Shown here: positions 1-64,000 of the stretch, one piece after another
How the letters are laid out: each line of letters starts with the position of its first letter
Numbering within the stretch: the first letter of the stretch is position 1
Assembly (NCBI RefSeq): GCF_001729485.1
Contig: NZ_CP017157.1
Span: forward strand, 3,472,001 to 3,536,000
Direction of reading: 5' to 3'
DNA: 64,000 nucleotides
Origin: Streptomyces lydicus
GTDB taxonomy: Bacteria; Actinomycetota; Actinomycetes; Streptomycetales; Streptomycetaceae
The notes under the pieces: model-generated
Told to the model about the DNA's origin: nothing
What the model saw: only the letters and a program-made list of their open reading frames with translations
Databases searched by the model: none
Program-made: the position numbers and the translations under genes

Positions 1-1
1 C

Positions 2-532
2 CCGCGCCGCGGCACCTCCCTGGAGAAGATGGCCGCCCTGCCGCCGGTCGTCGAGGGCGGCCGGCTCACCGCGGCGGTCTCCTCGCAGGTCTCCGACGGC
101 GCAGCCGCGCTGCTGCTCGCCTCCGAGCGGGCGGTGGCCGAGCACGGCCTGACCCCGCGGGCCCGCATCCATCACCTGTCGGTGCGCGGCGAGGACCCGA
201 TCCGGATGCTGACCGCCCCCATCCCGGCGACGGCGTACGCGCTGAAGAAGGCCGGCATGACCCTCGACGACATCGACCTGGTCGAGATCAACGAGGCGTT
301 CGCCCCGGTCGTGCTGGCCTGGCTGAAGGAGACCGGCGCCGACCCGGAGCGGGTCAACGTCAACGGCGGCGCCATCGCCCTGGGGCACCCGCTCGGCGCG
401 ACCGGTGTCCGGCTGATGACGACGCTGCTGCACGAACTGGAGCGCACCGGCGGCAGGTTCGGGCTGCAGACCATGTGCGAGGGCGGCGGCCAGGCCAACG
501 TCACCATCATCGAACGGCTCCCGGGCCGCTGA
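2..532 (+). CDS. fadA6: Thiolase (acetyl-CoA acetyltransferase family), C-terminal part; likely steroid-ring thiolase FadA6
   Basis: The 5' end lies before the window; the visible 176 residues are the C-terminal half of a thiolase. It carries NEAFA, the active-site histidine motif GGAIALGHPLGATG and the second catalytic cysteine in CEGGGQAN, and ends in NVTIIERL. Thiolases cleave 3-ketoacyl-CoA with free CoA. The neighbouring echA20/ipdABC genes point to the FadA6 class, which acts late in breakdown of the last two steroid rings. It converges with ipdC across a hairpin. The thiolase fold is certain; the FadA6 label rests on context and on recollection of that family's C-terminal sequence. Confidence 0.85.
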   Translation, partial: PRRGTSLEKMAALPPVVEGGRLTAAVSSQVSDGAAALLLASERAVAEHGLTPRARIHHLSVRGEDPIRMLTAPIPATAYALKKAGMTLDDIDLVEINEAFAPVVLAWLKETGADPERVNVNGGAIALGHPLGATGVRLMTTLLHELERTGGRFGLQTMCEGGGQANVTIIERLPGR

Positions 533-534
533 CC

Positions 535-566
535 GGCGGACGGGACCCTCCGGCGCCCCGTCCGCC
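535..566. terminator. Hairpin between convergent fadA6-like gene and ipdC
   Basis: A perfect 10-bp inverted repeat, GGCGGACGGG/CCCGTCCGCC, with a 12-nt loop sits in the 50-bp gap between two converging stop codons. There is no T-tract, which is common for terminators in GC-rich actinomycetes. It could act in both directions. Confidence 0.55.
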
Positions 567-582
567 TGCGGGAGGGGGCCGG

Positions 583-1659
583 TCAGGAGGCACCGGGCGC
601 GGGGCCGGGCAGCGCACGCAGGGTGTGCGTCGCCTCGGACATGATCCGTTCGACCAGCTCGGCGCAGGAGGGCAGGTCCTCGATCAGCCCCGCGACCTGA
701 CCGGAGGCCATCACACCGAGGTCGGTACGGCCCTCGACCATGGAAGCCCGCAGCAGCATCGGGGTGTTGGCGGCCAGCAGGACCTGGCTCCAGGACAGCT
801 CCTTGCCGTGCTTCATCGCCAGGCCGTCCCGCACCATCCGCGGCCAGCTCAGCCCGGACAGCCTCCGGAACGACGCGGCATGGCGCACGGCCCGCAGCAG
901 CGCGGCGGCCCGCCCGGAGCGCTCCAGCGCCGCCACCAGCTCACTGCGCAGCATCCGGTGCGGCAGCCCGTCGACCTTCGTGGTGACGGTGATGTCCCGT
1001 ACGTCCGCCCGCAGATAGCGGTCCTGCACGGCACGCGGCACGGTGCTGTCCGACGTCAGCAGGAACCGGGTGCCCATGGCGATCCCGGCCGCTCCGTAGG
1101 CGAGCGCCGCGACCAGCCCCCGGCCGTCGCAGAAGCCGCCGGCGGCGATCACCGGGATGCCGACCGCGTCCACGACCTGGGGCAACAGCACGGTCGTCGC
1201 CACGCTCCCGGTGTGCCCGCCGCCCTCACCGCCCTGGACGACGACCGCGTCGGCGCCCCAGGCCGCGACCTTCTCGGCGTGCCGGCGGGCCCCGACGGAC
1301 GGGATGACGAGCACGCCGGCGTCCTTGAGCCGGGCGATCAGCTCGCGCGAGGGGGCCAGGGCGAACGAGGCGACGGCCACCCCCTCGTCGACGACGACCC
1401 GTACCCGCTCCGCCGCGTCGCCGGCGTCCGCCCGCAGATTGACCCCGAAGGGCGCCCCGGTACGGGACTTGACCTCGCGGACCGCCGCGCGCAGCTGCTC
1501 GACGGTCATGGTGGCGGAGCCGAGGATGCCCAGCGCGCCCGCGTTGGCGGCGGCCGACACCAGGCGGGGGCCCGCCACCCACCCCATGCCGGTCTGTACG
1601 AGCGGGTACCGGACCCCGGTCAGTTCGGTCAGCGGGGTCGTGATCCGGGCGTCGGTCAT
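583..1659 (-). CDS. ipdC: IpdC-like flavin-dependent reductase (2-nitropropane dioxygenase family)
   Basis: This 358-residue TIM-barrel flavoprotein belongs to the nitronate monooxygenase/NPD family. It shows the N-terminal YPLVQTGMGWVAGP segment and the FMN phosphate-binding motif GGEGGGHTG (residues 143-151). Family members bind FMN. Next to ipdA and ipdB it is most likely IpdC, which in mycobacteria and rhodococci acts on CoA thioesters of the C/D-ring steroid remnant (HIP). The ATG overlaps the ipdB stop (ATGA), so translation is probably coupled. The start was chosen because the frame upstream reads only as an out-of-frame shadow of ipdB. A generic nitronate monooxygenase is the alternative, but the gene order argues against it. 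Confidence 0.86.
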   Translation of the reverse strand: MTDARITTPLTELTGVRYPLVQTGMGWVAGPRLVSAAANAGALGILGSATMTVEQLRAAVREVKSRTGAPFGVNLRADAGDAAERVRVVVDEGVAVASFALAPSRELIARLKDAGVLVIPSVGARRHAEKVAAWGADAVVVQGGEGGGHTGSVATTVLLPQVVDAVGIPVIAAGGFCDGRGLVAALAYGAAGIAMGTRFLLTSDSTVPRAVQDRYLRADVRDITVTTKVDGLPHRMLRSELVAALERSGRAAALLRAVRHAASFRRLSGLSWPRMVRDGLAMKHGKELSWSQVLLAANTPMLLRASMVEGRTDLGVMASGQVAGLIEDLPSCAELVERIMSEATHTLRALPGPAPGAS

Positions 1660-2402
1660 GCCGCCGGCACCTCGCGGTCGCGCCGCCCCTCGGGATCGAT
1701 GACCTCGCGGATCAGCCGCAGTTCCACGGCCGTGGGCTCCCGGGTGTGCGGCACCTCGTCGGGCAGCACGAGCGGGAAGCCGGTGGCGTCCCGCACCTGC
1801 CCGACCGTCACACCGGGATGGACGGACGCCAGCCGCATGGCCCGGTCCGGGGTCTCGAAGTCCAGGACGGCGAGGTCGGTGACGACGCGGGGGATGCGGT
1901 GGTAGCGGGTCGCGGACGGCCCGGCGGCGGCCGCGCTGTCGTAGCCGACGCCGCAGATCATGTCGACCTTCGCCACGAAGACCCGCGGGGAGTGCCGGGG
2001 CACCCAGTAACTCACCGGGTGGTTGACGGAGTTGACGGGCGCGCCGCGGACGCCGAGCAGCTGCCGGTCCGGCCGCCGCCAGTCGCCGATGCAGGAGATG
2101 TTCTGGTTGCCGAAGCGGTCGAGCTGGCTCGCGCCCATCATGACGTGCCGCTTCCCGCCGGTGACCAGCGCCAGGTGCTGCCGGTAGGGCAGCCAGCCCT
2201 CGGTCTGCCCGTCGGGGCCCACGAGGACCGCCTCGCCGTCGGTGAGCAGCAGGTCGGGGGAGAAGGTGCGCCGGGCGAGCCGGGCACCGAGGGACGGGAT
2301 CGCGCCCATCGGGCTGGCGAGCACCTCGCCGTTGCCGCGCCAGGCGTCGGCGCAGGCGATCACGCAGTACTCGGCGCGGGTCGCCGGGAGGGTCTCGGTC
2401 AC
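1656..2402 (-). CDS. ipdB: IpdB, beta subunit of the steroid ring-C-opening hydrolase (CoA-transferase fold)
   Basis: The gene encodes 248 residues of the CoA-transferase subunit B fold, with a run around GASQLDRFGNQNIS typical of the IpdB branch. IpdA and IpdB form a heteromeric enzyme that opens the last carbocycle (ring C) of the steroid nucleus as a CoA thioester by hydrolysis, despite the transferase fold. The GTG start at 2402 overlaps the ipdA stop by 4 nt (GTGA), and its own stop overlaps the ipdC start, so ipdA-ipdB-ipdC read as one coupled unit. A plain 3-oxoacid CoA-transferase is less likely given the neighbours. Confidence 0.88.
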   Translation of the reverse strand: MTETLPATRAEYCVIACADAWRGNGEVLASPMGAIPSLGARLARRTFSPDLLLTDGEAVLVGPDGQTEGWLPYRQHLALVTGGKRHVMMGASQLDRFGNQNISCIGDWRRPDRQLLGVRGAPVNSVNHPVSYWVPRHSPRVFVAKVDMICGVGYDSAAAAGPSATRYHRIPRVVTDLAVLDFETPDRAMRLASVHPGVTVGQVRDATGFPLVLPDEVPHTREPTAVELRLIREVIDPEGRRDREVPAA

Positions 2403-3241
2403 CGCTGCTCCTCCCGCCAGGCGTGCACGGCCGACAGATAGGACTTCTCGTCCGGACCGGACAGGAAGCGCTCCGCGAACTCCGGCCAGGGCGTGGTCGC
2501 GTACAGCTTCTGGAACGCCTCGTCCCGGCCGTGGTCGGGGACGCACGAGGTGAAGTGCGCGCCGTACGGCGTCTCGACGACACCCGTGACCGTGTGCCGC
2601 TTGACCAGCAGGGTCTGCAGCGCGGTGGCCGGGAACCCGTCCACCAGCTTCTCGCAGGAGACGTACGCGGTGTCCGCGGCCTCGCAGAACAGGTCGTCGA
2701 AGTACGGATCGGGGCCCAGGTAGCGGCCGTTGCCCTGCCGGTCCGCGCGGTTGACGTGGACCAGCGCCGCGTCCATGCGCAGGGCGGGCATCGCGACCAG
2801 GGTCTCCTCGTCCTCGTACGGCGAGGTGACCGTCCGCAGGCCGGGGTTGACGCGCATCACGTCCGATCCGATGCCGGCCCGTACCGGCAGGAACGGCAGC
2901 CGGTGGGCGGCGGCCCGCAGCCCCCACATGAACATCGCCTCGTCGACCTCCGTCAGCTCGAACGCCGCGCGCTGCCGGGCGGCGCGGAAGTGCGGTTCGA
3001 GCGGGATCGAGTCGAGCGTCGCGAACGGCGCGACGAGCTTGCGGATCCGGCCGGCGGCGGCGAGCAGGCCCACGTCCGGCCCGCCGTACGAGATCACGGT
3101 CAGATCCGTGACGCCGGACCGCAGCAGCGCCCGCACCAGGGCCATCGGTTTGCGGCGCGAGCCCCAGCCGCCGATGCCCAGCGTCATGCCGCTGCGCAGG
3201 CGGGCGGCCACGTCGTCGGGCGTCATGGTCTTGTCGGTCAT
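2399..3241 (-). CDS. ipdA: IpdA, alpha subunit of the steroid ring-C-opening hydrolase (CoA-transferase fold)
   Basis: This 280-residue CoA-transferase subunit A fold protein has an N-terminal glycine motif GIGGWGSRR (residues 22-30). A conserved glutamate in EVDEAMFMWG (E101) may match the essential glutamate described for mycobacterial IpdA; that match was made by eye. It pairs with IpdB. The gene starts with ATG and overlaps echA20 by 4 nt. The four genes echA20-ipdA-ipdB-ipdC run without gaps, which implies a single transcript from the divergent promoter near 4000-4060. No truncation or missing region is apparent. Confidence 0.88.
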   Translation of the reverse strand: MTDKTMTPDDVAARLRSGMTLGIGGWGSRRKPMALVRALLRSGVTDLTVISYGGPDVGLLAAAGRIRKLVAPFATLDSIPLEPHFRAARQRAAFELTEVDEAMFMWGLRAAAHRLPFLPVRAGIGSDVMRVNPGLRTVTSPYEDEETLVAMPALRMDAALVHVNRADRQGNGRYLGPDPYFDDLFCEAADTAYVSCEKLVDGFPATALQTLLVKRHTVTGVVETPYGAHFTSCVPDHGRDEAFQKLYATTPWPEFAERFLSGPDEKSYLSAVHAWREEQR

Positions 3242-3996
3242 GTCCGGGCCTCCTGGCCGAAGGTGTCGCGTACCCGGTCGGCGACGCCGCTGAGGTTCGC
3301 CTCGAAGGTGAAGCCCTGCTCGAAGCGGTAGCTGCGGTGCACGTCGACCGGGTCGATGCCGTTCAGCGCGGCCTTGGCGAGACGCAGCAGGGAGCCGTCC
3401 TTCCGGGCGATCTCACCGGCCAGTTCCCTTGCCGCGGCGCCCAGTCGGTCCCGGGGGACGACGCGCCACACCGAGCCGTGTGCCCGCAGCTCGGCCGCGG
3501 TGGCGGTGCGCGAGGTGTAGTAGAGCGCGCGCATCAGGTGCTGGGGGACGAGCCGGGCGAGGTGGGTGGCGGCGCCGAGCGCGCCCCGGTCCAGCTCCGG
3601 CAGTCCGAAGACGGCCTCGTCGCTCGCCACGATCGCGTCGGCGTTGCCGACCAGCCCGATCCCGCCGCCCAGACAGAACCCGTGCACCGCGGCGACGACC
3701 GGCACCGCGCACTCGTACACCGCCGAGAACGCCTCCGCACAGCCGCGGTTGGCGCCGAGCAGCGCCTGGCGCCCACCGCCCGCGGCGTCCCGCTGCAGCT
3801 CCTTGATGTCCACCCCGGCGTTGAAGCCGCGGCCCTCGGCGGCGAGCACGACACAGCGGACGCCGGGGTCCCGGCCGGCCGTCCGCACGGCGTCGGCGAG
3901 GGCGTACCAGCCCTGCACGGGAAGGGCGTTGACCGGTGGGAAGTCCATGGTGACGACCGCGATGCCCGGTTCGGGCCGGGAGGTGGAGACACCCAT
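3238..3996 (-). CDS. echA20: EchA20-like crotonase, ring-D hydrolase of HIP-CoA degradation
   Basis: This 252-residue enoyl-CoA hydratase/isomerase family protein has oxyanion-hole segments GRGFNAGVDIKEL and HGFCLGGGIGLVG, followed by AVFGLPELDRGALG. In steroid-degrading actinomycetes EchA20 hydrolytically opens ring D before IpdAB opens ring C. Gene order echA20-ipdA-ipdB-ipdC matches the mycobacterial KstR2 regulon block. The ATG is 22 bp from a KstR2-like operator that it shares with a divergent dehydrogenase gene. Family membership is secure; the EchA20 assignment depends strongly on context. Confidence 0.86.
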   Translation of the reverse strand: MGVSTSRPEPGIAVVTMDFPPVNALPVQGWYALADAVRTAGRDPGVRCVVLAAEGRGFNAGVDIKELQRDAAGGGRQALLGANRGCAEAFSAVYECAVPVVAAVHGFCLGGGIGLVGNADAIVASDEAVFGLPELDRGALGAATHLARLVPQHLMRALYYTSRTATAAELRAHGSVWRVVPRDRLGAAARELAGEIARKDGSLLRLAKAALNGIDPVDVHRSYRFEQGFTFEANLSGVADRVRDTFGQEART

Positions 3997-4017
3997 GAGC
4001 AGATCAGCTACCTTTCC

Positions 4018-4031
4018 ACCAAGCGTTTGTT
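4018..4031. promoter_or_regulatory. Candidate KstR2 operator between divergent catabolic operons
   Basis: ACCAAGCGTTTGTT fits the published KstR2 consensus AnCAAGnnCTTGnT at 13 of 14 positions, counting the four free ones; the one mismatch is T for C at position 9. It lies in the 82-bp gap between echA20 and a dehydrogenase gene. It is overlapped by a wider inverted repeat, GCTACCT (4007-4013) and AGGTAGC (4032-4038). KstR2 is a TetR-family repressor released by HIP-CoA. The fit and position are seen; binding is inferred. The kstR2 gene itself is not in the window. Confidence 0.7.
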
Positions 4032-4078
4032 AGGTAGCGAAGTTAGCAGCGCCGGGCGCGCTGCGGGAGGGGTGCCGA

Positions 4079-4885
4079 GTGAGCCTGACCCTCGATCTGT
4101 CCGGGCGGCTGGTGGTGGTCACCGGCGGCACCCGGGGTGTCGGCGCGGGGATCGCCCGCGCCTTCCTGCGAGCCGGGGCCGACGTGGTGACCTGCGCCCG
4201 CCGGCCCCCGGACGCCCCGGTCGCCGCGGCCGGCCGCACCGCCCGCTTCCACCCCGTCGACCTGCGCGACCCGCCCGCCGTACGGGACTTCTTCGGCCGG
4301 ATCGCCGCCGCCCACGGCCGCCTCGACTGCCTGGTCAACAACGCCGGCGGCACCCCGCACCGGCTGCTCGCCGAGGCCGGCCCCGACCGGCACGCCCGGG
4401 TCCTCGACCTCAACCTCACCGCACCGCTGACCGCGTCCCTCGCCGCCTACGAGGTGATGCGCCGTCACCCCGCCGGTGGCTGCATCCTGATGATCGGCAG
4501 CGTCAGCGGCACCCGTCCCTCACCCGGCACCGCCGCGTACGGGGCGGCCAAGGCGGGCCTGGACAGCCTCGCCCGCTCCATGGCCGTCGAGTGGGCCCCC
4601 GAGGTCCGGGTCAACACCGTCGTCCTCGGCATGGTGCACACCGAACGCGCCGCCCTGCACTACGGCGACGAGGCGGGCGTCGCCGCCGTCGGCGCGACCG
4701 TGCCGCTCGGGCGGCTGGCCGCCCCGGCCGAGGTCGGCGACGCCTGCGTGTTCCTCGCCTCCGACCGCGCCGCGTACCTGACCGGCGCGAGCCTGCTCGT
4801 CCACGGCGGCGGGGAGCGCCCCGCCTTCCTCGCCGCCGCCACCGTCAACCGGCCCCCCGCACCCCCGGCCGCCAAGGAGAAGTGA
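4079..4885 (+). CDS. Short-chain dehydrogenase/reductase, steroid-ring degradation operon
   Basis: This 268-residue classical SDR has the cofactor motif TGGTRGVG (residues 15-22), NNAG (87-90), the catalytic serine near 141-143 and YxxxK at Y154/K158. It starts with GTG behind GGGAGGGG, 48 bp from the KstR2-like site. Two SDR genes next to echA20/ipdABC parallel the mycobacterial pair Rv3548c-Rv3549c. The likely reaction is NAD(P)-dependent oxidation or reduction of a hydroxyl or keto group on a CoA-bound ring intermediate; the exact substrate cannot be read from sequence. It is followed after one base by a second SDR gene. Confidence 0.86.
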   Translation: MSLTLDLSGRLVVVTGGTRGVGAGIARAFLRAGADVVTCARRPPDAPVAAAGRTARFHPVDLRDPPAVRDFFGRIAAAHGRLDCLVNNAGGTPHRLLAEAGPDRHARVLDLNLTAPLTASLAAYEVMRRHPAGGCILMIGSVSGTRPSPGTAAYGAAKAGLDSLARSMAVEWAPEVRVNTVVLGMVHTERAALHYGDEAGVAAVGATVPLGRLAAPAEVGDACVFLASDRAAYLTGASLLVHGGGERPAFLAAATVNRPPAPPAAKEK

Positions 4886-4886
4886 G

Positions 4887-5798
4887 ATGCCCGGAATCTG
4901 CACCGGCCGCGTCGTCGCCGTCACCGGAGCCGGCCGCGGTCTCGGCCGCGCCCACGCCCTCGCCCTCGCCGCCGAGGGGGCGCAGGTCGTGGTCAACGAC
5001 CTCGGGGTCGCCGCGGACGGCGCCGGCGCCTCGTCCGGCCCGGCCCAGCACGTCGTCGACGCCATCCGCGCCCGCGGCGGCCGGGCCGTCCGCCACACCG
5101 GCGACATCACCACCACCGAGGGCGCCGCCTCCCTCGTCGCCACCGCCCTGGACACCTACGGCCGGCTCGACGCCCTGGTCAACAACGCCGGGTTCCTGCG
5201 CGACCGGATGCTCGTCAACCTCGACGAGGACGACTGGGACGCCGTCGTGCGCGTCCATCTCACGGGCCACTTCCTGCCGCTGAGGCACGCCGCCGCGCAC
5301 TGGCGGGCCGAGGCCAAGGCCGGCCGGACGCCCGACGCCCGCGTGGTCAACACCAGTTCGGGCGCCGGGCTGCTGGGCAGCGTGGGCCAGGGCAACTACT
5401 CCGCCGCCAAGGCCGGCATCCTCGGCCTGACCCTCGTCGCCGCCGCCGAACTGGCCCGCTACGGCGTTCAGGTCAACGCCCTCGCCCCGGCCGCCCGCAC
5501 CCGGATGACCGAGCGCACCTTCGCGGGAACGATGGCCGCCCCCACCGACGGCACCTTCGACGCGATGGCCCCGGAGAACGTCTCCCCGCTCGTCGTCTGG
5601 CTCTGCGCCGCGGCCAGCGCCGGCGTCACGGGCCGGGTCTTCGAGGCCGAAGCGGGCCGCATCACCGTCATGGAGGGCTGGCACCCCGGCCCCAGCGCGG
5701 ACAAGGGCGCCCGCTGGACCCCGGCCGAAGCCGGCGAAACGGCCCGCGAACTCCTGGCCGGAGCCCGGCCCCCGCAGCCGGTGTACGGGGCGCCGTGA
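4887..5798 (+). CDS. Short-chain dehydrogenase, MFE-2/17-beta-HSD4-like
   Basis: This 303-residue SDR has TGAGRGLG (residues 13-20), an insertion after the second strand (NDLGVAADGAGASSG) typical of the dehydrogenase part of multifunctional enzyme type 2, NNAG (99-102) and YxxxK at Y171/K175. This subclass usually oxidises 3-hydroxyacyl-CoA thioesters. An AAGGAGA ribosome site lies 7 nt before the ATG, within the end of the preceding gene, so the two SDRs are one operon. The context suggests action on a CoA intermediate of steroid-ring degradation. The family is clear; the substrate is inferred. Confidence 0.85.
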   Translation: MPGICTGRVVAVTGAGRGLGRAHALALAAEGAQVVVNDLGVAADGAGASSGPAQHVVDAIRARGGRAVRHTGDITTTEGAASLVATALDTYGRLDALVNNAGFLRDRMLVNLDEDDWDAVVRVHLTGHFLPLRHAAAHWRAEAKAGRTPDARVVNTSSGAGLLGSVGQGNYSAAKAGILGLTLVAAAELARYGVQVNALAPAARTRMTERTFAGTMAAPTDGTFDAMAPENVSPLVVWLCAAASAGVTGRVFEAEAGRITVMEGWHPGPSADKGARWTPAEAGETARELLAGARPPQPVYGAP

Positions 5799-5872
5799 CA
5801 CCCCACGACGACCCGGGCCGGCCGCGGCGCCCGCCGCCACCCGGCCCGCTCTACGTCGTCCGGTCCGTTCGA

Positions 5873-5889
5873 CGGCGGCCGGTCCGCCG
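5873..5889. terminator. Small hairpin between convergent SDR and MerR genes
   Basis: CGGCGG/CCGCCG with a 5-nt loop lies in the 112-bp GC-rich gap between two converging genes. The stem is short and there is no T-tract, so this is a weak call. Confidence 0.3.
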
Positions 5890-5910
5890 CCCCGCGGTCC
5901 AACGCTCCCG

Positions 5911-6687
5911 TCATCGGCGCGGGATGCGGACGCCCGCGGCGCGGAGCCTGCTCTCGGTGAGCGCGGTCAGCCGGGCCGAGATCGGTGCCTGGTCCCCGCG
6001 GTGGTTGTTGATCAGCCGGTACTGGCCGGCAGCGTTGGCCCATGCCTCCAGGCTGGCGGGATCGCCCAGCAGCGCGGGGTTGGCGAGGTAGTGGTCAGCC
6101 ATGGCGGTCGCGAGTTCTTCGATCCTCGGGTCGTCCGGTTCCCAGGTCTCGGCCTCCCAGCCGCGCTTGGTCAGGTCGACGTACCCGGGGTCGTCAAGCC
6201 CGTGTTCGAGCTGGGTCAGGAAGCCGTCGAAGCCCTCCGGCACCAGCGCCCGGGCCAGCACCAGGGCCTCGCGCTGCGCGGCCACGTAGGCGGGGCTGAA
6301 GCCGAGGCCGGGCATCCGGTCCAGGATCGCGCAGGCGCGGTCGGGCAGCAGGGCCCGGTCCCCGTCGGCGAGCCGGTGCAGCGTGTCGCGGCGCGCGATC
6401 AGGTCCGCGATCCGCTCGGTCAGCCGCCGCCCGACGTCGGTGACGGCGACGGCGAACTGCTCGGCGTCGACGTCGAGCAGGGGCCCGATCTCGGCCAGCG
6501 GGACACCGGCGGTGGCCAGTGTCCGGACCTGCACCAGCCGCAGCAGCTCCGCCGATCCGTACCGGCGGTAGCCGGAGCCGTCGCGTTCCGGCTCCTCGAC
6601 CAGGCCGAGCTTGTGGTAGTGCCGCACCGTCTTCACCGTGACACCGACGTATGCCGCCGCCTGCCCGATCGTGACCCCGTTCCTCAT
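5911..6687 (-). CDS. MerR-family transcriptional regulator
   Basis: The 258-residue protein begins with a winged helix-turn-helix of the MerR type (TIGQAAAYVGVTVKTVRHYHKLGL, then the wing GYRRYG). A predicted coiled-coil dimerisation helix and a long, probably alpha-helical C-terminal domain follow; no metal-binding cysteine cluster is seen there. MerR proteins bind between over-spaced promoter elements and twist the DNA when an effector binds. It lies 75 bp downstream of a same-strand beta-lactamase-like gene, behind a hairpin, so it probably has its own promoter. That hydrolase or its own promoter are possible targets. Confidence 0.85.
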   Translation of the reverse strand: MRNGVTIGQAAAYVGVTVKTVRHYHKLGLVEEPERDGSGYRRYGSAELLRLVQVRTLATAGVPLAEIGPLLDVDAEQFAVAVTDVGRRLTERIADLIARRDTLHRLADGDRALLPDRACAILDRMPGLGFSPAYVAAQREALVLARALVPEGFDGFLTQLEHGLDDPGYVDLTKRGWEAETWEPDDPRIEELATAMADHYLANPALLGDPASLEAWANAAGQYRLINNHRGDQAPISARLTALTESRLRAAGVRIPRR

Positions 6688-6711
6688 CTGCTCAGCCTGC
6701 CTTGTGCCGGA

Positions 6712-6741
6712 GCTCGGCCGCTACGGGTACCGCGGCCGAGC
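6712..6741 (-). terminator. Hairpin after the beta-lactamase-like gene
   Basis: A perfect 10-bp stem, GCTCGGCCGC/GCGGCCGAGC, with a 10-nt loop starts 22 bp beyond the stop of the upstream minus-strand gene and ends 25 bp before the MerR start. There is no T-tract. It probably ends the hydrolase transcript. Confidence 0.5.
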
Positions 6742-6762
6742 AGGTGGACGGGTCCCGGGTGT

Positions 6763-7878
6763 TCAGTCCGCCGGCTGAGCCGGATCGGCCCGCCCGCCGC
6801 GGAACACCTCGCTGACGAGCCGTTGTTGGGCGTCCCGGAAGGCTGTCGCTATCGACAGGTCGGCGTCGCCCACGCAGGTCAGCCCGGCGGTCAGGGTCGT
6901 GGTGCCGTCGGGTGTGCTGTACATCAGCGCCGCCGAGCCCGCCATGCCGCCGTTGTGGTGCAGGACGGTGCCGCCGTGCGGGCCCGCGTCCTGCACGAAC
7001 ACCCCCAGGCCGTAGCCGGCCGTCGCCTCCGGCGTGCGCATCTCCGCCAGCAGTTCGGCCGGCAGGAGCGCGCCGCCCATCAGCGCGGAGAAGTACGTGT
7101 GCAGATCCTGAGTGGTCGAGATCATGTCACCACCGGCCGAAACCCAGGAGGGGTTCTCACGGGTGATGTCGACCGTCTTCTCCCGCCCGGCGTCCTCGTA
7201 GCGGTAGTAGCTGTGGTTGTGCGGCGCGGGGATCTCCGGCGAGGTGCCCGGCGCCACGGTGCCGGTCATCCCCAGCGGCCCCAGGACCAGCCGCTGCAGC
7301 TCCTCGGCGAACGAACGGCCGGTGACCTGCTCGATCACCAGCCTGGCCAGCACGTAGTTGGTGTTGGCGTAGCTCCAGCCCGTCCCCGGCGCGAACCGCG
7401 CCGGCCTGGACAACGACAGCCGCACCAGCTCCTCGGGCAGGTAGGTCCTGAACCGGTTGTCCACCCACTCCTTGCCCCGCCAGGGGACCCCCGGCGCGAA
7501 CGTGCCGTCCTCGTAGAGCTCGCCGGTGTGGTTGAAGATCCCGCTGGTGTGCTGCAGCAGCATCCGCACCGTGATCCGCCGGTCCAGCCCGAACCCCGGC
7601 AGGTAGGCGTCGGCCGGGGCGTCCAGGCCGATCCTGCCCTCGGCCACCAGGCTGAGCACCACGGTCGCGACGAAGTTCTTGGTGGTGCTGCCGATGCGGA
7701 AGTGCCCGTCGGTCAGCGGCTCGCCGGGTCGGCCCAGTTCGCGCGCCCCGGCGCTGCCGACCCATTCGCCCCGCTCGTCGTTCACCCGCAGCTGTACCCC
7801 GACGAAACCGGACTCGACGATCTCCTCGATCGCCTTCCGCAGCTCCGGGCGGTCCTGCTCGGAAAGGGCGATGGACAT
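6763..7878 (-). CDS. Serine hydrolase of the beta-lactamase / D-alanyl-D-alanine carboxypeptidase (class C) family
   Basis: The 371-residue protein has the three active-site elements of the S12/class C fold: SxxK at S64-K67 (GSTTKNF), YxN at Y170-N172 (SYANTNY) and an HxG-type motif (HHNGG) near residue 304. No signal peptide is visible, so it may be cytoplasmic, unlike secreted DD-peptidases; esterases and D-aminopeptidases share this fold. The ATG at 7878 is preceded by GAAGGAG; an in-frame extension of about 35 residues lacks a ribosome site. The gene is divergent from an acetyltransferase gene and followed by a MerR regulator. The substrate is unknown. Confidence 0.83.
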   Translation of the reverse strand: MSIALSEQDRPELRKAIEEIVESGFVGVQLRVNDERGEWVGSAGARELGRPGEPLTDGHFRIGSTTKNFVATVVLSLVAEGRIGLDAPADAYLPGFGLDRRITVRMLLQHTSGIFNHTGELYEDGTFAPGVPWRGKEWVDNRFRTYLPEELVRLSLSRPARFAPGTGWSYANTNYVLARLVIEQVTGRSFAEELQRLVLGPLGMTGTVAPGTSPEIPAPHNHSYYRYEDAGREKTVDITRENPSWVSAGGDMISTTQDLHTYFSALMGGALLPAELLAEMRTPEATAGYGLGVFVQDAGPHGGTVLHHNGGMAGSAALMYSTPDGTTTLTAGLTCVGDADLSIATAFRDAQQRLVSEVFRGGRADPAQPAD

Positions 7879-7950
7879 GGTGGTCCGCTCCTTCACCTCT
7901 GTTGTTCTCGGTCGGCGTCGTGCCGCTGCGACGAGCTTCCGCCCTGCCCC

Positions 7951-7962
7951 GAGGTCAACCTC
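7951..7962. promoter_or_regulatory. Short palindrome in the hydrolase/acetyltransferase divergent region
   Basis: GAGGTCAACCTC is a 12-bp inverted repeat 73 bp before the hydrolase start and 92 bp before the acetyltransferase start. It resembles the A/T-centred dyads used by MerR proteins, and a merR gene is nearby. Only the dyad is seen; the link to that regulator is a guess. Confidence 0.3.
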
Positions 7963-8054
7963 AACTGTGATCCGGCTCACCACTGCGTCCGAGGTCAGGT
8001 GCCGGCCCTTGAACCGGGTGCGGACCGTCGGCGCGGTGGTGTGTGATCGGGCGC

Positions 8055-8924
8055 ATGGCGATCGTGTTGGGCAAGCCGGGAGTTGACGGGCTGAGCGAGG
8101 CGGTGGGCGTACTGCGGGAGTGGCAGTACGACGGGGCGCCGATGCAGCTGCATCCGGGGGACCTGGGCTGGTTCTGGCGGTCGGGTGCGGAGGCGACCGC
8201 CGCGGCGGTCAGGACGTGGCGCCGGGACGGACGGATTCTCGCCGTCGGGCTGCTGGACGGCCCCGGGCTGTTGCGGCTGACGATCGCGCCGGACGCCCAG
8301 CGGGAGGAGGAGTTGGCGCGGCAGGTGGTTGCCGACGTGACCCGGCCGGAGCGCGGCGTGCTGCCCGGGGGAAGGGTGAACATCGAGGCGCCGATGGGTG
8401 CGCTCGTCCAGGATCTGCTGTCCGAGGCCGGCTGGAAGACCGACGAGCCGTGGACGCCGCTGCGCCACGGCCTCGCGGAGCCGTTGGCGGACCCGGGCGT
8501 GCGGATCGAGGTGGTCGGGCCGCAGCGGGCGCACGTGTTCGTCGCCGTGCACCGGGCGGCGTTCGAGGGGTCGAGGTTCACGGCCGAGCGCTGGCACGCG
8601 ATGGCGGCCGGACTGCCGTACGCCGATGCCCGGAGTCTGGTGGCGTACGACGACCGGGGCGACGCGGTGGCGGCGGTGACGGTGTGGTCGGCCGGCCCGG
8701 GCAGGCCCGGGTTGCTCGAACCGATGGGCGTGCACCGGGAACACCGCCGGCACGGCTACGGCGAGGCGATCACCCGCGCCGCGGCGGCCGCACTCCGGGA
8801 CCTGGGCTCGTCGAGCGCGCTCGTCTGCACCCCGAGCTCCAACGCCGCCGCCGTCGCCACCTACCGGTCGGCCGGCTTCCGACCACGCCCCGAGGTACGG
8901 GACCGGTACCGGGACGCGTCGTAA
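8055..8924 (+). CDS. GNAT-family N-acetyltransferase (two-domain)
   Basis: The 289-residue protein carries a C-terminal GNAT domain. It shows a beta-bulge region VHREHRRHGYGEAI that corresponds to the acetyl-CoA pyrophosphate loop (R/Q-x-x-G-x-G/A), then a terminal strand with SNAAAVATYRSAGF. The N-terminal half looks like a degenerate second GNAT domain. These enzymes move acetyl from acetyl-CoA to an amine; the acceptor is not predictable. The ATG at 8055 was chosen over an in-frame GTG at 8043; neither has a strong ribosome site. It is the first of three GNAT genes in 2.2 kb. Confidence 0.8.
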   Translation: MAIVLGKPGVDGLSEAVGVLREWQYDGAPMQLHPGDLGWFWRSGAEATAAAVRTWRRDGRILAVGLLDGPGLLRLTIAPDAQREEELARQVVADVTRPERGVLPGGRVNIEAPMGALVQDLLSEAGWKTDEPWTPLRHGLAEPLADPGVRIEVVGPQRAHVFVAVHRAAFEGSRFTAERWHAMAAGLPYADARSLVAYDDRGDAVAAVTVWSAGPGRPGLLEPMGVHREHRRHGYGEAITRAAAAALRDLGSSSALVCTPSSNAAAVATYRSAGFRPRPEVRDRYRDAS

Positions 8925-8966
8925 AACCGTTGGACACGTCCTGGACGCGCCACGACGATTCCCGCT

Positions 8967-9515
8967 GTGACAGACAGAGCCGAGTGCCGGACCCCGGACT
9001 CAACGAGCGGGAAGTCCGTGCGATTCGTTGAGTTGTCGAGCAAGACCATGATCGCCTTGCTGCAGGACGACCTGGCGCGAGCCAGTGCCGAAGCAGGTGT
9101 CGCTCTCAGCGAGTACTTCGTCACCGACACGGCAAAGTGGGTGTGGCGGTATCGGCTCGATCAGCTGACCTCGGACCCCGGTTGCGCGGGTTGGCTCACG
9201 CAGGCCGTGGTGGCCGAGCCGGAAGGTGCCGTCGTGGGGTACGCCGGGTTCCATGGACCGCCGGACGAGGTGGGCATGGTGGAACTCGGTTACTCGGTGG
9301 TCCCCGTCCACCGTCGTCAGGGCTACGCCAGAGCGATGCTGGCCGCATTGGTGCAGCGAGCCGTTGCCGAAGCCCGCGTCAGGACCGTGCGGGTGACGAT
9401 CAGTCCTGACAACACGGCTTCCCTGGCCACGATTTCCGGATGTGGCTTCGTCGAGGTCGGAGAACAATGGGACGAGGAAGACGGCCTCGAACTCATCTTT
9501 GAAATGCCTGTCTGA
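8967..9515 (+). CDS. GNAT-family N-acetyltransferase (RimJ/RimL-like)
   Basis: The 182-residue GNAT protein has the acetyl-CoA loop VVPVHRRQGYARAM and the late strand SPDNTASLATISGCGF typical of RimJ/RimL-type enzymes. The GTG at 8967 is used here; a second GTG at 9018 would give a form closer to the usual length and cannot be ruled out. Its 5' half is less GC-rich than its neighbours, with codons such as TTG, GTT and TCG, hinting at a different origin. The substrate is unknown; an N-terminal amine of a protein or a small aminated compound is possible. Confidence 0.8.
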   Translation: MTDRAECRTPDSTSGKSVRFVELSSKTMIALLQDDLARASAEAGVALSEYFVTDTAKWVWRYRLDQLTSDPGCAGWLTQAVVAEPEGAVVGYAGFHGPPDEVGMVELGYSVVPVHRRQGYARAMLAALVQRAVAEARVRTVRVTISPDNTASLATISGCGFVEVGEQWDEEDGLELIFEMPV

Positions 9516-9667
9516 CCGGGGGCGAGGGTCCGGACCCGCAGAGCGCGGTCCACTCCTACGCCGCGAACAGAAATTGCAGAAACCACTCTGCCGGGCACGG
9601 GCCGACGAGCCCCGTCGGTGGCGGAAACCGGTGGAGGCTCGGCGTACCACCTGGGTAAGGTCGGGCG

Positions 9668-10216
9668 GTGCCCGAGCTGAAGCGGCTGCATGCCGACCAT
9701 GCCCCGGCGGTCCTGGCCTTCGAATTGGCGAACCGCGCCTACTTCGCTGCCTCGGTCCCCGACCGCGGCGACGAGTTCTTCGCCCGGTTCGCCGACCGGT
9801 ACCACGCCTTGCTGGCTGAGCAGGAGGCCGGCATCTGTGCCTTCTACCTGCTCGTGGCCGCGGACGGCTCGGTACTCGGCCGGTTCAATCTGGTCGACAT
9901 CGAGGACCGTGCTGCGCACCTCGGCTACCGGGTGGCGCAGCACGTCACCGGCCGCGGCGTGGCGACCGCGAGCGTCCGGGAGCTGTGTCGGCTGGCGGCG
10001 GCCCGGCACGGGCTGCGCACACTGCGGGCGGCCGCCGCCCGCCGGAACGCCGCGTCCCGGAAGGTGCTGACCAAAGCCGGGTTCGTCCCCGTCGGGCCCG
10101 CCGAACCGGCCGACCTCGGCGGTGAGCCGGGCACCTGGTATCAGCGCGACCTGGTGCTCCAACCGTCCGGTGCGCCCTTGCCGGGGGCCGGCCGAGGGCC
10201 GGCGACGGCCATCTGA
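9668..10216 (+). CDS. GNAT-family N-acetyltransferase (RimJ/RimL-like)
   Basis: The 182-residue protein matches ribosomal-protein-alanine acetyltransferase types: FAxSVPDRGDEFF near the N-terminus, the acetyl-CoA loop YRVAQHVTGRGVATASV, and RRNAASRKVLTKAGF near the end. It starts with GTG at 9668 behind AAGGTCGG. It converges with a uracil-DNA glycosylase gene; the gap contains a CTGCGGCCGCAG palindrome at 10297-10308. It is not clearly in an operon with the GNAT gene upstream, because 152 bp of non-coding DNA lie between them. Confidence 0.82.
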   Translation: MPELKRLHADHAPAVLAFELANRAYFAASVPDRGDEFFARFADRYHALLAEQEAGICAFYLLVAADGSVLGRFNLVDIEDRAAHLGYRVAQHVTGRGVATASVRELCRLAAARHGLRTLRAAAARRNAASRKVLTKAGFVPVGPAEPADLGGEPGTWYQRDLVLQPSGAPLPGAGRGPATAI

Positions 10217-10310
10217 GCATCGGTGCGTGAGGACTGACGTTCCCGCGTCCCGGGCAGCCGGCGACCGGGACCACGGAGGCGACCCGAGAGCGCGATCTGC
10301 GGCCGCAGTA

Positions 10311-11096
10311 CTAGTCGCCGCTCCCCAGCCCCGCGCTTCGGGCGGCCCGGGTGAGCAGGTCGACGAGCATGTCGAAGGTGAGGCGGCCGGTGAAGGTGTT
10401 GCGCTGGCTGGGGTGGTAGCTGCCCAGGACGTGCAGTTGGCGCCGCCGGCCGGTGGCGGGCAGGGTCAGTTCGGCGCCGTGGCCGAAGGCGGGACGGGGC
10501 CGGGGGAGGGGCCACCCGGCGTCGCCGAGGACGGGCAGCGCCGCCTGCCAGCCGACGGCGCCCAGCGCCACCACCGTGCGCAGGCTCGGCGCGAGGAACT
10601 CCAGCTCGGCCGCCAACCAGGGGCGGCAGGTGCGGCGTTCGGCGGGTGTCGGCTTGTTGTCCGGCGGGGCGCAGTGCACCGGTGCGGTGACCCGCACGCC
10701 GTACAGCTCCAGCCCGTCGCCCCGGTGCGTCGCGGTCGGCTGCGAGGCGAGACCCACCGCGTGCAGCGCGGCGAACAGGAAGTCACCCGAGGCGTCGCCG
10801 GTGAACATCCGCCCGGTGCGGTTGCCGCCGTGCGCGGCAGGTGCCAGACCGACGACGGCCAGCGCCGCGTCCGGCGGGCCGAACCCCGGCACCGGCCGTG
10901 CCCAGTACTCCCAGTCCCGGAACGCCGCGCGCGGCTGCGCGGCGACCTGCTCGCGCCACGCCACCAGCCGGGGGCAGGCCCGGCAGCGCACCACCCGCGC
11001 GTCCAGTTCCGCCAGGTCGGCGCAGCGGGCCGCCTGACGGGCCGGGAAGGCGGGGTCCGCACTGTCCGGCGGTCCGGCCGGGTCCGTCTCGTCCAT
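10311..11096 (-). CDS. udgB: Family 5 uracil-DNA glycosylase (UdgB)
   Basis: The 261-residue protein has the UdgB signatures: motif 1 GLAPAAHGGNRTGR (residues 83-96) and a C-terminal HPSQRNTFTGRLT. Four cysteines (C38, C41, C142, C157) match the 4Fe-4S ligands of iron-sulfur uracil glycosylases. Family 5 enzymes remove uracil, hypoxanthine and related bases from double-stranded DNA. High-GC organisms, whose cytosines deaminate often, commonly keep several uracil glycosylases. The gene is a single unit converging on the acetyltransferase gene and divergent from a VOC protein gene. Confidence 0.9.
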   Translation of the reverse strand: MDETDPAGPPDSADPAFPARQAARCADLAELDARVVRCRACPRLVAWREQVAAQPRAAFRDWEYWARPVPGFGPPDAALAVVGLAPAAHGGNRTGRMFTGDASGDFLFAALHAVGLASQPTATHRGDGLELYGVRVTAPVHCAPPDNKPTPAERRTCRPWLAAELEFLAPSLRTVVALGAVGWQAALPVLGDAGWPLPRPRPAFGHGAELTLPATGRRRQLHVLGSYHPSQRNTFTGRLTFDMLVDLLTRAARSAGLGSGD

Positions 11097-11270
11097 ACGG
11101 CCACGCTAGACGAGAGGTTCCGCCGGGTGCGGGCACGTCCGGCGACACGGAGCGCGCATCCGGGAACGCGTCAGGGATGTGGCTGCGGTCGGCGACCTGA
11201 GGCGCACCGCCGGCAGCACGGCACCACCCGACCGGGTGCGGGCGGCGGCTCCGATGTCGGTGCCGGCGGC

Positions 11271-11276
11271 TATAAG
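11271..11276 (+). promoter_or_regulatory. Candidate -10 element of a leaderless transcript
   Basis: TATAAG stands 8 nt before the ATG of the VOC gene, in an otherwise very GC-rich spacer. That spacing would place the transcription start at or next to the ATG. No clear -35 hexamer is visible and there is no ribosome site before the ATG, which fits a leaderless mRNA. Confidence 0.4.
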
Positions 11277-11284
11277 TGGGGACC

Positions 11285-11749
11285 ATGACCGCAACCCCAC
11301 TGCACTGGAAGCTCGTTGTCGACGCCCACGACCCGCACGCCCAGGCCGACTTCTGGGCGGCGGCGCTCGGCTACGAGGTCGAGGACCACAGCGTCCTCAT
11401 CGGTAAGCTCCTCGGCCTCGGCGCCGTCCCGCCCGAACTCACCGTCGGCCGTCACGACCGGCGCGCCTGGCGGGACGCGGCGGCGGTACGCCATCCCGAC
11501 GACCCGTACGACGCGGAGAGCGGCACGGGACTGGGGCGTCGGCTGCTGTTCAACCGCGTACCGCAGGCCGAGAAGAAGACGGCGAAGAACCGCCTGCACA
11601 TCGACCTGCACGGCCGCGCCGGCGAGCTGGACACCGAAGTCGAGCGGCTCCGCGCCCTCGGCGCCCGGGTGGTGGACCACGTCAAGGAACCGTCCGGCGA
11701 GTGGGTGGTCATGACGGATCCGGAGGGCAACGAGTTCTGCGTGCACTAG
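11285..11749 (+). CDS. VOC superfamily (glyoxalase/bleomycin-resistance-like) protein
   Basis: The 154-residue protein has paired beta-alpha-beta-beta-beta modules of the VOC fold: WKLVVDAHDPHAQADFWAAALGYEV at the start and a C-terminal LHIDLHGRAGELDTEVERLRALGA followed by VMTDPEGNEFCVH. VOC proteins use divalent metals for isomerase, dioxygenase or drug-binding roles; the exact reaction cannot be read here. The stop TAG interlocks with that of the opposite PNPOx-like gene through a shared CTAG. The start was placed at the ATG because of the -10-like TATAAG 8 nt upstream; an in-frame GTG at 11276 is the alternative. Confidence 0.78.
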   Translation: MTATPLHWKLVVDAHDPHAQADFWAAALGYEVEDHSVLIGKLLGLGAVPPELTVGRHDRRAWRDAAAVRHPDDPYDAESGTGLGRRLLFNRVPQAEKKTAKNRLHIDLHGRAGELDTEVERLRALGARVVDHVKEPSGEWVVMTDPEGNEFCVH

Positions 11750-12522
11750 GGCGCGGGCGTCGCGCACGGACCACTTGGGTCCGGCCCCGCTGTGTGGGAG
11801 GGGGCCGGGCTCCCCCCGGACGTGCCCTGGTCTGCCGTGGCAGTCGGACGGGCGGTGAGATGGGGTGGGGGCTCGATGCCTGTGGGGAGGCGCGGGTCGG
11901 GTCGGAGGGGGCCCCAGGAGGTGTGCAGGGGGAGTTCGCCGGCCCAGAGGCCCAGCGCGGCGTCGGGCCCGTCGCCGTCGTCCGGCGGGCCGGTGCGCAC
12001 CTTGACCGACGCCTCGTCGAGGGACAGGGCCAGCAGCGCGGTGGCGGCGAGCTCCTTGCGGCTCGGGGGGCGGGCGTAGTCCCACTGGCCCGGGGCGGCC
12101 TGTTCGGTCAGGCAGCGCAGTCCGGCCAGCTTCTCGTCCGGGTCGGTGACCGGCCGGGGCGTGCCGAACACCATCGCGCTGCGGTAGTTGACGCCGTGCT
12201 CGAACACGGAGCGGGCGAGGACCAGCCCGTCGACGTGGGTGACGGTGACGCAGACGGGCGCGCCGGGCGAGGCGGCCAGGCTTCGGCTGGCGACCGACCC
12301 GTGGAAGTAGAGCGTGTCGCCGTCCGCGCCGTAGACCGTGGGGACGACGAGCGGGGTGCCGTCCACGGTCACGCCGAGGTGGCAGACGAAGCCGGCGGCC
12401 AGTACGGCGTCGAGGGCGTCGCGGTCGAGACGGCCCTGTTCGCGCAGTCGGCGATGGCGGGTGCGGTCGGTCTGCGGCAGCCGCCGAGGGTGGGCGGGGT
12501 GCACGTTTTCTGCTGATTCCAT
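11746..12522 (-). CDS. Pyridoxamine 5'-phosphate oxidase-related FMN-binding protein
   Basis: A split-barrel domain begins near LDAVLAAGFVCHLGVTVDGTPLVVPTVYG and continues through SVASRSLAASPGAPVCVTVTHVDGLVLARS and NYRSAMVFGTPRPVTD. This pattern is found in PNPOx-like, flavin- or F420-dependent reductases of about 200 residues. Beyond residue 215 the C-terminus is proline-rich and low in complexity, perhaps a run-on to the next available stop. The ATG at 12522 is chosen because a promoter-like pair ends just before it, suggesting a leaderless mRNA; an in-frame ATG at 12561 would add 13 residues. The physiological substrate is unknown. Confidence 0.78.
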   Translation of the reverse strand: MESAENVHPAHPRRLPQTDRTRHRRLREQGRLDRDALDAVLAAGFVCHLGVTVDGTPLVVPTVYGADGDTLYFHGSVASRSLAASPGAPVCVTVTHVDGLVLARSVFEHGVNYRSAMVFGTPRPVTDPDEKLAGLRCLTEQAAPGQWDYARPPSRKELAATALLALSLDEASVKVRTGPPDDGDGPDAALGLWAGELPLHTSWGPLRPDPRLPTGIEPPPHLTARPTATADQGTSGGSPAPSHTAGPDPSGPCATPAP

Positions 12523-12832
12523 GAGCGATTGTTCTACCGTGCGGCGAAATTCGTTGTCCATGGGGTTTGTTGCGACGAATTCGGTTGGGTGGGGTGTCGC
12601 CTGGGGGGCGGTGAGTTGTGCGTCCGGGACGTGGAGGCCCTGCCCCTGGGCCGCCATCGGCACTCCCGCTCAAGCCCAACGGCGCGACCGACCGGGCTGC
12701 CCTCGGCGAGCTGCTCGGGGGGCCCGGCCGCCCGTCCTGACGCGTACGCCGCGCCGCGCGTCCGGCCGTCGGAGCCGCCGCGCCGGATCAACTCCCCTTC
12801 TCAGAAACAGTGTTGTGTGACATATTACTGAG
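12523..12832. other. 310-bp divergent intergenic region
   Basis: This gap separates the PNPOx-like gene (minus) from the hydroxyproline operon (plus). It holds a candidate minus-strand promoter: TGGACA at 12555-12560, an 18-nt spacer and TAGAAC at 12531-12536. At its other end it holds the operator-like site described at 12812-12828. The middle (about 12600-12790) is GC-rich with no gene or strong hairpin that I can support. Confidence 0.5.
12812..12828 (+). promoter_or_regulatory. Candidate GntR operator before the hydroxyproline operon
   Basis: GTTGTGTGACATATTAC follows the pattern GTW-N3-TGACA-N3-TAC and lies only 4 bp before the GTG start of the first dehydrogenase subunit. A repressor here would block transcription or the first codon of a nearly leaderless mRNA. 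It shares GTGACAT--TAC with a site before the gntR gene at 17706-17722 (12 of 17 identical). The site lies in a local A/T-rich island. Confidence 0.5.
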
Positions 12833-14002
12833 GTGCCCACGAGATACGGTCACCACCTGGACACCTCCGATGTCGTCATCGTCGGGGCCGGTGCGGTCGG
12901 CGCCGCCTGCGCCTACTACGCCGCCCGGTCCGGCCTCTCCGTCACCGTCGTCGACCGTGGCGCGGTCGCGGGCGGCACCACCGGCGCCGGCGAGGGAAAC
13001 CTGCTCGTCTCCGACAAGGAGCCGGGCCCGGAACTCGACCTCGCGCTGCTCTCCGCCCGGCTGTGGCGCGAACTCGCCGACGCCCTTCCGCCGGAGATCG
13101 AGTACGAGACCAAGGGCGGGCTGGTCGTCGCCGGCGACGAGCCGGGCCTGGCCGCCCTGCGCACGCTCAGCGGGGCGCAGGCCGCGGCGGGCGTGGCGAG
13201 CAGCTACCTCCCGGCCGGCCGGCTGCAGGACGCCGAGCCCCATCTCGCGCCCGGCCTCGCCGGCGGCGTCCTCTACCCGCAGGACGCACAGGTCCAACCC
13301 GCCCTGGCCGCCGCGCACCTGCTGCGCGTCTCAGGCGCCCGGCTCCACCTGGGCGCCGAGGTCACCGCCGTCCTCCGGGGCCCCGGCGGAGCGGTCCGCG
13401 GCGTCCGCACCCCGCGCGGCGACCTCCTCGCGCCCGCCGTCGTCAACGCCACCGGCACCTGGGCCGGCGACCTCGCCGGGCTCGCCGGGGTGACCGTCCC
13501 GGTACTGCCGCGCCGCGGATACGTCCTGGTCACCGAGCCGTTGCCGCGCATCGTCCGGCGCAAGGTGTACGCCGCCGACTACGTCGCCGACGTGGCCAGC
13601 GACTCGGCCGCACTGCAGACCTCCGCCGTCGTCGAGGGCACCCCGGCCGGCCCGGTGCTCATCGGTGCCAGCCGCGAACGCGTCGGCTTCGACCGCACAC
13701 TCTCGGTCGAGGTGATCCGCCGGCTCGCCGCCCGGGCCGCGGCCCTCTTCCCCGTGCTGGCCGGGGTCCGGGTGATGCGTGCCTACCAGGGCTTCCGCCC
13801 CTACCTCCCCGACCACCTCCCCGCCATCGGCCCCGACCCGCGCGCCCCCGGCCTGCTGCACGCCTGCGGCCACGAGGGCGCCGGCATCGGCCTCGCCCCC
13901 GCGACCGGCCGGCTGATCGCCGCCGCGCTGACCGCGACCCCCGCACCCCTGGACACCGCGCCCTTCCGGCCGGACCGCTTCGTGGAGAGGAGCCCGGCAT
14001 GA
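12833..14002 (+). CDS. D-hydroxyproline dehydrogenase, FAD-dependent amine oxidoreductase subunit (DAO family)
   Basis: The 389-residue DadA/sarcosine-oxidase-like flavoprotein has an N-terminal GAGAVGAACAYYAA dinucleotide fold (GxGxxG at 18-23) and a C-terminal HACGHEGAGIGLAPATGRLIA FAD segment. It pairs with two overlapping downstream subunits, a small 2Fe-2S protein and a second flavoprotein, as in the heteromeric D-hydroxyproline dehydrogenase of Pseudomonas (LhpBEF). That enzyme oxidises cis-4-hydroxy-D-proline to 1-pyrroline-4-hydroxy-2-carboxylate. The GTG start lies 4 bp after an operator-like site and lacks a ribosome site. Sarcosine or D-proline oxidation would be the alternative, but the epimerase and deaminase downstream favour hydroxyproline. 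Confidence 0.85.
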   Translation: MPTRYGHHLDTSDVVIVGAGAVGAACAYYAARSGLSVTVVDRGAVAGGTTGAGEGNLLVSDKEPGPELDLALLSARLWRELADALPPEIEYETKGGLVVAGDEPGLAALRTLSGAQAAAGVASSYLPAGRLQDAEPHLAPGLAGGVLYPQDAQVQPALAAAHLLRVSGARLHLGAEVTAVLRGPGGAVRGVRTPRGDLLAPAVVNATGTWAGDLAGLAGVTVPVLPRRGYVLVTEPLPRIVRRKVYAADYVADVASDSAALQTSAVVEGTPAGPVLIGASRERVGFDRTLSVEVIRRLAARAAALFPVLAGVRVMRAYQGFRPYLPDHLPAIGPDPRAPGLLHACGHEGAGIGLAPATGRLIAAALTATPAPLDTAPFRPDRFVERSPA

Positions 14003-14325
14003 GCCGCCGCCGTCGCCGAACCCCCGCCGCCCTCGTACGCGCCCGTCCGGAACCGGCGTTCGAGATCAGCCTGGACGGCAGACCCCTGCCCGCACTGCCC
14101 GGCCAGAGCCTCGCGGCCGCGCTCTGGGCGGCCGGCGTGCTCTCCTGGCGGCGCACCCGCGGCAGCGGGCGGCCGCGCGGCGCCTTCTGCGGCATCGGCT
14201 CCTGCCACGACTGCCTGGCCACCGTCAACGGCACCCCCAACCAACGGGCCTGCCTGGTCCCGGCCCGGCCGGGGGACGCCGTCACCACCCAGGAGGGACA
14301 CGGCCGTGCCGGCCTCGCCGTCTGA
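13999..14325 (+). CDS. D-hydroxyproline dehydrogenase, small 2Fe-2S subunit
   Basis: The 108-residue ferredoxin-fold protein (HcnA/SoxA-N type) has four cysteines, C64, C69, C72 and C85, in FCGIGSCHDC and a later RACL, suited to one [2Fe-2S] cluster. It begins EISLDGRPLPALPGQSLAAALW, the usual start of this subunit class. The ATG overlaps the stop of the first subunit (ATGA) and its end overlaps the next subunit by 20 nt, implying coupled translation in fixed ratio. The arginine-rich N-terminus before residue 20 is unusual. Confidence 0.84.
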   Translation: MSRRRRRTPAALVRARPEPAFEISLDGRPLPALPGQSLAAALWAAGVLSWRRTRGSGRPRGAFCGIGSCHDCLATVNGTPNQRACLVPARPGDAVTTQEGHGRAGLAV

Positions 14326-15718
14326 CCCCCGGGGCTCCGTCCACGACCTCGCCGTCATCGGGGCGGGGCCGGCCGGGCTCGCCGCCGCCGTCACCGCGGC
14401 CGACCTCGGACTGACCGTGGCCCTGCTCGACGCCGCACCCCGCCCCGGCGGCCAGTTCTACCGGCAGCCGGCACCCGGCCTCGGCGCCGCCCGCCCGCAG
14501 GCCCTGCACCACGCCTGGGGCGCCTTCACCCGCCGCGCGGCCCGCCTGGCGGCACACCGCGCCACCGGTCGGGTCCACCACCTCGCCGAGCACCACGTCT
14601 GGGCCGTCACCCGGGCCACCGCCGACCCGGAACACTGGGCCGTCCACGCGGTGACCGGACCCGACGGTGCGCACGGCCCCGCCCCGGAGCTGACCGCACG
14701 TCATGTGCTGCTCGCCACCGGGGCGTACGAGCGCCAGCTCCCCTTTCCCGGCTGGACGCTGCCCGGTGTCGTCGGTGCGGCCGGCGCGCAGGCGATGCTC
14801 AAGGCCGGTCTGGTGCTGCCGGGGCGGCGGATCGTGGTCGCGGGCAGCGGGCCGCTGCTGCTCGCCGTCGCCGGTTCGCTGGCCGCCGCCGGAGCGCGGG
14901 TCCCGGTCGTCGCCGAGGCGGGCGACTACCGGGCGTACGCCCGCAGTCCCCGCGCCCTGGCCGCCCAGCCCCGCAAGCTCGTCGAGGCGGCGGGCCACGC
15001 CGCCACCCTGGCCCGGCACGGCGTACGCCTGCGGACCCGGAGCGCGGTCACCGCCGTGCACGGCACCGACCGGGTCGAGGTCGTCACCCTGACCCGGCTC
15101 GACCGCGACTGGCGGCCGCTGCCCGGCACCGGCGTACGCATCCCGTGCGACGCCCTCGCGGTGGGCCACGGCCTGGTGCCGCAACTGGAGCCGGCCACCG
15201 GACTCGGCTGCGCCACCCGCCCCACGCCCGACGGCGGCCACGCCCTGGTCGTCGACGGGCGGCAGCGGACCACGGTCGCGGGGATCTGGGCGGCGGGGGA
15301 GACCTGCGGTGTCGCCGGCGCCGAACTCGCCTTCATCGAAGGCGAGTTGGCGGCCCGCTCGATCGCCGGCCGGGGTCCGGTTGCGGCGCTGCGGCGGCGC
15401 CGGGACCGGTTGCGCCGGTTCGCGCTGACCATGGCCGCCGTCCACGCGCCGCGCCCCGGCTGGTCCGACTGGCTGCGCACCGACACCGAGGTGTGCCGCT
15501 GCGAGGAGGTCACCGCCGGCCGCATCCAGGACGCCGTCACCGGCCTCGGCGCCCGCGACGGCCGCACCGTCAAACTCCTCACCCGCGCCGGCATGGGCTG
15601 GTGCCAGGGCCGGATGTGCGGCACCGCCGTGACACACCTCGCGGGGGACACCGACCCCGCGCCCACCCGCCGTCCCCTGGCCTGCCCGGTCTTCCTCGAC
15701 CACCTCACCGACGGCTGA
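14306..15718 (+). CDS. D-hydroxyproline dehydrogenase, pyridine-nucleotide-disulfide-type FAD subunit with BFD-like domain
   Basis: The 470-residue protein has GAGPAGLAAAVTAADLGL near residue 20 and an NAD-like GSGPLLLAVAGSLAAAGA motif in the middle. A C-terminal bacterioferredoxin-like iron-sulfur domain has cysteines C397, C399, C433 and C438 (CRCEE and CQGRMCG). This architecture is the alpha subunit of heteromeric opine, sarcosine and hydroxyproline dehydrogenases. It probably passes electrons from the amine-oxidising subunit through the iron-sulfur centres to the respiratory chain. The GTG start lies inside the previous gene, consistent with subunit coupling. Confidence 0.86.
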   Translation: MPASPSDPRGSVHDLAVIGAGPAGLAAAVTAADLGLTVALLDAAPRPGGQFYRQPAPGLGAARPQALHHAWGAFTRRAARLAAHRATGRVHHLAEHHVWAVTRATADPEHWAVHAVTGPDGAHGPAPELTARHVLLATGAYERQLPFPGWTLPGVVGAAGAQAMLKAGLVLPGRRIVVAGSGPLLLAVAGSLAAAGARVPVVAEAGDYRAYARSPRALAAQPRKLVEAAGHAATLARHGVRLRTRSAVTAVHGTDRVEVVTLTRLDRDWRPLPGTGVRIPCDALAVGHGLVPQLEPATGLGCATRPTPDGGHALVVDGRQRTTVAGIWAAGETCGVAGAELAFIEGELAARSIAGRGPVAALRRRRDRLRRFALTMAAVHAPRPGWSDWLRTDTEVCRCEEVTAGRIQDAVTGLGARDGRTVKLLTRAGMGWCQGRMCGTAVTHLAGDTDPAPTRRPLACPVFLDHLTDG

Positions 15719-15751
15719 GACACCTTCGTCCGCACCCCAAGGAGACTCCGC

Positions 15752-16651
15752 ATGACCACCCGCACCCGCCCCTGGCACGGCATCATGGTCGCCACCACCC
15801 TGCCCCTGCGCGACGACCTCTCCGTCGACCACGACGCCTACGCGGCCCAGGTCGCCCGGCTGCTCGCGGCCGGCTGCGACGGCGTGGTGCCCAACGGGTC
15901 GCTCGGCGAGTACCAGACCCTCACCGAGGACGAACGCATCCGGGTCGTGCAGACGGCCGTGGCGGCCGCGGGCGGCGACGGCGACCGGGTGATGCCGGGC
16001 GTCTCGGCCTACGGCAGCGCCGAGTCGCGCCGCTGGGCCGAGCGGGCCGCCGAGGCCGGCGCCGGCTCCGTCCTGCTGCTGCCGCCCAACGGCTACCGTG
16101 CCGGCCCGGCCGCGGTCCGCGCCCACTTCGCCGAGGTCGCCGCGGCCGGCGTCCCGGTCGTCGCCTACAACAACCCCTTCGACACCAAGGTCGACCTCAC
16201 CCCGCAGCTGCTCGGCGCGCTGCACGCCGACGGCAGCATCGTGGCCGTCAAGGAGTTCAGCGGCGACGTCCGCAGGGCGTACGAGATCGCCGAAGTCGCC
16301 CCGGACCTGGACCTGTTGATCGGGGCGGACGACGTGCTGCTGGAACTCGCCCTCGCCGGGGCGGTCGGCTGGATCGCCGGCTACCCCAACGCGCTGCCCG
16401 CCTCCTGCGCCGCCCTCTACCGCGCCGCGACCGCCCACGACCTCGACACCGCGCTGCCCCTGTACCGCGCCCTGCACCCGCTGCTGCGCTGGGACTCCAA
16501 GCCCGGCTTCGTGCAGGCGATCAAGTTCTCCATGGACCTCGCCGGACACCACGGCGGCCCCACCCGGCCGCCCCGCCTCCCGCTCGCGGACGAGGAGTTG
16601 GGCGTGCTCCGCGCCGCCACCGAGAAGCTGCTCGCCGACGGCCACCACTGA
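15752..16651 (+). CDS. DapA-family deaminase/dehydratase, likely 1-pyrroline-4-hydroxy-2-carboxylate deaminase
   Basis: The 299-residue dihydrodipicolinate synthase-fold protein has its Schiff-base lysine at K167 (AVKEFSGD) and the supporting tyrosine at Y139 (VAYNNPFDTK). It opens with GIMVATTLPLRDD in place of the DapA-type substrate loop. In hydroxyproline catabolism a DapA-fold enzyme converts 1-pyrroline-4-hydroxy-2-carboxylate to alpha-ketoglutarate semialdehyde and ammonia. An AAGGAGA ribosome site lies 6 nt before the ATG, 33 bp after the last dehydrogenase subunit. Sugar-acid aldolases share the fold, but the operon supports the deaminase role. Confidence 0.85.
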   Translation: MTTRTRPWHGIMVATTLPLRDDLSVDHDAYAAQVARLLAAGCDGVVPNGSLGEYQTLTEDERIRVVQTAVAAAGGDGDRVMPGVSAYGSAESRRWAERAAEAGAGSVLLLPPNGYRAGPAAVRAHFAEVAAAGVPVVAYNNPFDTKVDLTPQLLGALHADGSIVAVKEFSGDVRRAYEIAEVAPDLDLLIGADDVLLELALAGAVGWIAGYPNALPASCAALYRAATAHDLDTALPLYRALHPLLRWDSKPGFVQAIKFSMDLAGHHGGPTRPPRLPLADEELGVLRAATEKLLADGHH

Positions 16652-16664
16652 GAGGAGCAGCCCC

Positions 16665-17666
16665 GTGCGCACCCGCCACGTCTTCCACGCCGTCGACTCC
16701 CACACCGAGGGCATGCCCACCCGGGTCATCACCGGCGGCGTCGGCACCATCCCCGGCGCCACCATGGCCGACCGCCGGCGCCACTTCGCCGAGCACCGCG
16801 ACGACCTCCGCACCCTGCTGATGTACGAGCCGCGCGGCCACGCCGCCATGAGCGGCGCCATCCTCCAGCCGCCCACCCGGCCCGACGCCGACTACGGCGT
16901 CCTCTTCATCGAGGTCTCGGGGTTCCTGCCGATGTGCGGGCACGGGACGATCGGCGTGGCCACCGTCCTGGTCGAGACCGGCATGGTGGAGGTGCGCGAA
17001 CCGGTGACGACCGTGCGGCTCGACACCCCCGCCGGACTGGTCACCGCCGAGGTGCGGGTGCGGGACGGCGCGGCCACCGCCGTCACCCTCACCAACGTCC
17101 CCGCGTTCTGCGCCGCACTGGACCGCAAGATCACCGTCCCCGGATACGGCAGCATCGGCTACGACCTCGCCTACGGCGGCAACTTCTACGCCGTCGTCCC
17201 GCTCGACAGCGTCGGACTGCCCTTCGACCGGGCCCGCAAGGACGACATCCTCGCCGCCGGGCTGGCGCTGATGGACGCGGTCAACGCCACCGACCGGCCG
17301 GTGCACCCCGAGGACGACCGGATCGGCGGCCTCAAGCACGTCTACTTCGCCGCGCCCGGGTCCGACGCCACCCGCTCCCGGCACGCCATGGCCATCCACC
17401 CCGGCTGGTTCGACCGCTCGCCGTGCGGCACCGGCACCTCGGCCCGGATGGCGCAGCTGCACGCCCGCGGCGAACTGCCGCTGCACCAGGACTTCGTCAA
17501 CGAGTCGTTCATCGGGACGGAGTTCACCGGCCGGCTCGTCGGGGAGACCACCGTCGGCGGGCTGCCGGCCGTCGTCCCCACCGTCACCGGGCGCGCCTGG
17601 CTGACCGGCACCGCCCAGTACTTCCTCGACCCGGCCGACCCCTTCCCGGCGGGCTTCCGGCTCTGA
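16665..17666 (+). CDS. 4-hydroxyproline 2-epimerase (proline racemase family)
   Basis: The 333-residue protein has both catalytic cysteines of the family: C91 in MCGHGTIG and C254 in SPCGTGTSA. Two cysteines mark true epimerases/racemases; the related dehydratases have a threonine or serine instead of one. The enzyme would convert trans-4-hydroxy-L-proline to cis-4-hydroxy-D-proline, the substrate of the dehydrogenase upstream. The GTG start follows GAGAGGAG and lies 13 bp after the deaminase stop, so it is the fifth gene of the operon. Confidence 0.9.
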   Translation: MRTRHVFHAVDSHTEGMPTRVITGGVGTIPGATMADRRRHFAEHRDDLRTLLMYEPRGHAAMSGAILQPPTRPDADYGVLFIEVSGFLPMCGHGTIGVATVLVETGMVEVREPVTTVRLDTPAGLVTAEVRVRDGAATAVTLTNVPAFCAALDRKITVPGYGSIGYDLAYGGNFYAVVPLDSVGLPFDRARKDDILAAGLALMDAVNATDRPVHPEDDRIGGLKHVYFAAPGSDATRSRHAMAIHPGWFDRSPCGTGTSARMAQLHARGELPLHQDFVNESFIGTEFTGRLVGETTVGGLPAVVPTVTGRAWLTGTAQYFLDPADPFPAGFRL

Positions 17667-17705
17667 CCGCGCGGCGGCGGCACCGGGCACTGCCAGGCGG
17701 TTTGC

Positions 17706-17722
17706 GTAACGTGACATTGTAC
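17706..17722 (+). promoter_or_regulatory. Candidate GntR operator before its own gene
   Basis: GTAACGTGACATTGTAC is an imperfect palindrome (GTA-N3-TG-A-CA-N3-TAC) centred 56 bp before the gntR start, in an A/T-rich patch. It matches the reverse complement of a site before the collagenase gene at 14 of 17 positions and the site before the dehydrogenase operon at 12 of 17. Autoregulation of this kind is common for FCD-type GntR proteins. Confidence 0.55.
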
Positions 17723-17769
17723 GCTGGCACTCCGCGCCGACTCGCAGGGCCATACGGAGGGCCACCACC

Positions 17770-18486
17770 ATGGGTGAACTCAAGCACCGCAGCCTGATCA
17801 CCGCTCAGGAGCGGCTGCGCGACCAGGTCGCCCACCAGCTGCGCGCCGCCCTGATCGCCGGCGAACTCCGGCCGGGGGCCGTCTACTCGGCGCCCGGCCT
17901 CGCGGCGGACTTCGGCGTCTCCGCCACCCCGGTGCGCGAGGCGATGCTCGATCTGGCCCGCGAGGGGCTGGTCGAGCCGGTGCGCAACAAGGGTTTCCGG
18001 ATCACCGAGGTGAGTGAGCGCGACCTCGACCAGTACACCGAGATCCGTGCGCTGATCGAGGTCCCGGTCGTCGGCCGGATCACCCGCACCGCCACCCGCG
18101 AACAGCTGGAAGCGCTCCGGCCGGTCGCGCTGGAGATCGTCACCGCCGCCCGCGCCCACGACCTCATCGGGTACCTGGAGGCCGACCGCCGCTTCCACCT
18201 CGAACTGCTGGGCCTGAGCGGCAACGACCGCCTCGTCGAGACGGTGGGCGAGCTGCGCAAGCGGTCCCGCCTGTACGGCCTGACCCGCCTCGACGAGCAC
18301 GACCAGCTGCTGCCGTCCGCCGAGGAACACCTGGAGCTGCTCGACGTGATGCTGACCGGGGACGCCGCGGCGGCCGAGGCGTGCATGGCCCGTCACCTGG
18401 GCCACGTCCGCTCCCTGTGGGCGCAGGGCCGCGAGGAGACGCCCGCCCCGCCCGCGCAGCGCCGGCCGGCGGCCCGTCAGGGCTGA
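17770..18486 (+). CDS. GntR-family regulator, FCD subfamily
   Basis: The 238-residue protein has an N-terminal winged helix-turn-helix (LRDQVAHQLRAALIAGELRPGAVYSAPGLAADFGVSATPVREAM) and a C-terminal FCD effector domain. The latter includes metal-ligand-type residues in YLEADRRFHLELL and MARHLGHVRSLW. FCD regulators usually repress operons for amino-acid or sugar-acid use and release DNA on binding the substrate. A GGAGGG ribosome site precedes the ATG. Standing between the hydroxyproline operon and the collagenase gene, it most likely senses hydroxyproline or an intermediate and controls both. Confidence 0.87.
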   Translation: MGELKHRSLITAQERLRDQVAHQLRAALIAGELRPGAVYSAPGLAADFGVSATPVREAMLDLAREGLVEPVRNKGFRITEVSERDLDQYTEIRALIEVPVVGRITRTATREQLEALRPVALEIVTAARAHDLIGYLEADRRFHLELLGLSGNDRLVETVGELRKRSRLYGLTRLDEHDQLLPSAEEHLELLDVMLTGDAAAAEACMARHLGHVRSLWAQGREETPAPPAQRRPAARQG

Positions 18487-18612
18487 TCGCCCGCACGGGG
18501 GTTGACGGGGCGTCTGTGAGAGTCGGTCGCCCCGGGCGGCCGTGGGCGGGCTGATCCGGGTCGGGCCGTGAGGGGGAAACTTTACCCGGGCCCGGTTCCT
18601 GAAGGGTTGTCA

Positions 18613-18629
18613 GTGCAATTTCACATTAC
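18613..18629 (-). promoter_or_regulatory. Candidate GntR operator before the collagenase gene
   Basis: Read on the minus strand, GTAATGTGAAATTGCAC matches the site before gntR at 14 of 17 positions. It is centred 95 bp before the collagenase start. The flanking DNA (18600-18645) is unusually A/T-rich for this region and probably contains the collagenase promoter. Confidence 0.5.
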
Positions 18630-18715
18630 TATGTTACGGGTCACACCTCGTGGAGTGATGGCGGCACCCCTCGCCCCTCACCCACCCAACCCCCCACCCC
18701 CTCCTGGAGGTTCAG

Positions 18716-21058
18716 GTGTCCCCTTCGCGTACCCGACGCAGACTCCTGCTGACCGCGACCCTCGTCGCCACCCTCGCGATGCCGTTCGTCCAGACCGCCG
18801 GGGCGGCACCCCGCGGGACGGCGCCGGCCGCCCCCGCCCGGCAGCCGCACCCGGCGCCCCGGACCGCCGACCGGACCGCCGGCGATCCCCACGACCGGGC
18901 CCAACGCCTGTCCCGTACACCCCGGTTCAGCGCCACACCCGCACCCGCGCCCCGCGCCGCCACGACCGACGGCCGCATACCGGGCCCGCAGACCGGCCCC
19001 GCCGCCCCCGGCCACCGGGCCGCACCCGCCGTCGCCCCCTGCACCCTCGACGGGGTCACCGGCCTGAACCCCGAGCAGTTCGCCGACTTCCTCGCCGACC
19101 CGGCCGTCACCGCCGACGGCTGCCTGCGCGACCTCATCTGGACCTGGGACCCCCGGCTGGCTCCCGTCATGTCCGACGCCCATGTGCAGGCCGTCGCCCG
19201 GCGCATCGCCGCCCTCGCCGCCTCCCACGACGGCACCGACGCCGGCCACCTCTACGAGATGTTCACGTACCTGCACGCGGTGGCCTACCAGGACTTCTCA
19301 CACGACGAGATCGACACCACCGACACCCCGACCGTCACCGCGGTCCGCCGCGCGGTCGACGCCTTCGGCGCCGCCGCCCACACCTTCGACGTGACCCGGA
19401 CCAACGCCGACACCCTGCGCGAGGCCCTGTACGCCATCAGCGGGCCGGGCGGACGCCAGTACCAACTCGGGCTGATCCAGCGGGTCCTGGCCACCCTCGA
19501 CGCCGCCCACCCCGCCACCCACAAGGACCCGGCCTGGGGCAACGCCGCCCTCGCCGCCCTCTCGGTGAACTACCTGGGCGTCTACCCCGGCAACAAGGAC
19601 ACCGCCTTCCGGGCCGCGGTCGTCGCCGACCCCGCCTACCGCGCCGCCTTCAAAGCCTTCGCCGATTACACCCACCTCAAGGGCACCGCCAACGCCTGGG
19701 CGGTCCGCGACGCGCTCGGTGAATACGGTCGCTTCGGCCAGATCGACTCCCTCAAGCCGGCGATCGTCACCGACCTCGGGGCCCTCCTGACCACGACCGT
19801 GCGCAACTTCGGCGAGGGCAGCGACCCCTGGGCCAAGGTCGTCGGCTGGCTGGGCACCTTCGACGCCTGTAAGCCCTACGGCGTCTGCAAGACCGACATC
19901 GAGAAGCGGATCTTCCCGTACACCTACTCCTACGACAACGGCGCCATCAAGGTGCGCACCGCCCTCGACCGCGCCACCGTCGACCAGCTGTACTACGCGT
20001 CCAAGCAGGTCAAGGCCCAGTTCCACCGGGTGCTCGGGACCACCGAACCGCTGGCCGGCGACCCCAACACCACGCTCACCATCGTCCTGTACGCCTCGCG
20101 CGCCGACTACGAGGTCTACCACCCGCTGCTCACCGGGATGGGCACCAACAACGGCGGCGTCTACATCGAGCAGGGCGCCACCTTCTACACCTACCAGCGC
20201 CGCGTCCCCCAGGACTCCAGCCTCACCCTCGAAGAGCTCTTCCGGCACGAGTACGTCCACTACCTCAACGGCCGGTTCGCCGTGCCCGGTTCCTTCGGCG
20301 AGGGCCCCTGGTACGAGGGCGACCGCACCACCGCCATGGACGAGGGCAGCGCGGAATTCTTCGACGGCTCGACCCGTGACGACGGCATCGCCGTACGGCG
20401 GTCACTCGTCCGCGACATCATCGCGGACACCGCGGGCGGCACACCGCGCATGAGCATCAACGCCTTCCTGCACGCGACCTACGACCACGACGGCTTCCGC
20501 TTCTACTCCTACGCCGGGACGTTCTTCGAGTTCCTGTGGCGCGAACACCCCGCCAGGCTGCAGGAGATGTACCGGTACCTGCGCGCCGACGACCCCGCGG
20601 GCTTCGACGCCTGGCGCACCCGGCAGAGCACCGACGCCGCCCTCCAGCAGCAGTACGACGCCTTCCTCGACGCCCAGATCGCCCACGTCGACGACCTCTT
20701 CGTACCGCACACCGCCTTCACCCCCAACGGCAGCCTGACGTACGCCGACGTCGCCGGGGTGCGCGCGGCCTTCGCCTCGGCCACCGCCGCCACCCCCGCC
20801 TGCCAGGACAACGGCGACCCGGCCCACGGCCGCTTCCTGTGCACCGGCCGGATCACCGCCAACCTCAGCGACTCGACCAGCCCCGACCAGGTCTTCAAGG
20901 ACATGTCGGAGACCGTCGACTACTTCCTGCTCGACCGCGCCCGGCCCGCGGCGAACAACCTCGCCGACATGAACTGCACCTTCGGCCCCACCACCGTCTG
21001 GTCCTCGGGCCGAGCCGGCACCGCGGACTACAGCTGTGAGGGACCGCTGCGGCGCTGA
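18716..21058 (+). CDS. Secreted microbial collagenase (peptidase family M9)
   Basis: The 780-residue preprotein opens with a signal peptide (RTRRR, a hydrophobic stretch and AGA, cut near residue 30). A proline/alanine-rich propeptide-like segment, a collagenase activator-type helical domain and the M9 peptidase domain follow. Zinc site: HEYVH at 511-515, with the downstream glutamate in DEGSAEFF (about 543). The end has cysteine pairs and an NxxS-rich domain (about 690-780) in place of the PKD/CBD repeats of clostridial enzymes. It degrades native collagen outside the cell. The GTG start follows a GGAGG site. Adjacent hydroxyproline genes and a shared operator-like site tie it to use of collagen as food. 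Confidence 0.9.
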   Translation: MSPSRTRRRLLLTATLVATLAMPFVQTAGAAPRGTAPAAPARQPHPAPRTADRTAGDPHDRAQRLSRTPRFSATPAPAPRAATTDGRIPGPQTGPAAPGHRAAPAVAPCTLDGVTGLNPEQFADFLADPAVTADGCLRDLIWTWDPRLAPVMSDAHVQAVARRIAALAASHDGTDAGHLYEMFTYLHAVAYQDFSHDEIDTTDTPTVTAVRRAVDAFGAAAHTFDVTRTNADTLREALYAISGPGGRQYQLGLIQRVLATLDAAHPATHKDPAWGNAALAALSVNYLGVYPGNKDTAFRAAVVADPAYRAAFKAFADYTHLKGTANAWAVRDALGEYGRFGQIDSLKPAIVTDLGALLTTTVRNFGEGSDPWAKVVGWLGTFDACKPYGVCKTDIEKRIFPYTYSYDNGAIKVRTALDRATVDQLYYASKQVKAQFHRVLGTTEPLAGDPNTTLTIVLYASRADYEVYHPLLTGMGTNNGGVYIEQGATFYTYQRRVPQDSSLTLEELFRHEYVHYLNGRFAVPGSFGEGPWYEGDRTTAMDEGSAEFFDGSTRDDGIAVRRSLVRDIIADTAGGTPRMSINAFLHATYDHDGFRFYSYAGTFFEFLWREHPARLQEMYRYLRADDPAGFDAWRTRQSTDAALQQQYDAFLDAQIAHVDDLFVPHTAFTPNGSLTYADVAGVRAAFASATAATPACQDNGDPAHGRFLCTGRITANLSDSTSPDQVFKDMSETVDYFLLDRARPAANNLADMNCTFGPTTVWSSGRAGTADYSCEGPLRR

Positions 21059-21078
21059 CGCGGTGCGGCCGGCGCCGT

Positions 21079-23493
21079 TCAGGGGTCCGGCAGATCGAGC
21101 CGCCGGGTCGTACCCGGTGCGATGCCGAACGACCGCTCCCGCAGCCGCACCCGCACCGCCGCGTTCTCCGACTCCGGCACCGCGATCCGCACCTGCTCGG
21201 CGTGGATGCGCAGGTCGATGTCCCAGTGCTGGCGGAAGCGGATGCGCACGGCGAACTTCGACAGCTGGGGGAGCGGTGCCGGGTCCAGCCACAGGGTCCG
21301 GTCGCGGGTCTCCAGACCGGTCAGGCCCCGCTGGACCAGGTCCAGGGTGCCGGCCATCGCGCCGAGGTGGATGCCCTCCGCGGTGGTGCCGCCCTGGACG
21401 TCCGCGACATCGCCGGTCAGCGCCTCCTCGCAGTACGTCCAGGCGTCGGGCCGGTGGACCCGGGCCAGGACCCAGGCGTGGACCAGGGCGCTGAGGGTGG
21501 AGCCGTGGCTGGTGCGGCGCAGGTAGTAGTCGACGGTGTCGCGCCAGATGTCGTCGTCGAGCGGACAGCCCAGCCGGCGGAAGACCGTGGCGAGTTCCGC
21601 CGGTGAGAAGAGATAGCCGAGCATCAGCACATCGGCCTGCTTGGAAGCCTGGTAGTGATTGACGGTGTCACCCTCGGCCTCCAGGATCCGGTCCAGCCGC
21701 CGGATGTCGCCGTAGCGCTGCCGGTAGCCGTCCCAGTCGAGCTCGGCCAGGTCCTGGTAGCCCGCGAACTGGCTGATCACACCCTGGTGGTAGGGAACGT
21801 GCAGCAGACGGGAGACGTCCTCCCAGCGCTCCGGCTCGTCGGGGGTCAGCTCGATCCGCTCGTAGAGCTGCCGCCGATGGGCCTCGGGAAGGGTGTGGCA
21901 CAGTTCCAGCGCGCGCACCAGCACCCAGGCCGCCGTGACGTTGGTGTACGCGTTGTCGTCCACGCCGGGTTCCGCCGCCCCCGGGTAGCCGTCGTGGTAC
22001 TCGTCGGGGCCGACCACCCCGCGGATGCGGTACCGGCCGAGGACGGGGTCCCAGAGCGCGGCGGACGCCCAGAACCGCGCGATCTGCAGCAGCATCTCGG
22101 CGCCCCTGGTGTGCAGGAACTCCGTGTCGCCGCTGGCCTGTCCGTACTGCCAGACGTTGTAGGCGATCGCCGAGCCGACGTGGTGCTGCAGCCGCGAGAA
22201 ATCGGGCAGCCAGCGGCCGGAGCGGGGATTGAGATGGAGCTCCTGGGTCTCCTCACGGCCGTCGCCGGCGCTCTGCCACGGGTACATCGCGCCCGCCCGG
22301 CCCGCCTGCGCCGCCGCGTGGCAGGCGGCCGGCAGCCGCCGGTAGCGGTAGGTGAGCAGCGCCCGCGAGACCTGCGGCAGGTGCAGGTTCAGGAACGGCA
22401 GCACGAACAGCTCGTCCCAGAACACGTGCCCGCGGTACGCCTCCCCGTGCAGGCCCCGCGCCGGCACCCCGACGTCGAGCTCCGCGGTGTGCGGCGAGAG
22501 CGTCTGCAGCACGTGGAAGAGGTGCAGCCGCAGGATCCGCCCGGCGTCCCCGGGCACCTCCAGCTTCGCCTGCCGCCACAGGTTCTCCCAGGCCCGCCGG
22601 TGCGAGGCGAGCAGCTGACGGAAGTGCGCGGCCTGCACCACGCAGTCCACCGCCGCGTGCCGGGGGCTCTCGATCGCCGGGTCACGGGAGGTGTACAGGG
22701 CCACCGTCTTGTCGACCACCGCCGTCGCCCCCGGCGCGAGCGGCAGCGTCAGCGCGTGAGCGGCCCGGAGCACGGTCAGCCGGGGCCGGGGCGTCACCCC
22801 CCGCCCGGGGGTGGCCCGGATCCGCTCGGCCAGCGCGATCCGGATGTCCGAATCGACGGTCCGGCAGCTCAGCCACACCGTGTCGGCCCCCTCCGCGCCG
22901 GTCTCCCACCCCCGCAGATGCTGATCGGCCAGACCGCGGTACCGCGCGACGCCGGTGTTGCGGACCGCGCCGTCGAGGCACGACTCGACCTCCACCTCAC
23001 CCGCCCACCCCTCGGCCGTGAACGACGTGCGCTGCAGGGCCAGATGGGGCTCGCTCATGTGCACCAGGCGGCGCTGCTCCACGGTCAGCCGCCGGCCGTC
23101 CTCGTCCTCGTAGACCGACGACCGGCTCAGGGTGCCGTGCCGCAGGTCCAGGGTCTGCCGGTGCGCCGTCAGATGGGCGTGCCCGGGGTGCAGCCAGGGC
23201 CCCGGCCCCGCGTCGCTGGGCAGGATCCGGTACCGCAGCGGCAGCCAGTTGGGCAGGTTGACCATGTCCTCGTTCTCGACGGCGCGGCCCGCCACCGTGG
23301 AGGTGAGCCGGTTGTAGCAGCCCGCCGCGTAGGTGCCCGGGTAGTGCGCCGGCCCGGAGAGCACCTCGCAGGCCGCGCCGCGGGTGACGAAGTAGCCGTT
23401 GCCCAGGGCGCAGAGCGTCTCGCGCAGCCGTTCCGCGTTCGCGTCGTACCCCTCGTACGTCCAGGTCCAGGCGCGGGTGCCGGCGGTCGGCAT
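21079..23493 (-). CDS. Glycoside hydrolase family 65 disaccharide phosphorylase
   Basis: The 804-residue protein starts with ALGNGYFVTRGA, the N-terminal beta-sandwich of GH65. The general acid is probably E498 in GPDEYHDG. Late motifs YQASKQADV and RRTSHGSTLS (phosphate-binding loop) mark a phosphorylase rather than a hydrolase. Such enzymes cleave maltose, trehalose, kojibiose or similar sugars with phosphate to beta-glucose 1-phosphate and glucose. It overlaps a beta-phosphoglucomutase gene by one base at ATGA, which would channel beta-glucose 1-phosphate into glycolysis. Which disaccharide is used cannot be told from sequence. Confidence 0.88.
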   Translation of the reverse strand: MPTAGTRAWTWTYEGYDANAERLRETLCALGNGYFVTRGAACEVLSGPAHYPGTYAAGCYNRLTSTVAGRAVENEDMVNLPNWLPLRYRILPSDAGPGPWLHPGHAHLTAHRQTLDLRHGTLSRSSVYEDEDGRRLTVEQRRLVHMSEPHLALQRTSFTAEGWAGEVEVESCLDGAVRNTGVARYRGLADQHLRGWETGAEGADTVWLSCRTVDSDIRIALAERIRATPGRGVTPRPRLTVLRAAHALTLPLAPGATAVVDKTVALYTSRDPAIESPRHAAVDCVVQAAHFRQLLASHRRAWENLWRQAKLEVPGDAGRILRLHLFHVLQTLSPHTAELDVGVPARGLHGEAYRGHVFWDELFVLPFLNLHLPQVSRALLTYRYRRLPAACHAAAQAGRAGAMYPWQSAGDGREETQELHLNPRSGRWLPDFSRLQHHVGSAIAYNVWQYGQASGDTEFLHTRGAEMLLQIARFWASAALWDPVLGRYRIRGVVGPDEYHDGYPGAAEPGVDDNAYTNVTAAWVLVRALELCHTLPEAHRRQLYERIELTPDEPERWEDVSRLLHVPYHQGVISQFAGYQDLAELDWDGYRQRYGDIRRLDRILEAEGDTVNHYQASKQADVLMLGYLFSPAELATVFRRLGCPLDDDIWRDTVDYYLRRTSHGSTLSALVHAWVLARVHRPDAWTYCEEALTGDVADVQGGTTAEGIHLGAMAGTLDLVQRGLTGLETRDRTLWLDPAPLPQLSKFAVRIRFRQHWDIDLRIHAEQVRIAVPESENAAVRVRLRERSFGIAPGTTRRLDLPDP

Positions 23494-24254
23494 CAGTCCT
23501 CCCCGGCCGTCAGCAGCTCGCCCGGGTCGGCCACCACCACGTCGGCGCCACGGCGGCGCAGCGCGGCGGCCGCGGCCCGTCCCGCCGTCCGGTCCACGCC
23601 GACCACCAGGCCGAAGCCACCGCGCCGCCCCGCCTCGACGCCGGCGAGTGCGTCCTCCACGACAGCGGTGTCCCGGGGCGGGACACCCAGCCGGCGGGCC
23701 GCCTCCTCGAAGAGCGCCGGGTCCGGCTTGCCCGGCAGCCGCAGCCGGCGGGCCGCGTTGCCGTCCACCACCGCGTCCAGCAGCGGCAGCACCCCCGCCG
23801 CGGCCAGCAGCGCGGTGGCGTGCCGGGACGCCGACACGGCGGCGCGCGGCATCCGCTCCTGCCGCAGCACCCGCAGCAGCCGGACGGTCCCGGGCCAGAC
23901 CGTGACGCCGCCGGCCTCCAGACGCGCGGTGAACAGCTCGTCCTTACGTGCCGCGACGGCGTGCACGGTGTCCGTGCCCGGCGGGTCGCCCTCCTCGCCC
24001 AGCGGCAGGTCCAGGCCCCGGGCGGCCAGGAACGCCGCCGCGCCGTCCAGCCGCGCGCGGCCGTCGACGTGCCGCAGGTAGTCCTGCACCGGGTCGAACG
24101 GGCGCTGCCCGCCCGCGGCCGCCAGCGCGGGGTCGAAGGCGTCCTTCCAGGCCGCGGCATGGACGCGGGCGGAGTCGGTGATGACTCCGTCCGTGTCGAG
24201 GACCACGGCCCCGATCGAGTGCAGGCACCCGGCCAGGGACGGCACACCGGTCAT
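23493..24254 (-). CDS. pgmB: Beta-phosphoglucomutase (HAD superfamily)
   Basis: The 253-residue HAD hydrolase-fold protein has the nucleophile motif LDTDGVITD (D20, D22), a cap domain with DGRARLDG, AVSASRHA (motif II serine), KPDPALF (motif III lysine) and VVEDALAGVEAG (motif IV). That set is standard for beta-phosphoglucomutase, which turns beta-glucose 1-phosphate into glucose 6-phosphate through the 1,6-bisphosphate. It is the first gene of a two-gene operon with the GH65 phosphorylase. Its ATG at 24254 faces a universal stress protein gene. Confidence 0.87.
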   Translation of the reverse strand: MTGVPSLAGCLHSIGAVVLDTDGVITDSARVHAAAWKDAFDPALAAAGGQRPFDPVQDYLRHVDGRARLDGAAAFLAARGLDLPLGEEGDPPGTDTVHAVAARKDELFTARLEAGGVTVWPGTVRLLRVLRQERMPRAAVSASRHATALLAAAGVLPLLDAVVDGNAARRLRLPGKPDPALFEEAARRLGVPPRDTAVVEDALAGVEAGRRGGFGLVVGVDRTAGRAAAAALRRRGADVVVADPGELLTAGED

Positions 24255-24303
24255 GGCGACGTTCCGTTCGTCGGTGTCCTTCCATGTCACCACGGGTCGG
24301 CGC

Positions 24304-24333
24304 CCGGGGCGCGCCCCGGACCGCCGGCCGTCC
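24304..24333. promoter_or_regulatory. Two abutting palindromes in a divergent promoter region
   Basis: CCGGGGCGCGCCCCGG (24304-24319) is a perfect 16-bp palindrome. It is followed by GGACCGCCGGCCGTCC (24318-24333), palindromic at 14 of 16 positions. They lie in the 154-bp gap between pgmB and the UspA gene. The second resembles a DosR/DevR box in its GGAC/GTCC ends but has 8 rather than 4 central bases. GC-rich palindromes arise by chance here, so confidence is low. Confidence 0.25.
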
Positions 24334-24408
24334 CTGGCGGGCCCGTCGGGGCGGGGTGACGATGGAGGGGCCACCGGGAACCCGGCGACCGAGGAAGGCG
24401 GTGCGGCC

Positions 24409-25296
24409 ATGGAACGGCCCCTGGTCGTGGGCGTCGACGGCTCGGACTCCGCCCTCCGGGCACTCGACTGGGCGGTGGACGAGGCGGCGCTGCACGGGCT
24501 CGGGCTGCGGGTGGTGCACGCCAGCACCTGGGAGCGGTACGAGGGGCCGGCAGCCGCCGGGGACCAGGAGGACACCGGGGAGCGGGGGCTCGCGGAGGGC
24601 ATCGTCGGCGCCGCCGTGGAACGGGCCCGGTGCCGCAACCCGGCCCTCCGGGTCGACGCCGAGGTCCTGGCGGACGACGCGGTCAGCGCCCTGCTGCGGG
24701 AGGGCAACCTCGCCTCCCTGCTGGTCCTGGGCTCCCACGGGCACCGCGAACTCACCGGCCTGCTGCTGGGCTCGGTCGGCCCGGCGGTGGCGGCCCGGGC
24801 CCGGTGCCCGGTCGTCGTGGTGCGGGGCGACGCGGCCGGCCTCGCGGGGGAGCACCGCTGCGTCCTCCTCGCGGTGGGCGAGCCGGGGGAGAGCGCGGAG
24901 GCGGTGCGCTTCGCCTTCCGGGAAGCGGCCGCCCGGGGATGCATGCTGAAGGCGGTACGGGCCTGGCACGGCCCCGCCCACGAGCGGACCGGCCCGTCCG
25001 CCGGGGTGGCCGACAGCTACCACGAGCGGCGGGCGACCGAGCTGATCGACCGGGCGCTGGACGAGGTGGCCGCGGCGCATCCGGCGGTGCGGGTCCGCCG
25101 CACCGCCGTGGCGGGGCCGGCGCACAAGGTGCTGGTGCACCGCGCCGCCGCCGCGGACCTGCTGGTCATCGGCTCGGGCCGGCACCACGGCTATTTCGGG
25201 CTGCCGCTCGGCCGGCTGGCGCACTCCGCCCTGTGCCACGCCGCCTGCCCCGTGGCGGTCGTCCCGCAGCGCGATCAGGGCGCCCCCGACGGGTAG
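24409..25296 (+). CDS. Universal stress protein, tandem UspA domains
   Basis: The 295-residue protein contains two UspA domains, residues about 4-145 (VVGVDGSDSALRALDWAV ... LGSHGHRELTGLLLGSVG) and 148-290 (ending GSGRHHGYFGLPLGRLAHS). Each has the G-2x-G-9x-G-S/T type ATP-binding motif in full or slightly altered form. Tandem UspA proteins respond to hypoxia and stationary phase in actinomycetes. The ATG is preceded by GAGGAAGG. The gene runs opposite to pgmB and converges on pncB, next to a minus-strand stress block that has its own tandem UspA gene. Confidence 0.88.
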   Translation: MERPLVVGVDGSDSALRALDWAVDEAALHGLGLRVVHASTWERYEGPAAAGDQEDTGERGLAEGIVGAAVERARCRNPALRVDAEVLADDAVSALLREGNLASLLVLGSHGHRELTGLLLGSVGPAVAARARCPVVVVRGDAAGLAGEHRCVLLAVGEPGESAEAVRFAFREAAARGCMLKAVRAWHGPAHERTGPSAGVADSYHERRATELIDRALDEVAAAHPAVRVRRTAVAGPAHKVLVHRAAAADLLVIGSGRHHGYFGLPLGRLAHSALCHAACPVAVVPQRDQGAPDG

Positions 25297-25317
25297 CGGG
25301 CCTGCCGCGGCACCGGG

Positions 25318-26655
25318 TCAGGCGTACGGTGCCAGCACCTCGCGCTCGGTCCGCCGCCGTACCCGCTCCGTCAGCACGGACAGCCGGTGCGACACCCGTG
25401 CCCGTACCGGCTGCGGCGCCCGGATGCGCCGGGCCGCCGCGGGCAGCTCGGCCAGCTCCGCCGCCAGCCGGCGCCGGGCGTCCTCCGGCCGGGGCCGCGG
25501 CGCGCGGCGCTCGCCCGCGCGCATCATCGGCTCCAGCAGCGGGGTGCTGCCCTCCGGCGGCGGCTCGTCGGCCAGGCCGAGCACATCGAGGAGGCCGGGC
25601 CGGCGGAAGACCTGCTTGGCGCCCGGTGCGGTCACCTTCGCCGCCGACAGCTTCATCACCGGCCGGCCGTCGTACGCCACCAGCTTGTACGCCGAGTCCA
25701 GCGCCGGGGCGTCGGCGCTCACCCCGACCCGGGTGCCCACCGCGTAGATGTCGATCGGCGCGCCCGAGGCCACCAGGTCGTGCACGGCGTACTCGTCCAG
25801 CCCGCCGCTGGCGACGATGCGCACCTGCGGCAGGCCCGCGTTGTCGAGCATCGCCCGTGCGTGGCGGGCCAGTTGGGCCAGGTCGCCGCTGTCCAGGCGG
25901 ATCGCGGAGCCGTCCCCGCGGCCCAGCGCGGTCAGCACCCGGGCCGCCGCGGCGACTCCGGAGGGGGTGTCGTAGGTGTCCACCAGGAAGGTCACCGGGC
26001 CGGGGTGGCAGCGCGCGAACGCGGTGAACGCCGCCTCCTCGTCCTCGAACGCCTCGATGTACGAGTGCGCCATCGTGCCGATCGCCGGCAGGTCCTCCGC
26101 GTACGCCGCGGCGACGTTGCTGGTGCCGGCGAAACCGGCCATCGCGCCCAGCCGGGCCACCTGGTGGGCGGCCGCGGTCCCGTGGGTGCGCCGCAGCGAG
26201 AAGTCCACCACCGGGTGCCCCCGTGCGGCGAGCACGCAGCGGGCGCACTTGGAGGCGACCGCGGTCTGGTGGCTCAGCTGGTTGAGCACGAACGTCTCGA
26301 CGAGCTGCGCCTGCGGCAGCGGGGCGGTGACCTCCACCAGCGGCTCGTGGGCCAGCACCACCCGGCCCTCCGGCACCGCCCGTACCTCGCCGGTGAAGCG
26401 CAGGTCCAGCAGCGGCGCCAGGTCCCGCACCGGCCGCCGCAGCACCTCCGCGAACACCTCGATGTCCTCGCGGCCGACGCGGAAACCGGCGAGGTGGTCG
26501 AGGACCGCCTCGGTGCCGGCGGCCACCAGGAACCCCCGCTGCGGCGGCAGTTCCCGTACGAAGCAGCTGAAGGTCGCCGGCCGTTCCATCCCCTCGCGGA
26601 GGTACGACAGGGCCATCGTCACCTCGTACAGGTCGGTGAGCGTGGCATCCGACAT
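25318..26655 (-). CDS. pncB: Nicotinate phosphoribosyltransferase (PncB)
   Basis: The 445-residue protein has the type-II phosphoribosyltransferase features of NAPRTase: TDLYEVTMALSYL at the start, the phosphohistidine motif DFSLRRTHG (151-159), SNVAAAYAEDLPAIGTMAHS, and LDSGDLAQLARHAR with the PRPP site VGTRVGVSADAPAL. It makes nicotinate mononucleotide from nicotinate, PRPP and ATP in NAD salvage. Its place with UspA and DUF1876 genes recalls pncB2 of Mycobacterium tuberculosis, which is part of the DosR dormancy regulon. The ATG at 26655 follows GGAAGGAG; an upstream in-frame ATG is less likely. The last 60 residues are arginine-rich. Confidence 0.9.
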   Translation of the reverse strand: MSDATLTDLYEVTMALSYLREGMERPATFSCFVRELPPQRGFLVAAGTEAVLDHLAGFRVGREDIEVFAEVLRRPVRDLAPLLDLRFTGEVRAVPEGRVVLAHEPLVEVTAPLPQAQLVETFVLNQLSHQTAVASKCARCVLAARGHPVVDFSLRRTHGTAAAHQVARLGAMAGFAGTSNVAAAYAEDLPAIGTMAHSYIEAFEDEEAAFTAFARCHPGPVTFLVDTYDTPSGVAAAARVLTALGRGDGSAIRLDSGDLAQLARHARAMLDNAGLPQVRIVASGGLDEYAVHDLVASGAPIDIYAVGTRVGVSADAPALDSAYKLVAYDGRPVMKLSAAKVTAPGAKQVFRRPGLLDVLGLADEPPPEGSTPLLEPMMRAGERRAPRPRPEDARRRLAAELAELPAAARRIRAPQPVRARVSHRLSVLTERVRRRTEREVLAPYA

Positions 26656-26691
26656 GGACGACTCCTTCCCCGACCGGGGCACCGGCCCGGC

Positions 26692-26991
26692 TCAGGCCGG
26701 CTCGCTCGTCCAGCCGTACGCGACCCGCCGCTCACGACGGGGTGGTGCGGCACCGACGCCCTCCAGTTCGTCGTCCGCGGTCCGCAGCAGCTGCCCGGCC
26801 AGGTCCCGCATCGCGCGCCCGGCGGCGATCTCGTCCCCGATCTCCGGTACGTCGGGGTCCTCGGGGCTGCGCCGCGCCGTGCCGTGCCCGGTGAAGGTGG
26901 CGTTCCGGGTGCGGAGCACGACCCGTGCCGTCGTCGTCCCGTCCTCCTCGACGAGGGAGAGACGCAGGGGCCACTCGACTGTGTTCGCCAT
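26692..26991 (-). CDS. DUF1876 protein (hypoxia/dormancy-associated dsRBD-like fold)
   Basis: The 99-residue protein begins with EWPLRLSLVEEDGTTTARVVLRT, the strand pair of DUF1876, then a GHGTARRSPEDPDVPEIGDEIAAGRAM helix start. The family includes Rv1738 and Rv2632c of M. tuberculosis, strongly induced by low oxygen; the Rv1738 structure resembles ribosome-hibernation factors. The protein is therefore probably cytoplasmic and may quiet translation. The gene lies 47 bp after a UspA gene and 36 bp before pncB in a same-strand stress block. A 20-residue extension after the core is poorly conserved in appearance. Confidence 0.8.
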   Translation of the reverse strand: MANTVEWPLRLSLVEEDGTTTARVVLRTRNATFTGHGTARRSPEDPDVPEIGDEIAAGRAMRDLAGQLLRTADDELEGVGAAPPRRERRVAYGWTSEPA

Positions 26992-27038
26992 GGCTTACCC
27001 CAGCTTCCTTCTGTGCCCTACCGTCATCATCCGCCTTC

Positions 27039-27908
27039 TCACTCGTGCGGCACCACCGCCACCGGGCACGGAGCGTGATGCACCACCGCCTGCACGACGT
27101 GGCCGATCCGCGGCATCCGCAGCAGGTGCCGGCGCCGGCGCCCGACGGCCAGCAGGGCCGCGCCGGTGGTGTCGTGCAGCAGCGCGGGCGCCGGGCTCTC
27201 CATCTCCACCCGCGCGTCCACCGGCACGTCCGGGTACTTCTCCCGCCAGGGCGCCAGCGCCGCTTCCAGCGCGTCGGAGGCCAGCTTCTTCGCCTCCTCG
27301 GCGGCATACGGCTCGACGCCGCCGCCGCGGTTGTACGCGTGCGCGGGTAGGTGGCGGCCGTGCACGGCACGCAGGGTGACCCCGCGTCGCGCGGCGCTCT
27401 CGAAGGCGAAGGCGAGCAGCGCCTCGCAGGGCTCGTGCAGCGCGACCCCGACCACCACGTCACCGTTGTGGCCGGTGGGCGGGGCGCCCTGCTGCGCGCG
27501 GACCAGGACCGTGGGGGTGTCGGTGTGCGCCACCAGCTTCAGACCGAGTTCGCCGAGGACGTAGCGCGTCATCGCCCCGACGTTGCGCGAGCCGAGGACC
27601 AGCAGGTCCGACTCCCCGGCGGCCTCCTTGAGGGCTTCGAACGGGTCCTTGGGCACCAGGTCCGTGTCCACCGGGAGGTCCGGGTAGTGGCCGCGGACGG
27701 CGTCCCGCGCCTCCTCCATCATCCGGTGCGGCCAGTAGTTCCGGTCGCCCTCCTCGGGGCCACGGGGCTCCGGCTCGTCGGCGAGCAGCACCCAGGCGTG
27801 CAGCAACTGCAACCGCGCCTGCCGCAGCCACGCCTCCTGTGCCGCCCACAGCACGGCGGAGTGCGCCTCCGGCGTACCGTCCACGCCGGCGGTGACGACG
27901 TCCTTCAT
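27039..27908 (-). CDS. Universal stress protein, tandem UspA domains
   Basis: The 289-residue protein has two UspA domains: residues 5-148 (AGVDGTPEAHSAVLWA ... LGSRNVGAMTRYVLGELG) and 152-288 (VVGVALHEPCEALLAFAFESA ... VGRRRRHLLRMPRIGHVVQAV). The first domain keeps the small-residue nucleotide motif, while the second has basic residues in its place and may not bind ATP in the same way. A GGAGAGGAG site precedes the ATG. It is the first of three tightly spaced genes with DUF1876 and pncB, 100 bp after a DUF318 permease gene. Confidence 0.87.
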   Translation of the reverse strand: MKDVVTAGVDGTPEAHSAVLWAAQEAWLRQARLQLLHAWVLLADEPEPRGPEEGDRNYWPHRMMEEARDAVRGHYPDLPVDTDLVPKDPFEALKEAAGESDLLVLGSRNVGAMTRYVLGELGLKLVAHTDTPTVLVRAQQGAPPTGHNGDVVVGVALHEPCEALLAFAFESAARRGVTLRAVHGRHLPAHAYNRGGGVEPYAAEEAKKLASDALEAALAPWREKYPDVPVDARVEMESPAPALLHDTTGAALLAVGRRRRHLLRMPRIGHVVQAVVHHAPCPVAVVPHE

Positions 27909-27930
27909 CGGCTCGCTCCTCTCCTCCTCC

Positions 27931-27955
27931 GCGGCACGCCTCCGGGGCGTGTCGC
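27931..27955. terminator. Hairpin between the DUF318 permease and UspA genes
   Basis: GCGGCACGCC and GGCGTGTCGC form a 10-bp stem with one mismatch and a 5-nt loop in the 100-bp gap. It may attenuate read-through from the permease into the uspA-DUF1876-pncB genes. There is no T-tract. Confidence 0.35.
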
Positions 27956-28008
27956 CACACCTCCAGCGTCCGCCCGGATCAGCACCGCGCGCACGGCGAC
28001 CGGGACGC

Positions 28009-29157
28009 TCACCCCGGCGGGGTGCCGTCGGGTGCGCCGCCCATCCCGCGGAACATCTCCCGGCCGCCGGTGCGCAGGAACCGCACCACCAAGGCGGCGG
28101 CCAGCAGGAGGAAGCCGATGTTGAGCCAGGTGGTGTAGTTCCAGGAGACGCCCGCCATGGGGAGGCGCGCGGCGGAGCGGTCGGGCACCAGGCCCAGGGC
28201 GCCGAAGGCGAACTCCACCGCGTAGCTCGCCGCGACGATCGCGGCCCAGAACGTGACCAGCAGGAAGCGGGCGGTCCGCGCCCCGTAGTACTTCCGGTAG
28301 ATGTTCAGGATCGGCAGGATCAGCAGGTCGGCGAAGAGGAAGGCGATCACCCCGCCGAAGCTGATGCCGCCCTTCCACAGGACGACCGCCAGCGGCACGT
28401 TGCCGATGGAGCAGACGAACGAGACGATCGCCACCAGCGGGCCGACCAGCGGTCCCCACAGCTTCGCCGCCAGCGGGTGCCCGTCGAAGAAGAAGGCCCG
28501 CCAGAAGCTGTCCGGCACCCAGGCCGCGACGGCCCCGGCGATCAGCAGACCGACCACCAGGTCCTTGATGATCGCCGCCCACTCCATGACGAAGACCCGG
28601 GCGGTCGCGGTGAAGCCCGCGCCGGAGCACAGCCGCCGGACGAAGGACCCCCCGCCCGGCACCGACATGTCCATCGCGGCATGCCCTTCCATGGCGCCCG
28701 CCAGGCCCCGGCCGGCCTGTGCGCGGGCCCGGCGCAGCAGCCCCTCGCGCAGGAACAGCCGGAACAGCACGGCCAGCGCCACGATCATCAGCGGACCGCC
28801 GGTGAACTCGGCGGCGGTGAACTGCCAGCCCATCAACAGCGCCAGGATGATGCCGAGTTCGACCACCAGGTTCGTGGAGGCGATCTCGAAGGCCATCGCC
28901 GCGGTGAAGTGCGCCCCCTTCACGAACAGCGAGCGCGCCAGCGCCACCGCCGCGTACGAGCAGGAGGAGGACGCCGCTCCCAGCCCGGCGGCCAGCGCCA
29001 GGGTCCGCGGCCGGTCGTCGCCGAGCGCGCCGACCACGGCGGACCGGCGCACCACGGCCTGGACGACCGCGGACAGCGCGAAGCCGAGGATCAGCGCCCA
29101 GGTGATCTCCCAGGTCATCGATCCCGCGAGGGACAGCGCGTGCGCGACGGCGGACAT
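28009..29157 (-). CDS. Permease of the DUF318/ArsP_1 family
   Basis: The 382-residue integral membrane protein has about ten hydrophobic segments in two similar halves. Signature elements are AASSSCSYAAVALARSLFVKGA in the first half and FVCSIGNVPLAVVLWKGGISFGG in the second, each with a cysteine in a transmembrane helix. Some members (ArsP) export organoarsenicals; for most the cargo is unknown. Between the halves lies a cytoplasmic loop with HAAMDMS. The gene follows a xylose-type ABC permease by 59 bp and precedes a UspA gene by 100 bp, so it may be transcribed with the stress block. The ATG at 29157 was chosen for its position before the first hydrophobic helix. Confidence 0.8.
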   Translation of the reverse strand: MSAVAHALSLAGSMTWEITWALILGFALSAVVQAVVRRSAVVGALGDDRPRTLALAAGLGAASSSCSYAAVALARSLFVKGAHFTAAMAFEIASTNLVVELGIILALLMGWQFTAAEFTGGPLMIVALAVLFRLFLREGLLRRARAQAGRGLAGAMEGHAAMDMSVPGGGSFVRRLCSGAGFTATARVFVMEWAAIIKDLVVGLLIAGAVAAWVPDSFWRAFFFDGHPLAAKLWGPLVGPLVAIVSFVCSIGNVPLAVVLWKGGISFGGVIAFLFADLLILPILNIYRKYYGARTARFLLVTFWAAIVAASYAVEFAFGALGLVPDRSAARLPMAGVSWNYTTWLNIGFLLLAAALVVRFLRTGGREMFRGMGGAPDGTPPG

Positions 29158-29216
29158 CGGGCGATGCTTTCCGCGGCGGGCCGGGACCCAAACGACGGCG
29201 CATGACGACCGGCGCC

Positions 29217-30473
29217 TCAGACGCGTCCGTGCGCCCGCTGGGCGCGCCGGGACAGCGAGTCGATGGTCACCGCGACCAGCAGCACCCCACCGGTGATCAT
29301 GTACTGGACGGCGGTCTGGACGCCCAGCAGCGCCACGCCGGAGGCGATCGACTGGATGACCAGGACACCGAGCAGCGCGGACCAGGTCCGGCCCCGGCCG
29401 CCGAAGAGGCTGGTGCCGCCGATGACCGCGGCGGCGATGGCGTCCATCAGCAGGTTGCCCGACCCCGAGGTCTGGGTGGCCGAGGTGACCCGGGAGGCCA
29501 GGAACAGGCCGCCGATCGCGGCCATCGTGCCCGACACCATGAACACCGAGATCCGCACCAGGTCCACGTTGAGGCCGGTGCGGCGGGCGGCCTCGACGCT
29601 GCCGCCGAGCGCGAAGAGCATCCGCCCGTAGCGGGTACGGACCAGCACCTGGTCGAGGCCGACCAGGAAGACCAGGAAGATCAGCAGGGCCAGCGGCAGG
29701 CCCTGGAACTGGTTGAGCACGTAGGCCGAGGCCAGCGAGATCACCGCCAGCACGCCCGTGCGCAGGATGATCTCGCTCAGCGGCCTGGCCGGCACGCCGG
29801 CGGCCCGGCGGCGGCGTACGTCCTGGTAGGCGACCAGGAAGTAGCCGGCGGTGCCCAGCGCCGCCAGGCCGTACGCGGCGGCGACGTGGGAGAAGTAGAA
29901 GCCGGTCAGCATGGCGAGCAGGCCCTTGTCGTCGAGGTTGATGGTGCCGCTGGAACCCAGGAGGTAGAGCATCAGCCCGTTCCAGCCCAGCAGACCCGCC
30001 AGCGTCACCACGAAGGCGGGCACCCCGACCTTGGCGAAGAAGAACCCGTGGACGGCGCCGACCGCGGTGCCGGCCAGCACCGCCAGCAGCAGCGCGAGGA
30101 CCTCCGGTACGCCCTCGTTCACGTTCAGCACCGCGAACGCGGCCGCCGCCAGGCCGCTCACCGAGCCCACCGACAGATCGATCTCGCCGAGCAGCAGCAC
30201 GAAGACCACACCCGTCGAGATCATGCCGATCCCCACGATGTCCACGCTCAGGCTGGACAGGTTGCGCGGCGAGAGGAACGCCGGGTTGAGGCTCTCGAAG
30301 ATGATCCACACCACCAGCAGGCCCAGCACCACCGGGACCGAGCCCAGCTCACCGCTGTGGAACCTGCGCCGGAGGACCTGAAGGGGGTTGGCCGCGCCGC
30401 GCCCGGACGACGGACGGCCGTCGTCGTCACCCGGCCGGTTCCGGCGCAGCGGCAGCGTCCACGGCCTGCTCAC
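29217..30473 (-). CDS. Sugar ABC transporter permease (XylH/RbsC family)
   Basis: The 418-residue membrane protein of the BPD_transp_2 family has GEIDLSVGSVSG, the family hallmark after the second helix, then EAARRTGLNVDLVRISVFMVSG and the late ISGTSLFGG-like segment AAVIGGTSLFGGRGRTW. The long second-third loop (AAYGLAALGTAGYFLVAYQDVRRRR) fits the xylose branch. It would form the membrane channel for the periplasmic-type binding lipoprotein and ATPase upstream. The GTG start overlaps the ATPase stop by 4 nt. The sugar is probably a pentose. Confidence 0.87.
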   Translation of the reverse strand: MSRPWTLPLRRNRPGDDDGRPSSGRGAANPLQVLRRRFHSGELGSVPVVLGLLVVWIIFESLNPAFLSPRNLSSLSVDIVGIGMISTGVVFVLLLGEIDLSVGSVSGLAAAAFAVLNVNEGVPEVLALLLAVLAGTAVGAVHGFFFAKVGVPAFVVTLAGLLGWNGLMLYLLGSSGTINLDDKGLLAMLTGFYFSHVAAAYGLAALGTAGYFLVAYQDVRRRRAAGVPARPLSEIILRTGVLAVISLASAYVLNQFQGLPLALLIFLVFLVGLDQVLVRTRYGRMLFALGGSVEAARRTGLNVDLVRISVFMVSGTMAAIGGLFLASRVTSATQTSGSGNLLMDAIAAAVIGGTSLFGGRGRTWSALLGVLVIQSIASGVALLGVQTAVQYMITGGVLLVAVTIDSLSRRAQRAHGRV

Positions 30474-31249
30474 CTGTCCACCTCCCAGCCCGGCGCCGCG
30501 CGGCGGGTCACCGCGTTGTCGGTGGCGCCCGTGATGGAGGAGATGATCTGTTCGTGGGAGGTGGTCATGACGTCGAAGAACCCGTTGTTGCGGCCGAGGC
30601 GCAGCACCGCGGTCCAGTCCGCGACGGCCTTGACGTCCCCCATGTTGTGACTGATCAGCAGCACCCCGAGCCCCCGTTCGCGCAGCTGGTCGACGAGGTC
30701 GAGGACCTGCGCGGTCTGCTCGATGCCCAGGGACGCGGTGGGCTCGTCCAGCAGCACCAGCCGGGGTTCGCCGAGCATCGAGCGGGCGATCGCCACGGTC
30801 TGCCGCTGGCCGCCGGACAGTGACGCCACCGGCATCCGCACACTGGGCATCCGGATGGAGAGGGTGTCGAGCAGCTCCAGGGTGCGGCGCTCCATCTCGA
30901 CCTCGTCCAGCAGGCCGGCCCGGACCGTCTCCCGGCCCAGGAAGAGGTTGCCGACCACGTCGAGGTTGTCGCACAGCGCGAGGTCCTGGTAAACGGTGGC
31001 GATTCCCAGGTCCTGGGCGTCGTGCGGCCGGCCGATGTGCACCGGCCGGCCGTCCCACTCGATGACGCCCGCATCGGCCGGGTCGACCCCCGCGATCACC
31101 TTGATCAGGGTGGACTTGCCCGCGCCGTTGTCCCCCACGAGCGCGACGACCTGCCCGGCCCGCACCTCCAGGTCGACGTCCGCGAGGGCCTGGACGGCGC
31201 CGTACCGTTTGAAGACTCCGCGCAGCGCCAGGAGCGGCGGTGCTGTCAT
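30470..31249 (-). CDS. Sugar ABC transporter ATP-binding protein, single-domain (XylG/FrcA-like)
   Basis: The 259-residue ATPase has Walker A GDNGAGKST (39-47), the Q-loop in VYQDLALCDNLDVVGN, signature LSGGQRQT near 143, Walker B LVLLDEPTAS and the H-loop LISHNMG. Most ribose/xylose-class importers use a fused two-domain ATPase of about 500 residues; this one has a single domain and would work as a homodimer, as FrcA does. It lies 12 bp after the binding-protein gene. It energises sugar uptake at the inner face of the membrane. Confidence 0.88.
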   Translation of the reverse strand: MTAPPLLALRGVFKRYGAVQALADVDLEVRAGQVVALVGDNGAGKSTLIKVIAGVDPADAGVIEWDGRPVHIGRPHDAQDLGIATVYQDLALCDNLDVVGNLFLGRETVRAGLLDEVEMERRTLELLDTLSIRMPSVRMPVASLSGGQRQTVAIARSMLGEPRLVLLDEPTASLGIEQTAQVLDLVDQLRERGLGVLLISHNMGDVKAVADWTAVLRLGRNNGFFDVMTTSHEQIISSITGATDNAVTRRAAPGWEVDR

Positions 31250-31261
31250 GGGGTACCTGCC

Positions 31262-32362
31262 TTACCTGGTCAGCCCCGCCTTCGCGCAGGCGGACGCGTA
31301 CTTGGGGGTGCAGATCTGGGCGACGGTGTACATGCCGATCCGGACCACGGTGTCCTTGATGTGCTGCACGGTCACCGGCAGCGGGGTCAGCAGCACGGCC
31401 GGGATGCCGTGGGTGGTGGGGCTGCTGACGTGGTACCGGGCGAAGGCGCCGAGCTGCTGACCGCGGGCGAGCATCACGGCCATCGTGGCGGCGGCGCCCG
31501 CCTCGGGCTTGAAGGGCTTGAGGACGGTCATGTACTGCTCGCCCGCGACGATGCGCTGGATGGCGGAGAGTTCGGCGTCCTGTCCGGTGACCGGGGGCAG
31601 CGGATCGATCTTCGCGGCCTTCAGCGCGGCGATGACGCCGCCGGCGAGACCGTCGTTGGCGGCGTAGACGCCGTTGATGTGGTCGGCGCCGAGGGCCGAG
31701 ATGGCCGCCGACATGTTGGCGTTGGCCGCTTCAGGCCGCCACTCCGCCGTGTCGTACGCCTTGCCGATCCGCACCCTGCCCTGGAGGACGGAGAGCGCGC
31801 CGCGCTTGAACCAGGCGGAGTTGGGGTCCGTCTCGGCGCCGTTCATCATCACGATCTGGGACGTGCGCGCCTTGGGGCCGAGCGCCCTCAGCAGGGCCGC
31901 GGCCTGGAGCCGGCCCACCTTCGCGCCGTCGAAGGAGACGTAGCCCGAGACCGGTCCCTCCACGAGACGGTCGTAGGCGACGACGTGGATACCGGCCCGG
32001 CGCGCGTTCTCGACCGGGGCGCGCAGCGACTTGGAGTCGACGGCGTCGAGGATGAGCACGTCCGCCCGCTTGGTGATCATCGCGTCCATCTGCCGCTGCT
32101 GGGTGGCCACGTCGTGCTGCGCGCTGACGGTCTCCACCCGGCAGTCACCGCACAGCTGATGGATCTTCTGGTTGATCAGCGGCTTGTCGAAGTGGTACAT
32201 CCGCGAGGTGTTGTCCGGCAACAGCACCCCGATCCGCGGGGGGCCGGAGGCGGGACCGCCGGGCCGGTGCGCCTCGCCGGCCTCCCCGCACGCCACCGGT
32301 CCGGCGAGCAGACACAGTCCGGCCAGGACCGCCCCGGCAGTCCGCAGCCGCGCTCTCACCAC
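31262..32362 (-). CDS. Sugar-binding lipoprotein (XylF-like) of an ABC importer
   Basis: The 366-residue precursor has a lipobox LAGPVACGE with the acylated cysteine near residue 25. A type-1 periplasmic-binding fold follows: RIGVLLPDNTSRMYHFDKPLI, AMITKRADVLILDAVDSKSL and AYDRLVEGPVSGYVSFDG, typical of D-xylose-binding proteins. It would sit on the outer face of the membrane and hand sugar to the permease. Two adjacent GTG codons (32362 and 32359) follow AGGAGG; either may be used. The gene starts 10 bp after the stop of a SpoIIE-type phosphatase gene, so the two may share a transcript. Confidence 0.86.
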   Translation of the reverse strand: MVRARLRTAGAVLAGLCLLAGPVACGEAGEAHRPGGPASGPPRIGVLLPDNTSRMYHFDKPLINQKIHQLCGDCRVETVSAQHDVATQQRQMDAMITKRADVLILDAVDSKSLRAPVENARRAGIHVVAYDRLVEGPVSGYVSFDGAKVGRLQAAALLRALGPKARTSQIVMMNGAETDPNSAWFKRGALSVLQGRVRIGKAYDTAEWRPEAANANMSAAISALGADHINGVYAANDGLAGGVIAALKAAKIDPLPPVTGQDAELSAIQRIVAGEQYMTVLKPFKPEAGAAATMAVMLARGQQLGAFARYHVSSPTTHGIPAVLLTPLPVTVQHIKDTVVRIGMYTVAQICTPKYASACAKAGLTR

Positions 32363-32372
32363 AGCGACCTCC

Positions 32373-34865
32373 TCACCCGTCCGCCGCGCCGATCCGCTCG
32401 CCCGGCTGCAGGCCGATCTCGCTCCACACCTGCTTGCCGCCGCTCAGCGGCACCGAGCCCCACGACGACGACATCGCCTCGACCAGCAGCAGCCCGCGGC
32501 CGCCGGTCGCCTCCCAGTCCACGCTGGCCGGCTTGACGGGGGTGCGCGGCGAGGCGTCGTTCACCGCGATCCGCAGCCGGTCGGCGGCCAGCGTCAGGTC
32601 CAGCTGCACCTCGCCCTGGGTGTGCGCGATGGCATTGGTGACCAGCTCCGACACCACCAGCAGCGCCACGTCCAGCTCCTCCGTCACGCCCCAGGTGCGC
32701 AGGGTGCGGGCGGTGAACCGGCGGGCGTGCATGACGGCGTCGGGAAGCCGCCAGACCGCCCAGCGGGCCCGGGTCGGGCGGACCCGCATCCCGTCGTAGC
32801 GCAGGACCAGCACGGCCACGTCGTCGTCGCGCCGTTTGGCGCTGCCGAGCAGGTCGTCGGCGAGCCGCCCGGCGTCGGCGGGGTCCGCCGCGGCGAGCAC
32901 CTCCCGTACCCGGCGGATGCCGTCCTCCAGGGGGAGGCTGGCCGACTCGGCCAGCCCGTCGGTGAGCAGCACCAGCACGGTGCCGGGGGACAGCCCGATC
33001 TCGGTCAGCGGGAATTCGCCGTCCCCGGCCACCCCGAGCGGCGGCCCGCCCTCCACGGTCAACTCCTCCGTGCTGCCGTCGGGATACCGCAGCAGCGGCG
33101 GCAGATGCCCGGCCCGCACGAACCAGGCGATGCCCTCCTCCATGTCCAGGTCCACATAGCAGCAGGTGGCGAAGAGATCGGTCTCCATGCCCAGCAGTAG
33201 CCGGTTGGCGTGCGCGACCACCACGTCGGGCGGGTGGCCCTCCACCGCGTAGGCCCTGATGGCCGTGCGCATCTGACCCATGATCGTCGCGGCGCCCGCG
33301 CTGTGCCCCTCCACATCACCGATCACCAGGGCCACATGGCCGTCCGACAGCGGAATGACGTCGTACCAGTCGCCGCCGACCTCCAGCCCCATCGTGGCCG
33401 GCAGATAGCGCACCGCGGTCACCGCGCCGCCCAGCTCGGGCAGCTTGCGGGGCAGCAGGCTGCGCTGCAGCATCGTCGCGAGCTCGTGCCCGGCGTCCAG
33501 CGCGTGGGCGCGCACCAGGGCCTGCCCCACCAGGCCCGCGGTCGCGGTCAGCAGCGACCGCTCCTCCGGCCCGAACCCGTGCTCCTCGTCCCAGCCGACC
33601 AGGCACACCCCGACCACCCGGCCGTCGGCCGGCAGCGGCAGGACGGCCAGCCCACCGGGGCCGATGCCGGCCAGGCCCGGTTCGAGCTCCGCCGCCGGCG
33701 GCCACAGGGCCACATGACCGGCCCGCAGGACGTGCTCCAGGGTGGGCAGCGCGTGGCAGGAGGCGTCGGGCCACTCGGAACGCCATTCGGCCTGCCACCA
33801 CGCGGGCCAGGACTTCGGCTCCGGCGGATCGAGCAGCTTCACCACGATCCGGTCGGCCTCCAGCTCGGCGACCGCGATCCGCGCGGCGGCCAGTGGCGCG
33901 CGCAGCGTCGCGGTCACCGTCCGGCTGACGTCGCGTACGGTCGTCGCACCGGCCAGCGCGGTCGACAGCCGCTGCACGATGGAGACCTCGTCGGCGGTGG
34001 GCCGCAGGTACGAGGCGTCCGCGACCACTCCCAGCATCCGCTCCGGCATGCCGTCCGCGCCGACCAGCACCCGGCAGCGCAGACTCAGCCACCGCAGCTC
34101 GCCGTTGGGCCGGCGGATGCGGAACGACAGCTGCTGGCCGGTCACCGGCACCCCGCCCGGTTCCACGATCGACATCAGCGCCGGGATGTCGTCCGGCGCG
34201 GTGCGCTCCAGCAGCGTCTCCACCCGCTGGTCGAAGTCCCGGGGCGCGATCCCGAACAGCTCCAGCACCTGGTCGTCCGCGCGCATCTGGCCGGTGTGCA
34301 GCACCAGCGTGAACGCGCCGCCGCGCAGGGTGTCCAGGCCCGGCCCCAGCAGCGACCGCCGCTCGGTGCGGGCCATCACCCGCGCCGCGATCGCCTCCAG
34401 CCCGGCCGCGACCTGGTCGGCGTGCAGCTCCAGAAGGTGCCGGTGGTCGGCGTCGAAGGCGTCCGGCGCCTGGTCCACGACGACCAGGCAGCCGAGTCGC
34501 TTGGCCTCGCCGCCCAGCGGCAGCACCCCGACCGAGACCTCCGCCGGCGGGCGCCCGGCGCCGTTGCCCCGGTCCGGGCCCGGGGGAGTGGTGGTGACAC
34601 CGTGCTCGGCGAGTTCGGCCGCGCTCAGCCATTGCGGGCGGCCGGTGCGGTAGGCCGTGGCGACCGGAGAGTTGCCGGACAGCGGGAAGCGCGTCGGCAG
34701 TTGGTAGGGGACGCCGGAGCCACCGACCATCTCGGCCAGCTGAAGATCGCCGTCCCCTTCGGCCGGCACGTAGACGGCGGTCAGCTCAGCCCCGGAAGAC
34801 CCAAGGACCCGCGCGGTCACTTCCTGCACCGCCTCCGTACGCGGGAAGCCGTCGTCATAAGCCAC
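32373..34865 (-). CDS. SpoIIE-type PP2C phosphatase with GAF, PAS and ATPase domains
   Basis: The 830-residue cytoplasmic regulator reads in order: GAF-like sensor (about 10-175), PAS (about 185-310, with FRIRRPNGELRWLSLRCRVL), second GAF (315-455), SpoIIE PP2C phosphatase (465-690, with LEVGGDWYDVIPL and LVIGDVEGHSAG metal-site motifs) and an RsbW-like HATPase_c_2 kinase domain (700-825; ELVTNAIAH N-box). Such proteins control anti-anti-sigma/anti-sigma partner switching. It is unusual in carrying both phosphatase and kinase. It is the likely first gene of the block with the xylose-type transporter. An A/T-rich stretch upstream at 34915-34935 may hold its promoter. Confidence 0.88.
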   Translation of the reverse strand: MAYDDGFPRTEAVQEVTARVLGSSGAELTAVYVPAEGDGDLQLAEMVGGSGVPYQLPTRFPLSGNSPVATAYRTGRPQWLSAAELAEHGVTTTPPGPDRGNGAGRPPAEVSVGVLPLGGEAKRLGCLVVVDQAPDAFDADHRHLLELHADQVAAGLEAIAARVMARTERRSLLGPGLDTLRGGAFTLVLHTGQMRADDQVLELFGIAPRDFDQRVETLLERTAPDDIPALMSIVEPGGVPVTGQQLSFRIRRPNGELRWLSLRCRVLVGADGMPERMLGVVADASYLRPTADEVSIVQRLSTALAGATTVRDVSRTVTATLRAPLAAARIAVAELEADRIVVKLLDPPEPKSWPAWWQAEWRSEWPDASCHALPTLEHVLRAGHVALWPPAAELEPGLAGIGPGGLAVLPLPADGRVVGVCLVGWDEEHGFGPEERSLLTATAGLVGQALVRAHALDAGHELATMLQRSLLPRKLPELGGAVTAVRYLPATMGLEVGGDWYDVIPLSDGHVALVIGDVEGHSAGAATIMGQMRTAIRAYAVEGHPPDVVVAHANRLLLGMETDLFATCCYVDLDMEEGIAWFVRAGHLPPLLRYPDGSTEELTVEGGPPLGVAGDGEFPLTEIGLSPGTVLVLLTDGLAESASLPLEDGIRRVREVLAAADPADAGRLADDLLGSAKRRDDDVAVLVLRYDGMRVRPTRARWAVWRLPDAVMHARRFTARTLRTWGVTEELDVALLVVSELVTNAIAHTQGEVQLDLTLAADRLRIAVNDASPRTPVKPASVDWEATGGRGLLLVEAMSSSWGSVPLSGGKQVWSEIGLQPGERIGAADG

Positions 34866-35116
34866 GGTCGCCGTATCCGCCCTCGGGGCCAGGGCGTCGA
34901 CCCCGCCACCGCCTCATCGGATATTTCGTAATTTACAGCCTTCCCTCCATGGTGCGGCATGCACGGAGAACACAGCCAGTCGGCGACCCGCGCCGACCGG
35001 TCACGGTGGGTGACCGGCCCCCGTCCCCACCGGTGCACGGACGGCCCGGGCCGCCCGTACGCCGACGGAACGGCCCGTTGCGCCGGCGCCGTACCCGGCC
35101 GGTCCCGGCCCCGTGG

Positions 35117-36169
35117 TCAGCCGGGAATCAGCACCGCCGCCCCGTGCACCCGCCCGGCGGCCAGGTCGGCCAGCGCCTCCGGCGCACGGCTCAACTGGTA
35201 GGGACTGACGGTGACTTGGATGCCCACCTGGGCGGCCGCCCGCAGGAACTCCGTGCCGTCCGCCCGGGTGTTGGAGGTGACGCTGCGCAGGTTCCGTTCC
35301 TGGAAGAGGTGGCGCTGGTAGTTGAGGGCGGGGATGTCGGTGAGGTGGATGCCCGCCACGGCGAGGGTGCCCGAGCGGTCCAGCGCCTCCAGCGCCACCG
35401 GCACCAGATCACCCACCGGTGCGAAGAGGATGGCGGAGTCCAGCGGCTCGGGCGGCCGGTCGTAGGCGCCGCCGGCCGAGGACGCGCCCAGCCCGAGCGC
35501 GAGCTCACGGGCCTGCGCGCCGCGGGTCAGCACATGGACCCGCGCCCCCTCGGCCACCGCGAGCTGCGCGGTCAGGTGCGCCGAGGCCCCGAACCCGTAG
35601 ATGCCCAGCCGGCCGCCCGGCGGCAGGGCACTGCGGCGCAGCGCCCGGTAGCCGATGATGCCCGCGCACAGCAGCGGCGCCAGCTGGGTCGCGTCCTGCC
35701 CGTCGGGGAGCGGATAGGCGTAGTCGGCCGGGACGAGGGTGCGGGTGGCGAAGCCGCCGTCGGCGTCCCAGCCGGTGTACCGCGAGGCCGGGCAGAGGTT
35801 CTCCCGGCCGGCGCGGCAGTACCGGCACATGCCGCAGGTGCTCCGCAGCCAGGCCCCGCCGGCCCGGTCGCCGACCCGGAACCCGGTGACCGCGTCGCCG
35901 GCGGCTGCCACCCGGCCGACGATCTCGTGCCCCGGTACGGTCTCCGGGCGCCGCGGCGGCAGGTCCCCCTCGGCCAGGTGCAGATCCGTACGGCAGACCC
36001 CGCACGCCTCGACGTCGAGCAGCAGCTCCCGCGGGCCGGGCTCCGGCAGCGGGCGCCGTACCGACGCCAGAGGACCGGAGGTGATCGGGCCGGGCCGGTG
36101 GACGGCCCAGCCGGACACCGCGTCCCGGCCGGGGACCGGCGACGGGACGTCAGCCGTCAGGCCAGCCAT
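35117..36169 (-). CDS. Zinc-dependent alcohol dehydrogenase (MDR superfamily)
   Basis: The 350-residue protein has the catalytic-zinc motifs CGVCRTDLH and GHEIVGRV, and structural-zinc cysteines in [15 protein letters not shown]. The cofactor-binding region reads [18 protein letters not shown]: GxGxxG is changed to GFGASA, as in the class that includes mycobacterial AdhA-like enzymes. It would oxidise alcohols or reduce aldehydes with NAD(P). The gene stands alone, 251 bp before the phosphatase start, with GC-rich DNA and no gene on either side for about 200 bp. The natural substrate is unknown. Confidence 0.86.
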
Positions 36170-36376
36170 GTCCCCAGGATGGCGCTCTCCCGTGAGGCGG
36201 ACAAACGGGGGCGGTGACCGGCCCGGCGGCGCGCCGGGGCCGCCGGGCCGGCGGCTCGCGACCAGCGGCGGACGCCCGCGGCCCGGCGAGGGGCGCGGCG
36301 GCCCGCAGCCGCGCGACCCGGCACCCGGCGCGACACCGGGCCGACGGGCACGGAATGTCCTGACGCAGCGTCAGCG

Positions 36377-36676
36377 TCATTCTTTCTCAGTGCCGTTGGC
36401 GGTTGCCGAGGAGCCCCGGCGCTGCCGGTGGAGCCGGCACGGGGCGAACAGCCTCCGCATAAGGCCGCGGCGGGGGCGCTCCGAGGTGCGGGGTGCGGGC
36501 TCCCCGGCGGGGCCCGGCGGGCCGGCCGGCGGCGGCGCGGGACTGTTCGGACGCGGTGTCGTGGCCTCGTCGGGCCGGGCGGGCGCGGTGTCGGGCCCGG
36601 TGCGGGGGCGCGGTGCGGTGCGGGCGGCTTCGGCGCGTACGAGTGCGCCGAGGGCGGCGAAGATGTCGAGAGGCAT
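36377..36676 (-). CDS. Small proline-rich hypothetical protein
   Basis: The 99-residue protein is not recognised. It starts MPLDIFAALGALVRAEA, a possible amphipathic helix, then a proline/threonine-rich middle (residues 22-65), then an arginine-rich end RRGLMRRLFAPCRLHRQRR. The composition is low in complexity and typical of streptomycete orphans. It lies 103 bp after another small gene on the same strand. Third-position GC is high, which supports coding, but expression is uncertain. Confidence 0.45.
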   Translation of the reverse strand: MPLDIFAALGALVRAEAARTAPRPRTGPDTAPARPDEATTPRPNSPAPPPAGPPGPAGEPAPRTSERPRRGLMRRLFAPCRLHRQRRGSSATANGTEKE

Positions 36677-36779
36677 GCCGGATCTCCTGCGGTGCGGACG
36701 TCCTGGGCTGACGGCGGCAGGCCGCGACCGCCCCGGCGCCCCGTCGCGGGGAGGGGTACGGGCACGCGGCCGGGGGGTG

Positions 36780-37220
36780 TCAGCAGCGCAGCACGGTCAC
36801 CCGCGCCGGAGCTCCGGCAGCGGCGTCCGGCACGACGGCCGAGGAGGCGGAGTGCGGCGGTGCGGCGCCGGTCTCCGCCACGGCGGATTCCCTGATCGCC
36901 TTGCCGCCGGGCCCCGTCGGTACGGGGTGGCGCAGATGGCAGGCGGACGCCTCGCACAGGTGCCGGAAGCCGCTGCCCGGGTGCTTCGCGCCGTCCCCGG
37001 ACGAGGCCACCGGCGCGGCCGGAACGCAGGGCCGCTCCGCAGGACCCGGCACGGCGGGGATGCCGACGGCAGTGGCGCACCCACCGGCGCCGGCGGCCGG
37101 CGCGTCGGGGGCGACGGTGGTGAGCGCCGCGTGCAGCAGGGCGAGCAGCACCACGAACAGCAGCATGCGCCGGCCGCCGGACGCCGCCGCGGAGCGGCGG
37201 ATGCTGACGGTGTGGCGCAT
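36780..37220 (-). CDS. Small membrane-anchored or secreted hypothetical protein
   Basis: The 146-residue protein has an arginine-bearing N-terminus followed by a hydrophobic helix RMLLFVVLLALLHAAL (residues 18-33), which could be a signal peptide or anchor. The remainder is alanine/proline-rich with six cysteines, several in pairs (GGCATAV, RPCVPAA, LCEASACHLRH, and a final C), suggesting disulfides outside the cell. The ATG at 37220 has GGGAG upstream. I do not recognise the family. The promoter side carries a direct repeat CATACGGCATACG. Confidence 0.55.
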   Translation of the reverse strand: MRHTVSIRRSAAASGGRRMLLFVVLLALLHAALTTVAPDAPAAGAGGCATAVGIPAVPGPAERPCVPAAPVASSGDGAKHPGSGFRHLCEASACHLRHPVPTGPGGKAIRESAVAETGAAPPHSASSAVVPDAAAGAPARVTVLRC

Positions 37221-37404
37221 GCGGGTCTCCCAACGCTCCTCCAGGGAGGAATCCCCGGGAAGACATCGGGGCACTCCGGAGACACCGGAAACAGGCCGCA
37301 ATTCCACCCGATCCGGCTATGGCCCGTACGTATGCCGTATGCCGCGGAAGTCGGATATGTCAGCCACGGCCCGTTCCGGTGGCGCCGGTATCCGGCGGCC
37401 CGCC

Positions 37405-38355
37405 TCAGTCCTCCGCGACGGCGCGGGAGTAGTAGTGCGTGAACCGCTCCAGCGGCTCGCCGTCGGCGTTCCAGGGCCAGTGCGTCGCCACCCCGCCGGT
37501 GACCCGCAGCGCGGCCGTGGCGTCGGTGATCCGCCCGGATTTGATCAGCGCGTAGGCCAGCAGGTTGAGATCGGCCAGCGCCTGGGCGTGGTGCAGGAAG
37601 CCCGGCTTCGGCCAGTAGTGGGCCGCCTGGTCGAGCGTCCTGGCGGCGTCGGGACGCCGCCAGATCTCGCTCGCGCCGAGGGCGTCGAGCCCGCCGGGGG
37701 CGATCGCGCGGTGATGGGTGCGCACCAGGGCGGTGAGCTCCAGGGCCGCGGCCGGTGCGTCGAGCGGCATCGCGGCACGGACCCCGTCGAGCAGGTCCAG
37801 CACCAGGGCGCTGGAGCCGCACTCGTCCGGCGACAGATAGCCCAGCGCCTGGAGGTGTGCCTCCCGGTTCCACGGGTCGCGGGCCTTGACCTCGCGCCAG
37901 ACCGCCGACAGCTCGTTGGAGGGGCGCCGCTCCACCCGGAGCAGGGCCAGGTGCAGGGCCCAGGGCGTGGGGTCGGCGGGCCGCAGCTCGGCCGCCAGCA
38001 GGCAGGTCTCCCGGGTGTCGTGCAGGTCGGCGGTGGAGCCCGGCTGGCCGGCCTGCAGCAGGTCCGACCAGGCGTGCAGCAGCAGCGCGTTCGGGTCGCG
38101 CGGAGCGTGCTGCCGCCAGATGCCGGGCAGCGCCCGGCCCGCCGACCCGGCCAGTACCCGCAGCCGGTGCGCCCTGCGGTCCCAGTCCTCGCCCGCCTCG
38201 TCGATCACGTCCCCCATGAGGGCCATGACCGCTGTGTCGAGTGAGCCGCGGGCCCAGCAGGTCTCGACGCGGCGCCGGACCTGTCCCAGCGGGGCGTCGT
38301 CGAGTTCGGGGACCAGCCGGGCACGGCTGCCTTTGCGGCGTCTGAAGACGGGCAT
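37405..38355 (-). CDS. Hypothetical helical-repeat (TPR-like) protein
   Basis: The 316-residue protein is predicted soluble and nearly all alpha-helical, with degenerate 34-residue pairs such as LLHAWSDLLQAGQPG, TPWALHLALLRVERRP and FLHHAQALADLNLLAYALIKSGRI. No catalytic motif is seen. Streptomycetes carry many such proteins without known role. The ATG at 38355 is favoured over one at 38406, because the latter begins 2 bp from the base of a 17-bp hairpin that would bury its ribosome site. It stands downstream of an amino-acid permease gene but is separated from it by that hairpin. Confidence 0.7.
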   Translation of the reverse strand: MPVFRRRKGSRARLVPELDDAPLGQVRRRVETCWARGSLDTAVMALMGDVIDEAGEDWDRRAHRLRVLAGSAGRALPGIWRQHAPRDPNALLLHAWSDLLQAGQPGSTADLHDTRETCLLAAELRPADPTPWALHLALLRVERRPSNELSAVWREVKARDPWNREAHLQALGYLSPDECGSSALVLDLLDGVRAAMPLDAPAAALELTALVRTHHRAIAPGGLDALGASEIWRRPDAARTLDQAAHYWPKPGFLHHAQALADLNLLAYALIKSGRITDATAALRVTGGVATHWPWNADGEPLERFTHYYSRAVAED

Positions 38356-38407
38356 TCGGCGGGGGCCTTCCAGGGCAGGTGGGGGGACGGGCAGATGTTC
38401 GGGCATC

Positions 38408-38446
38408 GTACGGGCGGCGGCGTGTCACGCACGCCGCCGCCCGTAC
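38408..38446 (-). terminator. Perfect 17-bp hairpin after the amino-acid permease gene
   Basis: GTACGGGCGGCGGCGTG pairs exactly with CACGCCGCCGCCCGTAC across a 5-nt loop, 63 bp beyond the permease stop. It has no T-tract but is by far the longest perfect stem noticed in the window, so termination without a U-run is likely. It also separates the permease from the helical-repeat protein gene. Confidence 0.7.
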
Positions 38447-38509
38447 TTCGAGACGTCACCGCCGGCGGCCAGGGGGGAGGCGCCGCCGACGGTGATCAAG
38501 ATGTCGCTG

Positions 38510-39970
38510 CTAGGGGGCCTTGACCGCCGCCTGCTCGGCCCGGCCGCCGATCCGGTCGCGGACCAGGGAGATCCCGACCACGATCACGGCCAGCAGCACG
38601 GACAGCAGCACCTGGATGCGGCCGCCGCCCGGGCTGTCGTCGGTGAGCATGTACACCAGCACGAACGAGATCATCGCGATCGTCGCCCAGGTCAGGTACG
38701 GGAACAGCCACATCCGGACGAGCAGCTTGTCCGGGTTCTCGCGCAGGATGATCCCGCGCATCCGCAGCTGGGAGAAGCAGATGACCAGCCAGACGAACAG
38801 TGCCACCGCGCCCGAGGAGTTCAGCAGGAACTGGAAGACGGTGTCCGGCCACAGGTAGTTGAAGCCGACCGCGAGGAAGCCGAAGAGGACCGAGGCCACG
38901 ATGGCGGTCTGCGGGACGCCGCGGGAGTTCGTCCGGGCGAAGCCCTTGGGCGCGTCGCCGCGCTGGCCGAGCGAGAAGGCCATCCGGGAGGCGGTGTAGA
39001 GGCCGGAGTTGAGGCAGGACAGCACCGCGGTCAGCACGATGACGTTCATGATCTGGCCGGCGTGCGGGATGCCGATGGAGTCGAGGGCCGCGACGTACGA
39101 GCCCTTCTTGGCGATCGAGGGGTCGTTCCACGGCAGCAGGGAGACGACCACGAGGATCGAGCCCAGGTAGAAGATGCCGACCCGCCAGATGACGCTCTTG
39201 GTGGCCTTGGTGACCGCGCGCTGCGGGTCCTCGGACTCACCGGCGGCGAGGGTGACGATCTCGCTGCCCATGAAGGAGAAGACGACCATCAGCACGCCGG
39301 TGAGGATCGCGCTGGGTCCGTGCGGCAGGAACCCGCCGTGCGAGGTGAGGTTGCCGAAGCCGGTGGCCGCGTGGCCGGTGCCGGGCAGCACGCCGAAGAT
39401 CGCCAGGCCGCCGAGGACGATGAAGGCCGCGATGGCGACGACCTTGATGCCCGCGAACCAGAACTCGAACTCACCGAAGGAGGCGACCGAGGCCAGGTTG
39501 GTGGCGGTGAGGACGATCATCACGATCAGCGCCCAGGCCCACTGCGGGACGGCCGGGACCCAGCTGGTGAGGATCGCCGCGCCGGCGGTCGCCTCCACGG
39601 CGAGCACCACGACCCAGAAGAACCAGTACAGCCAGCCGATGGAGAAGCCGGCCCAGCGGCCGAGCGCCCGGTCCGCGTAGGCGGAGAACGAGCCGGAGGT
39701 CGGGTTGGCGGCCGCCATCTCGCCGAGCATCCGCATCACGAAGACGACCAGCGCGCCGACCAGCGCGTAGGACAGCAGGATGCCGGGGCCGGCGGCGGCG
39801 ATGCCGGAGGCGGAGCCGACGAAGAGGCCGGCGCCGATGACGCCACCGACGGCGATCATGGACAGATGACGGTTCTTGAGGCCGGACTGCAGTCCTGAGT
39901 GTCCAGGGGCCGCACCGTTACCGGGGGGAGCGGGCGGAGCGGCCACGTGGCCGGAGGGAGGTGTGGTCAT
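38510..39970 (-). CDS. Amino-acid permease, APC superfamily (GabP/CycA/AroP type)
   Basis: The 486-residue protein has twelve predicted transmembrane helices and the family start LKNRHLSMIAVGGVIGAGLFVGS. FMGSEIVTLAAGESEDPQRAVTKA and SCLNSGLYTASRMAFSLGQRGDAPKGF follow, typical of the amino-acid transporter (AAT) branch that includes GABA, D-serine/D-alanine/glycine and aromatic permeases. It imports an amino acid with protons. The ATG at 39970 was chosen because the family normally has about 20-30 residues before LKNRH; the frame stays open another 165 codons upstream with no ribosome site. The substrate is not predictable. Confidence 0.88.
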   Translation of the reverse strand: MTTPPSGHVAAPPAPPGNGAAPGHSGLQSGLKNRHLSMIAVGGVIGAGLFVGSASGIAAAGPGILLSYALVGALVVFVMRMLGEMAAANPTSGSFSAYADRALGRWAGFSIGWLYWFFWVVVLAVEATAGAAILTSWVPAVPQWAWALIVMIVLTATNLASVASFGEFEFWFAGIKVVAIAAFIVLGGLAIFGVLPGTGHAATGFGNLTSHGGFLPHGPSAILTGVLMVVFSFMGSEIVTLAAGESEDPQRAVTKATKSVIWRVGIFYLGSILVVVSLLPWNDPSIAKKGSYVAALDSIGIPHAGQIMNVIVLTAVLSCLNSGLYTASRMAFSLGQRGDAPKGFARTNSRGVPQTAIVASVLFGFLAVGFNYLWPDTVFQFLLNSSGAVALFVWLVICFSQLRMRGIILRENPDKLLVRMWLFPYLTWATIAMISFVLVYMLTDDSPGGGRIQVLLSVLLAVIVVGISLVRDRIGGRAEQAAVKAP

Positions 39971-40552
39971 CTCGACATCCGTTGAGGGTTGGAGGGTCGT
40001 GCACGGGGTGACGCTTGCGATCGCCTCGGGGGGTGGACGCACGAAAGGGCCGGTTGCTGGCAGGTGGCGATCATGGCCCTGACGCATGTCGAGGCGGCGG
40101 CACAGGGGCCCCGTCCTCGGATGCCCGCGCGGGTGGGGGGCGCTCTCGCGCCGCCGCGCCGAAGGCCCGTCCTCCTCGTGAGAGGTGAGCCGCATCACGT
40201 CCGGTAAGGGATTTGCGTCAGCGTATGTGGCGGTGAGCGGCGGCGTATTTGTGAGGGACGACAAATTCGTCACCGATGGCTGTGCGTCCGGCCAATGCAC
40301 CGGCCCGGTCCGGCCGACTCGCGTGCGCCGTCCCGCCGCTGGTGAACGGCGTCCGCCCGGCCCGGGGCCCGGCAGCCGCGGCGCCGGACGGGCGCCAACC
40401 GCCCGCTTCCCGGCGTGCGTTGCTCCGCGCCCGACCACCTCAGCAGCACCGCGCGACGCGAGCACGACGAGTGACCGAACCCCGGGTGACGGGACTGCGG
40501 ATTCCGGCGGCGCACCGCGGCCCGTGCCGCGGCGCCGTCGACGGCGACCCCG
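39971..40552. other. 582-bp intergenic leader of the amino-acid permease
   Basis: The region separates a phosphatase gene (ending at 40553) from the permease start, both on the minus strand. It contains an A/T-richer island at about 40195-40275 with promoter-like composition and the palindrome ATTTGT-N8-ACAAAT. Next to the phosphatase stop lies the perfect 14-bp palindrome CGCCGTCGACGGCG (40533-40546). If the promoter is in the island, the permease mRNA has a leader of roughly 250 nt. I cannot match it to a known riboswitch class and see no convincing gene. Confidence 0.45.
40247..40266. promoter_or_regulatory. Palindrome ATTTGT-N8-ACAAAT, candidate permease operator
   Basis: This is a perfect 6+6 inverted repeat with an 8-bp spacer in the only A/T-rich patch upstream of the permease, about 280 bp from its start. 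Its size fits a dimeric repressor. No regulator gene lies beside it. Confidence 0.35.
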
Positions 40553-43009
40553 CTACGCGGCGGCCGACACCTCCTGCTCGGTCCAGATGATCTTCCCGGT
40601 CGGGGTGTAGCGGGTGCCCCAGCGCCGGGTGAGCTGCGCGACGATGAACAGCCCGCGGCCGCCCTCGTCGGTGGTGCGGGCGTGGCGCAGGTGCGGGGCG
40701 GTGCTGCCGGCGTCGAAGACCTCGCAGATCAGCGCGTCCTGCCGGATCAGCCGCAGGGTGATGGGGCCGGCGCCGTGCCGGATGGCGTTGGTGACCAGCT
40801 CGCTGACCACCAGCTCCGTGGTGAACAGCAGGTCGTCCATGCCCCACTCCGCCAGCTGCCGGCCGGCCAGGGCGCGGGCGCTGCCGACCACGGCGGGGTC
40901 GGTGGACAGCTCCCAGGAGGCGACCTGCCGGGCGTCCAGCGCGCGGGTACGGGCCAGGAGGAGCGCGGCGTCGTCGGACGGCGGGCCGGTCAGCAGCGCC
41001 TCGACCACGCCCGCGCCGATGTCCGTCAGCGGCGGGCCGGACTCCGCGAGGGCATGGGTCAGCCGGGACAGCCCGACGCCGATGTCCCGGTCGCAGGTCT
41101 CGATCAGCCCGTTGGTGTAGAGCGCGATCAGGCTGCCCTCGGCCAGCTCCAGCTCGACCGCCTCGAACGGCAGGGACCCCAGGCCCAGCGGCGGTCCGGC
41201 GGGCAGGTCGGGCAGGTCGACGGCGCCGTCGGGCCCGACGACCGCGGGCGGCAGATGCCCGGCGCGCGCCATGCTGCAGCGCCTGCTGACCGGGTCGTAC
41301 ACCGCGTACAGGCAGGTCGCCCCCATGAACGTGGCGGCCACCCCGGCGTTCTCCGAACCCGCCACCGATTCCGCGCCGTGCGTCTTGACCAGCCCGATCA
41401 CCAGGTCGTCCAGGCGCGCCAGCAGCTCGTCGGGCGGCAGGTCCAGATTGGCCAGCGTCCGCACCGCGGTGCGCAGCCGGCCCATGGTCGCCGCGGCGTT
41501 GATGCCGTGCCCCACGACGTCCCCGACGACCAGGGCGACCCGCGCCCCGGACAGCGGAATCACGTCGAACCAGTCGCCGCCCACCCCGCTCGGGGCGTCG
41601 GCCGGGAAGTACCAGGAGGCCACCTCCAGCGCCGAGCCGCCGCTCAGCTCGTGCGGCAGCAGGTTCTGCTGCATCATCCGGGCCGCGGTGCGCTCGCGGG
41701 TGAAGCGGCGTGCGTTGTCCACGCACACCGCCGCGCGGGCGACCAGCTCCTCGGCGAGCTGTACGTCCTCCGGCGTGAAGGGGCCCAGCCGGCGGGTCCG
41801 GAAGAACGTCGCCGCGCCCAGCGTGATGCCGCGGGCCTGTACCGGCGCCACCATCACCGAACGGAACCCGAAGCGGCGGATCACCGCGGCCCGTACGGGG
41901 TCCTCGGTCACCCAGGCGCTGCTGGTGAGGTCCAGGGCGGGTTCGACCAGGGACTCGCCCGCGAGCAGACAGCGCGCGATCGGGGAGGACGGCGAGCGCT
42001 GGACGGCTTCGCCCACCGCGAGGCCCGCCTCCGGGCAGCCCTCGTTGACCGACTGCTGCCCGGAGCGACGCATCGTCGGGGTGCTGTCGACCGGCCCGGG
42101 CACCGGCTCCTCACCGCGCAGGACCGAGTCCAGCAGATCGACCGCCACGAAGTCGGCGAGCGCGGGCACCGCCATGTCTGCCAGCTCCTGCGCGGTGCAG
42201 GTGACGTCCAGGGTGCTGCCGATCCGGGCGCTGGCGTCGTTGAGCAGGGCGAGGCGCTCCTGGGCGCGCCAGCGCTCGGTGACGTCGATGACCATGTACC
42301 AGATGCCGATGCGGCCGCCCTGGGGGGCGGCCAGCCCGAAGAAGGACGCCGAGTAGGCGCGTTCCTGGTTGGGGTCGGCGTAGGTGGGACTGCGGAATTC
42401 GTAGTCCATCACCGGGGCGCCGGTCCGCAGCACCCGCCGCATCCGCGTGTTGAACGCCTCGGCCTCCAGCCGGGGCAGCACCTCGTCGACGGTCCGGCCC
42501 AGCCGCCGCTCCAGCGGGATCAGCCGCTCCAGCACGTCGTTCACCCAGACGTAGCGGAGATCGGTGTCCAGTACGGCCATACCGACCGGGGCGTGCGCCA
42601 GAAAGGGCTCCAGCATCAGCTGGTTGACACCGCCGCCGGGCACCCGCCACTCCTCCAGGGCCAGCACCGACCAGCGCTCCGCACCGACGGCCCCGTCCAG
42701 CACGGCGGTGACCTGCACGGCCAGCTGTACGTCCCGGCCGTCCCGGTGGCGCACCGCCACCGATCCGCCCCAGCCGTCGCCGGCCCGGCACCACCGTGCC
42801 ACCGCGGCCGCCCGCGCCACATCGCCGGGCAGCGCCAGCAACTGGGTCGCGGGCCGGCCGAGGACCTCTTCGGCGGGGTAGCCGAGCAGCCGCTCCGCGG
42901 CCCGGGTCCAGGAAACCACCCGTCCCTGCGCGTCCAGTTCGGCCGTGGCCGCCTTCGCGATGTCGCATGCCCGCCCGGATCCGTCCGGCGGCACGTTCTC
43001 CGAAATCAT
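40553..43009 (-). CDS. SpoIIE-type PP2C phosphatase with two PAS domains, GAF and ATPase domain
   Basis: The 818-residue protein reads: PAS (about 15-110; RVVSWTRAAERLLGYPAEEVLG), second PAS (130-245; VLDTDLRYVWVNDVLERLIPLE), GAF (255-440), SpoIIE PP2C (465-665; GVGGDWFDVIPLSGARVALVVGDVVGHG) and HATPase_c_2 (690-810; ELVTNAIRHGAG and GGRGLFIV). It would sense a signal through PAS/GAF and act on anti-anti-sigma factors. The organisation resembles that of the gene at 32373-34865 but the sensor part differs. It is a single gene, 100 bp downstream of a PucR regulator gene on the same strand. ATG start without a strong ribosome site. Confidence 0.88.
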   Translation of the reverse strand: MISENVPPDGSGRACDIAKAATAELDAQGRVVSWTRAAERLLGYPAEEVLGRPATQLLALPGDVARAAAVARWCRAGDGWGGSVAVRHRDGRDVQLAVQVTAVLDGAVGAERWSVLALEEWRVPGGGVNQLMLEPFLAHAPVGMAVLDTDLRYVWVNDVLERLIPLERRLGRTVDEVLPRLEAEAFNTRMRRVLRTGAPVMDYEFRSPTYADPNQERAYSASFFGLAAPQGGRIGIWYMVIDVTERWRAQERLALLNDASARIGSTLDVTCTAQELADMAVPALADFVAVDLLDSVLRGEEPVPGPVDSTPTMRRSGQQSVNEGCPEAGLAVGEAVQRSPSSPIARCLLAGESLVEPALDLTSSAWVTEDPVRAAVIRRFGFRSVMVAPVQARGITLGAATFFRTRRLGPFTPEDVQLAEELVARAAVCVDNARRFTRERTAARMMQQNLLPHELSGGSALEVASWYFPADAPSGVGGDWFDVIPLSGARVALVVGDVVGHGINAAATMGRLRTAVRTLANLDLPPDELLARLDDLVIGLVKTHGAESVAGSENAGVAATFMGATCLYAVYDPVSRRCSMARAGHLPPAVVGPDGAVDLPDLPAGPPLGLGSLPFEAVELELAEGSLIALYTNGLIETCDRDIGVGLSRLTHALAESGPPLTDIGAGVVEALLTGPPSDDAALLLARTRALDARQVASWELSTDPAVVGSARALAGRQLAEWGMDDLLFTTELVVSELVTNAIRHGAGPITLRLIRQDALICEVFDAGSTAPHLRHARTTDEGGRGLFIVAQLTRRWGTRYTPTGKIIWTEQEVSAAA

Positions 43010-43109
43010 GATCGCCAGCCCGTCAGCTCAATGGAGCACCCCGCCCATTTTAGGAGAATTGCGGGCTTATGGGGGGCGTGGGGCCGGGGCTGACGGCCCC
43101 GGCAGGGGC

Positions 43110-44741
43110 TCAGCCGGCAGCCGGCAGCCGCAGCTGGAGCATGGCCAGCAACCGCTGGTCGGGCCGGCCGAGGTCGAGCCCGGTCAGCTCCTCGGCCCGT
43201 CGGATGCGGTAGCGCAGGGTGTTGGGGTGCACATGCAGCTCGGCGGCCGCGGCCCGGACGTCACCGAAGGCGTTGAGGTACGCGAGCACGCTCTCCGCCA
43301 ACTGCCCCTGACTGCGGCTGTCGTGCGCGACCAGCGCGGTCAGCCTCGGGTCGCGCATGCCGGGGTGCGCGGAGAGCAGCGCCAGCACCTCACTGACCAG
43401 CACCTCCGCCTGGATGTCGGGCAGGGCCGCGACGGTGGTGGCGACGCCGACGCTGACCATCGCGTCGAGGATGCGGTCCGCCTCCCGCCGCGACGCGGGC
43501 ACCTCGCCCAGCCCCGGCACGATGCAGCCGACCGATCCGCGCAGCGACAGGCCCAGGTGGCGGCGCGCGGCGTCGGTGATGTCCTGGCCCCAGCAGCGCA
43601 GGGTGGTGAGGTCGATGCTGCGCGGCAGCTGCGGCAGCAGGACGTAGATCCGGGAGTCGGCCTGGGTGACCAGGGCGCTGCGGTGCCGGGCGGCGGTGTG
43701 CACCGACACCAGGTTGGTCACCTCGGAGCGGGCCAGCTCGGTCGGGGTGGCCTCGGCGGAGCCGTAGGAGAAGCCCAGGACGGCGGCCGGCCGGCCCGCG
43801 TCCAGGCCGAGGTGGGACGCCAGCGGCTGCGGCCCGGTGGTGCCCTCCAGCAGCCCGGCCGCCAGCGTGCGGGTCAGCGTCAGGTCCGCCGAGAGTTCCC
43901 GGCGGCGCCGCACCAGGTGCAGCGCGGCGACCCGGGCGGCGCCCAGCAGCGCCTGGTCGGAGTGCTCGCTCAGCGGCGTCGAACCCTCCTGCACCCAGAT
44001 CGTGCCCAGCTGCCGCTCCCCGGACCGGATGGCCACCGCGAGCCGGCGGCGGATCCCCAGCTCGGGGTGGCTGTCGATGTTGATCACGTCGTCGGAGGCG
44101 CGCAGCCGCTGGAAGACGCCCCACTTGCGCAGCCGCGCCAGATACGCCTCCGGGCCCTGCCAGCCCAGGATGGACAGCCGCCGCAGGTCGTCGACCTCGT
44201 CGGTGTTCGTGGAGCGCGAGTAGGCCAGCACGCGGTTGGCGGTGTCCTCGATGCTGACGATGCCGCCGGTGAGGACGGCGGTGGTCTGGGCGAGCGAGAA
44301 GAGGTCGCCCTCCTCCAGCGGCTCGCCGGGCCGCCACTGCGGTGTGCTGTCGAGGGCCGTGCGGGCCAGCGCGTCGATCTGTTCCCAGCGCGCCTCGCTC
44401 CGTACGGACAGCAGCGCGACCCCGGCCTCGACCGCGGTCTCGCTGAGTGCCGCGGCCTGTGCGGGGGTGTCCAGTTTGACCGCGACGGCGGCCGCGCCGT
44501 CCCGTCCGCCGGCCCGCAGCGCGGGGAACGCGGCCCGGCCGCGGGCGCCTATCGCCAGCACCAGCTCGCCGGGGCGGGCCATCGGCGGGTCCTCGGGGTC
44601 GAGCAGCGCGACGCTGCGGATCTCGACCTCCAGACCGGCGGGCGCGGCCTGCAGCTCGACCAGGGGCTCGCCCAGCGCCATCAACAGCTGGCGCAGGCTG
44701 ATGCCGGTGCGGGGTGGCGATGCCGCGGCAGCTGGTTCCAT
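43110..44741 (-). CDS. PucR-family transcriptional regulator
   Basis: The 543-residue protein has an N-terminal PucR-like sensor (ISLRQLLMALGEPLVELQAAP ...), a middle GGDEF-like/CdaR domain and the C-terminal helix-turn-helix FGDVRAAAAELHVHPNTLRYRIRRAEELTG, diagnostic of PucR/CdaR regulators. These act mostly on purine, glycolate, proline or GABA use, often as activators. In Streptomyces such proteins often govern nearby transport or oxidase genes; here a SpoIIE phosphatase gene follows, so the target is unclear. The ATG at 44741 begins at the conserved N-terminus; a 27-residue extension in frame looks non-conserved. Confidence 0.86.
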   Translation of the reverse strand: MEPAAAASPPRTGISLRQLLMALGEPLVELQAAPAGLEVEIRSVALLDPEDPPMARPGELVLAIGARGRAAFPALRAGGRDGAAAVAVKLDTPAQAAALSETAVEAGVALLSVRSEARWEQIDALARTALDSTPQWRPGEPLEEGDLFSLAQTTAVLTGGIVSIEDTANRVLAYSRSTNTDEVDDLRRLSILGWQGPEAYLARLRKWGVFQRLRASDDVINIDSHPELGIRRRLAVAIRSGERQLGTIWVQEGSTPLSEHSDQALLGAARVAALHLVRRRRELSADLTLTRTLAAGLLEGTTGPQPLASHLGLDAGRPAAVLGFSYGSAEATPTELARSEVTNLVSVHTAARHRSALVTQADSRIYVLLPQLPRSIDLTTLRCWGQDITDAARRHLGLSLRGSVGCIVPGLGEVPASRREADRILDAMVSVGVATTVAALPDIQAEVLVSEVLALLSAHPGMRDPRLTALVAHDSRSQGQLAESVLAYLNAFGDVRAAAAELHVHPNTLRYRIRRAEELTGLDLGRPDQRLLAMLQLRLPAAG

Positions 44742-45127
44742 GATCGGCGCCTCTGCTGAGTTCGGGTGGCGTGGGGGCATGTCGTTTCCGGCCGTCCCAC
44801 GGGCAGTTCGAGCACGCCGTGCCAAGCAGCCGATCGGCCAGATGTTGCGCCGCCGCCGCGCGAATGAGCCACGCCAACAGTACTGATGCTAGCCGCCGGA
44901 GCAACCGCGGACGCCCGGGCCGCGGGCGGTACCGGGGCCTCCCGCGGCAACTCACCACTGGGCACGGTGCCGCACGGTGAGCGCGCCGTCACCCTGCGAC
45001 CGCGGGGCTCCGGAAGGCCGGTTCCGCGCCGGTCAGCCGCCGGCCCGGAGGTGGTGCCCGCCCGGGGCCCGCGCGGGCACCACGCGCGCGGCCCGGCCGT
45101 CCGCGGGCGCCGGGGCGCGGCGCGCGG
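44742..45127. other. 386-bp region without a recognisable gene
   Basis: Between the PucR start and the end of the acyltransferase gene, both on the minus strand. The part next to pucR (44742-44890) is less GC-rich and includes TAGCAT (44886-44891 read on the minus strand), a possible -10. The rest is GC-rich with only overlapping shadow frames. I see no RNA gene or strong hairpin. Confidence 0.4.
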
Positions 45128-46222
45128 TCACCCCCGGCCACCACCGCCACCGGCCGGGGCCGTACAGCGGTGGACGGGACGGAAGGCCCAGTCCATCCTC
45201 GGCTCCATGACGCAGCGGAGGGCGCGCCGGACGGGGGGCGTGCACAGCAGCGTGACGACCGCCGCGGCGATCAGGGTGACCGCGACGGCGCCCCACGGCG
45301 TGCGCACCCACGGAGCGTCGTACCAGTTCCACCAGCGGGATGCCTTGGCCAGGAAGCCGTGCAGCAGATAGCCGTAGAGCGTGCCGGCGCCCAGGGCGGT
45401 GCACCAGGCCCGGCGGCCCGGCACCCAGGCCAGGAAGCAGGCCGTGAGCACCAGCGAGCACCCGAACATGGCCAGCTGCATCAGCATGCCCGTCCACCAC
45501 GGCGCGCCCAGGTTCTGCGCGCTGTCGGTGTGGTACAGCCAGGCGTCGTTCATCCGCGGCACGGCCCAGTAGGCAAAGACCAGCGCGCCCGCCGCCACCG
45601 GCACAGCGGCGATCCGGACCTCCCGGCGGCGCACCAGCGCGAAGTGCTCCGGCCGCAGGCACAACCCGAGGACGAAGAACGGCAGGAACTGCAGCACCCG
45701 CTGCAGATCGAGGTCGCTGCCGAGGTCGGGGGAGGCCGAGGCCAGCGCGGCGACGGCCAGGGCCAGCGGCACCGGCCGGCGCACGATCCGCCACAGCGGC
45801 GCGGTCAGCCGCCAGATGAAGAGCGCCGCCAGGAACCAGGTGAGGAACCACGGGTCGAGCAGGCTGACCGAGAGGTCCGGTGTGTCGCCCGCCGCCCAGC
45901 GGAACAGCGCGTAGGCGATCTGGAAGACGAGGTACGGGACGGCGACGCCGGTGACCAGCCGCTGCAGCCGGTCGCGGCGCATGTCGAAGCTGCGCGAGAA
46001 GTAGCCGGAGATGACGGTGAAGGCCGGCATGTGGAAGGCGTACACGAAGAGATAGAGGGCGGCCGCGGTCCGGCTGCCGGCGTAGAACGGCTCCCAGGCA
46101 TGACCGATCGCCACGAGGACGATGGCCAGGTACTTGGCGTTGTCGAAGAATGCGTCGCGCTGCTTGCCGGGGGTGGGCCGCTCGCCGCTCGCGGGCCGGC
46201 GGTGGACCTGTGCCTCGGCCAT
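45128..46222 (-). CDS. Acyltransferase family 3 integral membrane protein
   Basis: The 364-residue protein has about ten transmembrane helices and begins with DAFFDNAKYLAIVLVAIGHAWEPF, the N-terminal signature with the catalytic-type histidine of the acyltransferase-3 family. FHMPAFTVISGYFSR is the second hallmark. Members O-acetylate or succinylate exported glycans, lipids or antibiotics. The sequence RDAFFDNAKYLA is common to actinobacterial members. AGGAAAGG lies just before the ATG at 46222. An elaborate repeat at 46244-46282 suggests tight control. The gene is divergent from uppP, so a cell-envelope role is plausible. Confidence 0.84.
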   Translation of the reverse strand: MAEAQVHRRPASGERPTPGKQRDAFFDNAKYLAIVLVAIGHAWEPFYAGSRTAAALYLFVYAFHMPAFTVISGYFSRSFDMRRDRLQRLVTGVAVPYLVFQIAYALFRWAAGDTPDLSVSLLDPWFLTWFLAALFIWRLTAPLWRIVRRPVPLALAVAALASASPDLGSDLDLQRVLQFLPFFVLGLCLRPEHFALVRRREVRIAAVPVAAGALVFAYWAVPRMNDAWLYHTDSAQNLGAPWWTGMLMQLAMFGCSLVLTACFLAWVPGRRAWCTALGAGTLYGYLLHGFLAKASRWWNWYDAPWVRTPWGAVAVTLIAAAVVTLLCTPPVRRALRCVMEPRMDWAFRPVHRCTAPAGGGGGRG

Positions 46223-46243
46223 GGAACCTTTCCTCCCCTCGTT

Positions 46244-46282
46244 CGTCTACAGTGTTGTAGACCGTCCGACGCACTGTAGACG
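46244..46282. promoter_or_regulatory. Three-half-site inverted repeat before the acyltransferase gene
   Basis: CGTCTACAGTG (46244-46254) and CACTGTAGACG (46272-46282) are perfect 11-bp inverted arms. Between them TGTAGAC (46256-46262) forms an 18-bp palindrome with the first arm, GTCTACA-GTGT-TGTAGAC. The array ends 60 bp from the acyltransferase start and contains the TACA/TGTA elements of CopY/BlaI-type operators, although with a 4-bp instead of a 2-bp centre. The regulator is unknown. Confidence 0.6.
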
Positions 46283-46372
46283 TCCGGGCAGCGGGGCGCA
46301 CGTCGCCCGTCACCGGGGGCTGCGGTGGCCTTCCCGTCCGCCGGGCAGTCAAACCACCAGTACAGTCACAGT

Positions 46373-46399
46373 CGCCTGCGCGCATCACGCGCGCAGGCG
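46373..46399 (+). other. Hairpin in the uppP 5' leader
   Basis: CGCCTGCGCGC and GCGCGCAGGCG form a perfect 11-bp stem with the loop ATCAC, 46 bp before the uppP ATG and just after a TACAGT -10-like element. It would fold in the mRNA leader and may affect stability or translation. Confidence 0.4.
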
Positions 46400-46444
46400 C
46401 GTCCTGCGCGCACCACTGCCCACCCGTCGCCAGAAATGGATCCC

Positions 46445-47278
46445 ATGAGCGCGATCAGCATCGGCCAAGCCGTCGTCCTCGGAGCCGTCGAGGGGGTGAC
46501 GGAATTCCTCCCGGTCTCCTCCACCGGCCATCTCAAGATCGCCGAGGGCCTGATGGGAATCCCCGTCGACGACAAGGCCGTCGTCGGCTTCTCCGCCGTC
46601 ATCCAGGTCGGTGCCATCGCCGCGGCGCTCGTCTACTTCGGCAAGGACATCGTGCGCATCGTCGGCGCCTGGTTCCGCGGCCTGGGCAATCGCGAGGAGC
46701 GCTACCACCACGACTACAAGTTCGCCTGGTGGGTGATCTACGCCACCATCCCGATCGTCGTGGTCGGCCTCGCCGCCAAGCCCCTGATCGAGGGCCCGCT
46801 CGCCTCCCTGTGGGTGGTGGCCGGATCGCTGATCGTCGGCAGCGGTGTGATGTGGGCGGCGGACCAGATGGGCCGGCACAAGCGCGGTGAGGACGACACC
46901 TCCCTCAAGGACGCCATGTGGGTCGGCTGCTCGCAGATCCTCGCCCTGCTCTTCCCCGGCTTCTCCCGCTCCGGCGCCACCATGTCCACCGGCCTCATCC
47001 TCGACCTGGAGCGCGTCGCCGCCACCCGGCTGTCCTTCTTCCTCGGCATCCCGGCCCTCACCGGCGCGGGCATCTACGAGCTGAAGGACGCGATGGGCAG
47101 CGGTGCCGCCGTCCTCCCGCTGGCCATCGGCACGGTCGTCTCCTTCGCCGTCGCCTACGCCTCGATCTCCTGGCTGCTGAAGTTCGTGGCCAAGCACTCC
47201 TTCAACTCCTTCGTGATCTACCGGATCCTGGTCGGCGTGCTGCTCTTCGGCCTGCTGGGCGCGGGCGTACTGAGCTGA
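46445..47278 (+). CDS. uppP: Undecaprenyl-diphosphatase (UppP/BacA)
   Basis: The 277-residue membrane protein has the two BacA motifs: EGVTEFLPVSSTGHL near residue 15 and PGFSRSGATMSTGL near residue 178, each providing catalytic acidic/serine/arginine residues. It dephosphorylates undecaprenyl pyrophosphate on the outer membrane face to recycle the lipid carrier for peptidoglycan and wall polymers, and confers bacitracin tolerance. The ATG at 46445 is chosen; another in-frame ATG lies 9 bp upstream. It is a single gene with a hairpin leader and a clear terminator. Confidence 0.93.
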   Translation: MSAISIGQAVVLGAVEGVTEFLPVSSTGHLKIAEGLMGIPVDDKAVVGFSAVIQVGAIAAALVYFGKDIVRIVGAWFRGLGNREERYHHDYKFAWWVIYATIPIVVVGLAAKPLIEGPLASLWVVAGSLIVGSGVMWAADQMGRHKRGEDDTSLKDAMWVGCSQILALLFPGFSRSGATMSTGLILDLERVAATRLSFFLGIPALTGAGIYELKDAMGSGAAVLPLAIGTVVSFAVAYASISWLLKFVAKHSFNSFVIYRILVGVLLFGLLGAGVLS

Positions 47279-47296
47279 CCTCCGCCGGGGCCGCCG

Positions 47297-47321
47297 CGCC
47301 GGGCCGGGATTCGGCCCGGCG
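47297..47321 (+). terminator. Terminator hairpin after uppP
   Basis: CGCCGGGCCG/CGGCCCGGCG is a perfect 10-bp stem with the loop GGATT, 18 bp beyond the uppP stop and before the next plus-strand gene. No T-tract. Confidence 0.6.
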
Positions 47322-47377
47322 GGTGGTATGGGTGCATCAGGAGCGAATCCGCCCGAGGCGGACGCGGTGCCCTGGAG

Positions 47378-48673
47378 GTGGCCTTGTCGAACCGGGACGG
47401 CTCGGATGCGGGTCGGGACACCGACGCCGCGCGCGTACGGGCCCGGCTGCGCGTGGAGGAGGAGGCCGCCGAGCAGATCGGCACCACCCTGGACGAGCGG
47501 ACCACCTGCGCCGAGCTGTCCCGGTTCCTGTGCCGGCACGTGTGTGACGCCGCCGCCGTCGACCTCCTCCCCGTGGAGCCCGCCGCGGCGCGGCCGGCGC
47601 CCCGGGGCCCGGCGTTGCAACGTGTGGCGTCGGCGGGCCTGGTGAAGGTGCTCCAGGCCCGGTTCCCCGACGACGTAACCGGGCAGCCGGACGGCCGGCC
47701 GCCCGCACTGCGGGCCCTGGACGAGGACCGTCCGGTCACCGCCACCGGCTTCCTGAAGGGCGGCATGTCCGTCGACGCCCTGGCGGTCCCGCTGCCCGTG
47801 CACGGCCGCCCCCACGGCGTCCTGCTCGCCCTCCGGGCCGGCGGCCGCTTCGCCGAGGACGAGACCGCGACGGTCCGGCACGTGGCGCGGCTGGCCGCCC
47901 GCCACCTCGCCCATGCCCGCCGGTACGCCTCGGTGCAGCGCACCGCCATGGACCTCCAACGGGCGCTGCTCGCCGAGCCCGGCCGGCCGCACCCCAACCT
48001 GGAACTCGCCACCCGCTACCTGCCGTCCGGCTCCAGCGCCCTGGTCGGCGGCGACTGGTTCGAGACGGTCCGGCTCCACTACGGACGCACCCTGCTCGTC
48101 GTGGGCGATGTCATGGGCCACGGCCTGGACGCGGCCGTCGACATGAACGCCTACCGCTCCACCCTCCGCTACGTCGCCTCGACCGACCTGCCGCCGCACC
48201 GCGTCCTGCGGCAGCTCGACACCGCGGTGTCCGAGGACGAGGCCCGCCGCCCGGCGACCTGCCTGCTGGCCCGGGTCGACCCGGCGCGCGGCCTCGCCGG
48301 CTTCGCCAGCGCCGGCCACCTCCCACCGGCCGTCTTCGGCCGCGACGGCACCGCGGAGCTCATCCCGGTGCCGGTCGGCCCGCCCCTGGGCACCGGCGTC
48401 GGCGGCTACGACCTGATCACCCGCGCCCTCGGTCCCGACGAGACCCTGCTGATGTTCACCGACGGCCTCGTCGAGCGCCGCGGGGAGGACATCGACGACT
48501 CCATGGCCCGGCTGGCCCGGCTGCGGCTGCCCGCGGGGGCCGGGATGGAGGCCGTGCTCGACGAGGTGCTGCTGCGCCTGGACGGGACGCACGCCGAGGA
48601 CGACGTCGCGGTGCTCGCCGCGCGGCTGCGCCCGCACCCGGGACCGGGACCGTTCACCGGCCGCGGCTGGTGA
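47378..48673 (+). CDS. SpoIIE-type PP2C phosphatase with GAF domain
   Basis: The 431-residue protein has a GAF-like domain (about 25-185; ATVRHVARLAARHLAHARRYA leads into the next part) and a SpoIIE PP2C domain (about 200-425) with SSALVGGDWFETVRL, VVGDVMGHGLDAAVDM and MFTDGLVERRGEDID. There is no HATPase kinase domain, unlike two paralogues in the window. It probably dephosphorylates an anti-anti-sigma protein. The GTG at 47378 sits against a GGAG; a TTG at 47384 with better spacing from GGAGG is a real alternative. It converges on a Nudix gene. Confidence 0.86.
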   Translation: MALSNRDGSDAGRDTDAARVRARLRVEEEAAEQIGTTLDERTTCAELSRFLCRHVCDAAAVDLLPVEPAAARPAPRGPALQRVASAGLVKVLQARFPDDVTGQPDGRPPALRALDEDRPVTATGFLKGGMSVDALAVPLPVHGRPHGVLLALRAGGRFAEDETATVRHVARLAARHLAHARRYASVQRTAMDLQRALLAEPGRPHPNLELATRYLPSGSSALVGGDWFETVRLHYGRTLLVVGDVMGHGLDAAVDMNAYRSTLRYVASTDLPPHRVLRQLDTAVSEDEARRPATCLLARVDPARGLAGFASAGHLPPAVFGRDGTAELIPVPVGPPLGTGVGGYDLITRALGPDETLLMFTDGLVERRGEDIDDSMARLARLRLPAGAGMEAVLDEVLLRLDGTHAEDDVAVLAARLRPHPGPGPFTGRGW

Positions 48674-48703
48674 CCTCCGCGTGGTGCCGGCCGCCGTCCG
48701 GCG

Positions 48704-49207
48704 TCACCACCGCGCGACGAGCGTCTCGTCGCGGCCCCGGTTGCGGTACAGCCAGGTGGCGCCGGGCGCGACGCGCCCCGTCAGACAGCCGACGACGGGC
48801 TCGCGCTGCGGTGCGCTGTCCAGCTCGCCGAGAAGCTGCACGGCGGCGGGCAAGGGGAAGAAGGCGGCCTGCTCGATGTCACCGTCCTGCGGCGCGACGG
48901 TCCCCGACCACTCGTCGATCTCGAAGGCCACGGCCATCGCCGACGGGTACCGCTCGGAGTCGATGTGCACCAGGAACGCGGTCCGCACCGGGTCACCCAC
49001 CAGCAGTCCGGTCTCCTCCCGCCTCTCGCGCCGGAGCGCCTCGTGCAGGAGCTCGCCGTCCTCGACCCCGCCACCCGGGAGGGACCGGAGCAGCGCGCTG
49101 TCGGCGCCGAGGCCCTCCCGTACGAGCAGGACCTCGTCGTCCCTGCGGAGGATGCCCATGACGAGCTGCACCCGCGGCACCGGGGTCCTCGCCTTCTCCG
49201 TCGTCAT
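48704..49207 (-). CDS. Nudix hydrolase
   Basis: The 167-residue protein carries a complete Nudix box, G-x5-E-x7-REUxEExGU, starting at GGGVEDGE and ending in RREETGL. The metal-binding glutamates are intact. Upstream strands VQLVMGILRRDDEVLLVREG fit the MutT/ADP-ribose-type fold. It would hydrolyse a nucleoside diphosphate linked to another group; a subclass cannot be fixed. It is a single gene divergent from a DUF5685 gene. Confidence 0.88.
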   Translation of the reverse strand: MTTEKARTPVPRVQLVMGILRRDDEVLLVREGLGADSALLRSLPGGGVEDGELLHEALRRERREETGLLVGDPVRTAFLVHIDSERYPSAMAVAFEIDEWSGTVAPQDGDIEQAAFFPLPAAVQLLGELDSAPQREPVVGCLTGRVAPGATWLYRNRGRDETLVARW

Positions 49208-49436
49208 GCGCGGACCGTGACCGAGTGCGGGCCGGTCCGTCGCTGTCCACCCGCGGCGGACGGCCGGACGCCGGAGCGAGGCCCTTCGACTGCCTCCTGA
49301 CTATCCGTCAGGAAGATTCGTCCGAGGGCCGTGTACCCAGGTCAGCGGCCTTGTCGGTACGATCTGCTGCCGTTGTCCGGCCGGGCCGGCCCCGGCCGGG
49401 CGGCTCCACCGTTCCGACGTCTCACGGGGGTTTCAC

Positions 49437-50744
49437 ATGTTCGGAATCGTCAGGCCCTGTACCCATCGGCTGTCAGAAGGACTCAAAGCCGAGTGGATGG
49501 CCCACCTGTGCGGCCTCTGTCTCGCCCTGCGCGGCGACCACGGCCAGTTCGCGCGGGTCGTGACCAACTACGACGGGCTGATCGTCTCCGTCCTGACCGA
49601 CGCGCAGGCAGGTCTCACCGCGGCCGCCCGCCGGACCGCCGGCCCCTGCCCGCTCCGGGGCATGCGCACCGCCTCCGTCGCCAAGGGCGAGGGCGCGCGG
49701 CTGGCCGCGTCGGTCTCCCTCGTGCTCGCCTCGGCGAAGATACGCGACCACGTCGCCGACCGGAACGGGCTGTTGCGCCGCCGGCCGGTGGCCGCCGCCG
49801 CACGCAAGGTCGCGGCCGGCTGGGACCGGGCCGGGGCGCGCACCGGCGCCGCCCTCGGCTTCGACACCGCCGTACTCGTCGACGCGGTCGACCGGCAGCT
49901 GGGCATCGAGGAACTGGCCGGCCCCGGCACGCCGTTGACGGTCATCACCGAACCCACCGAAACGGCGACCGCGGCCGCCTTTGCGCACACCGCGGTGCTG
50001 GCGGGCCGCCCGGGCAACGCCGCACCGCTGGCCGAGGCCGGCCGGTTCTTCGGCCGGCTGGCCCATCTGCTGGACGCCGTGGAGGACCGCGCCGCGGACG
50101 CCGCCGAGGGCGCCTGGAACCCGCTCACCGCCACCGGCGCCACCACCGGCCAGGCCCGTCGGCTGTGCGACGACGCGCTGCACGGCATCCGACTCGCCCT
50201 CCGCGACGTGGAGTTCGCGGACGCCACGCTGGTGCACGTACTGCTGGTGCACGAGCTGCGGCGCTCGGTGGACCGCGCCTTCGGCACCACGACCTGCGCG
50301 CACCAGGGGCACGACCGGAACCCGTACCGCAACGGGCCCGGCGGACCCGCTCAGCACGGCCGGGCGCCGGCCGCCGGCCCGTACGGCGGCCACCTGAACG
50401 CCGCGCAGAATCCGTACGCCGGCGGTCCGGTGCCGCCCTCCGGGCCCGGTGGCCACGGTGGTGGCTTCGGGGGCGGTCACGGGGGCGGGGACGGCGGCCA
50501 CGGCGGCATGCCGCGCTTCCCGCACCCGCCGAAGAAGCCCCGCGGCTTCCTCGCCGGCTGTGCGGTCGCCATCGGCCTGTGCTGCACCTGCAAGCTGTGC
50601 TGTGCGGAGGAGTACGAGGGGCCGTGGTCACGCAAGAAGCGCGAGGGGTGCTGCCAGGACTGTGACTGCAGCTGCGACTCCTGCAACTGCTGCGACTCTT
50701 GTAACTGTTGTGACTCCTGCGACTGCTGCGGCTGTGACTGCTGA
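49437..50744 (+). CDS. DUF5685 family protein with cysteine-repeat C-terminus
   Basis: The 435-residue protein has an N-terminal helical domain (1-290) starting MFGIVRPCTHRLSEGLKAEW with CGLCLAL, features of DUF5685. A glycine/histidine/proline-rich linker (about 295-375) follows, then a hydrophobic patch (GFLAGCAVAIGL) and a tail with 22 cysteines in about 60 residues. In the tail the hexapeptide CDSCNC occurs in tandem (CDSCNC, CDSCNC, CDSCDC). Such density suggests metal binding, like a metallothionein, or a disulfide cap. The function of DUF5685 is unknown. The 5' side (49340-49436) has a TACGAT -10-like element and no strong ribosome site. Confidence 0.82.
   Translation: MFGIVRPCTHRLSEGLKAEWMAHLCGLCLALRGDHGQFARVVTNYDGLIVSVLTDAQAGLTAAARRTAGPCPLRGMRTASVAKGEGARLAASVSLVLASAKIRDHVADRNGLLRRRPVAAAARKVAAGWDRAGARTGAALGFDTAVLVDAVDRQLGIEELAGPGTPLTVITEPTETATAAAFAHTAVLAGRPGNAAPLAEAGRFFGRLAHLLDAVEDRAADAAEGAWNPLTATGATTGQARRLCDDALHGIRLALRDVEFADATLVHVLLVHELRRSVDRAFGTTTCAHQGHDRNPYRNGPGGPAQHGRAPAAGPYGGHLNAAQNPYAGGPVPPSGPGGHGGGFGGGHGGGDGGHGGMPRFPHPPKKPRGFLAGCAVAIGLCCTCKLCCAEEYEGPWSRKKREGCCQDCDCSCDSCNCCDSCNCCDSCDCCGCDC
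50673..50726 (+). repeat. Three 18-bp tandem repeats encoding CDSC(N/D)C
   Basis: Units at 50673-50690, 50691-50708 and 50709-50726 encode CDSCNC, CDSCNC and CDSCDC. They differ mainly at silent positions (tcc/tct, tgc/tgt), so the protein repeat appears conserved while the DNA has drifted. The repeat ends 18 bp before the stop. Confidence 0.85.
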
Positions 50745-50772
50745 CCCGCGCGGCGCCCGGGGAGCAACGCGA

Positions 50773-50806
50773 CGCGGCCGGCGCCTCGTTGGAGGCACCG
50801 GCCGCG
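50773..50806. terminator. Strong bidirectional hairpin after the DUF5685 gene
   Basis: CGCGGCCGG-c-GCCTC pairs with GAGGC-a-CCGGCCGCG: fourteen or fifteen pairs with one mismatch and a four-base loop GTTG/AACC region. It lies midway between converging stop codons. Confidence 0.6.
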
Positions 50807-50867
50807 CGACGGGCTGAGGAGCACCGGCCGAGGCGGTCCCGACTCCGGCGGGTCCGCCCCGGGCGGG

Positions 50868-51698
50868 TCAGGCGCCCGGCGGAATCCGTGCCGGGCGGCC
50901 CGAGCCGCGGGTGGCGCGGTAGCCCGCGATACCGGCGAGGGCCGCGAGGGCACCGCCCGCCGCCGTCCACAGCCAGCGGTCGTTCCACCGGCCGGAGGAC
51001 CAGCCCCCGTCCGGCTCGGCCGCGGCCGCCGGCCGCGGGGAGGAACCGGCGCCGTCCGCCTTCGCCGTGGCGGAGCCGGCGCCGGGCACCAGGGGAGCGG
51101 CCAGCGCGCCGTCCACCGCCTGCGCGCCGCCCTGATCGGCCACCGACGCCTCGACCTCGGCGTGCACCGGCTGCCCCAGGTCCTCCTGCGGCAGATCGAC
51201 GACCGTCAGCCGGACGTAATAGCTGCCGGGCAGCGGGTCGTTGGCCCACGGCTCCGCCCACGAGCGGACCGTGCGCAGCGTGCAGGACAGCTCGACCGCG
51301 CCGGCGTCCGCGGCCGCCGTGCGGGACTGCGCGCCGTAGCGGCACGCCTGGTGGCGGCGCAGCCCGTCGTACACGTCGAGCCGCCAGGTGGCCGCCCCGT
51401 GCCGGGAAGCCGCCGGCGGGAGGGTCACCTTGGCGTTGACGGTGGCGCGCTGGGCCACGTCCACGGGCAGCACCCAGTAGAGGTAGTCACCGGTCGAGGC
51501 GTCGGCCGTGGCGGGCTGGTCCGGCTTGACGGCGGTCGCCGTCCGGAAGGAGGTGCCGGCCTCGGTGGGGCCGGCCGCTTCCGCACTGCCACTCGCGGAC
51601 GGGCTCGGCGTGGCGCTGTCGGCCTGCGCGCCGCCCGCCAGGCCGAGGAGGCCGGCGCCCGCCAGTACGGCGGTGGTCAGTATGCGTACGGTGCGCAT
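50868..51698 (-). CDS. Secreted, membrane-anchored partner of the VWA protein
   Basis: The 276-residue protein has a signal peptide (VRILTTAVLAGAGLLGLAGGAQA), a serine/proline-rich spacer, a beta-sandwich-like domain (about 55-200; FRTATAVKPDQPATADASTGDYLYWVLPVDV) and a C-terminal transmembrane helix (LWTAAGGALAALAGIAGY) with a short basic tail. The central domain resembles the part after the VWA domain of its partner (HRWYRVDVRPGQELRAAV). Its ATG overlaps the stop of that gene (ATGA), so both are made together and probably sit side by side at the outer surface. I do not recognise the family. Confidence 0.72.
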   Translation of the reverse strand: MRTVRILTTAVLAGAGLLGLAGGAQADSATPSPSASGSAEAAGPTEAGTSFRTATAVKPDQPATADASTGDYLYWVLPVDVAQRATVNAKVTLPPAASRHGAATWRLDVYDGLRRHQACRYGAQSRTAAADAGAVELSCTLRTVRSWAEPWANDPLPGSYYVRLTVVDLPQEDLGQPVHAEVEASVADQGGAQAVDGALAAPLVPGAGSATAKADGAGSSPRPAAAAEPDGGWSSGRWNDRWLWTAAGGALAALAGIAGYRATRGSGRPARIPPGA

Positions 51699-52972
51699 CA
51701 GTTGGTCCTCCAGACGGTGACGCGCCAACGGGAGATCCAGCCCCACAGCAGACCGGCCACCAGACCGGCCAGCGTCAGGGCGCCCAGCAGCCACCATCCG
51801 TGGCCGAGACCGAAGGAAGCCGCGTCGGACGCGTCACTGGGGCCGTCCACCAGGTCGATGGACAGCTCGACGGGCATGCCGGGGTCGGTCCGGACCGAGG
51901 CGGGCGCCGAGAAGGAGTTGCTGACCTGGAGGCAGACGGTTTCCGCCGGCGCCTCCGTCGCACCGTCCGGCGCGTCCATCGGTGCCTTGGGGTAGCGCAG
52001 CCCGGACGAGATCACATCGGTCCGTCCGTCGCCGGCCTCCGCGCCGCGCACGATCTCCCTGCCGTGCACGGTCGAGGCCCGCAGCAGCACCCCGTAGTCG
52101 TTGTTGACGGCGCGGTCGGCGCCGATGCTCACCGCCGCGCGCAGCTCCTGGCCCGGCCGGACGTCGACCCGGTACCAGCGGTGCTCGGCGAACTTCTCAC
52201 GGTCGGTGTAGAGACCGGGCTTGAGCCGGGGGGCGTCGGCGCACTGCCGGCCGCCCTCGGCCGGCACCGGCGTGACGACCGGATCGGCGGCCCGTTCCAC
52301 CAACTGGTGCACCCGGTCCCGCAGTTGCTTGGTGTGCTGCACGGAGGTGTAGGTCCCGCCGGTGGCCTCCGCGATGCAGCTCAGCTGCTTGCGGGTCTTG
52401 GCGTCCGGCAGCAAGCCGAGGGTGTCGACGGTGAGGTGGATGCCCTGCGCGGCGATGTCGCGGGCCACCTGGCACGGGTCGAGCGGCGCGCAGGTGTCCT
52501 CGCCGTCCGTGATGAGCACGATCCTGCGGGTCCCGTCACCGCCCTTGAGGTCCTGGGCGGCGCCCAGCAGGGCGGGGCCGATCGGCGTCCAGCCGGTGGG
52601 GGTGAGCGTCGCCACCGCGGTCTTCGCCTCGGTCCGGTCGAGCGGGCCGACCGGGTAGAGCTGCCGGGTGTCCTTGCAGCCGACCTTCCGGTCCTCACCG
52701 CGGTAGTTGGCGCCGAGGGTGCGTATGCCGAGCTGGACGTCCTGCGGTACCGCGTCGAGCACCTCGTTGAACGCCTGCTTGGCGGCGGCCATCCGGCTCT
52801 GGCCGTCGATGTCGCGGGCCCGCATCGAGCCGCTGACATCGAGCGTCAGCTCGACCTTGGGGGACGGTTTCGCGTCCGGCTCACCGGCCGTCGCGGGGGT
52901 GGGAAGAAGGGCGACGGCCATGGCGGCGAGCAGCCCGCACACCCCGGCCGCCAGCCGTTTTCTTGTGATCAT
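51698..52972 (-). CDS. Secreted VWA-domain protein with C-terminal anchor
   Basis: The 424-residue preprotein has a signal peptide (ending ATA-GEPDA near residue 30) and a von Willebrand factor A domain (about 38-225) with an intact metal site: DVSGSM (45-50), a threonine in TGWTPIG and DGEDTC. A beta-sandwich-like domain follows (about 240-395), then a transmembrane helix WWLLGALTLAGLVAGLLWGW. VWA proteins bind ligands through Mg2+ in adhesion, chelatase or assembly tasks. Cysteine pairs suggest disulfides. ATG at 52972; an upstream in-frame extension lacks signal-peptide logic. Downstream partner overlaps by one base. Confidence 0.83.
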   Translation of the reverse strand: MITRKRLAAGVCGLLAAMAVALLPTPATAGEPDAKPSPKVELTLDVSGSMRARDIDGQSRMAAAKQAFNEVLDAVPQDVQLGIRTLGANYRGEDRKVGCKDTRQLYPVGPLDRTEAKTAVATLTPTGWTPIGPALLGAAQDLKGGDGTRRIVLITDGEDTCAPLDPCQVARDIAAQGIHLTVDTLGLLPDAKTRKQLSCIAEATGGTYTSVQHTKQLRDRVHQLVERAADPVVTPVPAEGGRQCADAPRLKPGLYTDREKFAEHRWYRVDVRPGQELRAAVSIGADRAVNNDYGVLLRASTVHGREIVRGAEAGDGRTDVISSGLRYPKAPMDAPDGATEAPAETVCLQVSNSFSAPASVRTDPGMPVELSIDLVDGPSDASDAASFGLGHGWWLLGALTLAGLVAGLLWGWISRWRVTVWRTN

Positions 52973-53098
52973 CGCTGGATCGTATGGAGAAATCGGCCGC
53001 GCTCCAAAATGCTGGTACGCGGCCAACGACGGCGGGTGCCGGGCGACTTCCCCGCGGGCCCGGGCACCCCCGGAGGTGAGCCGGCATCAGCTACCGGT

Positions 53099-54286
53099 TC
53101 AGGCCACCGCGGCGGCCATCCTGCGGACCGCCTCGGTGAGCACCTCCGGTGACGTCGCCAGATTCAGGCGTACGTGGCCGGCGCCGCCGGTGCCGAAGTC
53201 CGGGCCCGGGCTGAGCGCCACCCGGCCGCGGGCGAGGAAGACCTCCGCGGGGTTGTCGCCGAGGCCGAGCGGACGGCAGTCGAGCCAGGCGAGGAAGGTC
53301 CCGGCGGCCGGACGGTAACGGACCGCGGGCAACTGCTCGGCCAGCAGAGCGGCGAGCAGCCTGCGGTTGTCGTCGACGTCGGCGAGCAGCGCGTCGAGCC
53401 AGCCACCGCCCTCCCGCAGCGCGGCGGTGTGCGCGAGGACACCGACGTGGCTGGGGCCGTGGCCGACCTCTTCCGGCATCCGCGCCAGATCCTCGGCGGC
53501 CGCGGGACCCGCGACGGCGAGCGCGGCCTTGATACCCGCCAGGTTCCACGCCTTGGACGCCGACATCAGCGACAGGCCGTCCGCCGCCCCGGGCACGCTC
53601 AGATAGGGCACGAAGGCGGTGTCCCGGGTCACCAGAGGGGCGTGGATCTCGTCGGCGACGACCCGTACCCCGTAGCGGGCGGCGAGCGCCGCGACACCGG
53701 CCAGCTCCTCGGCGCTGTGCACGGTCCCGGTCGGGTTGTGCGGGCTGCACAGCAGGAACGCGGGGCGTCCGCCGCCCGCGGCGGCCCGCCGGAACGCGGC
53801 CTCCAGCGCGACCGGGTCGATCCGCAGATCCGGCCCCAGGGGCGCCTCCACCACGCGCCGGTCCATGTGGGACACGAACGGGTAGAACGGCGGGTACACC
53901 GGACAGTTGACGACGACCGGGTCTCCCGCGCGGGTGACCAGCTTCAGGACCTCGACGACGCCCAGCATCACGTCGGGCACGATCGTCGTCCGCTCCACGG
54001 CGATCCCGTCCCAGCCCCACCGCTCGCGGGCGAAACCGGACAGTGCCGAGGCGTACTCCGTGCCCGCCGGGTAGCCGGTGTCGCCGCACGCGACGGCCTC
54101 GGTGATCGCCCGGACGACGGGTGCGGCGAGCGGCACGTCCATCTCGGCCACCCACAGCGGCAGCACGTCCGGCGGATAGGTCCGCCACTTCATGCTCGTC
54201 CGCCGGCGCAGCTCGGCGAGCGAGAGCCGGCGCAGCGGGCCGGGGTGACCGGGGTCCTCCGAGGGCGTCTGCGGCATCGGCTCCAT
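53099..54286 (-). CDS. PatB/MalY-type PLP-dependent C-S lyase (aminotransferase class I/II fold)
   Basis: The 395-residue fold-type I protein has [20 protein letters not shown] at the start, a hallmark of the MalY/PatB group, then [23 protein letters not shown] and the PLP lysine K245 in [10 protein letters not shown]. It most likely cleaves cystathionine or other cysteine conjugates to a thiol, pyruvate and ammonia. True aminotransferases share the fold but usually lack the WVAEMDV motif. It is a single gene, divergent from a leishmanolysin-like protease gene. Confidence 0.87.
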
Positions 54287-54433
54287 GAGCCCAAAATAGG
54301 GGCTCCGCGCGCCGCTGGGCAGCCCCTGGTGCGCCAGTTGGTTGCCCTGTCTACAACGGCCTTCATGGGTAGCGTTGACAGGAGAGACGGACTATGAGAA
54401 ACGCATGGCTCGCTTGAGAGGGGAGCGGTAGCC

Positions 54434-55291
54434 ATGGGAAAGCAAGTTACGGTTGAATTCAAGACCTACCGGGCGGTCGCGGACGCGCAGCGCGCGGCGA
54501 AGCTCGCCGCGACGACCTCACCGTTCACCATTGAGGTCCGCTTCCTCGGTGGGCTCACGCAGAACCAGCAGGGCGCGTTCGCCATGGCCGCGGAACGCTG
54601 GACCGGCGTCATCGTCGGTGACCTGGAAACCGCGGTGGTCGGAAACGACGTCATCGACGACCTGTTGATCGAGGCGGAAGGCGTCCCGATCGACGACGCG
54701 TTCGGCATCCTGGGAATGGCCGGGCCCACCGATATCCGGGGCGAATCGGCCGCCACCGGCGCCGGGCTGCCGGCCAAGGGCATCATGCGGTTCGACACCG
54801 CGGACCTGGCCCGCATGGAGGAGGACGGCACCCTCAACGACGTCATCACGCACGAGATGGGGCACGTGCTGGGAATCGGCAGTGTGTGGCCCGAATTCGG
54901 GCTGCTGAAGGATTTCCCCGGTACCAATCCGACCTTTGTCGGCCCCGGTGCCATGACGGAATTCGGCACCCTGGTCGGCTCCGGGAACGCCGAGGCGGTA
55001 CCGGTCGCGAATGTCGGTGGCGAGGGCAGCGCCGGGAGCCATTGGCGCGAGGCGGTGTTCGGCGCGGAACTGATGTCCCCGACGATCGCCGAGGCCGGAA
55101 ATCCGATGAGCCGGATGACCGTGGCGAGCTTGGGGGACCTCGGCTACCAGGTCGACCTCGACGCCGCCGAGCCGTACCAGCTCCCGGACTTCCTCAAGGC
55201 CGCGCGGGCCGGCAACGGCGCGCCGCACCTGGGCGCACGCGGCAAGGTGCTGCCGACGCTGCCCACCCGGGTGCCTCCCGGAAGGCCGTAG
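54434..55291 (+). CDS. Leishmanolysin-like metzincin protease (M8-type) without signal peptide
   Basis: The 285-residue protein has the zinc motif HEMGH (140-144) with GIGSVW after it, the third ligand histidine in SHWREAVFG (H203) and the Met-turn ELMSP (M214). This His-His-His plus Met-turn layout is that of leishmanolysin-type metzincins. The N-terminus (MGKQVTVEFKTYRAVADAQRA) is charged and not a signal peptide. Most relatives are exported, so this one may be cytoplasmic, exported by another route, or acting on an internal substrate. GGGGAG lies 9 nt before the ATG; TTGACA occurs at 54375-54380 without a clean -10. The 5' part is less GC-rich than its neighbours. Confidence 0.82.
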   Translation: MGKQVTVEFKTYRAVADAQRAAKLAATTSPFTIEVRFLGGLTQNQQGAFAMAAERWTGVIVGDLETAVVGNDVIDDLLIEAEGVPIDDAFGILGMAGPTDIRGESAATGAGLPAKGIMRFDTADLARMEEDGTLNDVITHEMGHVLGIGSVWPEFGLLKDFPGTNPTFVGPGAMTEFGTLVGSGNAEAVPVANVGGEGSAGSHWREAVFGAELMSPTIAEAGNPMSRMTVASLGDLGYQVDLDAAEPYQLPDFLKAARAGNGAPHLGARGKVLPTLPTRVPPGRP

Positions 55292-55333
55292 CCGCGGCCG
55301 GGCACGGCGCGGGTCGTACCCGTCAGGTGGCCG

Positions 55334-57538
55334 TCAGGAGGTGGCCGTCAGGACCAGCGCGGCCTGGTCGTCGGGTGTCGAGTCGCCCGCGAAGGCGGTC
55401 ACCGCGGCGGTGACCGCCGCGACCACCGAGGCGGCCGTCGGCGCGGCGCCCGGCAGCGACCTCAGGGCGTCGGCCAGGCGGTGCTCGTCGAAGAACGTGC
55501 CCTCGGGGGAGCGGGCTTCGGTGATGCCGTCGGTGACCAGCACGAGGCTGTCCCCCGGAGACAGCTCGATGTGGCACGGTGCCCCGGCGACGTCCCGGTC
55601 GATGCCCAGCAGCAGCCCCGGGTGGGCGAGTTCCTCGACGGTGCCGTCGGCGCGGCGTACCAGCGGGGGCACATGACCGGCGCGTATCAGGTCCAGCGAC
55701 AGACGGGAGACGGCGTGCCGCAGTTCGCCGTAGACCAGTGAGACGAAGGTGTCCTCGGTCGTGCCCTCGGTCAGTGCCTCGTTGATGGCCGCGACCACGT
55801 CCGACGGGTCGTTGAGCAGCCGCGCCGCGGCGCGCGCGGTGTGGCGGACCATGGCGGTGGTGGTGGCGGCCGCCGCGCCGCGCCCGCAGACATCGCCGAC
55901 CATCAGCGCCCAGCGGTTGTCGGGCAGCGGGAAGACGTCGTAGAAGTCGCCGCCCACGTCGAGCCCTTCACCGGCGGGGTGGTACGACGCCGCCAGCTCG
56001 GCGCCCGGTACGGCGGGCAGCTCGGGCGGCAGCAGTCCGGCCTGGAGATCGCGGGCGAGCCGGACCCGGTCGGTGAACTGGTGGGCGTTGTCGGCACTGG
56101 AGGCGGCCCGGCGGGCGAGTTCCTCGGCGAGCGCGACGACGTGTTCGTCCAGCGGGCCGTCGGTGGTCAGGAGGGTCAGCACGCCGAAGGTGCGGCCGCG
56201 GGTGGTGAGCGGGACGCAGGCGTAGCCGGTGACGTCCGGCCGCGCCGCGGGGGCCGGCGCACCGTCGCCGCCGGTCTCCGTCCTGCCGGAGGTGCCGCCG
56301 GTCTCCGTCCTGCCGCAGGTGAGGACGCGGGCGACCGCGCGGTCGATGTCGTCGCGGATGCCGGCGGCGGCGAGCAGGCCCTCCGTGGCCGGATCGGGGG
56401 CGGCCGCCGCGATCAGCCGGGTACGCCCGTCCTCCACCACATGGACGGTGCACAGCGGCGCCAGCGCGGGGACGGTCAGCCGGGCCATGCACTGCAGACA
56501 GTCGAAGTAGTGCGGCTCGCGGGTGATCGCGGTGCTGGCCTCCAGCACGAAGGCCAGGTCCTCCCGGGCCGCCTTCTCCCGCTGCTGGGCGGCGCGGCCG
56601 GCCTCCAGGGCGTGGTGGCGTTCGATGGCCAGCGCGGTGATCCGGGCGAACGCGGCGCTGAGGGCCACGTCCTTGTCCTCGGGTTCCTTGGGGGTGCGGT
56701 GGTACATCGCGAAGGTGCCCAGCAGCTGATCGTCACCGCTCATGATCGGAGTGGACCAGCACGCCGCCAGGCCCGCCCGCGCCGCCAGCTCCCGGTAGTC
56801 CTCCCAGCGCGGATCGGCCGCGATGTCGCTGACCACCACCGGGGCGCGCAGATAGGCGGCGGTGCCGCAGGAGCCGACCCGGGGGCCGATGGGGATGCCG
56901 TCGATCAGTTCGTTGTAGAAGGCGGGCAGACTGGGCCCGGCGCCGTGCCGCAGGCGCTCGCCGTCGGCGTCGAGGAGCAGGACGGAGACGAGCAGGCCGG
57001 GAGCGAGTTCCTCGATCGCCCGGGCCATGCCGGTGAGGGTCTCGCCCAGCGGCGCATCGCGCGCGATCTGCTCCAGCAGGACGCGCTGTTCGGCGGCGAG
57101 GAGCTGGGCGTGGTGGTGCGCGGTGGTCTCCACCGCGATCACGATCACCCCGTCGATGCGCCCGCTCCCGTCCCGCCGGGGCTCGTAGGTGAAGTCGAAG
57201 AACCCCTCCCGCTCCGCCCCCGGCGTCCCGACGACCAGCCGCCCGCCGCGGGCGCGGTACGCGGTACCGGTGCGGTACACGGCGTCGAGCCGGTCGAGTA
57301 CGCCCTGCCTCCCCAGCTCGGGGAACAGCTCACCGACCGGCGCGCCGGTGGCCCTCCGCTCGCCGCCGAACACCTCGAAGAACGCCGGATTCGCCGCCTC
57401 CAGCAGATGCTGCGGGCCGCTCAGCGCAGCGAAGATCACCGGGGCCTGGTCGAACAGGTCCTCGTACTCCTCGCTCCGCAGCAGCGCACTGCGGGAACTC
57501 TCGGTGACCGAGCCGAGCAGATCCGAACGTATGGTCAT
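55334..57538 (-). CDS. SpoIIE-type PP2C phosphatase with PAS and two GAF domains
   Basis: The 734-residue protein reads: PAS (about 25-140; [17 protein letters not shown]), GAF (about 150-320; [26 protein letters not shown]), second GAF (about 340-500) and SpoIIE PP2C (about 515-730; [13 protein letters not shown] and [13 protein letters not shown]). It has no kinase domain. The first GAF motif is the haem/small-molecule-type sensor found before PP2C domains in Streptomyces. The second GAF contains a 9-residue tandem duplication. The ATG at 57538 follows AGAGAGGCGG. It is a single gene, divergent from an APC permease gene. Confidence 0.87.
56267..56320 (-). repeat. 27-bp in-frame tandem duplication inside a phosphatase gene
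   Basis: Units 56267-56293 and 56294-56320 differ by one base. They encode a doubled stretch with GRTETGG in a loop of the second GAF domain. Near-identity suggests a recent duplication. Confidence 0.85.
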
Positions 57539-57778
57539 GTCGGGCCGCCTCTCTGGCAGCAAGCGCCGACCGCTTCGTCGACTCCTTACTTCACTCTGAC
57601 ACACCGCGCCGCGGACGCGAGAGAGCGGAGCGGGCGGGCGCTCGGCCGGCTGCGCCGCATATCGGGGACACGAACGCGCCCCGCCGAAGATGGCCACGGG
57701 ACCGGGGCCCGGATTTCGTACGCTGACCCGGCCGTCTCGTCGATGGCTGATGCTTCCGCGGCACGACTGGAGCGCACG

Positions 57779-59749
57779 ATGGCCACCTCCGCCCCTGCGG
57801 GCTCTTCCTCTCACGCCGCCCTGCGCCACCGCTTCCGTGCGTGGATGCTGGAGGGGCTGGCCGACATGGCCGCGCACCACCCCGGTCCGCACGCCGGGCC
57901 GCGCAGCGCCCACGAGGGGCAGCGGTGGTGGCGGGTGATGTGCCTGACGGGTGTGGACTACTTCTCCACCCTCGGCTACCAGCCGGGCATCGCGGCCCTG
58001 GCCGCGGGACTGTTGTCGCCGGTCGCCACCGTCGTCCTGGTCATCGTGACGCTGGCCGGTGCGCTGCCGGTCTACCGGCGGGTCGCCAAGGAGAGTCCGC
58101 ACGGCCAGGGCTCGATCGCGATGCTGGAGCGGCTGCTGTCCTTCTGGAAGGGCAAGCTGTTCGTGCTGACGCTGCTGGGCTTCGCCGCCACCGACTTCCT
58201 GATCACCATCACCCTCTCGGCGGCCGACGCGGCCACTCACCTCGTGGAGAACCCGCACCTCACCAGCGCCCTCCACAACAAGCAAATGATCATCACGATC
58301 TTCCTGGTCGCCCTGCTGGGCGCGGTCTTCCTCAAGGGGTTCCTGGAGGCGATCGGGGTGGCACTCGTGCTCGTCGGCCTCTATCTGGGCCTCAACGCGG
58401 TCGTGGTCGTCACCGGACTGTGGCACGTGATGACCGCCTCGCACGTCGTGACCGACTGGACCCGGGCGCTGACCACCGAGCACGGCAGCGTCCTGGCGAT
58501 GGTCGGCGTGGCACTGCTGGTCTTCCCGAAGCTGGCGCTGGGCCTGTCCGGCTTCGAGACGGGCGTGGCGGTGATGCCGCACATCGAGGGCGACCCGGGA
58601 GACACCGAGGAGCGCCCGGTGGGACGCATCCGCGGCGCGCGGAAGCTGCTCACCACCGCCGCGGCGATCATGAGCGTCTTCCTCATCATCACCAGCTTCA
58701 TCACGACCCTGCTCATCCCCGCGGAGGCGTTCAAGCCGGGCGGCTCGGCCAACGGGCGGGCGCTCGCCTACCTGGCCCACGAGTACCTGGGCTCCGCCTT
58801 CGGCACCGTCTACGACATCTCCACCATCGCCATCCTCTGGTTCGCCGGCGCCTCCGCGATGGCCGGTCTGCTCAATCTGATGCCGCAGTACCTGCCGCGC
58901 TACGGCATGGCACCGCACTGGGCGCGGGCGGTGCGCCCGATGGTGCTGGTCTTCACCCTGATCGCCTTCCTGGTGACCTGGATCTTCGACGCCAATGTGG
59001 ACGCCCAGGGCGGCGCCTACGCCACCGGTGTCCTCGTCCTGATCAGCTCCGCGGCCATCGCCGTGACCATCGCCGCCCGGCGCGCGGGGGAGCACGGCTG
59101 GACGATCGGCTTCGCGCTGATCGCCGTGGTGTTCCTCTACACGACCGTGGCGAACGTCATCGAGCGCCCGGACGGGGTGAAGATCGGTGCCTGCTTCATC
59201 GCCGGCATCATCCTCCTGTCGTTCGTCTCCCGCCTCGCCCGCGCCTTCGAACTGCGGGTGACCAGTGTCGTGCTCGACGGCATGGCCGAGCGGTTCATCC
59301 GCGACATCGCCCACCGCAAGATCCGCTTCATCGCCAACGAACCCGACCAGCGCGACGTCGCCGAGTACCGCGACAAGCTGCAGCAGATCCGCACCGACAA
59401 CGACCTCCCCGTCGACGACGACTTCATCTTCGTCGAGGTCACCATCAAGGACCCGTCGGAGTTCGAGAGCGAGCTGCGGGTCCGCGGTGAGGTGCTGCAC
59501 GGCCGCTTCCGGGTGCTCGCCCTGGAGAGCGCCGCCGTCTCCAACGCGCTGGCCGCACTGCTGCTGCACGTACGCGATGCCACCGGAGCGCGGCCGCACA
59601 TCTACTTCGAGTGGACCGAGGGCAACCCGTTCGCCCAGTTCCTGCGCTTCTTCCTCTTCGGCCAGGGCGAGGTCGCCCCGGTCACCCGTGAGGTGCTGCG
59701 CGAGGCGGAGCCGGACCGGGAACGGCGCCCGCGGGTGCACGTCGGCTGA
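57779..59749 (+). CDS. APC-family amino-acid/polyamine-type permease with large cytosolic C-terminus
   Basis: The 656-residue protein has an N-terminal soluble segment, then [46 protein letters not shown] and about eleven further transmembrane helices up to residue 480. A cytosolic domain of about 150 residues follows ([28 protein letters not shown]). This subfamily of APC permeases is widespread in actinomycetes and uncharacterised. A GGAG 6 nt before the ATG at 57779 fixes the start; an in-frame ATG at 57743 is possible. It is a single gene converging on a flavoprotein gene. Confidence 0.82.
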
Positions 59750-59783
59750 ACGCACCCGCGCGCGGCGCTCCCGGCTCACCCCG

Positions 59784-61445
59784 TCAGCGGGTGGACGGCC
59801 GGACGGACTGGGCGTTGCGGAAGACATTGCGCGGGTCCCAGTACTCCTTGACCCCCTGCAGCCGGCGGTAGTTGTCGCCGTAGTAGAGGCGGTGCGAGGG
59901 CTGGCCGGAGGTGTTCCACTCCGGGTCGTCGAGGTCGGTGTCGGGGTAGTTGATGTAGCAGCCGTCCGTCACCGGCAGCGGCGCGTCGCCGCGGGCCGCG
60001 CCGTCCGGCTGCAGCACCGGCACCCCGCCCGTCTCCTTGTAGACATCGCGGTAGAACTCGCGGATCCAGCGCAGATTCGGCGCCGCGATCGAGGGGTCGG
60101 CGTCGGCGTCGTGGTGGTCGGCGACACCGTCCCGGTTGGCGTCGACGTTCCTCCAGTACGTCTGGTACTGGAGCTTCAGCACCGAACTGCGCTGGTACAC
60201 GGCGGTTTCGTGGCGGTCCGGGAGGTTGATCGCGCCACCGTAGGAGTCGACCTGGAGCAGCGCCTGCGGGTTCTGGTAGTCCTCCCGCGTCAGCGCCTCG
60301 AAGATCGCGGTGAGCTGCGGCTCGGTGAAACCGCGCGTCATGTACGCCGACTTGTACTTGCCACACTGGTTGTCGCCCGAGCCGTTCAGGGTCTGGGTGG
60401 CGGTGAGCCAGGGCATCCGGGTCGGTACCTGCAGCCCGCCCATCGGGGCGTGCTCACCCATCCGCCGGTCCAGCGGCGAGGGCTCGACGTCCAGGCCCTG
60501 GGTGATCCAGTCGAGGAAGGCGTTCAGCCGCTCGACGCTGTCCGGCCGGGTGGCGTCGAGCTGGGTGATCAGACCGATCTTGCCGTTGGAGTAGTGGGTC
60601 AGCTTCAGCAGCGTGAACATGTCGGTGTAGTCGCCGCGCAGCGCCTCCGGGAGCCGCTGGGTGTTCTCGTACTCGAAGAACAGGCCGTAATTGCGCACCA
60701 GGGACTTGAAGCGCTCCGGCTCGTCCTTCAGCTCCTCCCACGGCCAGGCGACGGCGCTGAGCAGCACCTCGCTCGGAGGCTTGGGCAGTCCCTTGAACCA
60801 GTACCGGGTCACCACCCCGAAATTCCCGCCGCCCCCGCCGGTGTGTGCCCACCACAGGTCCCGCAGCTCCTGCTCGGGGGAGTCGCGGCGCGCGACCACC
60901 ACCTCCGCATGCTGCCCGTCCCGGACGACCACGACCTCCACCGCGTAGAGGTAATCCACCGTCAGGCCGTGCTGCCGGGATAGCAGGCCGTACCCGCCGC
61001 CCACGACATGCCCGCCCGCGCCGACGGAGTAGCACGACCCGCCGGGGAGGGCGACACCGAACGGCGCGTAGAGGTGGGTGGCGACGTGCCAGTTGTTGGC
61101 TCCGGCCTCCACGCAGTACGCCCCCCGCTCCTGGTCCAGATACGCCCGGTCCATCTGGCCGAGGTCCAGGATCACGCCGACGTCCTCGCCGCAGACGAAG
61201 TTCTCGTAGCAGTGGCCGCCCGAACGGACCGTGAGGCGGCGGTCGAGACTCTCGTCGGGGCCGTGGCTCGCCAGGTACTTGTTGAGCGCGGCGACGACCT
61301 CATCGGTCGAGCTGACGACTGCCACATAGTCGGGTGTCGCGATGAAGCGCTGGTTGAAACCTCTTCTGAGGGCCTCGTAACGGGCGTCCCCCGGGCCCAC
61401 TTCGGTCCCGCATTCGGTTCCGGCCTTGGTCTGAAACGTGGTCAT
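59784..61445 (-). CDS. FAD-linked oxidase of the berberine bridge enzyme family
   Basis: The 553-residue protein has an N-terminal FAD-binding PCMH domain with RSGGHCYENF and GGSCYSVGAGGHVVGGGYG. H78 and C138 match the two residues that hold FAD covalently in bicovalent members. The BBE C-terminal segment YYGDNYRRLQGVKEYWDPRNVFRN is present. It would oxidise an alcohol, sugar or natural-product intermediate with O2. Residues 435-446 form an EF-hand-like acidic loop (DANRDGVADHHD), an uncommon insertion. No signal peptide is seen. The ATG at 61445 lies in a patch of low GC compared with the gene itself. Confidence 0.86.
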   Translation of the reverse strand: MTTFQTKAGTECGTEVGPGDARYEALRRGFNQRFIATPDYVAVVSSTDEVVAALNKYLASHGPDESLDRRLTVRSGGHCYENFVCGEDVGVILDLGQMDRAYLDQERGAYCVEAGANNWHVATHLYAPFGVALPGGSCYSVGAGGHVVGGGYGLLSRQHGLTVDYLYAVEVVVVRDGQHAEVVVARRDSPEQELRDLWWAHTGGGGGNFGVVTRYWFKGLPKPPSEVLLSAVAWPWEELKDEPERFKSLVRNYGLFFEYENTQRLPEALRGDYTDMFTLLKLTHYSNGKIGLITQLDATRPDSVERLNAFLDWITQGLDVEPSPLDRRMGEHAPMGGLQVPTRMPWLTATQTLNGSGDNQCGKYKSAYMTRGFTEPQLTAIFEALTREDYQNPQALLQVDSYGGAINLPDRHETAVYQRSSVLKLQYQTYWRNVDANRDGVADHHDADADPSIAAPNLRWIREFYRDVYKETGGVPVLQPDGAARGDAPLPVTDGCYINYPDTDLDDPEWNTSGQPSHRLYYGDNYRRLQGVKEYWDPRNVFRNAQSVRPSTR

Positions 61446-61629
61446 CCGGTCTCCCTGGACGGTGCGACAGCGGTGTGCGCGGAGCCCGCACGTGGCGCTG
61501 CGTGATCAATGACTACTATCCGTGACTGTCGTGGGGAGGGGAATGCCCGGAACGTGTCCCTCCGCGGGACGCCGGTTGACCACCGCGGCACACCGTCGGG
61601 CGCCCGTCCGCACGGCCTAGCCTGGAGGG

Positions 61630-62739
61630 GTGGGCGGCGACCTGGTCACGGTGTTCGTCTGCGGCGATGTCATGCTCGGCCGCGGCGTCGACCAGGTCCT
61701 GCCGCATCCGGGCGACCCCGCCCTGCGCGAGAGCTACGTCCACGACGCCGGCGCCTACGTCGAACTGGCCGAGGCGGCGAACGGCCCCTTCGGGAAACCG
61801 GTCGACTTCGCCTATCCCTGGGGCGAGGCCCTCCCGGTGCTCGACGCCGCCGCCCCCGCCGCGCGGGTGATCAACCTGGAGACCAGCGTCACCCGCGCCG
61901 ACGACTTCGCGGCAGGCAAAGAGGTCCACTACCGGATGAACCCGGCGAACATCCCCTCCTTGACCGTCGTCCGCCCCGACGTCTGCGTGCTGGCCAACAA
62001 CCACGTCCTGGACTTCGGCCGCAGTGGACTGGACGAGACGCTCGGCACGCTGGCCGGGGCCGGGCTGCGGAGTGCCGGGGCGGGAGCGGACGCCGAGCAG
62101 GCGGCGCGCCCGGCCGTCGTCCCGCTCGACGACGGCCGGCGCCTGCTGGTCTTCTCCTTCGGGATGCCGTCCAGCGGTATCCCGCGGTCCTGGGCCGCGA
62201 CCGACGACGACAGCGGCGTCGCCCTGGTGGCCGGCCCCACCCAGGCCGCCGCGGCCGCGCTCACCGCCCGCGTGCAGCAGGCGAAGCGCCCCGGGGACCT
62301 CGTGGTGGCCTCGGTCCACTGGGGCCCCAACTGGGGCTACGGCATCCCGCGCGCCGACACCGCGTTCGCGCATCTGCTCCTGGACGGCGGGGTGGACCTC
62401 TTCCACGGGCACTCCGCGCATCACCCCCGCGGCCTGGAGGTGTACCGGGGAAAGCTGCTCATCCACGGGTGCGGCGACTTCATCGACGACTACGAGGGGA
62501 TCACCGGCTACGAGCAGTACCGGGACGACCTGCGGCTGATGTACCTCGTCTCCTTGGACCCCGGCACCGGCCGGCTCCACGGTCTGCGGATCACCGCCCT
62601 CCAGGCATGGCGGATGCGGCTACGGCACCTCTCGTCCCAGGATTCGCGCTGGCTGCGCACGCGACTCGACCGGATCACCACCGGCTTCGAGCCCTGCGTC
62701 GAAGCCGGGGCGGGCACCTTCCTGCTCGGCCCCGCGTGA
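61630..62739 (+). CDS. CapA-family metallophosphatase-like protein
   Basis: The 369-residue protein has the CapA/PgsA layout: VTVFVCGDVMLGRGVDQVL, INLETSVTR, VCVLANNHVLDFGRSGLDETL and VVASVHWGPNWGY, then FHGHSAHHPRGLEVYRGKLLIHGCGDFIDD. These are metal-binding motifs of the calcineurin-like fold. Founding members help make poly-gamma-glutamate capsules in Bacillus, while many actinobacterial ones have no such role (an example is Rv0574c). No signal peptide. The GTG start overlaps its GGAGGGG site closely; the annotation is moderately certain. It converges on a ferredoxin gene. Confidence 0.85.
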   Translation: MGGDLVTVFVCGDVMLGRGVDQVLPHPGDPALRESYVHDAGAYVELAEAANGPFGKPVDFAYPWGEALPVLDAAAPAARVINLETSVTRADDFAAGKEVHYRMNPANIPSLTVVRPDVCVLANNHVLDFGRSGLDETLGTLAGAGLRSAGAGADAEQAARPAVVPLDDGRRLLVFSFGMPSSGIPRSWAATDDDSGVALVAGPTQAAAAALTARVQQAKRPGDLVVASVHWGPNWGYGIPRADTAFAHLLLDGGVDLFHGHSAHHPRGLEVYRGKLLIHGCGDFIDDYEGITGYEQYRDDLRLMYLVSLDPGTGRLHGLRITALQAWRMRLRHLSSQDSRWLRTRLDRITTGFEPCVEAGAGTFLLGPA

Positions 62740-62784
62740 CGGCGACCGGGCGGACCGTGCCCCTGCCCCCGCCCCCCGCCCCCG

Positions 62785-63057
62785 TCAGTGCTCGGCGTCC
62801 GGGCCGCCGTCCGCCCCGCCGCCTTCCTCGTCCCCGCCCGCGCCCCCGTCCGCCGCTCCCTCGCTCTCGACGACGCGGATGACCGCGTTGGGGCACAGGG
62901 CCGCCGCGCGGCGGGCCGCGTCGCGCAGCTCCGGGGGCGGCGTGGCCTCCAGAACGACGACCAGGCCGTCCTCCTCCGACTGATCGAAGAGCCCGGGCGC
63001 GCTGAGGACGCACTGCCCGGCACCGCGGCAACGGGTACGGTCGATCCGGATCTGCAC
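62785..63057 (-). CDS. [3Fe-4S]-type ferredoxin of a P450 system
   Basis: The 90-residue protein has cysteines in DRTRCRGAGQC and in AALCPNAV, the three-cysteine pattern of small P450 ferredoxins. An acidic glycine-rich tail (residues 70-90) follows. It shuttles electrons to the cytochrome encoded 7 bp upstream on the same strand. The GTG at 63057 is chosen because it begins right before the first beta-strand VQIRIDRTRC. Confidence 0.86.
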   Translation of the reverse strand: MQIRIDRTRCRGAGQCVLSAPGLFDQSEEDGLVVVLEATPPPELRDAARRAAALCPNAVIRVVESEGAADGGAGGDEEGGGADGGPDAEH

Positions 63058-63064
63058 GGCGGGG

Positions 63065-64000
63065 TCACCCCCAGGTGAGCGGCAGCGCATGGACGCCGTA
63101 GATCAACATGTCGTCGCGCAGCGGGATGTGCGCCGGCGGCACGGCAAGGCGCAGCGTCGGGAACCGCCGGAAGAGCGCCGGGAAGGCCACTTCCATCTCC
63201 ACCCGCGCCAGCTGCTGGCCCAGGCACTGGTGCACGCCGTGCCCGAACGCGACGTGCTGCGAGGGTTCGCGGGCGAGGTCGAGTGCGTCGGGCCGGTCGA
63301 ACTGCCCGGGGTCCCGGTTGGCGGCGGCCAGCGACGCGACCACCGTCTCGCCCGCGCGGATCTGCTGCCCGCCGATCTCCACGTCCTCCTTGGCGACCCG
63401 GACGATGCCGAACTGCACGATGGTCAGATAGCGCAGCAGCTCCTCGACGGCGCACGGGACGCCCTCGGGATGCGCGCGCAGCGCGTCGCGCGCACCGGGG
63501 TGGGACAGCAGGGTGTACGTACCGAGCGCCAGCATGTTCGCGGTGGTCTCGTGCCCGGCCACCAGCAACAGCCGCCCGATGCCCGCCAGTTCCTCGTCGG
63601 TCAGTGCGTCCTCGGCGTCCTCCCTGGTGATCAGCTCGCTGAGCAGGGCGTCATCGGGGCGGGCCCGCTTGGCGACCACCAGCGCGTGCATGTAGTCGAG
63701 CAGCGCCAGCCGTGCCGCCCGCGCGTCCGCCTCGGCCACGTCCAGCCTGAGCAGCGTCGACGTCCACCCCTGGAAGGCGGCGCGGTCCGCGTACGGGACC
63801 CCGAGCAGTTCGCAGATCACCAGTGAGGGGATCGGCAGGGCGAAGGCGGGGACCAGGTCGGCGGGGGGTCCGTCGCGCTCCATGGCGTCGAGGTGGTCAC
63901 TGACGATCTGCTCGATCCGCGGTGCCAGGGCCCGCATCCGCCGCACCGTGAAGTACCGGGTGAGCATCCGCCGGTAGCGGGTGTGTTCCGGCGGGTCCAT
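63065..64000 (-). CDS. Cytochrome P450, C-terminal three quarters
   Basis: The 5' end lies beyond the window; the visible 311 residues begin [16 protein letters not shown], about residue 90 of a bacterial CYP. I-helix [10 protein letters not shown]-helix EELLR and the haem-binding loop [10 protein letters not shown] are intact. It is a bacterial class I monooxygenase paired with the ferredoxin downstream. The substrate is not predictable; steroid or secondary-metabolite oxidation are both possible in such hosts. Confidence 0.92.

Follow-up and report, generated by a model that had tools for sequence, protein, structure and literature searches.

One repressor, HypR, very probably governs both a secreted collagenase and the enzymes of hydroxyproline (Hyp) use in Streptomyces lydicus, judging from sequence and from analogy with Streptomyces coelicolor. 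We put the probability that a compact HypR regulon explains the locus as a whole at about 0.9. The gene families, the operators, their conservation and the overlap of operator and promoter at the collagenase gene can be read directly from the DNA of the window, the 64,000-nucleotide stretch analyzed here, and of related genomes. A preliminary description had proposed one regulon for collagen and Hyp use and had known of no description of such a system. Conserved operators and experiments in S. coelicolor support the regulon but not the novelty: Kotowska et al. (2019; PMC6608401) already present HypR, the operon, repression of a collagenase and induction by L-hydroxyproline, which rules out an undescribed system.

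Gene content and operator sites

Table 1. Features of the collagen and hydroxyproline locus, in window coordinates
Feature	Position	Strand	Properties
D-hydroxyproline dehydrogenase beta subunit	12833..14002	+	DAO family, 389 aa; GTG start as in the open reading frame list
D-hydroxyproline dehydrogenase gamma subunit	13999..14325	+	Fer2_4, 108 aa
D-hydroxyproline dehydrogenase alpha subunit	14306..15718	+	Pyr_redox_2 and Fer2_BFD, 470 aa
DapA-fold enzyme, probable pyrroline-4-hydroxy-2-carboxylate deaminase	15752..16651	+	Domain match
4-hydroxyproline 2-epimerase, Cys-Cys type, proline-racemase family	16665..17666	+	333 aa; NCBIfam and motif
hypR, GntR/FCD repressor	17770..18486	+	238 aa; domain match
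M9 collagenase, ColH-like peptidase core	18716..21058	+	780 aa; HEYVH and Glu
HypR operator of hydroxyproline operon	12812..12828	-	GTAATATGTCACACAAC in common orientation; predicted site
HypR operator of hypR	17706..17722	-	Contains TACAATGTCAC; predicted site
HypR operator of collagenase gene	18613..18629	+	GTGCAATTTCACATTAC; predicted site
Promoter-like TTGTCA-17-TATGTT of collagenase gene	18607..18635	+	Spacer is the operator

The locus comprises six enzyme genes and one regulator gene (Table 1). The open reading frame list and the domain search place the GntR/FCD regulator gene directly 3′ of the hydroxyproline operon. The gene families assigned earlier (M9 with HEYVH, two-cysteine epimerase, three-subunit dehydrogenase, DapA-type enzyme and GntR/FCD regulator) were all recovered. 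The three dehydrogenase subunits (DAO, Fer2_4 and Pyr_redox/Fer2_BFD) are encoded together, and their activity is putative. The epimerase cysteines lie in MCGHG, from residue 90, and SPCGTG, from residue 252; its best NCBIfam model, 4-hydroxyproline epimerase, scores 357.8 bits, just below the cut-off of 376.

The window collagenase matches PF01752 (Peptidase_M9) at 154 bits against a cut-off of 26 and carries HEYVH (residue 511) followed by a glutamate (residue 543). Its N-terminus resembles a signal peptide, judged by eye, and the enzyme is probably secreted. From residue 635, after the M9 match, no other Pfam family was found. In a direct comparison of six M9 proteins, it is 24–27% identical to the other five. 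We predict that it cleaves collagen and place it in a distant, ColH-like M9 lineage; the three M9 groups used here are bands of Pfam score rather than clades of a tree.

By E-value, the closest solved relative of the regulator is 3fms, which we take to be TM0439, the template used in the HypR paper. The DNA-contact residues named in PMC6608401 (Ser50, Thr52, Arg55, Arg71 and Asn72), counted by eye, are all present at an offset of one. The putative correspondence with SCO6294 and SCO5912 is based on what that paper gives for gene order, residues and domains.

The three 17-bp sites noticed in the preliminary description are present, with the identities then counted by eye (14/17 between the gntR and collagenase sites, 12/17 between the dehydrogenase and gntR sites). 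The operon operator ends 4 bases 5′ of the first gene's GTG. In the gntR promoter, TACAATGTCAC is letter for letter the footprinted HypR site of S. coelicolor (PMC6608401), and TRCAATGTSAC has a single genome match, exact, at this promoter. The collagenase operator occupies the whole 17-bp spacer of the TTGTCA/TATGTT promoter; TTGTCA is retained in 11 of 15 relatives' blocks upstream of the collagenase, among the best 80 of 355 relatives. A blind site scan found that a second, unlinked M9 collagenase gene, 1.66 Mb away with its promoter at genome position 5145092, likewise has an operator. The 33-bp gap 5′ of the deaminase gene has none. A clear operator dyad was considered and rejected: on 50 sites, centers at 10.5 and 14.0 pair about equally well (means of 0.60 and 0.57), and PMC6608401 likewise gives no settled symmetry.

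Conservation of the operators

GTW-N3-TGACA-N3-TAC, put forward in the preliminary description for a genome search, proved too narrow. Its exact form occurs in the 8.2-Mb genome only at 12812 and 17706, and the collagenase site deviates from it by 2 bases. Allowing one mismatch gives 16 genome matches versus 17 for a reversed control, which is chance level. With up to two mismatches the window has seven matches, representing five places with two counted on both strands; shuffled windows have 3.5 ± 1.9, and 6 of 100 shuffles reach seven.

We built an operator matrix solely from hypR-promoter sites of the best 80 of 355 relatives, where the operator core is exact in 75 of the 80 and has one mismatch in 5. 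Upstream sets, restricted to complete upstream DNA, kept 15 of 43 collagenase, 59 of 61 dehydrogenase and 62 of 65 deaminase hits; collagenase matches additionally had to begin within the first 150 residues. In these best 80 of 355 relatives, the hypR-only matrix scored above the 99th percentile of shuffles in 14/15 collagenase and 47/59 dehydrogenase upstream regions, and in 0/65 epimerase upstream regions, which served as control. Above the highest shuffle lay only 17 of the 59 dehydrogenase regions from the same best 80 of 355. At the operon operator position, all 59 relatives tested (best 80 of 355) match GTRMWATKTCACR with at most one mismatch, a pattern put together after the sites had been seen. 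The deaminase and alpha-subunit upstream regions were assessed by mismatch counts rather than matrix score.

A 22-bp sequence model from 50 sites, whose training set contains the genome's own sites or near copies, gave four genome matches at E ≤ 10 among the 150 of 233 candidates scored. E-values were 0.05–0.3 for the three window sites and 1.8 for the site before the second collagenase gene; such genome-wide E-values of single operator sites, from 0.05 to 1.8, are weak evidence, as is the earlier pattern. The strong evidence for the operators is conservation in relatives with controls, which argues that the sites are not chance. Conservation counts are not independent, since the relatives share ancestry.

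Two further candidates were considered. The site at G000:C1:1914075 was rejected as a regulon member: it adjoins an HTH_3 frame, in what appears to be that gene's own control region, and the model search did not recover it. The kgd gene has one site with 2 mismatches (L106:1183), also absent from the model matches, and is not a clear target here. Counting against the regulon reading are this degenerate site, the missing deaminase operator and the 17/59 result.

We also surveyed 150 genomes of the genus, counting M9 matches above the Pfam cut-off. This retained 110 of 115 M9 matches in 87 of 89 genomes and left out five below the cut-off (G139, G140 and the second matches of G007, G104 and G085). 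HypR is present in 86/87 M9-bearing genomes versus 34/63 others. Half of the M9 genes (55/110) are linked to hypR, meaning within 20 kb on one contig. The 55 not linked include 29 on another contig than hypR, whose linkage therefore cannot be judged, 25 far off on the same contig and one in a genome without HypR at E ≤ 1e-60. Of 54 M9 genes without demonstrated linkage (one 26-base region of the 55 was dropped), 45 have an operator upstream; the matrix behind this count was built without collagenase sites. Four M9 upstream regions were short (494–1566 bases): three of 494–559 bases had no site and the fourth had one. A further short region, of 516 bases, had no site. A collagenase adjoining hypR, a gene order that the preliminary description had marked for comparison with other Streptomyces, is thus common in the genus rather than special to this strain.

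Regulation and alternative readings

In S. coelicolor A3(2), according to PMC6608401, the HypR regulon comprises SCO6289–SCO6294, SCO5912 and SCO5281: HypR represses the hydroxyproline operon, itself, an M9 collagenase, whose promoter it binds, and kgd. L-hydroxyproline induces regulon promoters; the legend there names hypR and SCO6289, and in the text consulted the collagenase promoter has no figure of its own. Growth on L-Hyp requires the epimerase gene (PMC6608401). HypR binding, repression, L-Hyp induction and the need for the epimerase should by analogy also hold in S. lydicus.

Without substrate, HypR would occupy operators that overlap the operon, hypR and collagenase promoters, keep expression low and also hold down the second collagenase gene. 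When collagen is present, basal collagenase would free Hyp-rich peptides. Hydroxyproline entering the cell would be converted to D-Hyp by the epimerase; oxidation by the three-subunit dehydrogenase and then deamination would yield alpha-ketoglutarate semialdehyde. Some metabolite along this pathway, probably neither L-Hyp nor D-Hyp, would relieve HypR, so that collagenase and hydroxyproline use rise together. Neither L-Hyp nor D-Hyp released HypR from DNA in PMC6608401; the effector is probably another pathway metabolite.

The regulon reading draws on the gene families, the gntR operator identical to the footprinted site and the hypR-only matrix counts with their epimerase control. It also draws on the operators in the collagenase promoter spacer and at the second collagenase gene, the operators before M9 genes without demonstrated linkage, M9–HypR co-occurrence, the conserved contact residues and the relationship to 3fms. 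That the operators are chance resemblances would suit the window count equalled by shuffles and the parity with the reversed control, and is contradicted already by the hypR-only matrix and its controls in the best 80 of 355 relatives; we give it next to no weight. HypR might instead run only the operon and itself, the collagenase being under starvation control and its site read by another factor or being merely operator-like promoter sequence. That site does differ from the gntR site at 3/17 positions and sits in a promoter spacer whose sequence is perhaps constrained anyway. The same operator, however, precedes M9 genes of separate lineages and elsewhere in genomes, co-occurrence reaches 86/87, and in S. 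coelicolor HypR binds the collagenase promoter and represses it (PMC6608401), making this alternative quite improbable.

Less remote, though still unlikely, is a locus serving mainly plant or algal-wall or free soil Hyp, with the collagenase incidental or a minor member. PMC6608401 also names root nodules and the walls of plants and algae as sources of hydroxyproline, and in 34 of the 120 genomes with HypR no M9 match passes the cut-off. Against it stand the 86/87 versus 34/63 contrast and a ColH-like core with a full zinc site; plant Hyp as an additional source is still compatible with the HypR regulon.

More likely than not, HypR acts as a collagen switch throughout the genus. Two or more deeply separate M9 lineages (24–27% identical in compared pairs) appear under the same operator, each adjoining hypR in many species, so M9 carriage in Streptomyces would almost always come with HypR. 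In many relatives the locus adds an alpha-ketoglutarate-semialdehyde-dehydrogenase-like gene or a 3-hydroxyproline-route-like gene pair, suggesting a whole-collagen utilization island. This extends the one-strain regulon towards a genus-wide rule, in which a repressor of the hydroxyproline pathway appears to switch Streptomyces collagenase genes of different lineages and positions, and offers a simple way of finding and inducing collagenases.

Comparison with known systems

The peptidase domain of the window collagenase aligns to ColH (residues 395–667) and shares the HEXXH motif with a glutamate 32 residues on. It differs from clostridial ColH, ColT and ColG in its weak M9_N match and in having no accessory domain found. 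As described in PMC6608401, the hyp cluster of Sinorhizobium meliloti and the lhp cluster of Pseudomonas aeruginosa share the epimerase, D-Hyp oxidation and deaminase steps, whereas no collagenase is named in them. S. meliloti also has a GntR/FadR-type HypR, with another kind of dehydrogenase; P. aeruginosa uses an AraC-type activator.

The closest system is that of S. coelicolor, again as far as that text describes it. Both systems have the gene order beta, gamma, alpha, deaminase, epimerase, then hypR, carry TACAATGTCAC in the hypR promoter and have operators at an M9 collagenase gene as well as at the operon. kgd, a target there, has only the degenerate site here. The window collagenase lies 230 bp after hypR, whereas SCO5912 is at a distant locus, and belongs to another M9 lineage, without PKD/PPC. 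Beyond the published account available to us, we find this collagenase of a distant M9 lineage with an operator filling its promoter spacer, and an operator at a second, unlinked M9 collagenase gene. A further operator, absent here, precedes the deaminase gene in 50/62 relatives (best 80 of 355), and the genus counts of co-occurrence, linkage and operators for M9 and hypR are likewise additions.

Locus and published counterpart

The locus consists of seven genes. Three overlapping genes encode dehydrogenase subunits (domains DAO, Fer2_4 and Pyr_redox/Fer2_BFD); the other four encode a DapA-fold enzyme, an epimerase of the proline racemase family in which both cysteines are present, a regulator of the GntR/FCD type and a collagenase of family M9. 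The collagenase has a signal-peptide-like N-terminus (judged by eye), keeps its zinc site (HEYVH at residue 511, glutamate at 543) and has ColH, ColT and ColG as its best solved relatives by sequence. The preliminary description was accurate on the gene families, both epimerase cysteines, HEYVH and the site positions. The source genome is a single contig of 8.2 Mb, of which the window covers positions 3472001-3536000. Its closest match among the best 80 of 355 relatives is Streptomyces lydicus NRRL ISP-5461 (regulator 99% identical), in a set from which the window's own record may be left out. The collagenase gene is followed by a GH65-family glycoside gene and a HAD/beta-phosphoglucomutase-like gene; a GH65 gene is also nearby in 3 of the 80 relatives (L016, L017, L019).

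Kotowska et al. (2019; PMC6608401) report that in S. coelicolor the regulator HypR (SCO6294) binds to TACAATGTCAC in the promoter of its own gene. Further promoters that it binds, and represses in vivo, are those of SCO6289-6293, of the M9 collagenase SCO5912 and of kgd. L-Hyp induces promoters of the regulon (those of hypR and SCO6289 are named in the figure legend), and a mutant lacking the epimerase gene cannot grow on L-Hyp. According to PMC4113996, trans-4-hydroxyproline supports growth of S. lividans. The main features of the system are thus already published, and the earlier claim of an undescribed one is not supported. Searches of an open-access library showed no second paper devoted to the HypR regulon; the word HypR occurs four times each in PMC9739823 and PMC13170358.

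Coordinates of the features discussed (plain positions refer to the window; G000:C1 is the contig of its own genome; L-numbers are loci)
Feature	Coordinates	Setting
Seven-gene locus	12812-21058	+ strand
Hydroxyproline operon operator	12812
hypR operator	17706
Collagenase operator	18613
GH65 and HAD-like genes	21079-24944	- strand
Second M9 collagenase with operator	G000:C1:5145092-5147195 = L103:6093-8196	1.66 Mb from hypR
Second M9 collagenase	G000:C1:5145195-5147195
Operator-like site	G000:C1:1914075-1914087 (L102:5576-5588)	beside HTH_3-domain frame
Aldehyde dehydrogenase gene	L021:6566-7960	between epimerase and hypR
Second proline-racemase-family gene and Delta1-pyrroline-2-carboxylate-reductase-like gene	L033:5937-7945	between epimerase and hypR

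Operators of the locus

The hypR site, read on the opposite strand, contains TACAATGTCAC exactly and is the sole match to TRCAATGTSAC in the whole genome. The core TRCAATGTCAC lies upstream of hypR in all of the best 80 of 355 relatives (75 exact, 5 with one mismatch). A matrix built solely from relatives' hypR sites (15 distinct 20-mers) was tried on other promoters. It exceeded the 99th percentile of shuffled sequences in 14/15 collagenase and 47/59 dehydrogenase upstream regions (17/59 of the latter above the highest shuffle), and in 0/65 epimerase control regions. The broader pattern GTRMWATKTCACR, composed after sites had been seen, occurs in the dehydrogenase regions exactly (58/59) or with one mismatch (1/59); none of 65 epimerase and 60 alpha-subunit regions came closer than two mismatches. 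The pattern proposed in the preliminary description matched the genome exactly at two places, both in the locus, and lost its specificity at one mismatch (16 matches vs 17 for the reversed control).

The operon's operator ends 4 bases upstream of the GTG taken as the first gene's start, which agrees with HypR binding beside the transcription start of the SCO6289 operon, as reported in PMC6608401. No sigma-70-like promoter was found at the operon and hypR operators. In 18500-18720 a single promoter-like site was found (shuffles: mean 0.0, sd 0.2): TTGTCA and TATGTT separated by 17 bp, a spacer that the collagenase operator occupies in full. TTGTCA is kept in 11/15 relatives.

A fourth conserved operator precedes the deaminase gene in 50/62 relatives (at most one mismatch to GTRMWATKTCACR; L018, L019, L021-L025 and others), 34-99 bp before the gene where listed. 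It is absent from S. lydicus L016 and from the window, where the gap before the gene is 33 bp. In the species carrying it, this operator points to a second transcription unit, one comprising deaminase and epimerase.

The locus also varies in content. A window-like collagenase lies at least partly within the fetched flank in 43 of the best 80 of 355 relatives (L071 by a 46-residue match only); it is upstream of hypR in 36 of these and, as in the window, downstream in 7. Among 66 loci with an epimerase match, the epimerase-hypR interval holds homologues of the L021 aldehyde dehydrogenase in 17, of the L033 gene pair in 29, of both in 3, of the reductase-like gene alone in 5 and of none in 12. 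The best NCBIfam model for the L021 protein, below cut-off, is alpha-ketoglutaric semialdehyde dehydrogenase; such an enzyme would provide the step that the window's locus lacks. The L033 proteins best match trans-3-hydroxy-L-proline dehydratase and Delta1-pyrroline-2-carboxylate reductase, both below cut-offs. Because the racemase-like protein keeps two cysteines, a 3-hydroxyproline route for this pair is only suggested.

Collagenase genes with HypR-type operators upstream

Pattern GTRNWATKTSANA, composed from relatives' sites already seen, matches the genome four times (operon, window collagenase, second collagenase and a site beside an HTH_3 gene) vs none for the reversed control. The second M9 collagenase (666 residues; 24% identical to the window's) has its HypR-type operator about 90 bp upstream. 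The HTH_3 site lies within a TTTGACATTGACAATGTGTCAAA inverted repeat; we regard it as unrelated to HypR and probably the adjoining regulator's own. A 22-bp model, trained on 50 sites that include the genome's own or near copies, was applied with 150 of 233 candidates scored. At E<=10 it recovered the operators of the operon (0.05), collagenase (0.10), hypR (0.31) and second collagenase (1.8), and nothing else.

We sampled 150 Streptomyces genomes, counting HypR at E<=1e-60 and M9 above the Pfam cut-off. HypR is present in 120 and M9 in 87: both in 86, HypR only in 34, M9 only in 1 and neither in 29 (Fisher p 2e-12, which ignores kinship). Some genomes carry two HypR-like genes (G092, G057, G148, G030, G090, G064 and others), sometimes with one alone adjoining an M9 collagenase (e.g. 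G092). The 110 M9 genes form three bands by M9 score. Genes within 20 kb of hypR make up 32/42 of band C (the window type; 8 of the other 10 are on another contig), 23/38 of band A and 0/30 of band B (the second collagenase's).

M9 genes not shown to be linked were scored with a matrix of hypR, dehydrogenase and deaminase sites only, with cut-offs from column-permuted matrices. Upstream operators exceeded the 99th percentile in 25/29 B, 12/15 A and 8/10 C genes (linked A genes, 4/5) and the 99.9th in 9/29, 6/15 and 8/10 (linked A, 2/5). One of the four band B misses is in G005, the only M9-bearing genome without HypR.

Mechanism and comparison with S. coelicolor

The conserved operators and the S. 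coelicolor experiments in PMC6608401 support the proposal of one regulon joining collagenase and hydroxyproline use. HypR likely represses by promoter occlusion, and Hyp breakdown likely releases the HypR-controlled promoters jointly. In the same paper, binding is unchanged by L-Hyp or D-Hyp and abolished by Ni, Cu and Zn at 5 mM; its authors expect the effector to be a downstream intermediate of Hyp breakdown, as would we. For the window's strain, we infer every step from HypR binding to induction.

Direct comparison of six M9 proteins gave 48-54% identity between B and A, and 24-27% between the window collagenase and each of the other five. PKD and PPC are both present in 2/4 band A proteins scanned and are listed for SCO5912 in the PMC6608401 table; SCO5912 therefore probably belongs to band A and the window collagenase to a different lineage, judged by domain lists rather than the SCO5912 sequence. 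Compared with the S. coelicolor regulon, as far as the accessible text of PMC6608401 describes it, the window has a compact linkage and a collagenase probably of a different lineage. These two features, two operator-bearing collagenases in one genome and the genus-wide association are additions to the known regulon.
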